IMG/VR virus record: IMGVR_UViG_3300032401_000430
Location: 1-35,684 of that record
Source: a virus
DNA length: 35,684 nucleotides
Reading direction: 5' to 3' (one strand)
Position numbers and translations under genes: made by a program. The notes beneath the pieces were generated by a model, which did no database searches, was not told the origin of the DNA, and was given only the letters and a program-made list of their open reading frames with translations. Every line of letters starts with the position of its first letter. Positions within the stretch are counted from its first letter, which is position 1. Shown one piece after another: positions 1 through 35,684 of this stretch.

Positions 1-130
1 GCTAACGTTATCGGGCTTGGCGAAGTGGCTGAACCTGAAGCTAAATAGAATTACTAAACTTTAAAATTAAAAACGAATGTTAATAGAAGAACCGAACAGC
101 CATTTTGCCAAACCAGTGTTATCGCCAGTA
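1..130 (+). repeat. Hairpin element A (attC-like) upstream of the first methyltransferase
   Basis: The left arm (14-31) and right arm (97-114) are inverted copies matching at 15 of 18 positions, and all differences are transitions. AAC at 4-6 precedes the left arm and GTT at 118-120 follows the right arm. The loop of about 65 nt holds the start codon of the methyltransferase at 77. The layout AAC, arm, loop, arm, GTT resembles an integron attC site, but the bases next to GTT do not fit the usual attC consensus. No integron integrase is seen. The same element recurs at the right end of the contig. Confidence 0.75.
3..127 (+). repeat. Direct terminal repeat, left copy
   Basis: Positions 3-127 are identical to 35560-35684 (125 bp). 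Position 1 also matches its counterpart 35558, while position 2 (C) differs from 35559 (G). The simplest reading is an assembly overlap of a circular or circularly permuted phage genome. The repeat lies inside hairpin element A, so it could also reflect two genomic copies of that element. Confidence 0.9.
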
Positions 131-955
131 CGGGTTTTTAATGGAGATTGCCTTGAAATAATGAAAAGTATTCCTGATTGCAGTGTTGATTTAATATTAA
201 CAGACCCTCCATATAATACAACAGATTGCAAATGGGATAAACAACCTATTAACTGGGAATTACTCAAAATTGAATTGTTAAGAATAATAAAACCCTCTGG
301 GACTATTTGCATAAGTGTTCAAAATCCATTCGGTTTTTTAATTGGCGGGTTATTTGCTGAAATTTATAGACATAAATGGGTTTGGGAAAAGGACAGAGGG
401 GCTAATTTTCAATGCTTAAAAGCACAACCTTTAAGAATTACAGAAGATATATTGGTTTTTTCTAAAAGCGGTTATTTAAGACCTTGGAATGATAAAGGCT
501 CTATAAAAAGTATTTATAATCCTCAATTTTTAAACGGGAAAGGAAGTTCAAGAGAAAAAACGATGAATATTGACAAACCAAAAAGCGAAAATATGTTGGA
601 AATAAATAACAGAAAAAGTGAAAGAGGTATTGTTTCTAAAAATACAAATGATACATCTAAACAAAGATACCCAAAGGAAATAATTTATTTTCCTGTACCA
701 TACAAAGACAGAAAACATCCAACACAAAAGCCAGTAGAGTTATTTCAATATTTAATTAAAACTTACACGAATAGTGGAATGACTGTTTTAGATTGTTTTT
801 CTGGAAGTGGAACAACTGGAATTGCCTGTATAAACACAAATAGAAACTGTATTTTGATTGAAAAGGAAGAAAAATACTTTGATATTATAAACGAAAGAAT
901 AGCCAAACATACGCAACAACGAGCAGGAGAATTTTCTTTTGAAAGCGAAATGTAG
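77..955 (+). CDS. DNA methyltransferase (N6-adenine/N4-cytosine type, beta order)
   Basis: The 292-residue protein has the catalytic DPPY motif at residues 43-46 and the SAM-binding FSGSGTTG near residues 240-247. The catalytic motif precedes the SAM motif, with a variable Lys/Asn-rich stretch between them that probably reads the target sequence. This order is that of the beta class (N6_N4_Mtase family). It likely methylates adenine in DNA, perhaps as protection from host restriction; no partner nuclease is present. The ATG lies in the loop of hairpin element A, so residues 8-15 are encoded by the hairpin arm. No later ATG precedes the conserved NGDCLE segment, which supports this start; an in-frame GTG at 116 is the alternative. 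Confidence 0.9.
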   Translation: MLIEEPNSHFAKPVLSPVRVFNGDCLEIMKSIPDCSVDLILTDPPYNTTDCKWDKQPINWELLKIELLRIIKPSGTICISVQNPFGFLIGGLFAEIYRHKWVWEKDRGANFQCLKAQPLRITEDILVFSKSGYLRPWNDKGSIKSIYNPQFLNGKGSSREKTMNIDKPKSENMLEINNRKSERGIVSKNTNDTSKQRYPKEIIYFPVPYKDRKHPTQKPVELFQYLIKTYTNSGMTVLDCFSGSGTTGIACINTNRNCILIEKEEKYFDIINERIAKHTQQRAGEFSFESEM

Positions 956-968
956 TATTGGCGATAAC
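118..968. repeat. Terminal inverted repeats around methyltransferase module 1
   Basis: GTTATCGCCAGTA at 118-130 is matched by TATTGGCGATAAC at 956-968. The reverse complement of the latter differs at only one position (12 of 13). The sequence differs from the ends of the other two modules, yet the two ends of this module match each other. This is expected if the module is or was a discrete excisable unit whose ends pair. Confidence 0.7.
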
Positions 969-1088
969 GTATGGTGCTTTGCGAAGGCGGGGCTTTTAAC
1001 CACTAAATTTAATTAAAAAGATGAATGATATTTTTAACGAGAATGTTCCTTTGAAAACGGAAACCCCCGCTTTTGCAAAGCACGTGTT
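956..1088 (+). repeat. Hairpin element B (attC-like) between methyltransferases 1 and 2
   Basis: The left arm at 974-996 and right arm at 1061-1083 are inverted copies matching at 20 of 23 positions. AAC at 966-968 and GTT at 1086-1088 flank the arms. The arm sequence differs from elements A and C, but the architecture is the same: AACGT and a short spacer, left arm, A-rich loop with a start codon, right arm, a shorter spacer, then TGTT. The loop holds the ATG at 1021. Confidence 0.75.
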
Positions 1089-1773
1089 ACCAGCAGTGCC
1101 TTTGTCGGAGGTTTATTTAGAAGATTGTGTAACGGCATTAAAACGCTATGCAGACAACCATTTTGATTTGGCAATAGTTGACCCGCCTTATGGGATTGGA
1201 GCAAGTGCGGATAGCCGAGTTGGGGGATCTTATACTGTAAATATGGGAGGCGTAAAAAAGAAAGTAGCAGCCAAACAATATACGCCTAAAGATTGGGATT
1301 TTGAAAAGCCAACAACGGAATACTGGAACGAACTAAAAAGAGTATCTAAAAATCAAATCGTTTGGGGTGGAAATTATTTTGTTGAAAATTTAAAAGATAG
1401 TTCCTGCTGGCTTGTTTGGAATAAAAGAAACGGAGAAAATAATAATGCAGATTGTGAACTTGCTTGGACATCTTTTAAAACAGCAGTAAGAATGTTCGAT
1501 TGGAAGTGGAACGGAATGTTACAACACAATATGAAAGATAAAGAGGAACGAATGCACCCAACACAGAAGCCAGTTGCATTATATGATTGGTTGCTTATGA
1601 ACTACGCAAAGCCAAATGATTTGATTTTAGATACTCATTTAGGAAGTGGAAGCAGTAGAATTGCAGCGTATAAAGGTGGGTTCAACTTTGTAGGATTTGA
1701 AATAGACCAAGAATATTATGAGAAACAAGAAAAGCGTTTTAATGACTTTAAATCACAATTACGGTTGTTTTAG
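1021..1773 (+). CDS. DNA methyltransferase (N6_N4_Mtase family)
   Basis: The 250-residue protein has DPPYG starting at residue 54 and a SAM-binding segment LGSGSSRIA around residue 206, again in the order of the beta class. The segment HPTQKP, common in this family, lies between them. It probably transfers a methyl group to adenine (DPPY favours N6-adenine). The start codon is in the loop of hairpin element B. The arm encodes a FAK-x-VL peptide at residues 18-23, close to the matching peptide of methyltransferase 1. Sequence similarity to methyltransferase 1 is otherwise limited to family motifs, so this is not a recent tandem duplication. Confidence 0.9.
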   Translation: MNDIFNENVPLKTETPAFAKHVLPAVPLSEVYLEDCVTALKRYADNHFDLAIVDPPYGIGASADSRVGGSYTVNMGGVKKKVAAKQYTPKDWDFEKPTTEYWNELKRVSKNQIVWGGNYFVENLKDSSCWLVWNKRNGENNNADCELAWTSFKTAVRMFDWKWNGMLQHNMKDKEERMHPTQKPVALYDWLLMNYAKPNDLILDTHLGSGSSRIAAYKGGFNFVGFEIDQEYYEKQEKRFNDFKSQLRLF

Positions 1774-1801
1774 CGGTGTCGGTTTTGGCATTGCTGGTAA
1801 C
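1086..1801. repeat. Terminal inverted repeats around methyltransferase module 2
   Basis: GTTACCAGCAGTGCC at 1086-1100 is matched by GGCATTGCTGGTAAC at 1787-1801, identical as reverse complements except at one position (14 of 15). After 1801 there is no left hairpin arm, so 1799-1801 marks the right edge of the array and the return to phage backbone. Confidence 0.7.
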
Positions 1802-1845
1802 TATTCGGTAAGTATTACAATACTAAATATTAAACTATTAAAACT

Positions 1846-2067
1846 ATGCAAGTTACTATTAATTACGACCTGAAATGGCAACTAAAAACAGCCCCGAATT
1901 ATCAATTTACAGACGATGGAATATGTATTAATGTATTAAGAGGAAAAGTAGTAAGAAAAGTAGTTGTAAGCGGAACTAAGGGGTATTGTATCAACGGTAA
2001 ATTTAAAAGTGTATTGCAGTTACAAAAAGAATTAATTAAAATTGAAAAAATAATATGTCCATTTTAA
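1846..2067 (+). CDS. Small phage protein of unknown function
   Basis: This 73-residue protein has a short basic central part and ends in CPF. It resembles, from memory, a common type of small protein in Bacteroidetes phages and prophages, but I cannot assign a function. It is the first gene after the methyltransferase array. Its end overlaps the next gene by 13 bp, which suggests translational coupling. No signal peptide or membrane segment is visible. Confidence 0.6.
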   Translation: MQVTINYDLKWQLKTAPNYQFTDDGICINVLRGKVVRKVVVSGTKGYCINGKFKSVLQLQKELIKIEKIICPF

Positions 2068-2768
2068 CAAGTATCCCCGAAATTAAGACCTTGCCTGACT
2101 TGGTTAAGTATTCAGCTAATTTGCCAACGATTAGAAATTCAGACAAGCACGAAGTTGAAAAAGCTATTGTAACTTTGATTTTAGAAGTCTTTAATTTTTA
2201 CAATGAATCCCCGAATGATATTCAGTTAAAATTAATGCTACCAACGTTAATAGAGGCAATGAATAAATTAACGTTACCTGATATAGATATTTTTAAAAAG
2301 AATTGTTTATTAGGCAAATATGAGTTAAAGTTTAGATTAACACCGCCAGTATTAATTGAATGGATTAAGGAGTATGAATTTCAGCGAATGGAAGCATTTG
2401 AAAATGCAAATTTAAAGGCAAAGATTGAAGTTGAAAGACAACCTGTAAGTGATAAGACATTAGAATTATTAAAAGAATTAGCCGATAAAGTGAAACAGAC
2501 ACCGATATATTCCACCGACAAGCCGACTGAATCAGCAGTTGAAAGACAATCCAAAGACTTACAGGAATTTATTAAAAAGGAATTTAATTTACTTTGGAGA
2601 AAACAAGGCAATCAAACTATATTTGTAGGAGGTCGTGATGAAATGTTTGTAACCTTCAAATCCAAAAAGATGTTTATGTTTTACTATGTTGAGTTGAGAT
2701 ACAAAGAAATCCACGAACTAACTAAATCTAACTTTGAAGCAATAGAAAAGATAATCAATGAAGCCTAA
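2055..2768 (+). CDS. Hypothetical protein, possibly replication-associated
   Basis: This soluble-looking 237-residue protein has charged helical stretches at about residues 100-160. No motif allows a firm assignment. It overlaps both neighbours (13 bp with the upstream gene, 11 bp with the NinG-like gene), so the three genes are probably one translational unit. Its position beside a recombination gene suggests a role in replication or recombination, which is inference only. Confidence 0.6.
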   Translation: MSILTSIPEIKTLPDLVKYSANLPTIRNSDKHEVEKAIVTLILEVFNFYNESPNDIQLKLMLPTLIEAMNKLTLPDIDIFKKNCLLGKYELKFRLTPPVLIEWIKEYEFQRMEAFENANLKAKIEVERQPVSDKTLELLKELADKVKQTPIYSTDKPTESAVERQSKDLQEFIKKEFNLLWRKQGNQTIFVGGRDEMFVTFKSKKMFMFYYVELRYKEIHELTKSNFEAIEKIINEA

Positions 2769-3381
2769 ACTTTGCAAAACTTGTAAAACCAAATTTACCC
2801 CCGATAGACAATTTCAGTTTACTTGTTCATTTGACTGTGCAATAGGATTAGTAAAATTCAATCAGGCGAAAAAAGCTAAAAAGGATTGGGTTAAAGAAAA
2901 GGCAGAACGAAAGGAAAAGATAATGACTAAATCAGATTGGGAAAAGTTATTGCAGATTTTAATAAATAACATAGCCCGATTAATAGACCATAACCAACCT
3001 TGTATAGCAACTGGAGCAACAACAGGGAAACGGAATGGAGGGCATAGATTTTCGGTTGGTTCAAACGCTACTATTAGATTTAATCTTCATAATATTCATA
3101 TTCAGTCGGAGCATTCAAATTCATTCAAAGGAGGTGATAACGATAGGTTTGATGAAGGATTAGAACGTATTTATGGATTAGAGTATAAAGATTATGTAAG
3201 GTCTTTAAATAAGAGCAAACCTATAATGCTAACTATTCCCGATATAAAAGAAAAGATAGCAATAGCAACCCGAATAAAAAAGGAATTAATAGAGTTAAAC
3301 AATACATACACTACCACCGAAAGAATAGATTTAAGACACGAATACAATAAAAGAATAGGTATCTATTTAGAATGTTTCTAA
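2758..3381 (+). CDS. ninG: NinG/Rap-like recombination protein
   Basis: The start, with CKTC at residues 6-9, then KFTP and CSFDC at 23-27, matches the N-terminal zinc-binding part of lambda NinG (Rap). A basic coiled stretch follows at about 35-60. The C-terminal part carries GGH at 94-96, GSNATIRFN at 101-109 and HNIH at 111-114, like the nuclease half of the family. In the known family this is a structure-specific nuclease acting on recombination intermediates. Cysteines that in lambda NinG form the second zinc site appear to be missing (CIATG in place of CxxC). It fits with the ERF and YqaJ genes elsewhere in the genome. Confidence 0.8.
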   Translation: MKPKLCKTCKTKFTPDRQFQFTCSFDCAIGLVKFNQAKKAKKDWVKEKAERKEKIMTKSDWEKLLQILINNIARLIDHNQPCIATGATTGKRNGGHRFSVGSNATIRFNLHNIHIQSEHSNSFKGGDNDRFDEGLERIYGLEYKDYVRSLNKSKPIMLTIPDIKEKIAIATRIKKELIELNNTYTTTERIDLRHEYNKRIGIYLECF

Positions 3382-3417
3382 ATAGTAAAACCATGTAAAT
3401 CGTATTAAAATAAATAT

Positions 3418-3425
3418 TAATTTTG
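3418..3425 (+). promoter_or_regulatory. Candidate Bacteroidetes promoter (-7 box)
   Basis: TAATTTTG fits the Bacteroidetes -7 consensus TAnnTTTG and lies 12 bp before the ATG of the small membrane protein at 3438. Upstream, TGTAAATCGTATT (3394-3406) resembles a segment at a similar position before the promoter at 32818. Confidence 0.55.
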
Positions 3426-3437
3426 AAAAATTAAACT

Positions 3438-3569
3438 ATGATACAAATAATTAAAATATCAATTTTTGCAGCTTTAATGGTAGGATTTATAGTTGGAACT
3501 TCTATTAAGGACAAACGAGCCGAAAAGAAAAAAGCTAAAACAGAATTAAAAAGTTTGCCGAAAAAGTAA
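3438..3569 (+). CDS. Small single-pass membrane protein
   Basis: This 43-codon gene has a hydrophobic segment at residues 4-20 followed by a strongly basic tail with many lysines. It has its own promoter-like box just upstream and a good A-rich start region. Small membrane peptides with basic tails are common in phages, but nothing identifies the role. No opposing reading frame here is as convincing, since the surrounding genes all run on the + strand. Confidence 0.55.
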   Translation: MIQIIKISIFAALMVGFIVGTSIKDKRAEKKKAKTELKSLPKK

Positions 3570-3581
3570 AATAGTAAAGTA

Positions 3582-3603
3582 AACACTATATATTTGTAGT
3601 GTT
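3582..3603 (+). promoter_or_regulatory. Promoter box enclosed by a 7-bp inverted repeat
   Basis: AACACTA (3582-3588) and TAGTGTT (3597-3603) are perfect inverted repeats. The eight bases between them are exactly TATATTTG, a perfect match to TAnnTTTG. A protein bound to the repeat would cover the -7 region, so this is a candidate operator controlling the sigma-like gene. Transcription would begin very near the start codon, giving a nearly leaderless mRNA. Confidence 0.55.
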
Positions 3604-4123
3604 GAATCGTAATCAAATAATCGAACACTTGACAAAAGTTAGTTACATTCGTGAAACTTGCAATGTAGCAGGTGGATTAGCTGATGACTTGTTTCAACAT
3701 ATTTGGGTTAGGCTATTAGAATTTGACCATTTAAAGTTAGAGCAGATTTATTCCAAAGGTTATCTTCAGTTTTATATTTATAGAATGATAATTAACGAAG
3801 CACGAAACCCAAAGAATCCATTTTTAAAAAAGCTGCGTTCTGAAGTAACTTTAAACGATATTGGTATTAAGTATTCAACAGAAGATATATCTATTGACTA
3901 CGACAAAGAAAATGACTTAGAATTTGAATATAAAGTTAAAGTAACAAAAGAAAAGTTAAGCGAACTATTTTGGTACGATAGAAAAATATTTGAATTGTAT
4001 TTAGAATTTGGAAGTCTTAGAAAAGTATCAGCACAAACAGGAATTAAATACGGAGCAATCCACCAAACTATAACAAAGGTAAAGAAACAACTGAATGAGA
4101 ATATTATTAGTAGGACATTTTAA
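3599..4123 (+). CDS. Sigma-70-like transcription factor
   Basis: The 174-residue protein has an early segment (about 25-70: DDLFQHIWVRLLEF, then YIYRMIINEARN) that resembles sigma region 2. A C-terminal segment (about 130-165) resembles a region 4 helix-turn-helix. It may redirect host RNA polymerase to phage promoters, or act as a related regulator. The frame opens with GTG at 3599, but TTG at 3602, giving MNRNQ, fits better if transcription starts a few bases after the TATATTTG box. The gene ends 29 bp inside the next gene. The candidate operator overlaps the start. Confidence 0.7.
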   Translation: MLNRNQIIEHLTKVSYIRETCNVAGGLADDLFQHIWVRLLEFDHLKLEQIYSKGYLQFYIYRMIINEARNPKNPFLKKLRSEVTLNDIGIKYSTEDISIDYDKENDLEFEYKVKVTKEKLSELFWYDRKIFELYLEFGSLRKVSAQTGIKYGAIHQTITKVKKQLNENIISRTF

Positions 4124-5090
4124 TAACGGTGTTTTTTACCACAGATTACAAATACCTTATAATGCTTTGCAAAGTCAAGGGCATTCAGTTTTAAAAGCTA
4201 CTTCTTTACAATGGGAGGGTGGTATGGTATCAATAGAGGAATTAAAAGAGTTTGATGTTATTGTTTTTAATCGAAACATATCAGATATATTAGACCCTTC
4301 ACCAATATTTGCCAAAGCTAAAATAGCAGGTGTTAAGATTATAATGGATTTAGATGACCATTGGGATATAGCACCTGGACACCCGATGTTTTCATTCTCA
4401 CGAAAAACAAATTATGCAAAGTGTATTCAAGACCAACTTAAATATGCTGACCATATCACAACTACTCATGCACATTTAAAAGACCAAATAGTTAAATTAG
4501 GAATTGATAAGCGTAAAGTAACAATTTGCCGAAATGCAATAGACCCGAATGAAGTACAATACAATCAAGACTACACAGTAGAAAATAAATTGATGTGGCA
4601 AGGTTCAAGTACTCATGCTATGGATTTAGAACTATTAGGCGAAATAGACGAACCGATTACTTTATGCGGTTATCAGTATTCTGATGAGTGGTTTGAAATG
4701 AGCAGCAAAGTAAAACACCCATTAAAAAAGGATATGTTAAACGTTGATGAATACATGAATCATTATCACGATACTTCGATTAGTTTAATACCTTTAAAAA
4801 ACAATCACTTTAATAAAAACAAATCTGAATTAAAAATGATTGAATCAGGATGGGCAAAGAAGGCGGTAATTGTATCAGACATACACCCATATTCTAACCT
4901 ATCAAATCACATGGTTAATAGTTTGGTGTGCAAAGATAAGCCAGACTTCAAGAAATACGCTACAATGCTTTTAAACAACGTTAGTATGCAGAATGATTTA
5001 AGCAGTAAGCTACACGAAGATATAAGAAAAAGATATTTGATTGACATGGTAAACGAAAGACGTTTAGAAATATTGGACAAATGGAAATAA
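4095..5090 (+). CDS. Glycosyltransferase, GT-B fold (GT4-like)
   Basis: The 331-residue protein begins with a Rossmann-like strand (MRILLVGHF), has MDLDD at residues 84-88 and a C-terminal half with KMIESGWAKKAVIVSD. That last segment resembles the E-x7-E region of retaining GT-B transferases. Such enzymes move a sugar from a nucleotide-sugar donor to an acceptor. It is the first of a compact block of sugar-modifying genes with overlapping ends. The target could be a virion protein, DNA-linked groups or the host surface; the sequence does not say. Confidence 0.75.
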   Translation: MRILLVGHFNNGVFYHRLQIPYNALQSQGHSVLKATSLQWEGGMVSIEELKEFDVIVFNRNISDILDPSPIFAKAKIAGVKIIMDLDDHWDIAPGHPMFSFSRKTNYAKCIQDQLKYADHITTTHAHLKDQIVKLGIDKRKVTICRNAIDPNEVQYNQDYTVENKLMWQGSSTHAMDLELLGEIDEPITLCGYQYSDEWFEMSSKVKHPLKKDMLNVDEYMNHYHDTSISLIPLKNNHFNKNKSELKMIESGWAKKAVIVSDIHPYSNLSNHMVNSLVCKDKPDFKKYATMLLNNVSMQNDLSSKLHEDIRKRYLIDMVNERRLEILDKWK

Positions 5091-5269
5091 GCGAAGGATT
5101 AAAAGAAAAGATTTTAGAATATAAAACTTCCAAAGCGGTAAGTTTAGGAGTATATGGTAATGAGTTAAGACATTTTTATCAACAAACTTATCATGCTTCA
5201 GTAGATTTAGGATGTAGCGGTTGTATTGGTAGAGCATTAACCCGAATAATTAAGGAACAAAATATATGA
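5081..5269 (+). CDS. Small protein with a CxxC motif
   Basis: This 62-residue protein overlaps the genes on both sides by a few bases. It has an acidic-basic helical start and a GCSGCIGR segment near residue 45 that could bind a metal or act in redox, although a single CxxC is weak evidence. The tight overlaps show it is translated with the glycosyltransferase block. No known family recognised. Confidence 0.6.
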   Translation: MEISEGLKEKILEYKTSKAVSLGVYGNELRHFYQQTYHASVDLGCSGCIGRALTRIIKEQNI

Positions 5270-6045
5270 GTTTAATTGCTATGGCGGTACATGACACCGA
5301 TGAAAACCAACGAAGTGAATACACCTACCAAACCTTATACTCAATAAGGCGAACAGTTGATTTACACAAACACCGTTTAATAGTGGTAAATAATAACTCT
5401 TGCAGACGTACAACAGATATGTTAGACGTAATGAGTAAAGAAAGACACCACGAATTTGAAGTGATTAATTTACCTGAAAATATAGGAACGGCAGGAGCAA
5501 TTAATTTAGCTTGGAAGACTAAACGAACTGGGGAAAACCTAATTAAAATGGATAACGATTGTGTAATTCATTCAGCAGGATGGGTTGATGAAATGGACAG
5601 AACAATACAACGTGACACCAAGATAGGAATAGTAGGATTAAAGCGTAAAGACCTAATTGAAAACCCTTGGCGAAGTGATGACTACAAAAGCGAATTATCA
5701 ATGTTGCCACATCAAGACTTTGAACCTTGGATAATAGTTGAAAAGGTTAAGCACGTAATAGGAACTTGTCAAATGTATTCAGCCGCATTGATTGAAAAGA
5801 TAGGATATTTATATCAACCTTCCTTATATGGTTATGATGATGTATTGGCTTCATACCGTTCACAGGTTGCAGGGTTTTATAATTGTTTCCTACCACATAT
5901 TGAAATAGAACACATAGACAACAGAGAAACACCCTACTGGCAATGGAAACGTGATGAAGCAGCCAAAGGAGATATTGAACACCAAAGAACCGTACATGAA
6001 TATTTAACAGGCAAAAGACCAATTTATTATAATCCGTATGATTAA
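5266..6045 (+). CDS. Glycosyltransferase family 2 (GT-A)
   Basis: The 259-residue protein has the GT2 pattern: LIVVNNNS at residues 38-45, NLPENIGTAGAIN around 68-80 and the metal-binding DND at 96-98, where D-x-D holds the nucleotide sugar and Mn2+ or Mg2+. It is a single-domain enzyme without membrane segments, so it probably acts in the cytoplasm on a protein or small acceptor. It lies in the sugar-modification block, with 4-8 bp overlaps to both neighbours. Confidence 0.85.
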   Translation: MSLIAMAVHDTDENQRSEYTYQTLYSIRRTVDLHKHRLIVVNNNSCRRTTDMLDVMSKERHHEFEVINLPENIGTAGAINLAWKTKRTGENLIKMDNDCVIHSAGWVDEMDRTIQRDTKIGIVGLKRKDLIENPWRSDDYKSELSMLPHQDFEPWIIVEKVKHVIGTCQMYSAALIEKIGYLYQPSLYGYDDVLASYRSQVAGFYNCFLPHIEIEHIDNRETPYWQWKRDEAAKGDIEHQRTVHEYLTGKRPIYYNPYD

Positions 6046-6670
6046 ATTAATAACCACAGCAAGTGACATATCTAAAACAGATATGCTGCAAAAGTCACTA
6101 AACAAATATGGATGGGATTATGAAATACTTGTACATAAATGGGAAGGTTTTGGATGTAAGATATTAGAAACGTATAAGTATCTTAAAAACAATCCCGATA
6201 TAAAGTACTTCTTTTATAGTGATAGTTACGACACTATTGTATTAGATACAATGGAAAATACTTTAAAAAAAATAAAAGACAAAGACTGTATTTTATTGAG
6301 TGCAGAACGTGGATGCTACCCACACCCCGAAAAAGAAGCACGATACCCAAAGCATGATAGCCCATGGCATTTTGTAAACGGTGGTGGATGGTTCTGTAAT
6401 TCAGAAATTTTTAAGATGGCAGTAGAAACAAATCCATTAACTACTTACGATGTTGACCAAGTATGGTTCACAGATTTATTTTTAAACCACCCCGAATATG
6501 TGAAGTTGGATTATAATTGTGATGTGTTTCAAACTATTGCGTTTTGTCCTGAAGATGATTTTGAAATAATAGATAACATAAAAGTATTAAATACCGTAAC
6601 TAAAACATATCCTTCGTGGGTTCATGGTAACGGACATACACCAATGACAGAATATTATAAACTAATATGA
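6038..6670 (+). CDS. Glycosyltransferase, PLOD/procollagen-type GT-A
   Basis: The protein is 210 residues long. FFYSDSYDTI around 58-67 (D-x-x-D), FVNGGGWF at 112-119 and DVDQ at 138-141 match, from memory, the glycosyltransferase domain related to procollagen galactosyl- and glucosyltransferases (PLOD-like) found in many viruses. These enzymes need a divalent metal and a UDP-sugar. It overlaps the genes on both sides and is the third transferase of the block, so a short chain of sugars is a reasonable product. The acceptor is unknown. Confidence 0.75.
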   Translation: MIKLITTASDISKTDMLQKSLNKYGWDYEILVHKWEGFGCKILETYKYLKNNPDIKYFFYSDSYDTIVLDTMENTLKKIKDKDCILLSAERGCYPHPEKEARYPKHDSPWHFVNGGGWFCNSEIFKMAVETNPLTTYDVDQVWFTDLFLNHPEYVKLDYNCDVFQTIAFCPEDDFEIIDNIKVLNTVTKTYPSWVHGNGHTPMTEYYKLI

Positions 6671-7353
6671 ACACAATAGAAGAACTAATAGAGGGATGGA
6701 AGGACACCCCCGAAAGTCACCAAAGAATACATATGCTATTCTGCGACAAGACCAACGAAACACCACACCTTAAAGCATTAAGGGATTGGATTGAAGTATC
6801 TATATTTGGATTTGGTGAACGTTCATTTTATTGGATGTTTAAATTGATTTGTGATACCTTGCCTGATAACTTTAAGTTTTTAGAGATAGGGGTATTCAGA
6901 GGTCAAACGTTAGCACTAATCCAAACACTAAAACCAAGTGCAAAGATTTACGGTATTACTCCTTTAGATTCAACTGATGGACATTGGGAATCCAACTACG
7001 AAGCAGATATAAAACATTTACACAATACATTCAATTTAAAGCAACCAAACATTATTAAAGGACTATCAACAGAGCCTGAAATAATCACAGAAGCAAACAA
7101 AAGAAGTTACGACATAGTTTATATCGATGGTGGTCATACTTACGATGTAGTAAAACAAGACATTAAAAACTATGCACCAATGGTAAAACAAGGCGGTTAT
7201 TTAGTTATAGACGATTGTTGCCACAAATACCAAATACCACATGGTATGTTCCCTGGAATAGAAACAGTTAGCAGAGCAGTTGATGAATGGAATCAAGAAG
7301 GATTTAAAGAACTATTTAGCGTAGTTCACATACGAGTATTTAAAAAATTGTAA
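6667..7353 (+). CDS. SAM-dependent methyltransferase (class I, Methyltransf_24-like)
   Basis: The 228-residue protein has the SAM-binding loop EIGVFRG at residues 73-79, the acidic YIDGGH at 152-157 and VIDDCC at 180-185. This pattern is typical of small O-methyltransferases in sugar or antibiotic pathways and is unlike the DNA methyltransferases at the array. Position at the end of three glycosyltransferase genes suggests that it methylates the sugar they build. It overlaps the upstream gene by 4 bp and is followed directly by the terminase genes. Confidence 0.8.
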   Translation: MNTIEELIEGWKDTPESHQRIHMLFCDKTNETPHLKALRDWIEVSIFGFGERSFYWMFKLICDTLPDNFKFLEIGVFRGQTLALIQTLKPSAKIYGITPLDSTDGHWESNYEADIKHLHNTFNLKQPNIIKGLSTEPEIITEANKRSYDIVYIDGGHTYDVVKQDIKNYAPMVKQGGYLVIDDCCHKYQIPHGMFPGIETVSRAVDEWNQEGFKELFSVVHIRVFKKL

Positions 7354-7355
7354 TC

Positions 7356-7763
7356 ATGCCAAAACCTAAATTAATAGAAACCCCCGAAAGAATGTGGGAA
7401 CTATTTGAGAACTATAAAAGGTTACTTAAACTTAATCCTATTATAGTAGTTGATTATGTAGGAGGGAAAGGAAGTAGAGCCGAAAGAGAAAAAGAAAGAC
7501 CTTTGACAATGGAAGGATTTAGAGAGTATTGCTATTCTGAAAGTCTAACAATCAAACATTATTTTGATAATACAGATAATAGATACAGCGAATATAGTAC
7601 AATCTGTACGCGCATAAAGGATGCTATACGACTTGACCAAATCGAAGGAGGTATGGCAGGTATCTACAATCCAAGCATCACCCAACGTTTAAATGGATTA
7701 GTAGAGAAAACCCAAAACGAGAATATAAATAGAGAAGTTCCTTTGTTTCCTGATGTCGAATGA
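7356..7763 (+). CDS. Terminase small subunit
   Basis: This 135-residue helical protein lies directly before the large terminase and overlaps it by 11 bp. Its sequence (residues 40-110, with EGFREYCY and a stretch ending in IYNPSITQRLNGL) matches the DNA-binding small terminase type common in Bacteroidetes phages. Small terminases bind the packaging site and feed DNA to the large subunit. The start is the ATG just after the preceding stop. Confidence 0.8.
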   Translation: MPKPKLIETPERMWELFENYKRLLKLNPIIVVDYVGGKGSRAEREKERPLTMEGFREYCYSESLTIKHYFDNTDNRYSEYSTICTRIKDAIRLDQIEGGMAGIYNPSITQRLNGLVEKTQNENINREVPLFPDVE

Positions 7764-8928
7764 GTTTAAAAGAACGACTGCAATAAATAAACTTGCCCGA
7801 ATGAAGGCAAGGAAAAGAGTTGTGCAAGGTGGAACGAGTGCAGGTAAAACGTTTGGCATACTTCCATTACTAATCAACACAGCGTTAAAAAGTCCTAATC
7901 GAGAGATAAGCGTAGTTAGCGAATCAATACCACATTTAAGACGTGGAGTTATAAAAGACTTTCTTAAAATAATGGTTTGGACTAATCGTTATACAGATAC
8001 TCAATTTAATAAGTCTTTACTTACTTACACATTTAACAACGGTTCATTCATTGAGTTCTTTTCAGTGGACCAACCCGATAAATTAAGAGGTGCAAGGCGC
8101 GAGATACTTTATATCAATGAAGCTAACAACATAGACTTTGAAAGTTACTACCAGTTAGCAATCAGAACAAGCGATACGATATGGTTAGACTATAACCCAA
8201 CGAGTGAGTTCTGGGTTCATAACGAAGTACTAACCGAACCTGATAGCGAACTAATCATACTTAACTATTTAGATAACGAAGCCTTACCCGAAACGATTAG
8301 AAACGAAATTGAGTTAAACAGAGAAAAGGCAAAGCATAGTGACTACTGGGCTAATTGGTGGAGAGTGTACGGATTAGGGGAAACAGGCAACTTACAAGGC
8401 GTAGTATTTAACAACTACTCTTTAATAGACAATCTACCTGAAGAAGCTAAGTTATTAGGTTACGGAGCAGACTGGGGATTTACCAACGACCCGACAACGT
8501 TAATCGGTATATACCAATGGAACGGGCAATATATCTTCGATGAAATAGTCTACCAAAAAGGATTAGTCAATAGTGAAATAGCAAACCTATTTAAGAGTAA
8601 GAACGTAACAAAGGTACATTACATCTATGCTGATAGTGCCGAACCTAAAACGATTCAAGACATAGCAAACTATGGATTTAGAATAAAAGGAGCAGACAAA
8701 GGCAAAGACAGCGTGATGTTTGGTATTAGCTTAATGCAGGAACATAAGTTTATAGTAACTAAACAATCCACGAACTTAATAAAAGAGTTACGAAGTTATG
8801 TATGGGATACCGATAAGTCAGGGAAACAAGTAAACAAGCCTATTGATGCTTTTAATCATTGCATTGATGCGATAAGATATTACTTTACATCACTAAATAA
8901 AAACTATGGAAAGTATGATATTAGGTAA
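7753..8928 (+). CDS. Terminase large subunit
   Basis: The 391-residue protein has Walker A QGGTSAGKT at 25-33, a Walker B-like ILYINEAN at 118-125 (E123 the likely catalytic base) and the coupling motif LDYNPT at 145-150. The C-terminal nuclease part has acidic residues at GADWGF (D240), YADSAEP (D294) and a late FNHCIDAIRY segment. It cuts concatemeric DNA and pumps it into the prohead through the portal. Length is short but normal for the PBSX-like terminase type. Confidence 0.95.
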   Translation: MSNEFKRTTAINKLARMKARKRVVQGGTSAGKTFGILPLLINTALKSPNREISVVSESIPHLRRGVIKDFLKIMVWTNRYTDTQFNKSLLTYTFNNGSFIEFFSVDQPDKLRGARREILYINEANNIDFESYYQLAIRTSDTIWLDYNPTSEFWVHNEVLTEPDSELIILNYLDNEALPETIRNEIELNREKAKHSDYWANWWRVYGLGETGNLQGVVFNNYSLIDNLPEEAKLLGYGADWGFTNDPTTLIGIYQWNGQYIFDEIVYQKGLVNSEIANLFKSKNVTKVHYIYADSAEPKTIQDIANYGFRIKGADKGKDSVMFGISLMQEHKFIVTKQSTNLIKELRSYVWDTDKSGKQVNKPIDAFNHCIDAIRYYFTSLNKNYGKYDIR

Positions 8929-8964
8929 TTTGTTATATATTTGTAGCGTGTTAATATAACAAAT
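8928..8964 (+). promoter_or_regulatory. Promoter box with an 11-bp perfect inverted repeat
   Basis: ATTTGTTATAT (8928-8938) and ATATAACAAAT (8954-8964) are perfect inverted repeats with a 15-nt spacer. TATATTTG at 8936-8943 is a perfect TAnnTTTG box, overlapping the left arm. The right arm runs into the ATG at 8963. This is a strong candidate operator for the small insert that follows, and its design recalls the promoter at 3582. Confidence 0.55.
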
Positions 8965-9115
8965 GATAAATATTTATTGCAAATGTGGTATATGTGGAAC
9001 GTATTTTGATGTGACTAAGAAAAAGAAATCAAAGTTTTGTAGCCCTAAATGTAGACAAAAAAATTATAGAAATGAAAAAGATAATAGGAATAATGTTACT
9101 CTTAACCTTGCTTAG
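8963..9115 (+). CDS. Small zinc-ribbon-like protein
   Basis: The 50-residue protein has CKCGIC at residues 6-11 and CSPKC at 26-30, followed by a basic tail. The two cysteine clusters are spaced as in small zinc ribbons. Such peptides often bind DNA, RNA or a protein partner. It has its own promoter/operator and overlaps the following lipoprotein gene by 44 bp in another frame. Start is the first ATG after the promoter. Confidence 0.6.
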   Translation: MINIYCKCGICGTYFDVTKKKKSKFCSPKCRQKNYRNEKDNRNNVTLNLA

Positions 9116-9299
9116 TTGCGAAAAAGAGAAAGTAGAATGTAATTGTGGTTTAGTCCTTAGCGACAATGTAAATGATTATTCAGTTGTAATCCGTAACGAT
9201 TGCAGTAAGAATGAAAAGAGATTTTATTTGCAGCCTGGCGATTGGATGAATGCCCATGTAGGAAGTAACTATTGTATAACAAACATAAGTAGTTGGTAA
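9072..9299 (+). CDS. Lipoprotein
   Basis: The 75-residue protein starts with a classic lipoprotein signal: KK, a hydrophobic core and lipobox LLSC, with the lipidated Cys at residue 16. The mature part is short and has four more cysteines, so disulfides are possible. Phage lipoproteins often block superinfection by related phages at the envelope; that role here is inference. Together with the zinc-ribbon gene it forms an insert between terminase and tail genes, typical of a moron that could be expressed alone. Confidence 0.7.
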   Translation: MKKIIGIMLLLTLLSCEKEKVECNCGLVLSDNVNDYSVVIRNDCSKNEKRFYLQPGDWMNAHVGSNYCITNISSW

Positions 9300-9839
9300 A
9301 TGAATTGGCACGACATAAGCATTAAACAGTTTTACGAACTTCAAAAGGCAGGGGAGTTATATGAAGATGAGTTTGATAAAAAGTTAGCTGTATTAGCTGC
9401 AATCGAAGGAATAACATTTGATGAAGCCTTAGAACTAAAGATTAGCGAAATAGCACAACTAACAAAGCATTACGGATTCTTAGACCAACCGATTAAAACA
9501 AAGGTAGTAACCAAGTGGAACGGATATAACTTTGAATTGAAGTTGAGTAATTTAAAGGCAGGTCAAATGATTGACTTCTTAGAAACTTGCAAAGCAGATA
9601 TTAACACGAGTATTCATGTTATACTTGCAATCTTAGACACCACTGATAAGGACTTTGACAAGAAGCATGATGACATTCTAAATAACTGTCCTATCACAAT
9701 AGCAAAAGGAATAAGTGATTTTTTTTTTCACAAGTACAACTTATCACCCCTAATTATCCAAGACTATTCCCTCAACAAATTGAAGGAGATGAACAAGATA
9801 TTGACGAACCAACACCAAATATTAGCGGAAACTTTGTAG
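9300..9839 (+). CDS. Tail assembly chaperone-like protein, zero-frame product
   Basis: The 179-residue protein is soluble and begins directly after the lipoprotein stop. It contains a run of ten T at 9719-9728, and a conserved-looking reading frame continues in the -1 frame beyond it. This is the arrangement of tail assembly chaperone genes (G and GT in lambda), where a fraction of ribosomes shift to make a longer form. It lies upstream of the tape measure but separated from it by three genes, so the assignment is likely rather than certain. Confidence 0.6.
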   Translation: MNWHDISIKQFYELQKAGELYEDEFDKKLAVLAAIEGITFDEALELKISEIAQLTKHYGFLDQPIKTKVVTKWNGYNFELKLSNLKAGQMIDFLETCKADINTSIHVILAILDTTDKDFDKKHDDILNNCPITIAKGISDFFFHKYNLSPLIIQDYSLNKLKEMNKILTNQHQILAETL

Positions 9840-9988
9840 ATTTGTATTCATGGTTCATTTGGTTGGAAAAGTTGGCAAATGTTTGTAATTGCAAAGTAGT
9901 TGAAATATACGAATGGAAGGCAGCCGAACTATTAAACTGGATGGAATACATATTGAACAAAGAAGCATTTGAAAGTTTACAGAAATGA
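9300..9988 (+). CDS. Tail assembly chaperone, -1 frameshift product
   Basis: The zero frame runs to the T10 run. After a one-base slip back at about 9728 the frame stays open for 86 codons and stops at TGA 9986-9988, which overlaps the ATG of the next gene at 9985. The predicted product is about 229 residues with a new C-terminal part rich in Trp, Glu and Leu (including EWKAAELLNWMEYIL). That part fills the otherwise empty gap 9840-9984 and has the composition of a real protein. Slippage could be ribosomal (T TTT TTT) or by RNA polymerase on the T run. Confidence 0.65.
9719..9728 (+). promoter_or_regulatory. T10 slippery site
   Basis: Ten T residues follow GA and precede CAC. In the zero frame they encode D-F-F-F-H. 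The heptamer T TTT TTT allows perfect re-pairing of both tRNAs after a -1 slip. This is the only long T run inside a gene that joins two open frames in the window. Confidence 0.65.
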
Positions 9989-10566
9989 GCAAAGAGTTAG
10001 ATTTTTTAGAAACCTTTTTTCAAACGGCTATTGATAAAATAGTTTCCAACCTTTCAACTATGAAAGATAGTAAAGGTCACAACAGATTTGGAAGCGGAGT
10101 AACAGCACAAGAGGTAGGACAGCCCGACAACTTACAACTAACTGAATACACTAACAAGTGGATAGTGCAAATTTATATGCCATACTATTATGAGTTTGTT
10201 GATGAAGGCGTAAGAGGTTGGGCAAATCAAAAAAAGAACACAGGCAAGTTTAAGTTTAAAAAGAACGGCAGACCGATACCACGTGAAGCAATCCTTTCAT
10301 TCATGAGAAACAGGGGAATAGTTTACAACGGTTATCAAGGTGACAAGAAAAAAGGCGTTAAGTCAAGACAATCCATTAAAGATAAACTAAACCAATTAGC
10401 TTACATAATCGGGCGAAGCATAAAGAAAAAAGGAACTGAAGGAGTGCCGTTTTATTCTTCTGTAATGAGTGAAGACTTTTTTAAATCCTTTGAAACACAG
10501 TTTTTAGATGTGTACGGAGATAAGGTTTTAAATGACATCGAGTTCGTTTTTAAAAACAAAAGCTAA
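9985..10566 (+). CDS. Virion protein, possibly HK97 gp10-like tail or neck component
   Basis: This 193-residue basic protein has YYYEFVDEGVRGW near residue 70, a segment seen in gp10-like neck or tail-completion proteins, followed by many lysines. It starts inside the stop codon of the frameshift product, so it is probably coupled to it. It lies between the chaperone-like gene and two large tail genes. The family assignment is tentative; its membership of the structural module is more secure. Confidence 0.55.
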   Translation: MSKELDFLETFFQTAIDKIVSNLSTMKDSKGHNRFGSGVTAQEVGQPDNLQLTEYTNKWIVQIYMPYYYEFVDEGVRGWANQKKNTGKFKFKKNGRPIPREAILSFMRNRGIVYNGYQGDKKKGVKSRQSIKDKLNQLAYIIGRSIKKKGTEGVPFYSSVMSEDFFKSFETQFLDVYGDKVLNDIEFVFKNKS

Positions 10567-10587
10567 ATAATTACTTTTTAGGGTAGT

Positions 10588-11877
10588 ATGGCAATTACTA
10601 TCCAACAGCAACCAACAGCATCAGGATTTTATCCAGTTGGCAATCCAATAGAATATTTAGTCAGTTCATCTTTAAGTACTGCACCAAATTTTAAAATAGA
10701 AGTCAAGGTATATAGCCCTGATTCAGCAGTTAGTCCATTGGCAACAATGCGGTATGATATTATACCTTCAACTACTCAAATCTTAGCAGATGTAAGAAAG
10801 ATATTACAATCTACAATTACTGAAAACATTACCAATTTAAGAACAAGTGCAGTAGGAGTTAAGAATGAAACAACCAAATGGCATACAGCTAAAGTTACAT
10901 TTGGTGAAAGTTACGGAGCAATCCCAAGCGTGACAGGAAGCCCAACCAGTTCAAACATAGTAACGTTTTGGAATGGAGCATTAAAATATCAAGGATGGAA
11001 CACAACTACATTAGGTAAATATATTATCCCTTCAGGTGGAGGTCAAGTATTAACACGATTATTCTTAACACCATTTACTAATTCGGCAGCCGTTCCACAC
11101 TCTACGGTAGTAGCATCACCATCTACATATTTTAAAGGGAGTTATAATGTTCGTAAAATAACATCCGCACAATTAGTTCAATTAAGTTGGTTGTGGTCAG
11201 GGACAGGAGGAACACAATCATCACCTAACATAGAAGCCTTTAAGACTAATTTTTCATCTTCTATATTAGGAGGTTCTGCTTTAGCAAGTGTTCAATCACA
11301 GCAAAGTATGAATATTGGAACAAGTGCATTGATTGCATTAGGTGTGCCATTATCAGGATTAAATAGTACTTATACGTGGTTACTTGTATCACTATGGAAT
11401 AACAGTTATCAACAAACACAAAGCTATTTATTTGAAATAGACTGGTCGCCATGTTCAAGGTTTGACAGTTATGAAATACATTGGTTAAATCGTTTGGGTG
11501 GGTGGGATAGTTGGATATTTAATAAGCGAAGCCGACACGCCACCGAAATAGAACGACAAGGATATAACCCTACATTCCTTCCAATATCAGGAAGCACAAT
11601 AGTAAGAAACAGTTATGACATAACAGGAAGAAACTTTGTAGTAAGCACCAAAGAAACATATCTTTTAAATTCAAATTATTTAAAGGCTTGGGAGTTAGAA
11701 GGGTTGGAAGATTTAATTACATCACCTTCGGTTTATTGGAATAGTGCTGATGGGTTTATAAACATAGCAATTAAAGACCCGAATGTATTTGAACACAAAA
11801 CAAACACAGTAGATAAATTATTTAACCTATCGTTTGCATTTGAAATTGATAACCAGGACATCAGACAACTACCATGA
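10588..11877 (+). CDS. Tail structural protein
   Basis: This 429-residue protein is rich in Ser, Thr, Asn and aromatic residues, as expected for beta-rich virion proteins. It starts MAITIQQQP, a beginning I associate with tail proteins of Bacteroidetes phages. It overlaps the next gene by 4 bp, so the two are probably made together. A distal tail or tail-tip role is likely from position, but no catalytic motif is visible. Confidence 0.6.
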   Translation: MAITIQQQPTASGFYPVGNPIEYLVSSSLSTAPNFKIEVKVYSPDSAVSPLATMRYDIIPSTTQILADVRKILQSTITENITNLRTSAVGVKNETTKWHTAKVTFGESYGAIPSVTGSPTSSNIVTFWNGALKYQGWNTTTLGKYIIPSGGGQVLTRLFLTPFTNSAAVPHSTVVASPSTYFKGSYNVRKITSAQLVQLSWLWSGTGGTQSSPNIEAFKTNFSSSILGGSALASVQSQQSMNIGTSALIALGVPLSGLNSTYTWLLVSLWNNSYQQTQSYLFEIDWSPCSRFDSYEIHWLNRLGGWDSWIFNKRSRHATEIERQGYNPTFLPISGSTIVRNSYDITGRNFVVSTKETYLLNSNYLKAWELEGLEDLITSPSVYWNSADGFINIAIKDPNVFEHKTNTVDKLFNLSFAFEIDNQDIRQLP

Positions 11878-14738
11878 TAAATGTATTTATAAACGGGGTT
11901 AATTGTCCGACTGTTAATGATGATTCAATATTAATTACCAAATCAATAGTAGATATTGAAAACCCCGAACAAAAGCAAATAGACCATTCAAAAGGATTCT
12001 TAATACAGAACACAGCAGCAGTATCTACGTTATTTGGGATGATATTTGAAATTAATAAAGAAATTCAAAACACATCAACTACTAATTTCAATACAGACTT
12101 TAATCCCAACTTAAAGGCTAAATGTGTTGTAATGAATGACAATGCGGTGGTGATGAGTGGGTTTTGTCAAATGATAGACATAGTAATCTTAGACGGAAAC
12201 AAAATAGCCTACAATATTAATGTCTATGCTTCTATTGGGAATTTCTTTAACGATATTAAGAACGGTGTATTAGGTGATATAGATTTTAGCGATCTTAACC
12301 ATAACTGGACTAAAGCAGTAATTGAGGCAAGTTGGACACCGACATTAGGAGTAGGATATACTTACCCAATGATTAACTATGGATTAAGTTCGAGTTTTAA
12401 TACTTGGAACGTAGAATACTTTAGACCTGCAATCTTTGTTAAGGAAATAGTAGATAGAATTTTTGCAGATGCAGGATGGGCGTATTCAAGTACTTTTTTT
12501 AATACCACACGATTCAAAAGTTTAATAGTTCCTTTCTCTGAAGAGAATATGTTTAACGACAATGCCACAATTGTAGAGAGAACTTTTAAAGTTGGTAAGG
12601 CTTCAGTAAGTGCAGTAAGTGGTGATTGGTCAGACAATGCAGGTCAACCTGTTTTGGTTCTTAATACTGATTCGGGATTGATTGGTGGAACAACAATGTT
12701 CAACGATTTAGGCAGTAATTTTAATACAGCAACAGGCAAATGGACGTGTGCTGCAAATGGTAATTATGCTTTTGGATTGTCGGGAAGTGCTGTAATGGTA
12801 AACGCTGTTACTCCTTATCAAACATTAACAGGGCAATGTAAATTGTATGTGGTATTAGAACGAAGCGGAACACGATATTATACACAAGCATTAGAGATAG
12901 CTTTTATATTTACAGCAGGTTCAAACACAAGTGATTCAACTTCCTTTAGTTTTACATCTAACGCCTTTCCTGTTGATATTGGGGATGACATTTACTTGAT
13001 AGCAGGGGAATTTGAAGAGGATAGTCAGGTATATTTAACACAAGTAAGTAAAGCAGACGGTGATATGGATGTAACATTTACAAATCTTATTCTTAATTGT
13101 GTTCCCCAACCTGAATTGGTTTATGCTGACACCGTAAGTTTAAACAACGTATTACCAACCGATATTAAAAAGAGTGATTTTTTAATGGGATTAAGTAAAA
13201 TGTTTAATCTGTACTTTGAACAAACCAACGATAAGACATTATTAATAGAACCACGTGAAGATTACTACACTGCAACGACAGTAGATTGGACAACCAAAAT
13301 AGACATAGGGCAAGATGTTAAATTGACACCTATGGGTATGAACCAACAAAAAAGATACAAGTTCACCTATGAACAAGACACCGACCGACTAAATAATTCA
13401 TACTTTGCAGCCTATAAAGAAATTTATGGGAGTGAGTTAGTTGATATTAATACGGATTTTTTAACCGAAACAAAAGAGATAAAACCAATATTTGCAGCTA
13501 CTCCGTTAAGTAATACAGCACTCAAAGACGATAAAGTAATGAGTGATATTGTTTTTATAGACCAAAACGGAACAGTAAAGCAAGGCAAAACAAAATTAAG
13601 GATTTTATATTGGGGAGGGTTAAAGAATTGTAAGACTTGGACATTCTATGAACAAGCAGGTGTAAGCCCTACCAATAAAACACAATACCCATATGCAGGA
13701 CACTTAGATAGTCCAACGGCAGCAACATTTGATTTATGTTTCGGTACACCCTACAATGTTTATTATGATTGGAACTTTGGCAGTAGGAGTTCACCGACTT
13801 ATACAGATTCAAATTTATACACCCAATACTGGCATCAAACCATAAAAGAACTAACGAATAAAAATAGCAAAGTATTAGAGGCTTATTTTTATTTAACGAT
13901 GGCTGATTTTATTACTTTAAGTTTTAGAAGTCAATACTTTATTAAAGATGCTTATTACAGATTGATAAGTGTCGAAGATTTTGATGTAAGTGCAACGAAG
14001 CTAACCAAATGTAAGTTACTCAAAGTAGATAGGGAAGCAGCCTACACAACCAGTTCAAAAACATTGAACGGGGGGATAGGAACTTTTGATAGTGGCAAAA
14101 AAATACCTGTAAGATTACCATTAGACAGGTTTAAAGATACAAATACTTATACCACCGATAATGCGTATTCAGGAAATACCAATAACTCATCAGGAAGAAA
14201 CGGAGTTATAAAAGGTTCAAGTAATAAAGTGTTTGCCGATGATGTGTATATTTTCGGTACGGATGGGGCGACTGTAAGTAGTGACAGAGTGATGTTATTT
14301 AATTCAGATGCAACTACTATGCCACGTGAAGGTGCAATGTTTAACGGTTCTTTATTAGAATACAAAAAAGAAATTACAGTCAATACAGCATGGTTGCAAG
14401 TTGCAGACAATGGTGACTTTCAATTTGTTCTTCCAAAGTTAGCAACAAATGAACATTATGAAATAACCAGATTCTATTTACAGATAGGAGCAGGAACTAT
14501 TAATTACAGTTGGGGAGCAACAGGAAATATTACATTGGAAACCGTTACAAGTGCAAGTGTGGTAGGAACGATATTAGGTGCGGATTGGTTAGGGGTTGGT
14601 GAAGGAACTATTGCAGTAGGAACGGTAGCAGCAGCAACTGATTTTAGTGAAGACATAAAACTAAAAATAAACGGATTGTATTCAGCAGGAAATAGAAGTG
14701 TAAGATTAATAATTTATTATAAAATAGTAATAGTATAA
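11874..14738 (+). CDS. Large tail-tip or baseplate-like protein
   Basis: At 954 residues this is the longest protein in the genome. Its first part (about 1-160, MINVFINGVNCP then a segment on nested strands) and its beta-rich remainder suggest a baseplate hub or tail-tip protein. The C-terminal part is rich in Gly, Thr and Val. It directly precedes and overlaps the tape measure by one base. No hydrolase or lysozyme motif was found, so its role in host binding or tail tip assembly is inferred from size and position. Confidence 0.6.
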   Translation: MINVFINGVNCPTVNDDSILITKSIVDIENPEQKQIDHSKGFLIQNTAAVSTLFGMIFEINKEIQNTSTTNFNTDFNPNLKAKCVVMNDNAVVMSGFCQMIDIVILDGNKIAYNINVYASIGNFFNDIKNGVLGDIDFSDLNHNWTKAVIEASWTPTLGVGYTYPMINYGLSSSFNTWNVEYFRPAIFVKEIVDRIFADAGWAYSSTFFNTTRFKSLIVPFSEENMFNDNATIVERTFKVGKASVSAVSGDWSDNAGQPVLVLNTDSGLIGGTTMFNDLGSNFNTATGKWTCAANGNYAFGLSGSAVMVNAVTPYQTLTGQCKLYVVLERSGTRYYTQALEIAFIFTAGSNTSDSTSFSFTSNAFPVDIGDDIYLIAGEFEEDSQVYLTQVSKADGDMDVTFTNLILNCVPQPELVYADTVSLNNVLPTDIKKSDFLMGLSKMFNLYFEQTNDKTLLIEPREDYYTATTVDWTTKIDIGQDVKLTPMGMNQQKRYKFTYEQDTDRLNNSYFAAYKEIYGSELVDINTDFLTETKEIKPIFAATPLSNTALKDDKVMSDIVFIDQNGTVKQGKTKLRILYWGGLKNCKTWTFYEQAGVSPTNKTQYPYAGHLDSPTAATFDLCFGTPYNVYYDWNFGSRSSPTYTDSNLYTQYWHQTIKELTNKNSKVLEAYFYLTMADFITLSFRSQYFIKDAYYRLISVEDFDVSATKLTKCKLLKVDREAAYTTSSKTLNGGIGTFDSGKKIPVRLPLDRFKDTNTYTTDNAYSGNTNNSSGRNGVIKGSSNKVFADDVYIFGTDGATVSSDRVMLFNSDATTMPREGAMFNGSLLEYKKEITVNTAWLQVADNGDFQFVLPKLATNEHYEITRFYLQIGAGTINYSWGATGNITLETVTSASVVGTILGADWLGVGEGTIAVGTVAAATDFSEDIKLKINGLYSAGNRSVRLIIYYKIVIV

Positions 14739-16750
14739 TGGCAGAAAAAAAAATAAGTTTAGACTTAGAGATAAACAAAGGTAATACCGATAAGACCGTT
14801 AAGTCTATCAAAACCGAATTACGTGAAGCAAAAGAAGAAGCTATTGCCTTAGCACGAAAGTTTGGGGAATTTAGCCCTGAAGCACAAAAGGCAGCAGCCA
14901 AATTAGCAGGGTTAAAGGATGAAATGGGTGACCTTAACCAAGCCGTACAAGGTTTAAACCCTGATAAATTTGCAAGACTTGCCACATTAACCAACGGAGT
15001 AGTAAGAGGATTCCAAGCCGCACAAGGTGCAATGGCTTTGTTTGGCAAATCAGGAGAAGATGTAGAGAAGGCTATCCTTAAACTTCAAGCAGTGATGGCA
15101 CTTGCTGATGGTATTCAGGGTGTTTTAGATGCAAGAAAGAGTTTTAGTGCCTTAGCGAATCAAATTATTGGACCTGTTATCGGTGCATTTAAAAAGATGG
15201 GTACCGCTATGCGTGGATTAGTTGCGGCATCAGGCATTGGATTACTTGTAGTGGCATTAGGTGCAATTGTAGCTTATTGGGATGATATTAAGGAGGCATT
15301 ATCGGGCGTAAGTAAGGAGCAAAAGCAACTTAATGAATTGGCAAAACAAAATCTTGATATAAATATTGAGGCGGCTAAAAATTCGGCAACAGAAAGAACT
15401 AATCTTGAACGACTTTATAAGGTATCTACCGATTTAAAAATATCAGCCAAAGAAAGAAAAACAGCGGTAGAAGAATTACAGGCAACTTACCCGCTTACAT
15501 TTAGCAATTTTACAGCCGAAGAAATAGCATTAGGCAAAGCCAAAACAGGATACGATAATTTAAGTGAAAGTATATTGGCATCTGCTTTGGTTAAAGCAAG
15601 AACTGGGTTATTAGATAAAAAAGCTCAAGAATTTGCTGAACAGGAAATATTAGACTTAGAAAAAGTTGCTAAGAAAAAAGGAGTTTTAGCAAAACAAGAA
15701 GCAGACCTTGCCACGCAGAAAAATAAGCGATTTGCTAAAGACCTTACTGACGCCATTGTGCAAGGTAAAGCTGATTTAAAAGTGTATGAGGATGGTATGG
15801 CTGCAAAGAAAGTAGCCTTTGAAAAAAGTAACTTAGCTTTATTGGTAACCAAGGATATTGAAACGGCTAAATTAGTGGTTAAGGAAAAGGAAGAAGTTGA
15901 AAAGATAAAAGCGATAAAGGCAAAGGAGATTTCGGATGCCAAAAAAACACAAGAAGAAATAGATATAGCAAAGAACGAAGCCAACGATGAAAGGCTAAGA
16001 GTTTTAATAAATAGAAGGGATAAGGAAGTAGCAACACAAAAGAACTTAGCTAAAATTCTTAAAGAAGTTCAAGAGGAAAGTATAAAGTCAGATAAAGAAA
16101 TAAAATTAAGACAGGCAAAGGATGTAGATGAATTTAATCAGACTGCAATAAAAGGAGTAGAGGATAGGAATAATAAGGTAGATGAGTTAAATAAAAAACA
16201 TAAAGAAGACCAACTTGCAAAACAAAAGGCATATGAAGAAAATTTACAATCTTTAAAATCTCAAGCAGTAACAGCAGGGTTTGAATTGCTAAGAGCATTA
16301 AATCAAGAGGGTGATAATGCGACAGAAGCAGCACAGAAGAAAGCCTTTGAACGTAACAAAGCAATGGCAATAGCAGAAACAGTTATTACCACTTATCAAG
16401 CAGCAGCATTAGCTTATAAGAACGGATTACAAACAGGAGATGTAACACAAACCACATCTATATTAGGTGCAGCCGTTGCAGTTGCACAAGGTTTAGCAAA
16501 GTTGGTAATAATTAAAAAACAAACCTTTAAAGGTTCAAGTTCAAGCAGTACAACGTCAAGTGGAGGCGGTGGAGGTTCAGTAGGTATTCAAGCACCACAA
16601 ACAGGCTTTACCCAAATAAGAACACCAAACCAAAACCCAAATAATCCACAGCAAAAACAACTACCGATTAAAGTATTTGTAACTCAAAAAGATATTCAAG
16701 ATGCAAATAACACAGCCGATAGAATAACATCTAAGGCAGTAGTAAAGTAA
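14738..16750 (+). CDS. Tape measure protein
   Basis: The 670-residue protein is mainly alpha-helical with long charged coiled-coil stretches (about 20-60, 290-480). A hydrophobic segment at about 160-182 is typical of tape measures that help DNA cross the membrane. Near residue 610 there is a Ser/Gly-rich linker. Tape measures set tail length at roughly 1.5 angstrom per residue, which would give a tail near 100 nm. The absence of a sheath gene points to a non-contractile tail. Confidence 0.85.
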   Translation: MAEKKISLDLEINKGNTDKTVKSIKTELREAKEEAIALARKFGEFSPEAQKAAAKLAGLKDEMGDLNQAVQGLNPDKFARLATLTNGVVRGFQAAQGAMALFGKSGEDVEKAILKLQAVMALADGIQGVLDARKSFSALANQIIGPVIGAFKKMGTAMRGLVAASGIGLLVVALGAIVAYWDDIKEALSGVSKEQKQLNELAKQNLDINIEAAKNSATERTNLERLYKVSTDLKISAKERKTAVEELQATYPLTFSNFTAEEIALGKAKTGYDNLSESILASALVKARTGLLDKKAQEFAEQEILDLEKVAKKKGVLAKQEADLATQKNKRFAKDLTDAIVQGKADLKVYEDGMAAKKVAFEKSNLALLVTKDIETAKLVVKEKEEVEKIKAIKAKEISDAKKTQEEIDIAKNEANDERLRVLINRRDKEVATQKNLAKILKEVQEESIKSDKEIKLRQAKDVDEFNQTAIKGVEDRNNKVDELNKKHKEDQLAKQKAYEENLQSLKSQAVTAGFELLRALNQEGDNATEAAQKKAFERNKAMAIAETVITTYQAAALAYKNGLQTGDVTQTTSILGAAVAVAQGLAKLVIIKKQTFKGSSSSSTTSSGGGGGSVGIQAPQTGFTQIRTPNQNPNNPQQKQLPIKVFVTQKDIQDANNTADRITSKAVVK

Positions 16751-16780
16751 ACAAACACTAAAATTAATACTTATTGTAAT

Positions 16781-17356
16781 ATGGAATTGCCAGTATTACA
16801 AATGTCAGTAGATGACAGCATTCAAATAGGTATTACTTGTATGTCATTAGTAGATAGACCTGCAATAAAAGTAGGTTGGGTTGCATTTGAAGAACAGCAA
16901 GTTAAATTCTCAATAGAAAACGAAGAAGAAAGAATTGTTTTCGGTGCGGTATTAATACCAAATCAATTAATTTATAGAGAGTTTGAAGGTATCGGAAAAT
17001 GTAATGTTACCTGCACAGAAGCTAACATTCGCAAAATTAGAGAGAAGTTTTTTAAATCTCAAAACACAACAGCCGTAAATACTAACCATCAAGGCTCACC
17101 AGTTCAAGCCTATCTTATGGAATCCTTTATTTCAGACGAAAAGAAAGGAATACCTAATCCTGCACCGTTTGAAAGTTTACCTTATGGTACTTGGTACGTT
17201 GGATATAAAATAGAAGATGAATCAGTATGGCAAGATGTTAAATCAGGCAAGTTTGTTGGATTCAGTTTAGAAGGTCAATTTAACTTAGAGCCACAAGTAA
17301 GTGAGGATTCAATCATTGAAGAAATTGAAAACCTACTTAGTAAATTAAACAAATAG
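16781..17356 (+). CDS. Prohead protease, XkdF-like
   Basis: The 191-residue protein has the features of the XkdF-like putative serine protease of PBSX-type phages: a conserved start (SLVDRPAIKVGWV near 23-35), then a central part ending with WYVGYKIEDESVW, KSGKFVGFSLEG near residues 150-170. In this family the enzyme trims scaffold and capsid proteins during head maturation. It lies before a scaffold-like gene and the major capsid gene, as expected. The active-site residues were not identified by eye. Confidence 0.75.
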   Translation: MELPVLQMSVDDSIQIGITCMSLVDRPAIKVGWVAFEEQQVKFSIENEEERIVFGAVLIPNQLIYREFEGIGKCNVTCTEANIRKIREKFFKSQNTTAVNTNHQGSPVQAYLMESFISDEKKGIPNPAPFESLPYGTWYVGYKIEDESVWQDVKSGKFVGFSLEGQFNLEPQVSEDSIIEEIENLLSKLNK

Positions 17357-17378
17357 TAATAAGTAACTTATTAATCAA

Positions 17379-17996
17379 ATGACAACAATAGAAAAATTAA
17401 CAAATTTACGTGACAAAATCAAGGTGGCATTTTCAGAGTATGATACTCCAACACCCGTAGTTGAGGAAGTAGAAGCGGCTGATTATGTTGAAACAACATT
17501 AGAATCAGGCGAAGCAGTAAGAGCAACACCAACTTTAGCAGTTGGCAGTGTATTGAGTTTAATTTCACCCGATGGTGATATTCCTGCACCTGATGGTTCA
17601 CACACTTTAGTAGATGGAACACAAGTAGTAGTTTTGGATGGTATTATTTCAGAAGTAGTGGAAGCAGTAGCACCACCTGCGGCAGAATCACCCGACATGG
17701 TAGCAATGAAAGAACAAATTGAAACTTTAAAAACCGAAAACGAAACTTTAAAATTAAGCATTGTAGAAAACACAAAAGCAGTTGATTTAAAGTTTACCGA
17801 ATTGGAAGCTAAGATTGCAAACCACAACAAGATTAATGAATTGCTAAACGAAGCATTTGTAGCCCTTTCAGAAACACCTGTAAGCACACCTGCACAACCT
17901 GTAAAAACAGAAACAGTACAAATGTCAGCACAAGAATTAATACAAGCACAAACAGCAAAGTTTGAAAAATTGAAATCAGAAAAATTTAAAAAATAG
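17379..17996 (+). CDS. Capsid scaffold-like protein
   Basis: This acidic 205-residue protein has a coiled coil at about 105-160 (many E, K and L in heptads) and a Pro/Thr-rich linker near 165-180. Its first half is rich in Val and Glu. Position between protease and major capsid and a helical C-terminus that could bind the capsid match a scaffold protein. It would be cut out of the prohead by the neighbouring protease. No sequence family was recognised directly. Confidence 0.65.
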   Translation: MTTIEKLTNLRDKIKVAFSEYDTPTPVVEEVEAADYVETTLESGEAVRATPTLAVGSVLSLISPDGDIPAPDGSHTLVDGTQVVVLDGIISEVVEAVAPPAAESPDMVAMKEQIETLKTENETLKLSIVENTKAVDLKFTELEAKIANHNKINELLNEAFVALSETPVSTPAQPVKTETVQMSAQELIQAQTAKFEKLKSEKFKK

Positions 17997-18001
17997 ACCA
18001 A

Positions 18002-18937
18002 ATGGGATTAGTAGTATCAAGTTTAGTAAACTATGTAAACGAGCAATCGAGAGAATTGCTAACAGCCCTGCATTATGAAGGCAAGACCGCACCGTACTTG
18101 ACCCCCATTGCAGGAGTAAAAAAGACAGATGCATTGCAATTATTTGCTTTGACAGCGTATCCACAAGAAGCCACAGGTTGCGACTTAGTTGCATCAGGTA
18201 GTGCAACATTCACCCAACGTGAAATCACAGTTTCCAAAATTGGTTACCGTGACGAACTTTGTATGGATGCTTTACTTCCAAAGTGGACTCAAATGTTACT
18301 TGCACCAGGAGCAGCAGGTGAAGATGAAATCACAGCACAGTTAGGTGCTCAAATGAGTGATGAACTTAAAGCCTTAATCGTAGAAAATATCGAAGTAGCC
18401 ACATGGCAAGGTAACACAGCTTCAGGTGATGCAGTATTAGCAATGTTTGATGGTTTCATTAAGATAATTACAGCAGCAACAGCAATCAACGGTAACACAG
18501 GTAACGTAACAGTAGCAACAGGTATCACAACTTCAAACGTTATTGCAATAGTAAACGCAATGTGTGCAGCACGTACCGAAGCCTTAAAACACGCAACCGA
18601 CCAAGTATTATTTGTTGGAACAGACACATTTGACAAATATGTTCAAGCCTTAGAAACTGCAAACCTTTACCACGTTGACCAAACTAAGTGGGTTAATTAC
18701 GAAATGGGTGTAATTGGTAAAAACGTTACTTTGGTAGGAGTACCAGGATTAAGTGGAACAAGTAAACTTTATTTAGGACAGAAGAAAAACTTTTTTAAAG
18801 GTTTTGATTTGTTAGATGATTCTGATAAAGTTGAGTGGAAAATTTTAGAAAGCGACAAAATGAGATATACAGCCAAATTTAAAATGGGTGTTCAGGTTGC
18901 TTATCCAAGTCAAATTGTAGAATTTATATTAGTATAA
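18002..18937 (+). CDS. Major capsid protein
   Basis: The 311-residue protein follows protease and scaffold, the typical head order. It has even composition with many Ala, Thr and Val and no signal peptide. Segments such as TPIAGVKKTDALQLF (near 34-48), then a helix-rich middle and a C-terminal VQVAYPSQIVEFIL fit a capsid protein of the HK97 fold, although the fold cannot be shown by eye. Its codon use is visibly biased to A-ending codons and includes many smooth CAA, GCA and ACA codons, as in a highly expressed gene. Confidence 0.85.
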   Translation: MGLVVSSLVNYVNEQSRELLTALHYEGKTAPYLTPIAGVKKTDALQLFALTAYPQEATGCDLVASGSATFTQREITVSKIGYRDELCMDALLPKWTQMLLAPGAAGEDEITAQLGAQMSDELKALIVENIEVATWQGNTASGDAVLAMFDGFIKIITAATAINGNTGNVTVATGITTSNVIAIVNAMCAARTEALKHATDQVLFVGTDTFDKYVQALETANLYHVDQTKWVNYEMGVIGKNVTLVGVPGLSGTSKLYLGQKKNFFKGFDLLDDSDKVEWKILESDKMRYTAKFKMGVQVAYPSQIVEFILV

Positions 18938-18939
18938 TT

Positions 18940-19452
18940 ATGGCTTGTGCATTAACCCAAGGATTCGTAAAAGGTTGTAAAGATTCAACAGGCGGTGTTA
19001 AGGAATTTTTCTTAGCAAACCGCCCTACTGACTTTGCCGTAACAAAGAATGCAAGTGGTCAAGTAACAAGCTATACAGGTACAGTTGCATGGTATAAGTA
19101 TGTACCACGTAAGCAAACTTCTACTTTTGGTGAAGCAATTACCACAAGTGAAGAAAATGGAACAGTATTTTTTGCACAAACAGCCCAAATACTTTTAAGT
19201 AAAATGGAAGTTGGTAAACAAAGAGAAATATTGTTACTTGCACAAGCTGACCTAATATTAATTGCCAAAGACCAAAATGGATTCTACTGGCTTCAAGGAG
19301 TTGACAACGGTGTCAATTTAGCACCAAGCGAAGCAACAGGAGGTAAAGCATATGGAGATATGAACGGTTACACGCTTAATTTTGAAGCAGCAGAACCAAG
19401 CAATATGCCAACGATTTACTACCCTGCATTTAGTGGAAACATAACAGGATAG
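18940..19452 (+). CDS. Major tail tube-like protein
   Basis: This 170-residue protein directly follows the capsid gene and is followed by a terminator. The start (GFVKGCKDSTGGVKEFFLAN) and the C-terminal YTLNFEAAEP resemble tail tube proteins of Bacteroidetes siphoviruses. Tube proteins stack into rings around the tape measure. Placement next to the capsid gene rather than next to the tape measure is unusual, but the high expression expected of both could explain it. Confidence 0.7.
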   Translation: MACALTQGFVKGCKDSTGGVKEFFLANRPTDFAVTKNASGQVTSYTGTVAWYKYVPRKQTSTFGEAITTSEENGTVFFAQTAQILLSKMEVGKQREILLLAQADLILIAKDQNGFYWLQGVDNGVNLAPSEATGGKAYGDMNGYTLNFEAAEPSNMPTIYYPAFSGNITG

Positions 19453-19473
19453 AAATAATCTAATTATCAAAGG

Positions 19474-19500
19474 AGGCTGTAAGAAATTGCAGCCTTTTTT
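19474..19500 (+). terminator. Rho-independent terminator after the tail tube gene
   Basis: AGGCTG (19474-19479) and CAGCCT (19490-19495) form a 6-bp stem with a 10-nt loop, followed by six T. It separates the highly expressed capsid and tube genes from the portal gene, and could allow different levels of each. Confidence 0.75.
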
Positions 19501-19539
19501 GTTTTATAAACAAATTTTAAAAAAATACTTATTATTAAA

Positions 19540-19917
19540 ATGGTTATTATTAATCGAGCAGCAACAAGTAGTTTAGATTTGACCTTAACAGAAAATGTTA
19601 CTATAACAAATCCTTATTACTTATTTGTGTTCACTAACAAAACAACCAATAAAGTTAGTATGTGTTTTCTATCCGATTCAAGTTTATACCCTGAAAGATA
19701 CAATAGGTTTAATTTAACAGAGCCTACAAACGTAACTTTAATTTCAGGAGATTACATTTATCAGGTGTATGAAAAATCAGTAGTAACATTAGTAATTCCA
19801 TCTGATGACTATTTATTAGAAACGGGAATTGCAAGAGTGCCAGTAATAGCATTGACAGAAACAGAATTTGAAAGTACATTAAACGTAGCACCAATAGTAT
19901 ATGAAGCGACCGATTAA
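19540..19917 (+). CDS. Hypothetical virion-associated protein
   Basis: The 125-residue protein is rich in Thr, Val and Tyr and probably all-beta. It starts a new unit after the terminator, and its end overlaps the portal gene by 17 bp. It may be a head decoration or accessory virion protein, but no family was recognised. Confidence 0.6.
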   Translation: MVIINRAATSSLDLTLTENVTITNPYYLFVFTNKTTNKVSMCFLSDSSLYPERYNRFNLTEPTNVTLISGDYIYQVYEKSVVTLVIPSDDYLLETGIARVPVIALTETEFESTLNVAPIVYEATD

Positions 19918-21646
19918 AACAGAACCTAATATTTATTCGGTTGATTTATCCGTTTATAATAGACCTTCCTTTGCAGAAGGTTACACCAACGGCAAACGAT
20001 GGATAAGCAGAGGAATAGACAACTTATTTCCTATCTATCTTATAGACCTTTACAATCAAGGCAACACACATGGAGCAGTAGTAGATGGAAAGATAAGTTA
20101 CGGAGTAGGAAGGGGTTTATTTATCAATCCTGAAAAAGCAAATATGTTAGAAGTTGCAAAGGCTATGCAATTTTTAAAGCGACCTAATCCATTTGAGAGT
20201 TGGGATGCGTTGGTTAAAAAAACATGGACTAATTTTGAAATACATAACTCTTATGCTTTTGAGATTTTAAAAAATAAGTTCGGCAAACCTATTGAAGTTT
20301 ATAATATTGACATAGATAGAATTGCAGAAGATAGAAACGACAGTTCTGTTTATCTTTATTCGTTGGATTGGGAAACGAGATTTTCAACACCAACGAATCG
20401 ACAAACTAATTTTAATCCTAAGTTATTAGAACTTCCAAAGTATGACCCAAAGGTAATTCACGAAAGATGTGTTTTAGTTCACTACGAACCAAGACCAGGA
20501 ATGAAACACTACTCTTTACCACCTTATATAAACGCTTTAGAAGCTATTGAAGAAGAAATTGAGATAAGTCAGTTTCATTTAAACAATGTTAAGAACGGAT
20601 TTGTAGGTGGTACGATGGTTAATTTCTTAAACGGTAATGCAACCGATGCAGAGAAAGACCAAATAGAAAAAAGATTCAATGCAAAGTTTGCCAACGGTAA
20701 CGGGAGTAAAATACTTTATAATTTTGCTGATGGTAAAGACCAAGCAGCCGAAGTATTACCATTACAACCAAACACCTTAGATAAGCAATTTGAACAAAGG
20801 GCAAAGCAAGTACCTGAAAACATTATTATAGGTCATAGGGCGGTTAGTGGTATGTTATTTGGTATCAAATCAGAAGGACAATTAGGAGGTAGAACCGAGA
20901 TATTAGAAGCATACGAACTATTTAAAGAAACGTATGTAAAACCAAGACAAGATACTGTATTAAGTTCTGTAAATAAGATATTTGAAATATTTGGATTTAG
21001 TCCGATTGTGGAGGTTAAAGAACTTAAACCTTTGGCTAATCTGTTACCACTTACAGAAACAACTATTGCAAGTATATTACCAAGACAGGTTTTAATAGAT
21101 TATGTGACTGAAATGTACGGTTTAACTATTCCTGAAGCAGTACAACCCGTTCAATTAAGAGAAACAAAGCCTTTTTATTTTGATACAGTAGGCGAAAGTT
21201 CAGACAATTATGAGGAAATAGAGTGTCATCACGTTGAATTTGGGGATGATTTAAGCCCTATTTTTAAATATAACGAGCTTGAATTTATTAAATTAGCCGA
21301 AGGTGATGAGAAAACAACAGCTACATCAAGCGGTAACATACCTAAAATAGAGCCAAAAACACCTAAATTAAGCCCTTTAGTCATCAAATATCGGTACGGA
21401 TTAAGACCCGATGCCCCTGCTTTGCAGACAGAAAGTAGAGATTTTTGCCAAAAAATGATGGGATTGAATAAACTCTATACAAAACAAGAGATTGAAGGAA
21501 TGAAAAACGACATGGACAACTTTGATATTATTAATAATTCAAATGTATGGTTATATCGTGGAGGTTGGTATAAAGACCCTAATAAAGAAGTAGCAGTTCC
21601 TTTTTGTAGGCACATTTGGAATCAAGTAATAGTTAGACAAAAGTAA
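19901..21646 (+). CDS. Portal protein
   Basis: The 581-residue protein has the features of a phage portal: an early segment NLFPIYLIDLYNQGNTHGAVVDGK-like block (about residues 40-60), a central portion with the crown helix (KNGFVGGTMVN near 230) and a long alpha-helical region ending near residue 400. Portals form the dodecameric ring for DNA entry and tail joining. The last about 90 residues carry a separate conserved-looking module with CQKMMGLNKLYT and PFCRHIW, containing Cys and His that could bind metal. Such C-terminal modules occur in Bacteroidetes phage portals. Odd for a portal gene, it lies after the capsid gene. Confidence 0.8.
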   Translation: MKRPIKTEPNIYSVDLSVYNRPSFAEGYTNGKRWISRGIDNLFPIYLIDLYNQGNTHGAVVDGKISYGVGRGLFINPEKANMLEVAKAMQFLKRPNPFESWDALVKKTWTNFEIHNSYAFEILKNKFGKPIEVYNIDIDRIAEDRNDSSVYLYSLDWETRFSTPTNRQTNFNPKLLELPKYDPKVIHERCVLVHYEPRPGMKHYSLPPYINALEAIEEEIEISQFHLNNVKNGFVGGTMVNFLNGNATDAEKDQIEKRFNAKFANGNGSKILYNFADGKDQAAEVLPLQPNTLDKQFEQRAKQVPENIIIGHRAVSGMLFGIKSEGQLGGRTEILEAYELFKETYVKPRQDTVLSSVNKIFEIFGFSPIVEVKELKPLANLLPLTETTIASILPRQVLIDYVTEMYGLTIPEAVQPVQLRETKPFYFDTVGESSDNYEEIECHHVEFGDDLSPIFKYNELEFIKLAEGDEKTTATSSGNIPKIEPKTPKLSPLVIKYRYGLRPDAPALQTESRDFCQKMMGLNKLYTKQEIEGMKNDMDNFDIINNSNVWLYRGGWYKDPNKEVAVPFCRHIWNQVIVRQK

Positions 21647-22203
21647 TGGCAGTAGTATATTTATTAAGTGCAGCAGATTTTATAGCTTATACACCCGTAC
21701 ATGGTAACGTAGATGCAAAATTTTTGCAACAGTCTATCTTAGCGTGTCAAGATATGTATGTTACTGAAATAGTAGGAACAGACCTTTACAATAAACTAAT
21801 TACTGATTGTCCAAACGTTACGGGCAATTATAAGATTTTACTTCAGGATTATTTACATAAGGGAATGAGGTATTGGATTATGGCAGAGATTGGAAGCATC
21901 TTATCCAGGCGTTTTACTAATATCGGATTTCAGGAAAAGTACAGCGAAAATTCAAGCACAGTAGATAGAGAAAATCTTATAAGTGATTACGGTAATATGA
22001 TGAATAAAGCTGAATATTTTGCAGACAGAACGAGAAAGTATCTATGTGCAAATGAAACTTTATTTCCTGAATATACCACAAGTTTAACAGATGACGGAAT
22101 TACACCTAAAAAAGATTTGTTTAAGAGTTCAATTTATTTAGGAGGTTCAAGAAGGACATTTAACGGATTTCAAAGATTAGATGATGACGATGACTGTTGT
22201 TAG
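21646..22203 (+). CDS. Head-tail adaptor (DUF6712-like)
   Basis: The 185-residue helical protein begins one base from the end of the portal gene (ATG overlaps TAA). Its pattern, a conserved LQQSILACQDMYVTEIVGTDLY near residues 27-48 and a Arg/Tyr-rich tail, resembles the DUF6712 group of head-tail connection proteins. Position directly after the portal agrees. The last residues are acidic and end in two cysteines. Confidence 0.65.
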   Translation: MAVVYLLSAADFIAYTPVHGNVDAKFLQQSILACQDMYVTEIVGTDLYNKLITDCPNVTGNYKILLQDYLHKGMRYWIMAEIGSILSRRFTNIGFQEKYSENSSTVDRENLISDYGNMMNKAEYFADRTRKYLCANETLFPEYTTSLTDDGITPKKDLFKSSIYLGGSRRTFNGFQRLDDDDDCC

Positions 22204-22333
22204 AAAACAAAGAGAAATAAATAAAGGTAGAGGTAATAGTAAGAATAAAGAAAATCTTGCAAAGTTAGAAGCATATATAAAATTAAATGACACTAAATCA
22301 GATTTTCAAGATAATAGAAGGATTTGCCAATAG
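22181..22333 (+). CDS. Small basic protein, overlapping both neighbours
   Basis: A 50-codon frame begins inside the adaptor gene (overlap 23 bp) and ends inside the next gene (overlap 47 bp). It fills the 83-bp gap between the two larger genes and is rich in Lys, Arg and Asn. The start could also be the ATG at 22190. Coding is plausible because genes here are tightly packed, but nothing confirms it. Confidence 0.4.
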   Translation: MMTMTVVRKQREINKGRGNSKNKENLAKLEAYIKLNDTKSDFQDNRRICQ

Positions 22334-23090
22334 TCACAGTAATATAAATACTGTAATATTTGGTAGTAATTCTGAAATTGACAACTCTGATGTTGATGGA
22401 ACGTTAATGTGGTATGATGTAAGTCAAGGAAACACAGACGGAACACAGCTAAATTATACTTTTGAATTAGCGTTCTTAGATGTTTTAAATCCTGATTTAT
22501 CTAACTTAAAAGATATAATGAGTGATACATTACAAGTAGCACAAGATATATCAGCAGCCATTTATAATTATGATGGTGATATTGAGTTTGACTTACCAAA
22601 GAAAAGTTCAATACAACCAGTAGAGCATAAATATTTAAGTGATTATGCAGGACATACATTAACGTTTACAATAAATACACCGTATGAATGGAATGAATGT
22701 TGGATTCCTGAAAAGACAACACCAACACCAACACCACAACCAGTATTTACTGTTTATGATAATAATTTAACAGAAGTAGGAACGGTAACAGGCGATGATT
22801 TACAGGTTATAGCCTTAGACACCAACGGAGATGAAATAAACGCTACCTATACATTAGTAGGTGGAGTATTAACTTTAAGCGGAATAAGCACAACGACAAT
22901 GATAAGTTTTACAAACGTAAATACAACCCTTACAAATGCAGCATTTGTAGGTAAGACAGCAGCCCAATTAGTAGTGTTAGGCAACGGAACAGAATTAACT
23001 ACAATTAATGAGATTGCAAGTGTAGTCGGAACGACAATAACATTAGTAACTTCTTTAAGCGGTGGAAACGTAAAAGTAATAGTTTTTTAA
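22287..23090 (+). CDS. Virion structural protein, two domains
   Basis: The 267-residue protein has an N-terminal domain to about residue 145 that resembles neck or tail-completion proteins (helix, then strands with a TFTINTPYEW segment). A Thr-Pro linker (TPTPTPQP near 146-153) leads to a beta-rich C-terminal part with many Thr, Val and Gly. It lies between the adaptor and the fibre gene and ends directly before the fibre ATG. A neck or tail-end location is inferred. Confidence 0.55.
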   Translation: MTLNQIFKIIEGFANSHSNINTVIFGSNSEIDNSDVDGTLMWYDVSQGNTDGTQLNYTFELAFLDVLNPDLSNLKDIMSDTLQVAQDISAAIYNYDGDIEFDLPKKSSIQPVEHKYLSDYAGHTLTFTINTPYEWNECWIPEKTTPTPTPQPVFTVYDNNLTEVGTVTGDDLQVIALDTNGDEINATYTLVGGVLTLSGISTTTMISFTNVNTTLTNAAFVGKTAAQLVVLGNGTELTTINEIASVVGTTITLVTSLSGGNVKVIVF

Positions 23091-25625
23091 ATGAAAAAAA
23101 TAGCGATAATTTTAATTTTAATAAGTGGTTTAGCAAAGGCACAAACACCACCGAGAACGGGATATTTAGTTCAACCTGCGAAATGGAAGTTTGTTAATCC
23201 TATTTGGTTAGATAGTGGAGCATACATAACTAAGATTTCAAAGACAAGCGGACAGAATAGGTATTTGGTTTATGACAGCGTTAAGGGAACGATTGGTTAC
23301 AGGTATGTAACAGCAATAGATACAACTTCATTATCAAATCGAATAAATTTAAGAGTTAAATATACAGATACATCTACAATGTTAAATAAGTATCTTAGGG
23401 CATCTGATACTCTTAAACTATCTAATAGAATAAATTTGCGTGTTAAATACACCGATACCGCAAGTATGTTGGCTAAGTACCTAAGAAGTGCAGACACATT
23501 AAAACTTCGGAGAGATGTAAATTTGAAAGTACCCTATACGGGTGCAACGGGAGATGTTGATTTAGATAATTTCAGTTTAAATGCCAAAAGTATTCATGCC
23601 AAAGGAACGGCAGGCAATGGTCATTTAGGGTTAAAGCATCAAAGTAGTGGTGCAACCGCAGTAGGAAGTGAATCGGTAATATATGCCGATGCGGTTGGAA
23701 ACCCTAAATGGAAAAATGACGGAAACACAGTACAAAGTGTAATGTTGGAAAACACAGCAATTACGGGTGCAACTAAAACAAAGATAACATACGACACAAA
23801 AGGATTAATAACAAGTGGCGCAGATGCAACTACGGCTGACATAGCAGCAAGTACTAATAAGAACTATGTAACAGATGCACAAGCTACCGTAATAGGTAAC
23901 ACAAGCGGAACAAACACGGGAGATAATGCAACCAATACTCAATATAGCGGATTGGCTGCAAGTAAACAAGATGCCTTAATTTTAACCACTACGGGTACTT
24001 CGGGAGCAGCAACATTGATTGGTGCAACTTTAAACATTCCACAATATAGTGGTGGAACGGTTACAAGTGTTACAGGTACAGCACCAGTAGTAAGTAGTGG
24101 TGGCACAACTCCTGATATTAGTATGGCGGCTGCAACTACTTTTGTAAACGGGTATCTAACTTCTACCGATTGGAATACATTTAACAACAAAGGTAGTGGT
24201 ACTGTCCAAAGTATTGCAACAGGATTAGGATTGTCAGGAGGAACAATAACCACAAACGGAACATTATTAGTAGATACTGCGAGTGCAAGTATAATTAGCC
24301 GACAAAGAGCAGAAATGAAATTTTATCCTATTAATTCAAATCCAAATGGGTATTTAACCACAGCCGTTTCAAGTGTTGCAGCCTTGACATTAGGAACATC
24401 GGGAACGGATTTAAGCAGTACGGTAGCCAACGGAACAACTACACCTGTAATCACCTTAAACGTACCAACAGCGAGTGCAAGTAATAGAGGGGCATTAAGT
24501 TCTACTGATTGGAGTACATTTAACGGCAAAGAAAGTGTATTGACTTTTTCACGAGGTTTAAGCCGTTCAACTAACACAGTTCGTTTAGATACATCTAAAA
24601 GTTATTTGTTTACAGCAGGAATGAAATTTAGCGGATTAAGTAATACTTTCGGACAAAGTAGGGTAGCAGTAATAGATTCAGTAACAGGTGCAATAGGTTA
24701 CAAATATATTTCATCAGGCGGTGCTGTTACAGGTTCAAACGGTATATCTGTATCAGGCAGTGGTGTATTATTAGGTCAGGCAGCAGCAGGTTCAGGTGCA
24801 AGTGATTTTACAGCAAATAGATTTTTATACCTTTCAACGTTTGCACTTCAATTAGGGGGTTCAGGTGGTAATGACCTTTATAAGTTTGATAATGTTGGAT
24901 TAAACACAATATCGGCAACAAGTTTATCATCTACCCAAGTTGACACTAAAGGTTTTTTACTGCAAAACACAACGGCAGCAACAGTTGGCGTTCAACAAAT
25001 AAGTCCTTCAATACATTGGAAAGGAAGTGGTTGGAAAACTAACACAACAGCAGCAAGTCAAAGTGTTGATTTTAGAGCATATGTGCTACCTGTTCAAGGA
25101 ACAAGCAATCCTACTTCTATATGGAAATTGCAAGGAAGTATAAATGGTGCAGCGTATGTAGATTATCTTAAAGTTAATACAGGAAGTAGCGGTAGAGTAG
25201 ATGTTAAAACTTTACTTGTTGGAGGAACATCAATAGGAGCATCATACGATGGAAGTGTGGATTTATACGCTGCTAATAATAGTAATTCAGGAATTATAGC
25301 GGCCAACGGTGAGATATTAGATATAAGAAGTATGTCAACAAGTGCCCTTGCTAAATTAGTACTATGGAATTATCAAGGCAGATATTATATGAATTGCATG
25401 GATGATGGAACGAACGCAACTATTGCAATTAATAAAGGAGCTACTAAAGCAACAGCATCTTCTGTTGTAGATATTGCCTCTACAACAGCAGGATTACTAA
25501 TACCAAGAATGACCACTGTTCAATTAGTTGCAATATCAGCACCCGCAGAAGGATTAATGGTTTATGATTTAACCTTACATAAACTTTATGTCTATGACGG
25601 AACACTATGGCAAGCAGCTTGGTAA
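23091..25625 (+). CDS. Tail fibre or receptor-binding protein with a signal peptide
   Basis: The 844-residue protein has a Sec-type signal peptide (MKK, hydrophobic core, ALAKAQ-like cut site near residue 17-18). The remainder is low in hydrophobic helices and high in Gly, Ser and Thr, with modules typical of Bacteroidetes phage fibres (STDWNTFNNK and STDWSTFNGK) and a C-terminal YDLTLHKLYVYDGTLWQ. There is a 29-residue tandem repeat at 23331-23571. Fibres bind the host surface. A signal peptide on a virion fibre is unusual, since it would send the protein out of the host cytoplasm. Confidence 0.8.
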   Translation: MKKIAIILILISGLAKAQTPPRTGYLVQPAKWKFVNPIWLDSGAYITKISKTSGQNRYLVYDSVKGTIGYRYVTAIDTTSLSNRINLRVKYTDTSTMLNKYLRASDTLKLSNRINLRVKYTDTASMLAKYLRSADTLKLRRDVNLKVPYTGATGDVDLDNFSLNAKSIHAKGTAGNGHLGLKHQSSGATAVGSESVIYADAVGNPKWKNDGNTVQSVMLENTAITGATKTKITYDTKGLITSGADATTADIAASTNKNYVTDAQATVIGNTSGTNTGDNATNTQYSGLAASKQDALILTTTGTSGAATLIGATLNIPQYSGGTVTSVTGTAPVVSSGGTTPDISMAAATTFVNGYLTSTDWNTFNNKGSGTVQSIATGLGLSGGTITTNGTLLVDTASASIISRQRAEMKFYPINSNPNGYLTTAVSSVAALTLGTSGTDLSSTVANGTTTPVITLNVPTASASNRGALSSTDWSTFNGKESVLTFSRGLSRSTNTVRLDTSKSYLFTAGMKFSGLSNTFGQSRVAVIDSVTGAIGYKYISSGGAVTGSNGISVSGSGVLLGQAAAGSGASDFTANRFLYLSTFALQLGGSGGNDLYKFDNVGLNTISATSLSSTQVDTKGFLLQNTTAATVGVQQISPSIHWKGSGWKTNTTAASQSVDFRAYVLPVQGTSNPTSIWKLQGSINGAAYVDYLKVNTGSSGRVDVKTLLVGGTSIGASYDGSVDLYAANNSNSGIIAANGEILDIRSMSTSALAKLVLWNYQGRYYMNCMDDGTNATIAINKGATKATASSVVDIASTTAGLLIPRMTTVQLVAISAPAEGLMVYDLTLHKLYVYDGTLWQAAW
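23331..23571 (+). repeat. 29-residue tandem repeat in the fibre
   Basis: Two full copies (starting at 23331 and 23418, 87 bp each) and a partial third (starting at 23505) encode LSNRINLRVKYTDT, then a variable part ending YLR-x-x-DTLK. Copy number could vary between relatives and change fibre length. Confidence 0.8.
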
Positions 25626-25636
25626 TAAAAAAGAAT

Positions 25637-25918
25637 ATGAAAAAAATAATATATATAGCAGCGTTTTTGTGTTTTTCTGTTAACGCAAAAAGTCAGACAC
25701 GAATTATCGTCAACGGAGATACTTGTGTAAAAGTAACAGCAACAAAAATAGACACTTTTAGCCGCAAGGTTATAAAGCAAACTTTAGCTGAACTGATAGA
25801 AATGAAGTCAACCAACATTGAAGAAAAGCGTAAAGCTATGTTAGAATTTGACCGAATGAATGATTTTTATACAAGCGAAATTACACGATTTCGTGCCTTA
25901 AAGACCAAAACAGATTAA
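25637..25918 (+). CDS. Small exported protein
   Basis: The 93-residue protein has a signal peptide (MKK, hydrophobic core, NAKS cut site near residue 20) and a short charged helical mature part. The open frame begins at 25607, but the ATG at 25637 has the A-rich upstream sequence and gives a proper signal peptide, so that start was chosen. Its stop overlaps the next ATG. Role unknown; possibly envelope-located with the lysis genes. Confidence 0.65.
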   Translation: MKKIIYIAAFLCFSVNAKSQTRIIVNGDTCVKVTATKIDTFSRKVIKQTLAELIEMKSTNIEEKRKAMLEFDRMNDFYTSEITRFRALKTKTD

Positions 25919-26448
25919 TGTCGGCTACTATATATTACATCCCTAAATCAATAGCTTGGTTTGTTGGGATTATAGTTTCGATAGGTGCAGCCATTAAGGT
26001 TCTTCAGTCTTTTTACAAGGTTGTTAAATACTTGGATGATAGATTGCAAGAAGATAAATCCCGAAATGAAAAAATATTATCTGAAATGTGTTACATCAAA
26101 ACGGTTCAATCTATTATATTACAAAACTTTGGGTCAGCTTGGTTTTTTACCGATGAAGACGGTATGACAATAGATTGTTCGGATAAGTGCTTAGAAATCA
26201 TGGAGTGCAATAGAAGTCAGGTAGTCGGTGAAAATTGGACAGACTTTATAGTGGCAGAAGAAAAAGTTGAAGTTTATCGGGAGTACAGGGATAAAGTAGC
26301 CAACAAAAAAGACTTTAATAAAATATTTAAAACACACACAGGAAAAGGAAACATAATTAAGATACAAAGCCACGCTAAGTTTGCAGGGCTTGGATATTTT
26401 GGAACAATAGAAAAAATAAAAATAACAAAAAATGAAAAAAACAATTAA
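25918..26448 (+). CDS. Membrane-anchored PAS-domain protein
   Basis: The 176-residue protein has one membrane segment at about residues 11-30, a short charged linker and a PAS-like fold at about 70-170 (GSAWFFTDEDGMTIDCSDKC, then GENWTDFIVAEE and a closing sheet with GYFGTI). PAS domains bind small ligands or sense redox or light and usually control a partner domain. No output domain is present here, so it may act as a sensor on another membrane protein. It sits between an exported protein and the holin-like gene, so a role in timing lysis is an open possibility. Confidence 0.65.
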   Translation: MSATIYYIPKSIAWFVGIIVSIGAAIKVLQSFYKVVKYLDDRLQEDKSRNEKILSEMCYIKTVQSIILQNFGSAWFFTDEDGMTIDCSDKCLEIMECNRSQVVGENWTDFIVAEEKVEVYREYRDKVANKKDFNKIFKTHTGKGNIIKIQSHAKFAGLGYFGTIEKIKITKNEKNN

Positions 26449-26677
26449 AAAAACATTAAGACCTTTTACGGCAAAGGCAATTGTATCAGAAACTCCCGAT
26501 TGGGCAAAATGGACATTTAGAGTAGTATTCGCTATTACTGGTGTAGCTACATTTATTATAGCAGGTGACCCAAGTATTCCTAATGAATTAAAAGTTCAAA
26601 TTGGCGTATATTTGAAGGGTGTAGATATGTTTGTATTTACTATTTCAAAGATGTTCGGAGTTGAAGTAAAAAAGTAA
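26432..26677 (+). CDS. Holin-like small membrane protein
   Basis: The 81-residue protein has one clear hydrophobic segment at about residues 28-44 and a weaker one near 62-75, with basic ends. It overlaps the PAS gene by 17 bp and lies just before a hydrolase-like gene, the standard holin position. Holins make holes in the inner membrane and set the time of lysis. The assignment rests on size, membrane segments and place. Confidence 0.6.
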   Translation: MKKTIKKTLRPFTAKAIVSETPDWAKWTFRVVFAITGVATFIIAGDPSIPNELKVQIGVYLKGVDMFVFTISKMFGVEVKK

Positions 26678-26714
26678 TGGAAGACGAAGACGATTTTAAT
26701 TATTATCCCGACAG

Positions 26715-27167
26715 ATGTTAGAACACGAAATTGAATTAGGACTTAACAAAGTCAAAGAAGTTTACGGAATAAATCACGCTAAACGATTGGAGCAACTATT
26801 CAGAAATGAAACCTCCCATTTTAAATCAGGTAATTTTTTAGCAACACTTTCGCCTGGAATGGAAGTTGGTGGAGATAAAAAAGAGTTCCCGTATGGGTGG
26901 ACTTCGTTGTTACAATTTTGGACAATCAACCCACAATATGCTCCGAGTGGAGTTTATAGTCAAGTTGAAAATACAAGTGCATTGGCAAAATCAAGAGGAG
27001 TAAGAACCTTTATTAAGTTTGAAAATTGCATAGCTTCGATGATGAGTGTAGCCCATTTGGTTAATATTAGGGGTGGAAATTTCGGTTCGTGGTTTAGTAA
27101 AAATGCAGTTCAGCAGCTAAAATACAATCAGGAACTTGACAATATCAAGGTTAGGATTGTAAAATAA
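26715..27167 (+). CDS. Putative peptidoglycan hydrolase (endolysin)
   Basis: The 150-residue protein has RNETSHFKSGNF near residue 29-40 and SPGMEV near 46-51, which resemble, from memory, the active region of lysozyme-like hydrolases in Bacteroidetes phages, with Glu as possible acid. The later FGSWFS stretch is also typical. It is soluble with no signal peptide, as expected when a holin lets it out. Position after the holin-like gene supports an endolysin. Confirmation needs a profile search. Confidence 0.5.
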   Translation: MLEHEIELGLNKVKEVYGINHAKRLEQLFRNETSHFKSGNFLATLSPGMEVGGDKKEFPYGWTSLLQFWTINPQYAPSGVYSQVENTSALAKSRGVRTFIKFENCIASMMSVAHLVNIRGGNFGSWFSKNAVQQLKYNQELDNIKVRIVK

Positions 27168-27371
27168 GTTCCTTATTTAGAACGATTATAAATTACACTT
27201 TGTAGCGTTTATAGTAGTTTGCGGATTTGCATATATCAATTTTTCTTTGGTTTGATTTTCGTCTATATGGCAATATTAGAATATATCGAAAGTAGATAGT
27301 TGCTTAAATCGCATGAAAACAGCCTTAAATCGAATAATTGATTATTTAATTAATAGTTGTAATTTTGCCTT
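27168..27371 (+). other. Leader region, no gene seen
   Basis: Nothing in this 204-bp stretch codes for more than 20 residues. Its start (27171-27196) nearly repeats the sequence at 32762-32787. A box-like CACTTTGTAGCG at 27196-27207 resembles the sequence after the two operator promoters. The stretch may be an untranslated leader or a small RNA; no strong hairpin is seen. Confidence 0.5.
27360..27367 (+). promoter_or_regulatory. Candidate Bacteroidetes promoter (-7 box)
   Basis: TAATTTTG fits TAnnTTTG and lies only 4 bp before the ATG at 27372. A TTG at 27338-27340 is 19 bp upstream, close to the expected -33 spacing. The mRNA would be nearly leaderless. Confidence 0.5.
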
Positions 27372-27509
27372 ATGAAAGTTCAAAACATACCATCAGAAGC
27401 AAAAGGCGGTTATGTATTAATGACAACCACTCACGGTGAAAAGTATATATCTTCGGAGGTATTGAAAAAGTTTAAAAAGAAAAAAGATGCAAAGATTAAT
27501 TTGGATTAG
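27372..27509 (+). CDS. Small basic protein
   Basis: This 45-codon frame starts directly after a promoter box and ends inside the next gene (overlap 23 bp). It has GGYVLMTTTHGEKYISSE in the middle and a run of lysines after it. No family recognised. The promoter and the coupling to the next gene make it likely to be translated. Confidence 0.5.
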   Translation: MKVQNIPSEAKGGYVLMTTTHGEKYISSEVLKKFKKKKDAKINLD

Positions 27510-27828
27510 TTTATTATTTATGTCTGCAATGAGGAGTTACGGGCAAGCAAAATATGAAGGAATTTTTATAGGCAATTCAAGCCATCGAATAACTGACAGG
27601 GATACAATACCATGTATTTTATTAATTTGTGATACGGCAAAGCGATACGATACTTATAATAGTGAAAATAATCACGTTTATTGGATTAAAGGATTTGTAG
27701 TTAAAGAATACAAAGGAGAAAATTATTACAAAATAGATAAAGTAGTTCCTATATTTGAACCAGTTGAATATTTAGATAAGTGGAAACACCCTTTAGATAA
27801 ATCAATTATAGTATGGCAAACACAATAA
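27487..27828 (+). CDS. Exported protein of unknown function
   Basis: The 113-residue protein has a signal peptide (hydrophobic residues 4-14, cut near YGQA at residue 18-21) and a mature part with many Tyr, Lys and Ile. It would work in the periplasm or envelope. It lies between the hydrolase and spanin-like genes, so a role at the envelope during lysis is possible. The first ten bases of the gene repeat at the start of the next gene. Confidence 0.6.
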   Translation: MQRLIWISLLFMSAMRSYGQAKYEGIFIGNSSHRITDRDTIPCILLICDTAKRYDTYNSENNHVYWIKGFVVKEYKGENYYKIDKVVPIFEPVEYLDKWKHPLDKSIIVWQTQ

Positions 27829-27838
27829 AAATATAAAG

Positions 27839-28402
27839 ATGCAAAGATTTAGTTATGGGTTAAATGTCGCTTTGGCGATTGGATTATTTTTAGTTGTTTT
27901 TAGGTACGGATGTAAACCCGAATATAAAGACAAACCTTTGGTTATTAAGATAGTAGATTCAAACGCTATGTATGACCAATTAGAAAGCCAATACAGCAAT
28001 CAAATGTTAAAGTTGTACGATAGTATAGAATATTTGAATAGCCACGTTAAAACAGCTAAAACGATATACAAGACTAAAATAGTACAGGCGTGGAATGATA
28101 GTGTAGTTACGATTGATGAATGTACGGAAATTGTCAATCAGGCGAACTATATAATTACGGAGCAAGATTCATTAATAGGGATTCATGTAAGGAGTTTAGA
28201 TGCGTGTGGAAGTCAAGTAGATAATTTAAGAAAACAAGTAAGTTATAACGAAGGATTAAAAACGGAATATCAGAATTTATATAAGGAAACGGCAACCACG
28301 AATAAGAAGTTAGAAAAAAAGATTTTAAGATTAAAGAAATCCCGAATATTATTATTTGGATTGGGGTTAATAAGCGGACTAAGTGTAGTTTTCGTTAAAT
28401 AG
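27839..28402 (+). CDS. Membrane protein with coiled coil, spanin-like
   Basis: The 187-residue protein has an N-terminal membrane segment at about 8-21, a long helical coiled region (about 40-165) and a C-terminal hydrophobic segment at about 170-186. An end-anchored coiled coil in the periplasm is the layout of a unimolecular or inner-membrane spanin, which would join inner and outer membranes at the last step of lysis. A terminator follows. Sequence similarity to known spanins was not assessed. Confidence 0.5.
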   Translation: MQRFSYGLNVALAIGLFLVVFRYGCKPEYKDKPLVIKIVDSNAMYDQLESQYSNQMLKLYDSIEYLNSHVKTAKTIYKTKIVQAWNDSVVTIDECTEIVNQANYIITEQDSLIGIHVRSLDACGSQVDNLRKQVSYNEGLKTEYQNLYKETATTNKKLEKKILRLKKSRILLFGLGLISGLSVVFVK

Positions 28403-28420
28403 AATAGTAGTTTAATTGTT

Positions 28421-28460
28421 GAATGGCAGGGTTGTGAAATCGCTGCCATTCTTATTTTTA
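28421..28460 (+). terminator. Rho-independent terminator after the lysis module
   Basis: GAATGGCAG (28421-28429) and CTGCCATTC (28443-28451) form a perfect 9-bp stem with a 13-nt loop, followed by a T-rich tail (TTATTTTTA). It ends the late or lysis transcript. Confidence 0.85.
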
Positions 28461-28482
28461 TACCTTGATAATTAAAATGTTG

Positions 28483-28490
28483 TATTTTTG
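28483..28490 (+). promoter_or_regulatory. Candidate Bacteroidetes promoter (-7 box)
   Basis: TATTTTTG fits TAnnTTTG, 25 bp before the ATG of the phosphoesterase gene and directly after the terminator. It probably starts the next transcript. Confidence 0.55.
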
Positions 28491-28515
28491 AAAAAATTAA
28501 TCAAATAATCTAACT

Positions 28516-29493
28516 ATGGCAAACCCCTTAAAAAATGAACAATTAAGAGAATTTATTAAAAAGTACCCTAACTATCCGAATCTAAAATTAGCCCGAATGT
28601 TTCATGCTGAAAATCCGTTACTATATAATAACGTTGATGTGGTCAGAACAAACATAAGACAAATATTAGGTCAATCAGGCAAATGTGGAACTAAAGACCA
28701 ATCTTTATTTAGCAAAGCTAAACCTTTAAATCCTTACAACCTACCCGAATCCTTTGAAAGCGATTACAGCCCTTTTGAACTTAAATGCAACAATCTTTTA
28801 GTATTATCGGATGTTCATATACCTTACCATTCAATAAGTGCTTTAACGGCTTGTTTTGATTATGTCGCAGGAAGAAAAATTAATGCTATTTTATTAAACG
28901 GTGATACAATAGATTGTCATATGCTTAGTAGATTTGTTCGTGACCCAAAGGCAAGAAACTTTGGTGAGGAATTAGATGCATTTGCCGAGTTCTTTGTCAT
29001 CCTTAAAAAGCTATGGGATGTGCCTATTTATTTTAAACTTGGGAATCACGAAGAGAGATATAACCATTTTCTTTGGATGAAGGCAAACGAATTAACAGGA
29101 GTAGAAGAATTTAATTTAGAAGCGATAATTAAGAAAAGGGCAAATGTTGAAGTTATAGGTGAAAAAAGAATTATCAAAGCAGGTAGATTAAATATATTAC
29201 ACGGACACGAATTTCAAGGCGGTGTATTTAGTCCAGTAAACATAGCAAGGGGATTATTCCTAAAAGCAAAAGTAAACGCTATGCAAGGACATAACCATCA
29301 AACATCAGAACATTCAGAACGTGATTTAGAGGGCAAGATAACAACTACTTGGAGTATTGGATGCCTTAGCGAATTACACCCACAATATATGCCTATCAAC
29401 AAATGGAATCATGGATTTAGTTTAGTTGATATTGAAGATGATGGAACATTTGAAGTACATAATAAAAGGATTCACGAAGGCAAAGTATTATGA
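28516..29493 (+). CDS. Calcineurin-like metallophosphoesterase
   Basis: The 325-residue protein has the complete metal-binding set of this superfamily: DVH at 99-101, GDTID at 129-133, GNHE at 176-179 and later HGHE and GHNH. The first about 85 residues form a separate helical part that may bind DNA. Enzymes of this kind cleave phosphodiester bonds in nucleic acids or nucleotides, and phage members often act on DNA or RNA ends. The gene follows a promoter and overlaps the DUF3310 gene by 4 bp. Confidence 0.9.
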   Translation: MANPLKNEQLREFIKKYPNYPNLKLARMFHAENPLLYNNVDVVRTNIRQILGQSGKCGTKDQSLFSKAKPLNPYNLPESFESDYSPFELKCNNLLVLSDVHIPYHSISALTACFDYVAGRKINAILLNGDTIDCHMLSRFVRDPKARNFGEELDAFAEFFVILKKLWDVPIYFKLGNHEERYNHFLWMKANELTGVEEFNLEAIIKKRANVEVIGEKRIIKAGRLNILHGHEFQGGVFSPVNIARGLFLKAKVNAMQGHNHQTSEHSERDLEGKITTTWSIGCLSELHPQYMPINKWNHGFSLVDIEDDGTFEVHNKRIHEGKVL

Positions 29494-29693
29494 CAGACCC
29501 AATCAATCCACCACATTACAGAGATGGCAAAATAGAAGTCATTGACTATATAGAAGATAAAGGCTTTGGTTATAATTTAGGTAACGTAATTAAATATGTT
29601 TCAAGGGCAGGAAAGAAATCGGATAAAATAGTTGTAGATTTGGAAAAAGCGAAGTGGTATTTAGAACGAGAAATAAAAAAACATAGTAAGTAA
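29490..29693 (+). CDS. DUF3310 protein
   Basis: The 67-residue protein begins with PINPPHY and has NVIKYVSRAGKK around residues 32-43, the hallmark of the DUF3310 family found in many phages. Its function is unknown; a link to nucleotide kinases has been suggested from the family annotation. It is coupled to the phosphoesterase gene and followed by an untranslated region. Confidence 0.85.
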   Translation: MTDPINPPHYRDGKIEVIDYIEDKGFGYNLGNVIKYVSRAGKKSDKIVVDLEKAKWYLEREIKKHSK

Positions 29694-29781
29694 AAAGTAG
29701 TCATTAATCAACATAATTGCGTTTAATGATGAAAATATACACCAATTTTAAAAAATAATTTTTTATTTCAAAAACTAATTG

Positions 29782-29789
29782 TATTTTTG
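29782..29789 (+). promoter_or_regulatory. Candidate promoter for a short RNA
   Basis: TATTTTTG fits TAnnTTTG. A transcript would begin near 29795 and meet the terminator at 29864-29898, giving an RNA of about 100 nt without a gene. Confidence 0.5.
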
Positions 29790-29795
29790 AAGTGT

Positions 29796-29898
29796 TATTA
29801 GTTCGATTAGTAACCTTCAATACTGGCTTTTATAGCATATTACCATAAAAGAAACCTCTAAAGAAACCGTTGCAAATCGAACTTGTAGCGGTTTTTTT
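29796..29898 (+). ncRNA. Candidate short non-coding RNA ending in a terminator
   Basis: The stretch lies between a promoter box and a strong terminator and has no open frame of note. AGTTCGATT (29800-29808) is perfectly complementary to AATCGAACT (29875-29883), which spans the terminator loop. The 5' end could therefore pair with the loop, which hints at a regulatory RNA or an attenuator. Whether it is made is not known. Confidence 0.4.
29864..29898 (+). terminator. Strong rho-independent terminator
   Basis: Positions 29864-29875 and 29883-29894 pair over all 12 positions (10 Watson-Crick, 2 G-T wobbles) with a 7-nt loop, followed by seven T. The terminator would end the short RNA and separate it from the next region. 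Confidence 0.85.
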
Positions 29899-29961
29899 GT
29901 TGTATTGGATTAAACAAATCAAAAATAATCCTACGAGGCGAATTAGAAATACATACCAATA

Positions 29962-30180
29962 AATTAAGTTTGTTGAAGTCCATAGATGCTTTGTGAGAGG
30001 TTTTGCAGTTATGGCGGGTAATAATCAACTAAATAAAGCAAACTTGATTAAAAGGCACTGAAATAGTAAGTAGTGAGGACTATAATACTAACTTCAAAAG
30101 AAGTCACAAGCAGTGTTATTTGAAGTACTGATTAGAGATAATAAAATTAGGGTAGGTATTACCCAAGATAAAAACCTCTC
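29962..30180 (+). ncRNA. Candidate structured RNA with a pseudoknot
   Basis: Pairings seen: 29962-29972 with 30039-30049 (11 bp, one G-U); inside it 29980-29984 with 30010-30014, extended by TGC/GCA; the loop of that hairpin holds GAGAGGTTTT (29995-30004), perfectly complementary to AAAACCTCTC (30171-30180), making a 10-bp pseudoknot; further hairpins at 30091-30104 (loop AAAA) and 30150-30164. It is non-coding in an otherwise tightly packed genome. No known family (tmRNA, RNase P, 6S) was recognised. The stems were found by eye and are not energy-tested, so the RNA is a hypothesis. Confidence 0.45.
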
Positions 30181-30267
30181 TATTTTTAAAAACAACATAT
30201 AAAACAGTTTAACTATTTAAAATGATTCTAAACTACTAAAAGTGATAAATAATTAAACCAACTATAT

Positions 30268-30275
30268 TAATTTTG
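30268..30275 (+). promoter_or_regulatory. Candidate promoter of the early region
   Basis: TAATTTTG fits TAnnTTTG, 15 bp before the ATG at 30291. The sequence after it, ACAAACAATTAAATTAT, nearly repeats after the promoter at 32818, so the two may share control. Confidence 0.6.
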
Positions 30276-30290
30276 ACAAACAATTAAATT

Positions 30291-30638
30291 ATGAAAATAA
30301 AAGTACATCAATCAGTAGAAGCGGAAATTGAAATAATATTTCCAGTTAGTTTTAAGGAATCCGAAGGGGTTTTTATTCATTGCTATAATGAAAATAACTG
30401 TATTGTAGTTTTTGAAAGGTCAGGTAACTTTTCAAGGTACGGTGCTTCTGTGGCTATGAACAATTATAACCCATCTATGAACTGCGACAAATCAGAAGTA
30501 GAAGCAGCCTTTAAAAGTGTGGTAAATAAAATGATGAATGAGGTTTTAAATCCTATTACAATAGACCTTAACTCAACCACACCCACCGAAGAACTTGAAA
30601 ACCTAAACACTATTTTATTCGGACATGATGAAGGTTAA
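30291..30638 (+). CDS. Hypothetical early protein
   Basis: The 115-residue protein starts the early region behind its own promoter. The N-terminal half is beta-rich, the C-terminal half helical with many Asn and Glu. It overlaps the next gene by 14 bp. No family recognised. Confidence 0.6.
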   Translation: MKIKVHQSVEAEIEIIFPVSFKESEGVFIHCYNENNCIVVFERSGNFSRYGASVAMNNYNPSMNCDKSEVEAAFKSVVNKMMNEVLNPITIDLNSTTPTEELENLNTILFGHDEG

Positions 30639-30903
30639 TTATCCAATCGTTACCCATGACGGAATAACATGGACAAAGGAAGCCTTAGAAAAAATCAAGG
30701 CATTAGAAGAAACGGAATTAATGGTAAGTGAATTGTCGGTAACTTTAGAAGGCGCGATTCAAGCGGATATAAAGCTAAATTTATCACAGAGTTATAATTT
30801 GAGTTCGTATGAGTTTTTTTGCTCTGACGAGTTTATAAACAACCCTGACAATCAAATTTTGGTGATAGAATACATTTTAAAAAATTATGTAAAATGGCTA
30901 TGA
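30625..30903 (+). CDS. Hypothetical early protein
   Basis: The 92-residue acidic protein overlaps its upstream neighbour by 14 bp and may start at 30625 or the next ATG at 30628. It has a helical, Glu- and Leu-rich middle. The stop overlaps the ATG of a small membrane peptide. No family recognised. Confidence 0.6.
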   Translation: MMKVNYPIVTHDGITWTKEALEKIKALEETELMVSELSVTLEGAIQADIKLNLSQSYNLSSYEFFCSDEFINNPDNQILVIEYILKNYVKWL

Positions 30904-30983
30904 GCAACAAGGACAAAATCACAACGGCATCAATAATAATAGGAGTAATCATTTTAAACATTTGGATAATATGGAACAACTAA
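30900..30983 (+). CDS. Tiny membrane peptide
   Basis: This 27-residue frame has a polar start (MSNKDKITT) and a single hydrophobic stretch with many Ile and Trp to the end. Its ATG overlaps the stop codon of the preceding gene (ATGA), a typical coupled start. It could also start at 30894 in the same frame. Real but very small genes of this kind occur in phages; evidence is limited to the membrane segment and coupling. Confidence 0.4.
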   Translation: MSNKDKITTASIIIGVIILNIWIIWNN

Positions 30984-31066
30984 ACAACTGGATTAAATCA
31001 ATCCTCACCCGAAAAATAACTTTTAAAAAACATTTAAAACAAATAAGTAAACCACAAAGAATATGA
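30971..31066 (+). CDS. Tiny basic peptide
   Basis: This 31-residue frame overlaps the membrane peptide and its TGA overlaps the ATG of the ERF gene (ATGA at 31063). It is rich in Lys, Arg and Ile. Coupling on both sides is the only evidence that it is translated. Confidence 0.35.
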   Translation: MEQLNNWIKSILTRKITFKKHLKQISKPQRI

Positions 31067-31626
31067 AAGAAATATCAAAAGCAATATTAGCGGCACAAAT
31101 GGAAATGGGCAACGCTACAAAAGGAAGTTCAAACCCTTTCTTTAAGTCAAAATATGCGGATTTAAACGCTATTCGGGAGGCTTGTATGCCTGCACTACAC
31201 AATCACGGAATAAGTTGTTTACAGCCGACCGTACACATAGATGGTAAAAACTTTATTAAAACTATTCTTTTGCACGAATCAGGCGAAACATTTGAAGGAT
31301 TAACAGAAATAATCTACTCAAAGATTAATGATGCACAGGCACAAGGTAGTGGAATTACTTATGCAAGGCGTTACGGATTACAAAGCCTTTTAAATATTGG
31401 TGCTGATGATGATGATGGAAACAAAGCAAGTATGCCAGTTAAATCCAAACCTATTGTAGATAACGAATCCGATATTAACGTATTTTCAGAATGGGCAAGT
31501 GAAATAGAAAAAGCAAAAACGATAGATGAACTTATGGTTTTATATAACGGTAAAAAAATTACAATAGATATGAATGCTACTATAAAGGCAATGTTTACTA
31601 AGAAAAAAGTAGAACTAAGCAAATGA
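31063..31626 (+). CDS. erf: ERF-family single-strand annealing protein
   Basis: The 187-residue protein matches the ERF family: KGSSNPFFKSKYADLNAI near residues 20-37 and GSGITYARRYGLQSLLNI near 94-111, followed by DDDDGN. ERF proteins bind single-stranded DNA and anneal complementary strands, and were first known from P22. It overlaps the exonuclease gene by 4 bp; together with that gene it would form a two-component recombination system. Confidence 0.9.
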   Translation: MKEISKAILAAQMEMGNATKGSSNPFFKSKYADLNAIREACMPALHNHGISCLQPTVHIDGKNFIKTILLHESGETFEGLTEIIYSKINDAQAQGSGITYARRYGLQSLLNIGADDDDGNKASMPVKSKPIVDNESDINVFSEWASEIEKAKTIDELMVLYNGKKITIDMNATIKAMFTKKKVELSK

Positions 31627-32348
31627 ACTCAAAAATAAGTGCATCAGGAATAGGCGAACTATTAACGGGAGGTAAAACAGGCGAAAGTTACCTCCTTCGC
31701 AAAACAATGGAAAGTTTAGGGATTGAAGATAATTTAGATACCAAACCAATGCAGCACGGAACTATTAACCAGTACGAAGCCTATGAACTAATTGTAAGCG
31801 AAATAGACAACTGCAAATGGCACGATATTTATACACCTATTAATGATTGGTGCGGTGCATCAGCCGACTGTATTGGAGATTTAGGAGTATATGATATAAA
31901 ATGTCCATATTACGTTGATACCTACTTAGAACAATGCCAAAGACTTCCTAAAAAATACTATTTCCAAAACCAAATGCAAATGATAGCAGAGGGCAAAGAC
32001 TTTGGAGGCGTTATTCTTTATTTAACCAGTCCTGAAATAGATATGTACGGAAACAAAATAGAATATCCATATCCTTTAGAAGATAGATATTTTGTTCATC
32101 CAACCGAAAAAGACGAGGAAAGTCAAGATAGGATTTTAAAAGGTGCTGAACGTGGTTATTTAACTTTGGTAGATTGGCACGAAGTTTTAGCAAACGCACC
32201 AACAAAAGAACGAGATGAGTTTTTTTATGAGCAAATGAAAGGCGGTGCAATTTACCGAAAATTAAAAACGGCTTCGAGTATTGAAAACACAATCCGAAAA
32301 GCATTTAGATTAGACAATGAATTTTACTATCAAATAAAAGAAAAATGA
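31623..32348 (+). CDS. YqaJ-like viral exonuclease
   Basis: The 241-residue protein has motifs of the YqaJ nuclease family: HGTINQYEAYE at 45-55, GASADCIG at 78-85, the catalytic DIKCP at 91-95 (the D and K of a PD-(D/E)xK core) and QNQMQM at 115-120. It would resect double-strand ends for the ERF protein made from the gene just upstream. It overlaps both its neighbours by 4 bp. The end shows no other domain. Confidence 0.85.
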   Translation: MNSKISASGIGELLTGGKTGESYLLRKTMESLGIEDNLDTKPMQHGTINQYEAYELIVSEIDNCKWHDIYTPINDWCGASADCIGDLGVYDIKCPYYVDTYLEQCQRLPKKYYFQNQMQMIAEGKDFGGVILYLTSPEIDMYGNKIEYPYPLEDRYFVHPTEKDEESQDRILKGAERGYLTLVDWHEVLANAPTKERDEFFYEQMKGGAIYRKLKTASSIENTIRKAFRLDNEFYYQIKEK

Positions 32349-32776
32349 CAACAAAAGCACAATTATATTCAAAACTAAAAGAAAGAAACCCTTATGTATT
32401 TTTAGGCTTACTTCACCACGAAAAGATGAAGCAAATAGTAAAAATTAAAAAATCAGCATCTGTTGAAATAATTAAAAAACTATTGCCTGAATATTACGGC
32501 TATACATGGGAAGAAATAAACGTGAAAACAAGAGTAAGACCAATATCAGACATTAAGCATCATTTTATTGCTTTGGTAAAGGAAACAACCGATTTATCAT
32601 TAATGAGTATTGGAGCAATATTTACTTATAAAGAAAATGGAATCGACCATACAACCGTCTTAAATTCAATTAAGGCGTGGGATAATCTTATAATCTATGA
32701 CAAGGTAAGAACTGCAATGCACGAAAGGTTTTTATCAAGCATAAGAGAAATTCAACTAAACCCTTATTTAGAATGA
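32345..32776 (+). CDS. DnaA domain IV-like DNA-binding protein
   Basis: The 143-residue protein contains, at about residues 63-115, the DNA-binding domain of the replication initiator DnaA: a helix-turn-helix and DHTTVLNSIK (101-110), where bacterial DnaA has DHTTV or DHSTV. No AAA+ ATPase domain is present. It may direct initiation at a phage origin or occupy host DnaA boxes. It lies in the recombination module, following the YqaJ gene with a 4-bp overlap. Confidence 0.75.
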   Translation: MTTKAQLYSKLKERNPYVFLGLLHHEKMKQIVKIKKSASVEIIKKLLPEYYGYTWEEINVKTRVRPISDIKHHFIALVKETTDLSLMSIGAIFTYKENGIDHTTVLNSIKAWDNLIIYDKVRTAMHERFLSSIREIQLNPYLE

Positions 32777-32817
32777 TTATAAACTACCAAATCTGTAAAA
32801 CGTATTGATTAAAATAG

Positions 32818-32825
32818 TAATTTTG
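32818..32825 (+). promoter_or_regulatory. Candidate Bacteroidetes promoter (-7 box)
   Basis: TAATTTTG fits TAnnTTTG, 23 bp before the ATG at 32849. Upstream, TGTAAAACGTATT (32793-32805) nearly matches the sequence before the promoter at 3418, and the leader ACAATTAAATTAT matches that after the promoter at 30268. Confidence 0.6.
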
Positions 32826-32848
32826 ACCTACAATTAAATTATAAAGAA

Positions 32849-33514
32849 ATGAACGATTTGTATTTACATAAATTATCTGACAATGAATATGCTATTTTCG
32901 GCAAAAAAGAGTATTGTTATGATAATTATAGTTCAGTTGAAATTGATGGTAAAACATATACGAATAGAGAAAATATAGATGCTATTATGGATATGGAAGA
33001 AGAATATAAAAAAGGTAAATTAAATAAAATAACTACTAATTTTTTGCATTACTTTGGAGAAAAAGAAATAACTCTTTATTATAAGGTGTGGGCTTATGGT
33101 TCAACGATTTGGGGTTTTGCACGAACTGAATGGTCACAAAATGAGATGGCTAACTATATTATGTTTTTACAAGAGTATAAATTGCTACCAAAATGTATTA
33201 ATGAACTTTATATTGGCAAGGGTGGTAGTGTTTATACTTATGATATACCTAAATTTGAGCTTAATATTTTAAGTTATGGTTACAACAACTTTGTTATCAT
33301 GGATATTCAATACCAATATATTGTTAAATACAATATACCAAGAAGATTAATAGAAAGCAATTTAAATAGATTATTAGGAACATGGAAACATGAATTATTA
33401 TTAAACGAATATCCTGAATCAGAAGATTTAAAGATAAAGCAAATACAAAAGTTTTTAGGTAAAACCGAATTTATATATTATAGAGAGAAAAAACGTAAAC
33501 AATTAAAAATATGA
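32849..33514 (+). CDS. Hypothetical early protein
   Basis: The 221-residue protein is rich in Tyr, Lys, Glu and Ile, with no signal peptide or clear motif. It follows a promoter and overlaps the next gene by 4 bp. Codon use is richer in AT than that of its neighbours (many AAT, ATT and TAT), which may mark recent acquisition or simply a Tyr- and Asn-rich protein. No function can be proposed. Confidence 0.6.
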   Translation: MNDLYLHKLSDNEYAIFGKKEYCYDNYSSVEIDGKTYTNRENIDAIMDMEEEYKKGKLNKITTNFLHYFGEKEITLYYKVWAYGSTIWGFARTEWSQNEMANYIMFLQEYKLLPKCINELYIGKGGSVYTYDIPKFELNILSYGYNNFVIMDIQYQYIVKYNIPRRLIESNLNRLLGTWKHELLLNEYPESEDLKIKQIQKFLGKTEFIYYREKKRKQLKI

Positions 33515-33741
33515 GACCAGTAAACACGAAATCAATGTTCAGTATGCTTTGCACATACATGGAAAAGTTAGATTCAGGCGAAATTGACGTAAGTCAAGCA
33601 AGTGCAATGAGTAAATTAATAGGTCAAGCAAATAACCTATTAAATTACGAACTTAAAAGGGCTATATTAATGACAAATAAAGAATTTAAAGAAGAACACA
33701 GGGCGTTAGAGTTAAAGTCATTTGATAGCCTTAATCCATGA
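33511..33741 (+). CDS. Small phage protein of unknown function
   Basis: The 76-residue helical protein has SKLIGQANNLLNYELKRA near residues 34-51, a pattern I recall from many short phage proteins. It overlaps both neighbours by 4 bp. Function unknown, possibly regulatory because DNA-binding proteins follow. Confidence 0.65.
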   Translation: MRPVNTKSMFSMLCTYMEKLDSGEIDVSQASAMSKLIGQANNLLNYELKRAILMTNKEFKEEHRALELKSFDSLNP

Positions 33742-33950
33742 CCTTCAATAAGCAACAATTCAGCGAAGATTTATTTATGCTCCGAAACAAGCGAAATTTC
33801 AGCCGAGCAATGGTAGAACGGGAAGTAGGAGTATCGGTATCAACTATGCAAACTATTGAGGAAGGTAGATTTATGCCCAACATTAATAATTTTTTGAAAC
33901 TTTGCAAATGGATGGGGATTCCACCGACAATTTACTTTTTAAACAATTAA
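33738..33950 (+). CDS. XRE-family helix-turn-helix regulator
   Basis: This 70-residue protein is almost only a helix-turn-helix (about residues 8-62: LRNKRNFSRAMVEREVGVSVSTMQTIEEGRFMP). It is of the Cro/C1 type. It may control early or late promoters, for instance those with inverted repeats at 3582 and 8928, but no binding site can be assigned. Start is coupled to the preceding gene by 4 bp. Confidence 0.8.
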   Translation: MTFNKQQFSEDLFMLRNKRNFSRAMVEREVGVSVSTMQTIEEGRFMPNINNFLKLCKWMGIPPTIYFLNN

Positions 33951-33953
33951 ATT

Positions 33954-34259
33954 ATGAACATAAAAAACCTATTTAACAGTTTCTTTAATACAACTGGAGA
34001 AACCGACAACTTGCCCGAATACAATAGTAAGGCAGAAACTCAAAATGAAAGAGTGTTAAAGATTTTAACGTATGCGAAGACCCATTTAACACCTGCTGAA
34101 GTATGGGCAAGGTATTGCAAGTATTACAACCGCAAAACCCCGATTACAAGCATCAGGCGTTCTATGACTAACTTGACGAAAAAAGATAAGTTGGAAATGG
34201 TTTATGTTAAAAAGATTGGATTATTCGGCAGACCTAACTACCAATGGAGAATAAAATGA
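33954..34259 (+). CDS. Winged-helix-like DNA-binding protein
   Basis: The 101-residue protein has a predicted helix-turn-helix and wing (about 34-98: ERVLKILTYAKTHLTPAEVW, then TSIRRSMTNLTKK and a C-terminal GRPNYQWRI). This is typical of small winged-helix proteins in phages. The leader AAACAATTAAATTAT before its ATG resembles those at the promoters at 30268 and 32818. It overlaps the next gene by 16 bp. Confidence 0.65.
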   Translation: MNIKNLFNSFFNTTGETDNLPEYNSKAETQNERVLKILTYAKTHLTPAEVWARYCKYYNRKTPITSIRRSMTNLTKKDKLEMVYVKKIGLFGRPNYQWRIK

Positions 34260-34429
34260 TACCAACATTTACAGACTTTTGGAATCTTACAAGTAAGGTA
34301 GGATTAAAAGAACGGTTGGCAAAAAGATGGTTTTACATGCCAAGCAACCACAAGATAATAATTTTCAACAAGGTTAAGGATTTAAAAACCAAACCTAACC
34401 CAGAAACATATTTAAACAGAGGAAGATGA
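34244..34429 (+). CDS. Hypothetical small protein
   Basis: The 61-residue basic protein has many Lys, Phe and Trp. It overlaps its upstream neighbour by 16 bp and the next gene by 4 bp. The start could also be the Met at 34256 in the same frame. No family recognised. Confidence 0.55.
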   Translation: MENKMIPTFTDFWNLTSKVGLKERLAKRWFYMPSNHKIIIFNKVKDLKTKPNPETYLNRGR

Positions 34430-34599
34430 CTGAAATAGAAATAATTAAAACAGAAATAAAAGCCTTATACGAATTTAGAGGGCAGCTTTGCGACCAACTA
34501 AAGATGGAAAAGTCCTGCGACAAAGCGTATTTAATTTCAAATACAATCAGAGGAATAGTGAAATCTGAACGTGAACTAAGTTTTAAACTAATGAAATAA
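34426..34599 (+). CDS. Hypothetical small helical protein
   Basis: A 57-codon frame couples to both neighbours (ATGA at its start, TAATG at its end), filling a space otherwise unassigned. It is helical with many Glu, Lys and Ile and two cysteines at 22 and 31. A longer frame on the opposite strand here is unlikely, because all genes around run on the + strand. Confidence 0.6.
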   Translation: MTEIEIIKTEIKALYEFRGQLCDQLKMEKSCDKAYLISNTIRGIVKSERELSFKLMK

Positions 34600-34901
34600 T
34601 GCAATTACAACTAATGGGCAGACAGATAATATATCCTTTCTCTTCATCTCAATTTGAAGATGCTTGGTTAATGTGGAAAGCATATAAAAAAGAGCAGTTT
34701 AGATTCACTTATAAATTTATGGGAGAACAAGCGGCACTTAAATCATTGGGAGAAGATTCAAACTATAATGAAGAGTTAGCAATACAAATGATTAACAGGG
34801 CTATGGCTAACGGTTACAGAGGCATATTTCCGATAAAAGGAATGATTAAACAATCTACCGATAAAAGTATTTTTGACCAATTAAGTGAAAGATATAAATA
34901 A
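34599..34901 (+). CDS. Small phage protein, replication-associated type
   Basis: The 100-residue helical protein has SQFEDAWLMWKAYKKEQFRFTY near residues 17-38 and a Ala/Asn-rich middle ending in GIFP. From memory this resembles C-terminal parts of phage replication proteins and short relatives of them. It is the last backbone gene before the methyltransferase array; its stop codon overlaps the AAC of hairpin element C. Confidence 0.55.
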   Translation: MQLQLMGRQIIYPFSSSQFEDAWLMWKAYKKEQFRFTYKFMGEQAALKSLGEDSNYNEELAIQMINRAMANGYRGIFPIKGMIKQSTDKSIFDQLSERYK

Positions 34902-35022
34902 CGTTTACGGCTTGGCGAAATGGGGGAATTATACCCACAAAAGCCGATTAGAATTACTAATGTTCAATAACAAATAAATGATGATAGAAAGCAGTCAGCC
35001 CCCATTTTGCCAAACCGATGTT
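34900..35022 (+). repeat. Hairpin element C (attC-like), left edge of the array
   Basis: The left arm at 34909-34926 and right arm at 34999-35016 are inverted copies matching at 16 of 18 positions. AAC at 34900-34902 and GTT at 35020-35022 flank the arms. The loop shares TAGAATTACTAA with element A and contains the start codon of the third methyltransferase. The array begins here. Confidence 0.75.
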
Positions 35023-35550
35023 ACCAGCAGCCCTTTTCGTAGGGTTTGGGAAATGCCTAATTCAAACACTTTTGATATTAAGTGTATCAATAAACTGATA
35101 CATAAATACCACAATTCAGAAATGAAAAGCATAGACCCATTTGCTAATAAAAACAGGATTGCAAAAATTACAAATGATTTAGACCCCGAAATGAAGGCAG
35201 ATTATTGTATGGATGCACTTGATTTTTTGAAGCAGTTTGAAACTGGTAGCATTGAATTTGTATTATACGACCCACCTTATAGCCCAAGACAAGTAAGTGA
35301 GTGCTACAAAAAAATGGGTAGAACTGTAAATATGGAAACTACTCAATCTTCATTTTGGGGTAACTTAAAAAAAGAGATTGCAAGGGTAACAAAAGCAAAT
35401 GGTATTGTGATTTCATTTGGTTGGAATACAAACGGAATAGGAAAAACAAAAGGGTTTGAAATACTCGAAATATTAACAGTAGCTCACGGTGGTCAGCATA
35501 ATGATACGCTTTGTACAGTCGAACGTAAAATTAGCGGACTGTTCGATTAG
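34978..35550 (+). CDS. DNA adenine methyltransferase-like protein
   Basis: The 190-residue protein has DPPYS at residues 98-102 and DPFA at 53-56, matching the catalytic and cofactor motifs of a small adenine methyltransferase family seen in phages and plasmids. It belongs to a different subfamily from the other two. The ATG at 34978 lies in the loop of hairpin element C, but here the hairpin arm is read in another frame than in the others (no FAK peptide). An ATG at 35053 would give a version without the hairpin-coded part. Stop at 35548-35550. Confidence 0.8.
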   Translation: MMIESSQPPFCQTDVTSSPFRRVWEMPNSNTFDIKCINKLIHKYHNSEMKSIDPFANKNRIAKITNDLDPEMKADYCMDALDFLKQFETGSIEFVLYDPPYSPRQVSECYKKMGRTVNMETTQSSFWGNLKKEIARVTKANGIVISFGWNTNGIGKTKGFEILEILTVAHGGQHNDTLCTVERKISGLFD

Positions 35551-35562
35551 GGTTGCTGGTAA
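35020..35562. repeat. Terminal inverted repeats around methyltransferase module 3
   Basis: GTTACCAGCAGCCC at 35020-35033 is matched by GGGTTGCTGGTAAC at about 35550-35563. The reverse complement differs at one position (13 of 14). The odd base is the eleventh, as in the other two modules. Confidence 0.7.
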
Positions 35563-35684
35563 CGTTATCGGGCTTGGCGAAGTGGCTGAACCTGAAGCTA
35601 AATAGAATTACTAAACTTTAAAATTAAAAACGAATGTTAATAGAAGAACCGAACAGCCATTTTGCCAAACCAGTGTTATCGCCA
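35560..35684 (+). repeat. Direct terminal repeat, right copy
   Basis: Identical to 3-127. It includes hairpin element A and the first 51 bp of methyltransferase gene 1, so the gene at 77 is repeated here only in part. This is not a second gene. Confidence 0.9.

Follow-up and report, generated by a model that had tools for sequence, protein, structure and literature searches.

The IMG/VR virus record IMGVR_UViG_3300032401_000430, analysed here over its whole length of 35,684 nt (the window), encodes a terminase and carries genes for three different DNA methyltransferases, each with its own folded element; this arrangement raises the question of whether these genes are mobile cassettes and, if so, which system moves them. 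We consider it probable (roughly 0.83) that all three are cassettes belonging to an integron-type system of Bacteroidota; the phage record in which they occur has no recombinase of its own. All array features described below lie on the + strand. The left border of the array, AT|AACG (34898–34903), was recognized by sequence, and its AAC is overlapped by the TAA stop codon (34899–34901) of the preceding phage gene (ORF 34599–34901). Cassette C comprises a folded, attC-like recombination site of the form AACG...TGTT (34900–35022; covariance model 101 bits, E = 1.1e-24) and a gene for a DNA methyltransferase-like protein of 190 aa (34978–35550) that was assigned through PHROG 11619 (E = 4.8e-53) and had no Pfam match; its start box GTTACCAGCAGCCC (35020–35033) pairs with its end box GGGTTGCTGGTAAC (35550–35563). 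The folded site of cassette A is present in two identical copies, one at the right end (35561–35677) and one at the left end (4–120) of the window (91.8 bits and E = 3.4e-22 for each), and the cassette A gene (77–955) encodes an N6/N4 DNA methyltransferase of 292 aa (Pfam PF01555, E = 9.6e-33), with a start box GTTATCGCCAGTAC (118–131) that pairs with the end box GTATTGGCGATAAC (955–968). Cassette B has its site at 966–1088 (94.6 bits, E = 6.4e-23), a gene for an N6/N4 DNA methyltransferase of 250 aa at 1021–1773 (PF01555, E = 4e-18), and a start box GTTACCAGCAGTGCC (1086–1100) that pairs with the end box GGCATTGCTGGTAAC (1787–1801); the latter is also the right border of the array, and the same border was found in other phages with unrelated flanks. 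Box assignments rest on sequence and, for cassettes A and C, on the within-cassette complementarity test described below. The start codons of all three genes are inside the hairpin loop, and the ORFs run on through the right arm.

The covariance model thus recovered all three elements where the earlier note had placed them, and the methyltransferase assignments of that note held for A and B by Pfam and for C by PHROG. Its claim that the three genes lie in tandem across the contig junction stands in part: the three gene modules are real, while the order C-A-B depends on a terminal repeat of 125 nt (3–127, identical to 35560–35684), which means that either the genome is circular or assembly was interrupted at a repeated site. 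The bases before the two repeat copies differ (GC at 1–2, GG at 35558–35559), possibly because some of the population has another cassette upstream or because of misassembly. As the note had stated, no recombinase was seen among the ORFs of the window, either beside the array or elsewhere, with three distinct sites present, and no attI-like motif was found at the right end of the array (motif score −7.7); both results count against the explanation we propose. The closest relatives by terminase (L280–L282) show approximately 81–91% DNA identity over most aligned blocks and do not have the cassettes; near the array position they are too divergent for an exact empty site to be demonstrated. No relatives of the array-flanking genes were present in the viral contigs searched, and no phages similar to positions 7501–15400 of the window were found.

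Sites A, B, and C share an AACG, a left arm close to GCTTkGCGAAg, an A-rich loop of 60–70 nt, a right arm close to TTTTGCmAArC, and a TGTT; the left spacer (about 5–6 nt) is longer than the right spacer (1 nt), in agreement with the asymmetry noted earlier. The hairpin architecture is real, as the two-arm pattern gave four matches in the window and none in 100 shuffles. Single-strand DNA folding gave z values of −3.4 for B and −3.35 for C; site A folded more weakly on its own (−0.95 to −1.2) and, despite this, belongs to the same covarying family. Across 73 sites, 96.9% of pair cells were standard, both-side changes were seen in 18 of 19 inner pairs, and the covariation score was 0.52, as compared to 0.11 after shuffling and at most 0.10 when the alignment was slid. 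Two G.T pairs were nearly invariant (67 and 72 of the 73 sites), and on the opposite strand these become mismatches. Of 405 sites, 288 folded better as the AACG strand, and so did 151 of 167 reconstructed circle sites; this seems to come about through the conserved G.T wobbles and one C.A mismatch, extrahelical bases are not clearly present, and in chromosomal cassettes the AACG strand is the bottom strand of the gene, as in attC.

A feature overlooked in the earlier note is that the outermost boxes (for cassette A, GTTATCGCCAgTAC...GTAtTGGCGATAAC) pair across each gene, that is, between the two ends of a cassette, and not inside one site. Cassette A spans GTTATCGCCAgTAC to GTAtTGGCGATAAC, cassette B spans GTTACCAGCAgTGCC to GGCAtTGCTGGTAAC, and cassette C spans GTTACCAGCAgCCC to GGGtTGCTGGTAAC, each with complementary outer boxes, as expected from a circular cassette with a single site. 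Among 171 phage and chromosomal cassettes, the eight bases next to GTT/AAC showed a mean complementarity of 5.35/8 within a cassette, as compared to 3.23/8 across one site; shuffling gave 3.10, with 3.41 as the highest of 2000 shuffles. Seven of the eight bases matched in 70 of these cassettes. Such pairing between the ends of a cassette is the hallmark of integrons.

The arm pattern was found in more than 119 viral stretches, a minority of which are chance matches, and in at least 120 genome stretches that, among the matches listed, all belong to Bacteroidota or Chlorobi by record title; in our searches the site family itself was found only in Bacteroidota and their phages. Sites (E ≤ 1e-4) were detected in 79 of 148 evenly drawn Bacteroidota genomes, a lower bound because few candidates were scored per genome. 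No match to site C was found in E. coli genomes and none to module B in plasmids; six Bacteroidota plasmids match a chromosomal site. Plasmid sites occur in Chryseobacterium sp. SNU WT5 (NZ_CP041688.1) as well as in Myroides, Emticicia, and Riemerella, and the Chryseobacterium plasmid also carries a recombinase, indicating that the system can be mobile. One chromosomal-site match each was seen in the Flavobacterium psychrophilum phages 6H, 2A, FPSV-D15, FPSV-D35, and FPSV-D17.

In chromosomes, covariance and pattern searches placed the sites beside numerous unrelated single genes and adjacent to an integrase, the outcome that the earlier note had named as support for a cassette system. In 37 site-bearing genomes, the best matches to integron integrases were often on the same contig and directly adjoined the sites. 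For 15 of 20 such genes whose surroundings were inspected, a one-way array begins within 0.4–5 kb, mostly downstream of the recombinase gene, which reads towards it; for example, G026:C8 has about 25 sites at 11.2–35.3 kb and the recombinase at 36 kb, and G032:C35 has a similar array at 1.6–23 kb and the recombinase at 25 kb (covariance model). This adjacency recurred in an independent genome sample. Among the 148 Bacteroidota genomes, sites were present in 47 of 52 with the recombinase (E ≤ 1e-50) and in 32 of 96 without it (p = 8e-12). The 32 genomes that have sites and no recombinase at this threshold argue against our explanation, as do some recombinase relatives without nearby sites: none were found near L263, L264, and L271, there was only a partial match near L262, and L267 is at the end of a contig.

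In 12 of 13 arrays that could be tested, the first cassette has its partner box 33–145 nt (446 nt once) past the stop codon of the recombinase gene, and a shared motif, approximately GCGTATATAAACNA|GTTA, precedes this junction. The conserved, attI-like sequence is usually 60–150 nt past this stop codon. When a matrix built from the 12 arrays was applied elsewhere, scores above the 99th percentile of background were reached behind 12 of 21 close relatives of the recombinase, with the matches mostly at +66 to +104 nt. By its position and conservation, this sequence is a putative attI. Folded single-strand sites and cargo without an enzyme of its own would also suit single-strand transposition by an HUH (IS200/IS605-like) enzyme recognizing end hairpins; we consider this the least probable of all readings, since complementary ends that vary by cassette do not fit that mechanism, and the same holds for the long head-to-tail arrays that adjoin an attI-like site and a tyrosine recombinase.

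The candidate enzyme for the integron-type system that we favor is the Bacteroidota tyrosine recombinase encoded beside the arrays, and the suggestion of the earlier note that the cassettes might belong to an unrecognized system or to one driven by a host enzyme is consistent with it. The catalytic set R204, K229, H294, R297, H320, and Y329 is invariant in 14 recombinase sequences. The protein scores 221 bits (cut-off 220) against the NCBI model “site-specific tyrosine recombinase/integron integrase” and matches NCBIfam NF040815 (XerA) at its cut-off; the integron integrase profile splits in two on it, below its cut-off. Residues 74–250 and 270–345 align with residues 5–181 and 243–318 of IntI4 (2a3v), and the 61 residues 182–242 of IntI4 are replaced by 19, so that the IntI-specific insert is absent; approximately 42 residues are missing in array-adjacent recombinases. 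This counts against our explanation, as the additional-domain insert is held to be essential in integron integrases (PMC8138268), a need that is also asserted by the title of Messier and Roy 2001 as cited in PMC2426708. An AlphaFold2 model of the recombinase (mean pLDDT 84, pTM 0.57) resembles both XerA and IntI4, the XerA structure 5hxy giving the top Foldseek E-value. In the tree, the array recombinases cluster together (98/96), separately from Xer (100/100), including XerC/D of the same genomes, and from IntI1 and IntI4 (100/99); with two IntI sequences and an arbitrary root, this tree cannot place the array clade relative to IntI and Xer. In many array recombinases, the core domains are preceded by an additional N-terminal domain, about 65 residues long and containing W..WHLPD (e.g., L218, residues 1–65).

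These data bear on whether the genes could be canonical integron cassettes, that is, ordinary attC sites used by an ordinary IntI integrase. Anatomy and logic are the same, the NCBI model quoted above carries the name, and IntI1 recombined, in E. coli, one of two sites of Polaribacter phage P12002L (PMC9892861). However, of 437 R boxes, only 33 on one side and 29 on the other conform to GTTRRRY, the observed box being close to GTT-R-K-S-N-G, which bears out the earlier observation that the bases beside GTT depart from the attC consensus. Moreover, the adjacent recombinases lack about 42 residues of the IntI insert and form a clade apart from IntI1 and IntI4, and no match in the 37 genomes passed the curated integron integrase cut-off. 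We therefore regard the canonical reading as unlikely. The system works like an integron, and it departs from a strict member of that class in two of the features tested, the IntI insert and GTTRRRY; because its recombinase and its folded sites both differ from those of textbook integrons, it has apparently been overlooked in Bacteroidota.

Phage and chromosomal cassettes differ in layout and content. In 133 of 138 phage cassettes the main gene follows the site, and in 122 of 127 chromosomal cassettes it comes first (p = 5e-62); all 23 chromosomal cassettes examined beside integrases have one gene and then the site, in the same direction. The earlier statement that the site precedes the gene is thus correct for phages, while in chromosomes the site is on the opposite side. 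The phage ORF begins inside the site in 86 of 129 cassettes, which would suit a reading of the hairpins as inherited, immobile transcription or translation signals (terminator or leader) of the methyltransferase genes. Such a role is very improbable. It is contradicted by the exact presence or absence of cassettes between sister phages; in addition, the sites occur with unrelated genes, chromosomal cassettes have them at the opposite end of the gene (122:5), and Rfam gave no match within the window. DNA methyltransferases account for about 42 of 108 phage cassette proteins (approximately 39%; summed Pfam family counts of 32 N6/N4, eight C5, one Dam, and one D12), as compared to one of 88 chromosomal cassette proteins (approximately 1%). 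The latter are diverse and include four GmrSD restriction domains, one DarT, and one AIPR, suggesting that chromosomal arrays may hold defence genes.

The ends of many phage arrays also match the chromosomal attI motif, with 28 of 46 above the 99th percentile and 17 above the 99.9th; ends such as those in L095, L049, L065, and L113 look as if phages had an attI of their own. On a terminase-bearing contig (L034, IMGVR_UViG_3300020045_012733), a recombinase relative at 6889–7686 lies beside seven sites at about 8564–11475, possibly a complete phage-borne system; in the tree, this recombinase shares a clade with relatives from L018 and L108. The L018 contig (IMGVR_UViG_3300043411_001575) has 38 model matches in 40 kb (about 77–116 kb), almost all with the same orientation, and a recombinase lies at the end of this stretch; PF03237 terminase was not found on it.

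Evidence for recombination under our reading is comparative and comes from presence or absence and from shared borders. Cassette B occurs in several copies between unrelated phage flanks, and these copies have identical borders, T|AACGTATGG to TGCTGGTAAC; as the left flank varies, the site in phages travels with the gene behind it. The Flavobacterium phages hemulen9-1 and filifjonk9-1 differ by one cassette of 468 bp, with the junctions ..TTTCTTATAACG|cassette..GTTTGCTAACG|TATGTGG.. and ..TTTCTTATAACG|TATGTGG.., between flanks that are 99.0% and 96.7% identical, while the difference between hemulen9-1 and stinky9-1 consists of two cassettes at TTTGTTAACG|, which amount to about 1.18 kb and include one methyltransferase, between flanks that are more than 99.8% identical; flank identity across all phage pairs was 96.7–99.9%. 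Modules are thus present or absent in related phages exactly at the AAC/G border, as the earlier note had foreseen; borders fall at TAACG, and their position is resolved to within these five bases. Since the 468-bp cassette holds hypothetical genes, phage cassettes are not all methyltransferases; the earlier interpretation of mobile cassettes carried by a phage is supported, with this correction. In filifjonk9-1 and hemulen9-1, nearly the same methyltransferase gene (L310:2686 and L311:3448, sense) has different hairpins, which suggests that the site itself can be exchanged.

Precise border exchange could stem in part from homologous recombination between similar sites. Phage genomes are mosaic, and conserved hairpin stretches could seed exchange, so that a phage's own recombination might shuffle the modules, with the hairpins serving as short shared linkers. 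We doubt that this accounts for the array as a whole: the arms of neighbouring sites differ, yet the joins are at TAAC/G and not within shared arms; the variable outer boxes match within each cassette; and chromosomal arrays adjoin a recombinase and a conserved attI-like site. This reading is about as unlikely as that of canonical integron cassettes.

The integron-type explanation, by comparison, may be outlined as follows. A cassette would consist of one gene and one folded site, whose AACG..TGTT strand would fold in single-stranded DNA; a host recombinase would cut at the AAC/GTT box, acting on phage cassettes as well. The cassette would move as a circle, its joined ends completing the outer stem, and might enter attI or another cassette border, including those in phages. 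With a translation start of its own inside the site, a phage cassette would function wherever it is inserted, and the methyltransferases may protect phage DNA from host restriction enzymes.

Compared with sedentary chromosomal integrons, the Bacteroidota arrays likewise combine a recombinase, an attI-like site, and one-gene cassettes in one direction; the sites are imperfect palindromes with conserved structure and variable sequence, the outer boxes of a cassette are complementary, and one strand, the bottom strand of the gene in chromosomal cassettes, folds better. Unlike in integrons, the recombinase is without the IntI insert and frequently begins with an additional domain at its N-terminus, the R box is approximately GTT-R-K-S-N-G, strand choice seems to be based on conserved G.T wobbles and one C.A mismatch, the array is usually 3′ of a recombinase gene that reads towards it, and gene orientation relative to the site is reversed in phage cassettes. 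The recombinase resembles XerA and XerC/D in sequence (NF040815; 5hxy), but falls in a separate clade and adjoins cassette arrays and attI-like sites.

For the phage cassettes, there is a precedent in CALINs, clusters of at least two attC sites with no integrase among them. Qi et al. 2023 reported attC clusters with methyltransferases in phages, including P12002L (PMC9892861), so that the claim of an unrecognized system holds for the Bacteroidota system and not for the association of phage attC sites with methyltransferases. P12002L resembles the window in being a virulent phage of Bacteroidota that has attC-like sites and genes for DNA methyltransferases and no integrase, and its junctions have the TAACG..TGTTA format seen here, with arms of another sequence type; unlike here, its cluster was treated as ordinary attC by means of integron tools and was not linked to a Bacteroidota recombinase or to chromosomal arrays. 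The attC taxon models include no Bacteroidota (PMC8352920). We found no description of the Bacteroidota system in the literature covered, which comprised neither subscription papers nor preprints and may thus have missed an earlier description; as far as this literature shows, the phylum-wide system, the unusual recombinase, the attI-like site, and the gene-reversed phage cassettes are undescribed. A wider interpretation, which we hold tentatively and at somewhat less than even odds, is that of a separate integron lineage with a Xer-like recombinase lacking the IntI insert and sites read through wobbles and not extrahelical bases, occurring in much of the Bacteroidota and exploited by phages with attI-like sites of their own and a gene-reversed pool rich in anti-restriction methyltransferases.

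Integrons have been regarded as almost absent from Bacteroidota, with one complete case, in Salinibacter, reported by IntegronFinder 2 (PMC9024848), whereas the sites described here occur in more than half of the sampled genomes, many of which have full arrays and a recombinase. Integron-type gene capture would therefore be a main route of gene exchange in Bacteroidota, and the need for the IntI insert would be called into question. The system also offers a concrete mechanism for the swapping of DNA methyltransferases among phages, and the pair of sister phages with and without cassettes makes cassette mobility directly testable.
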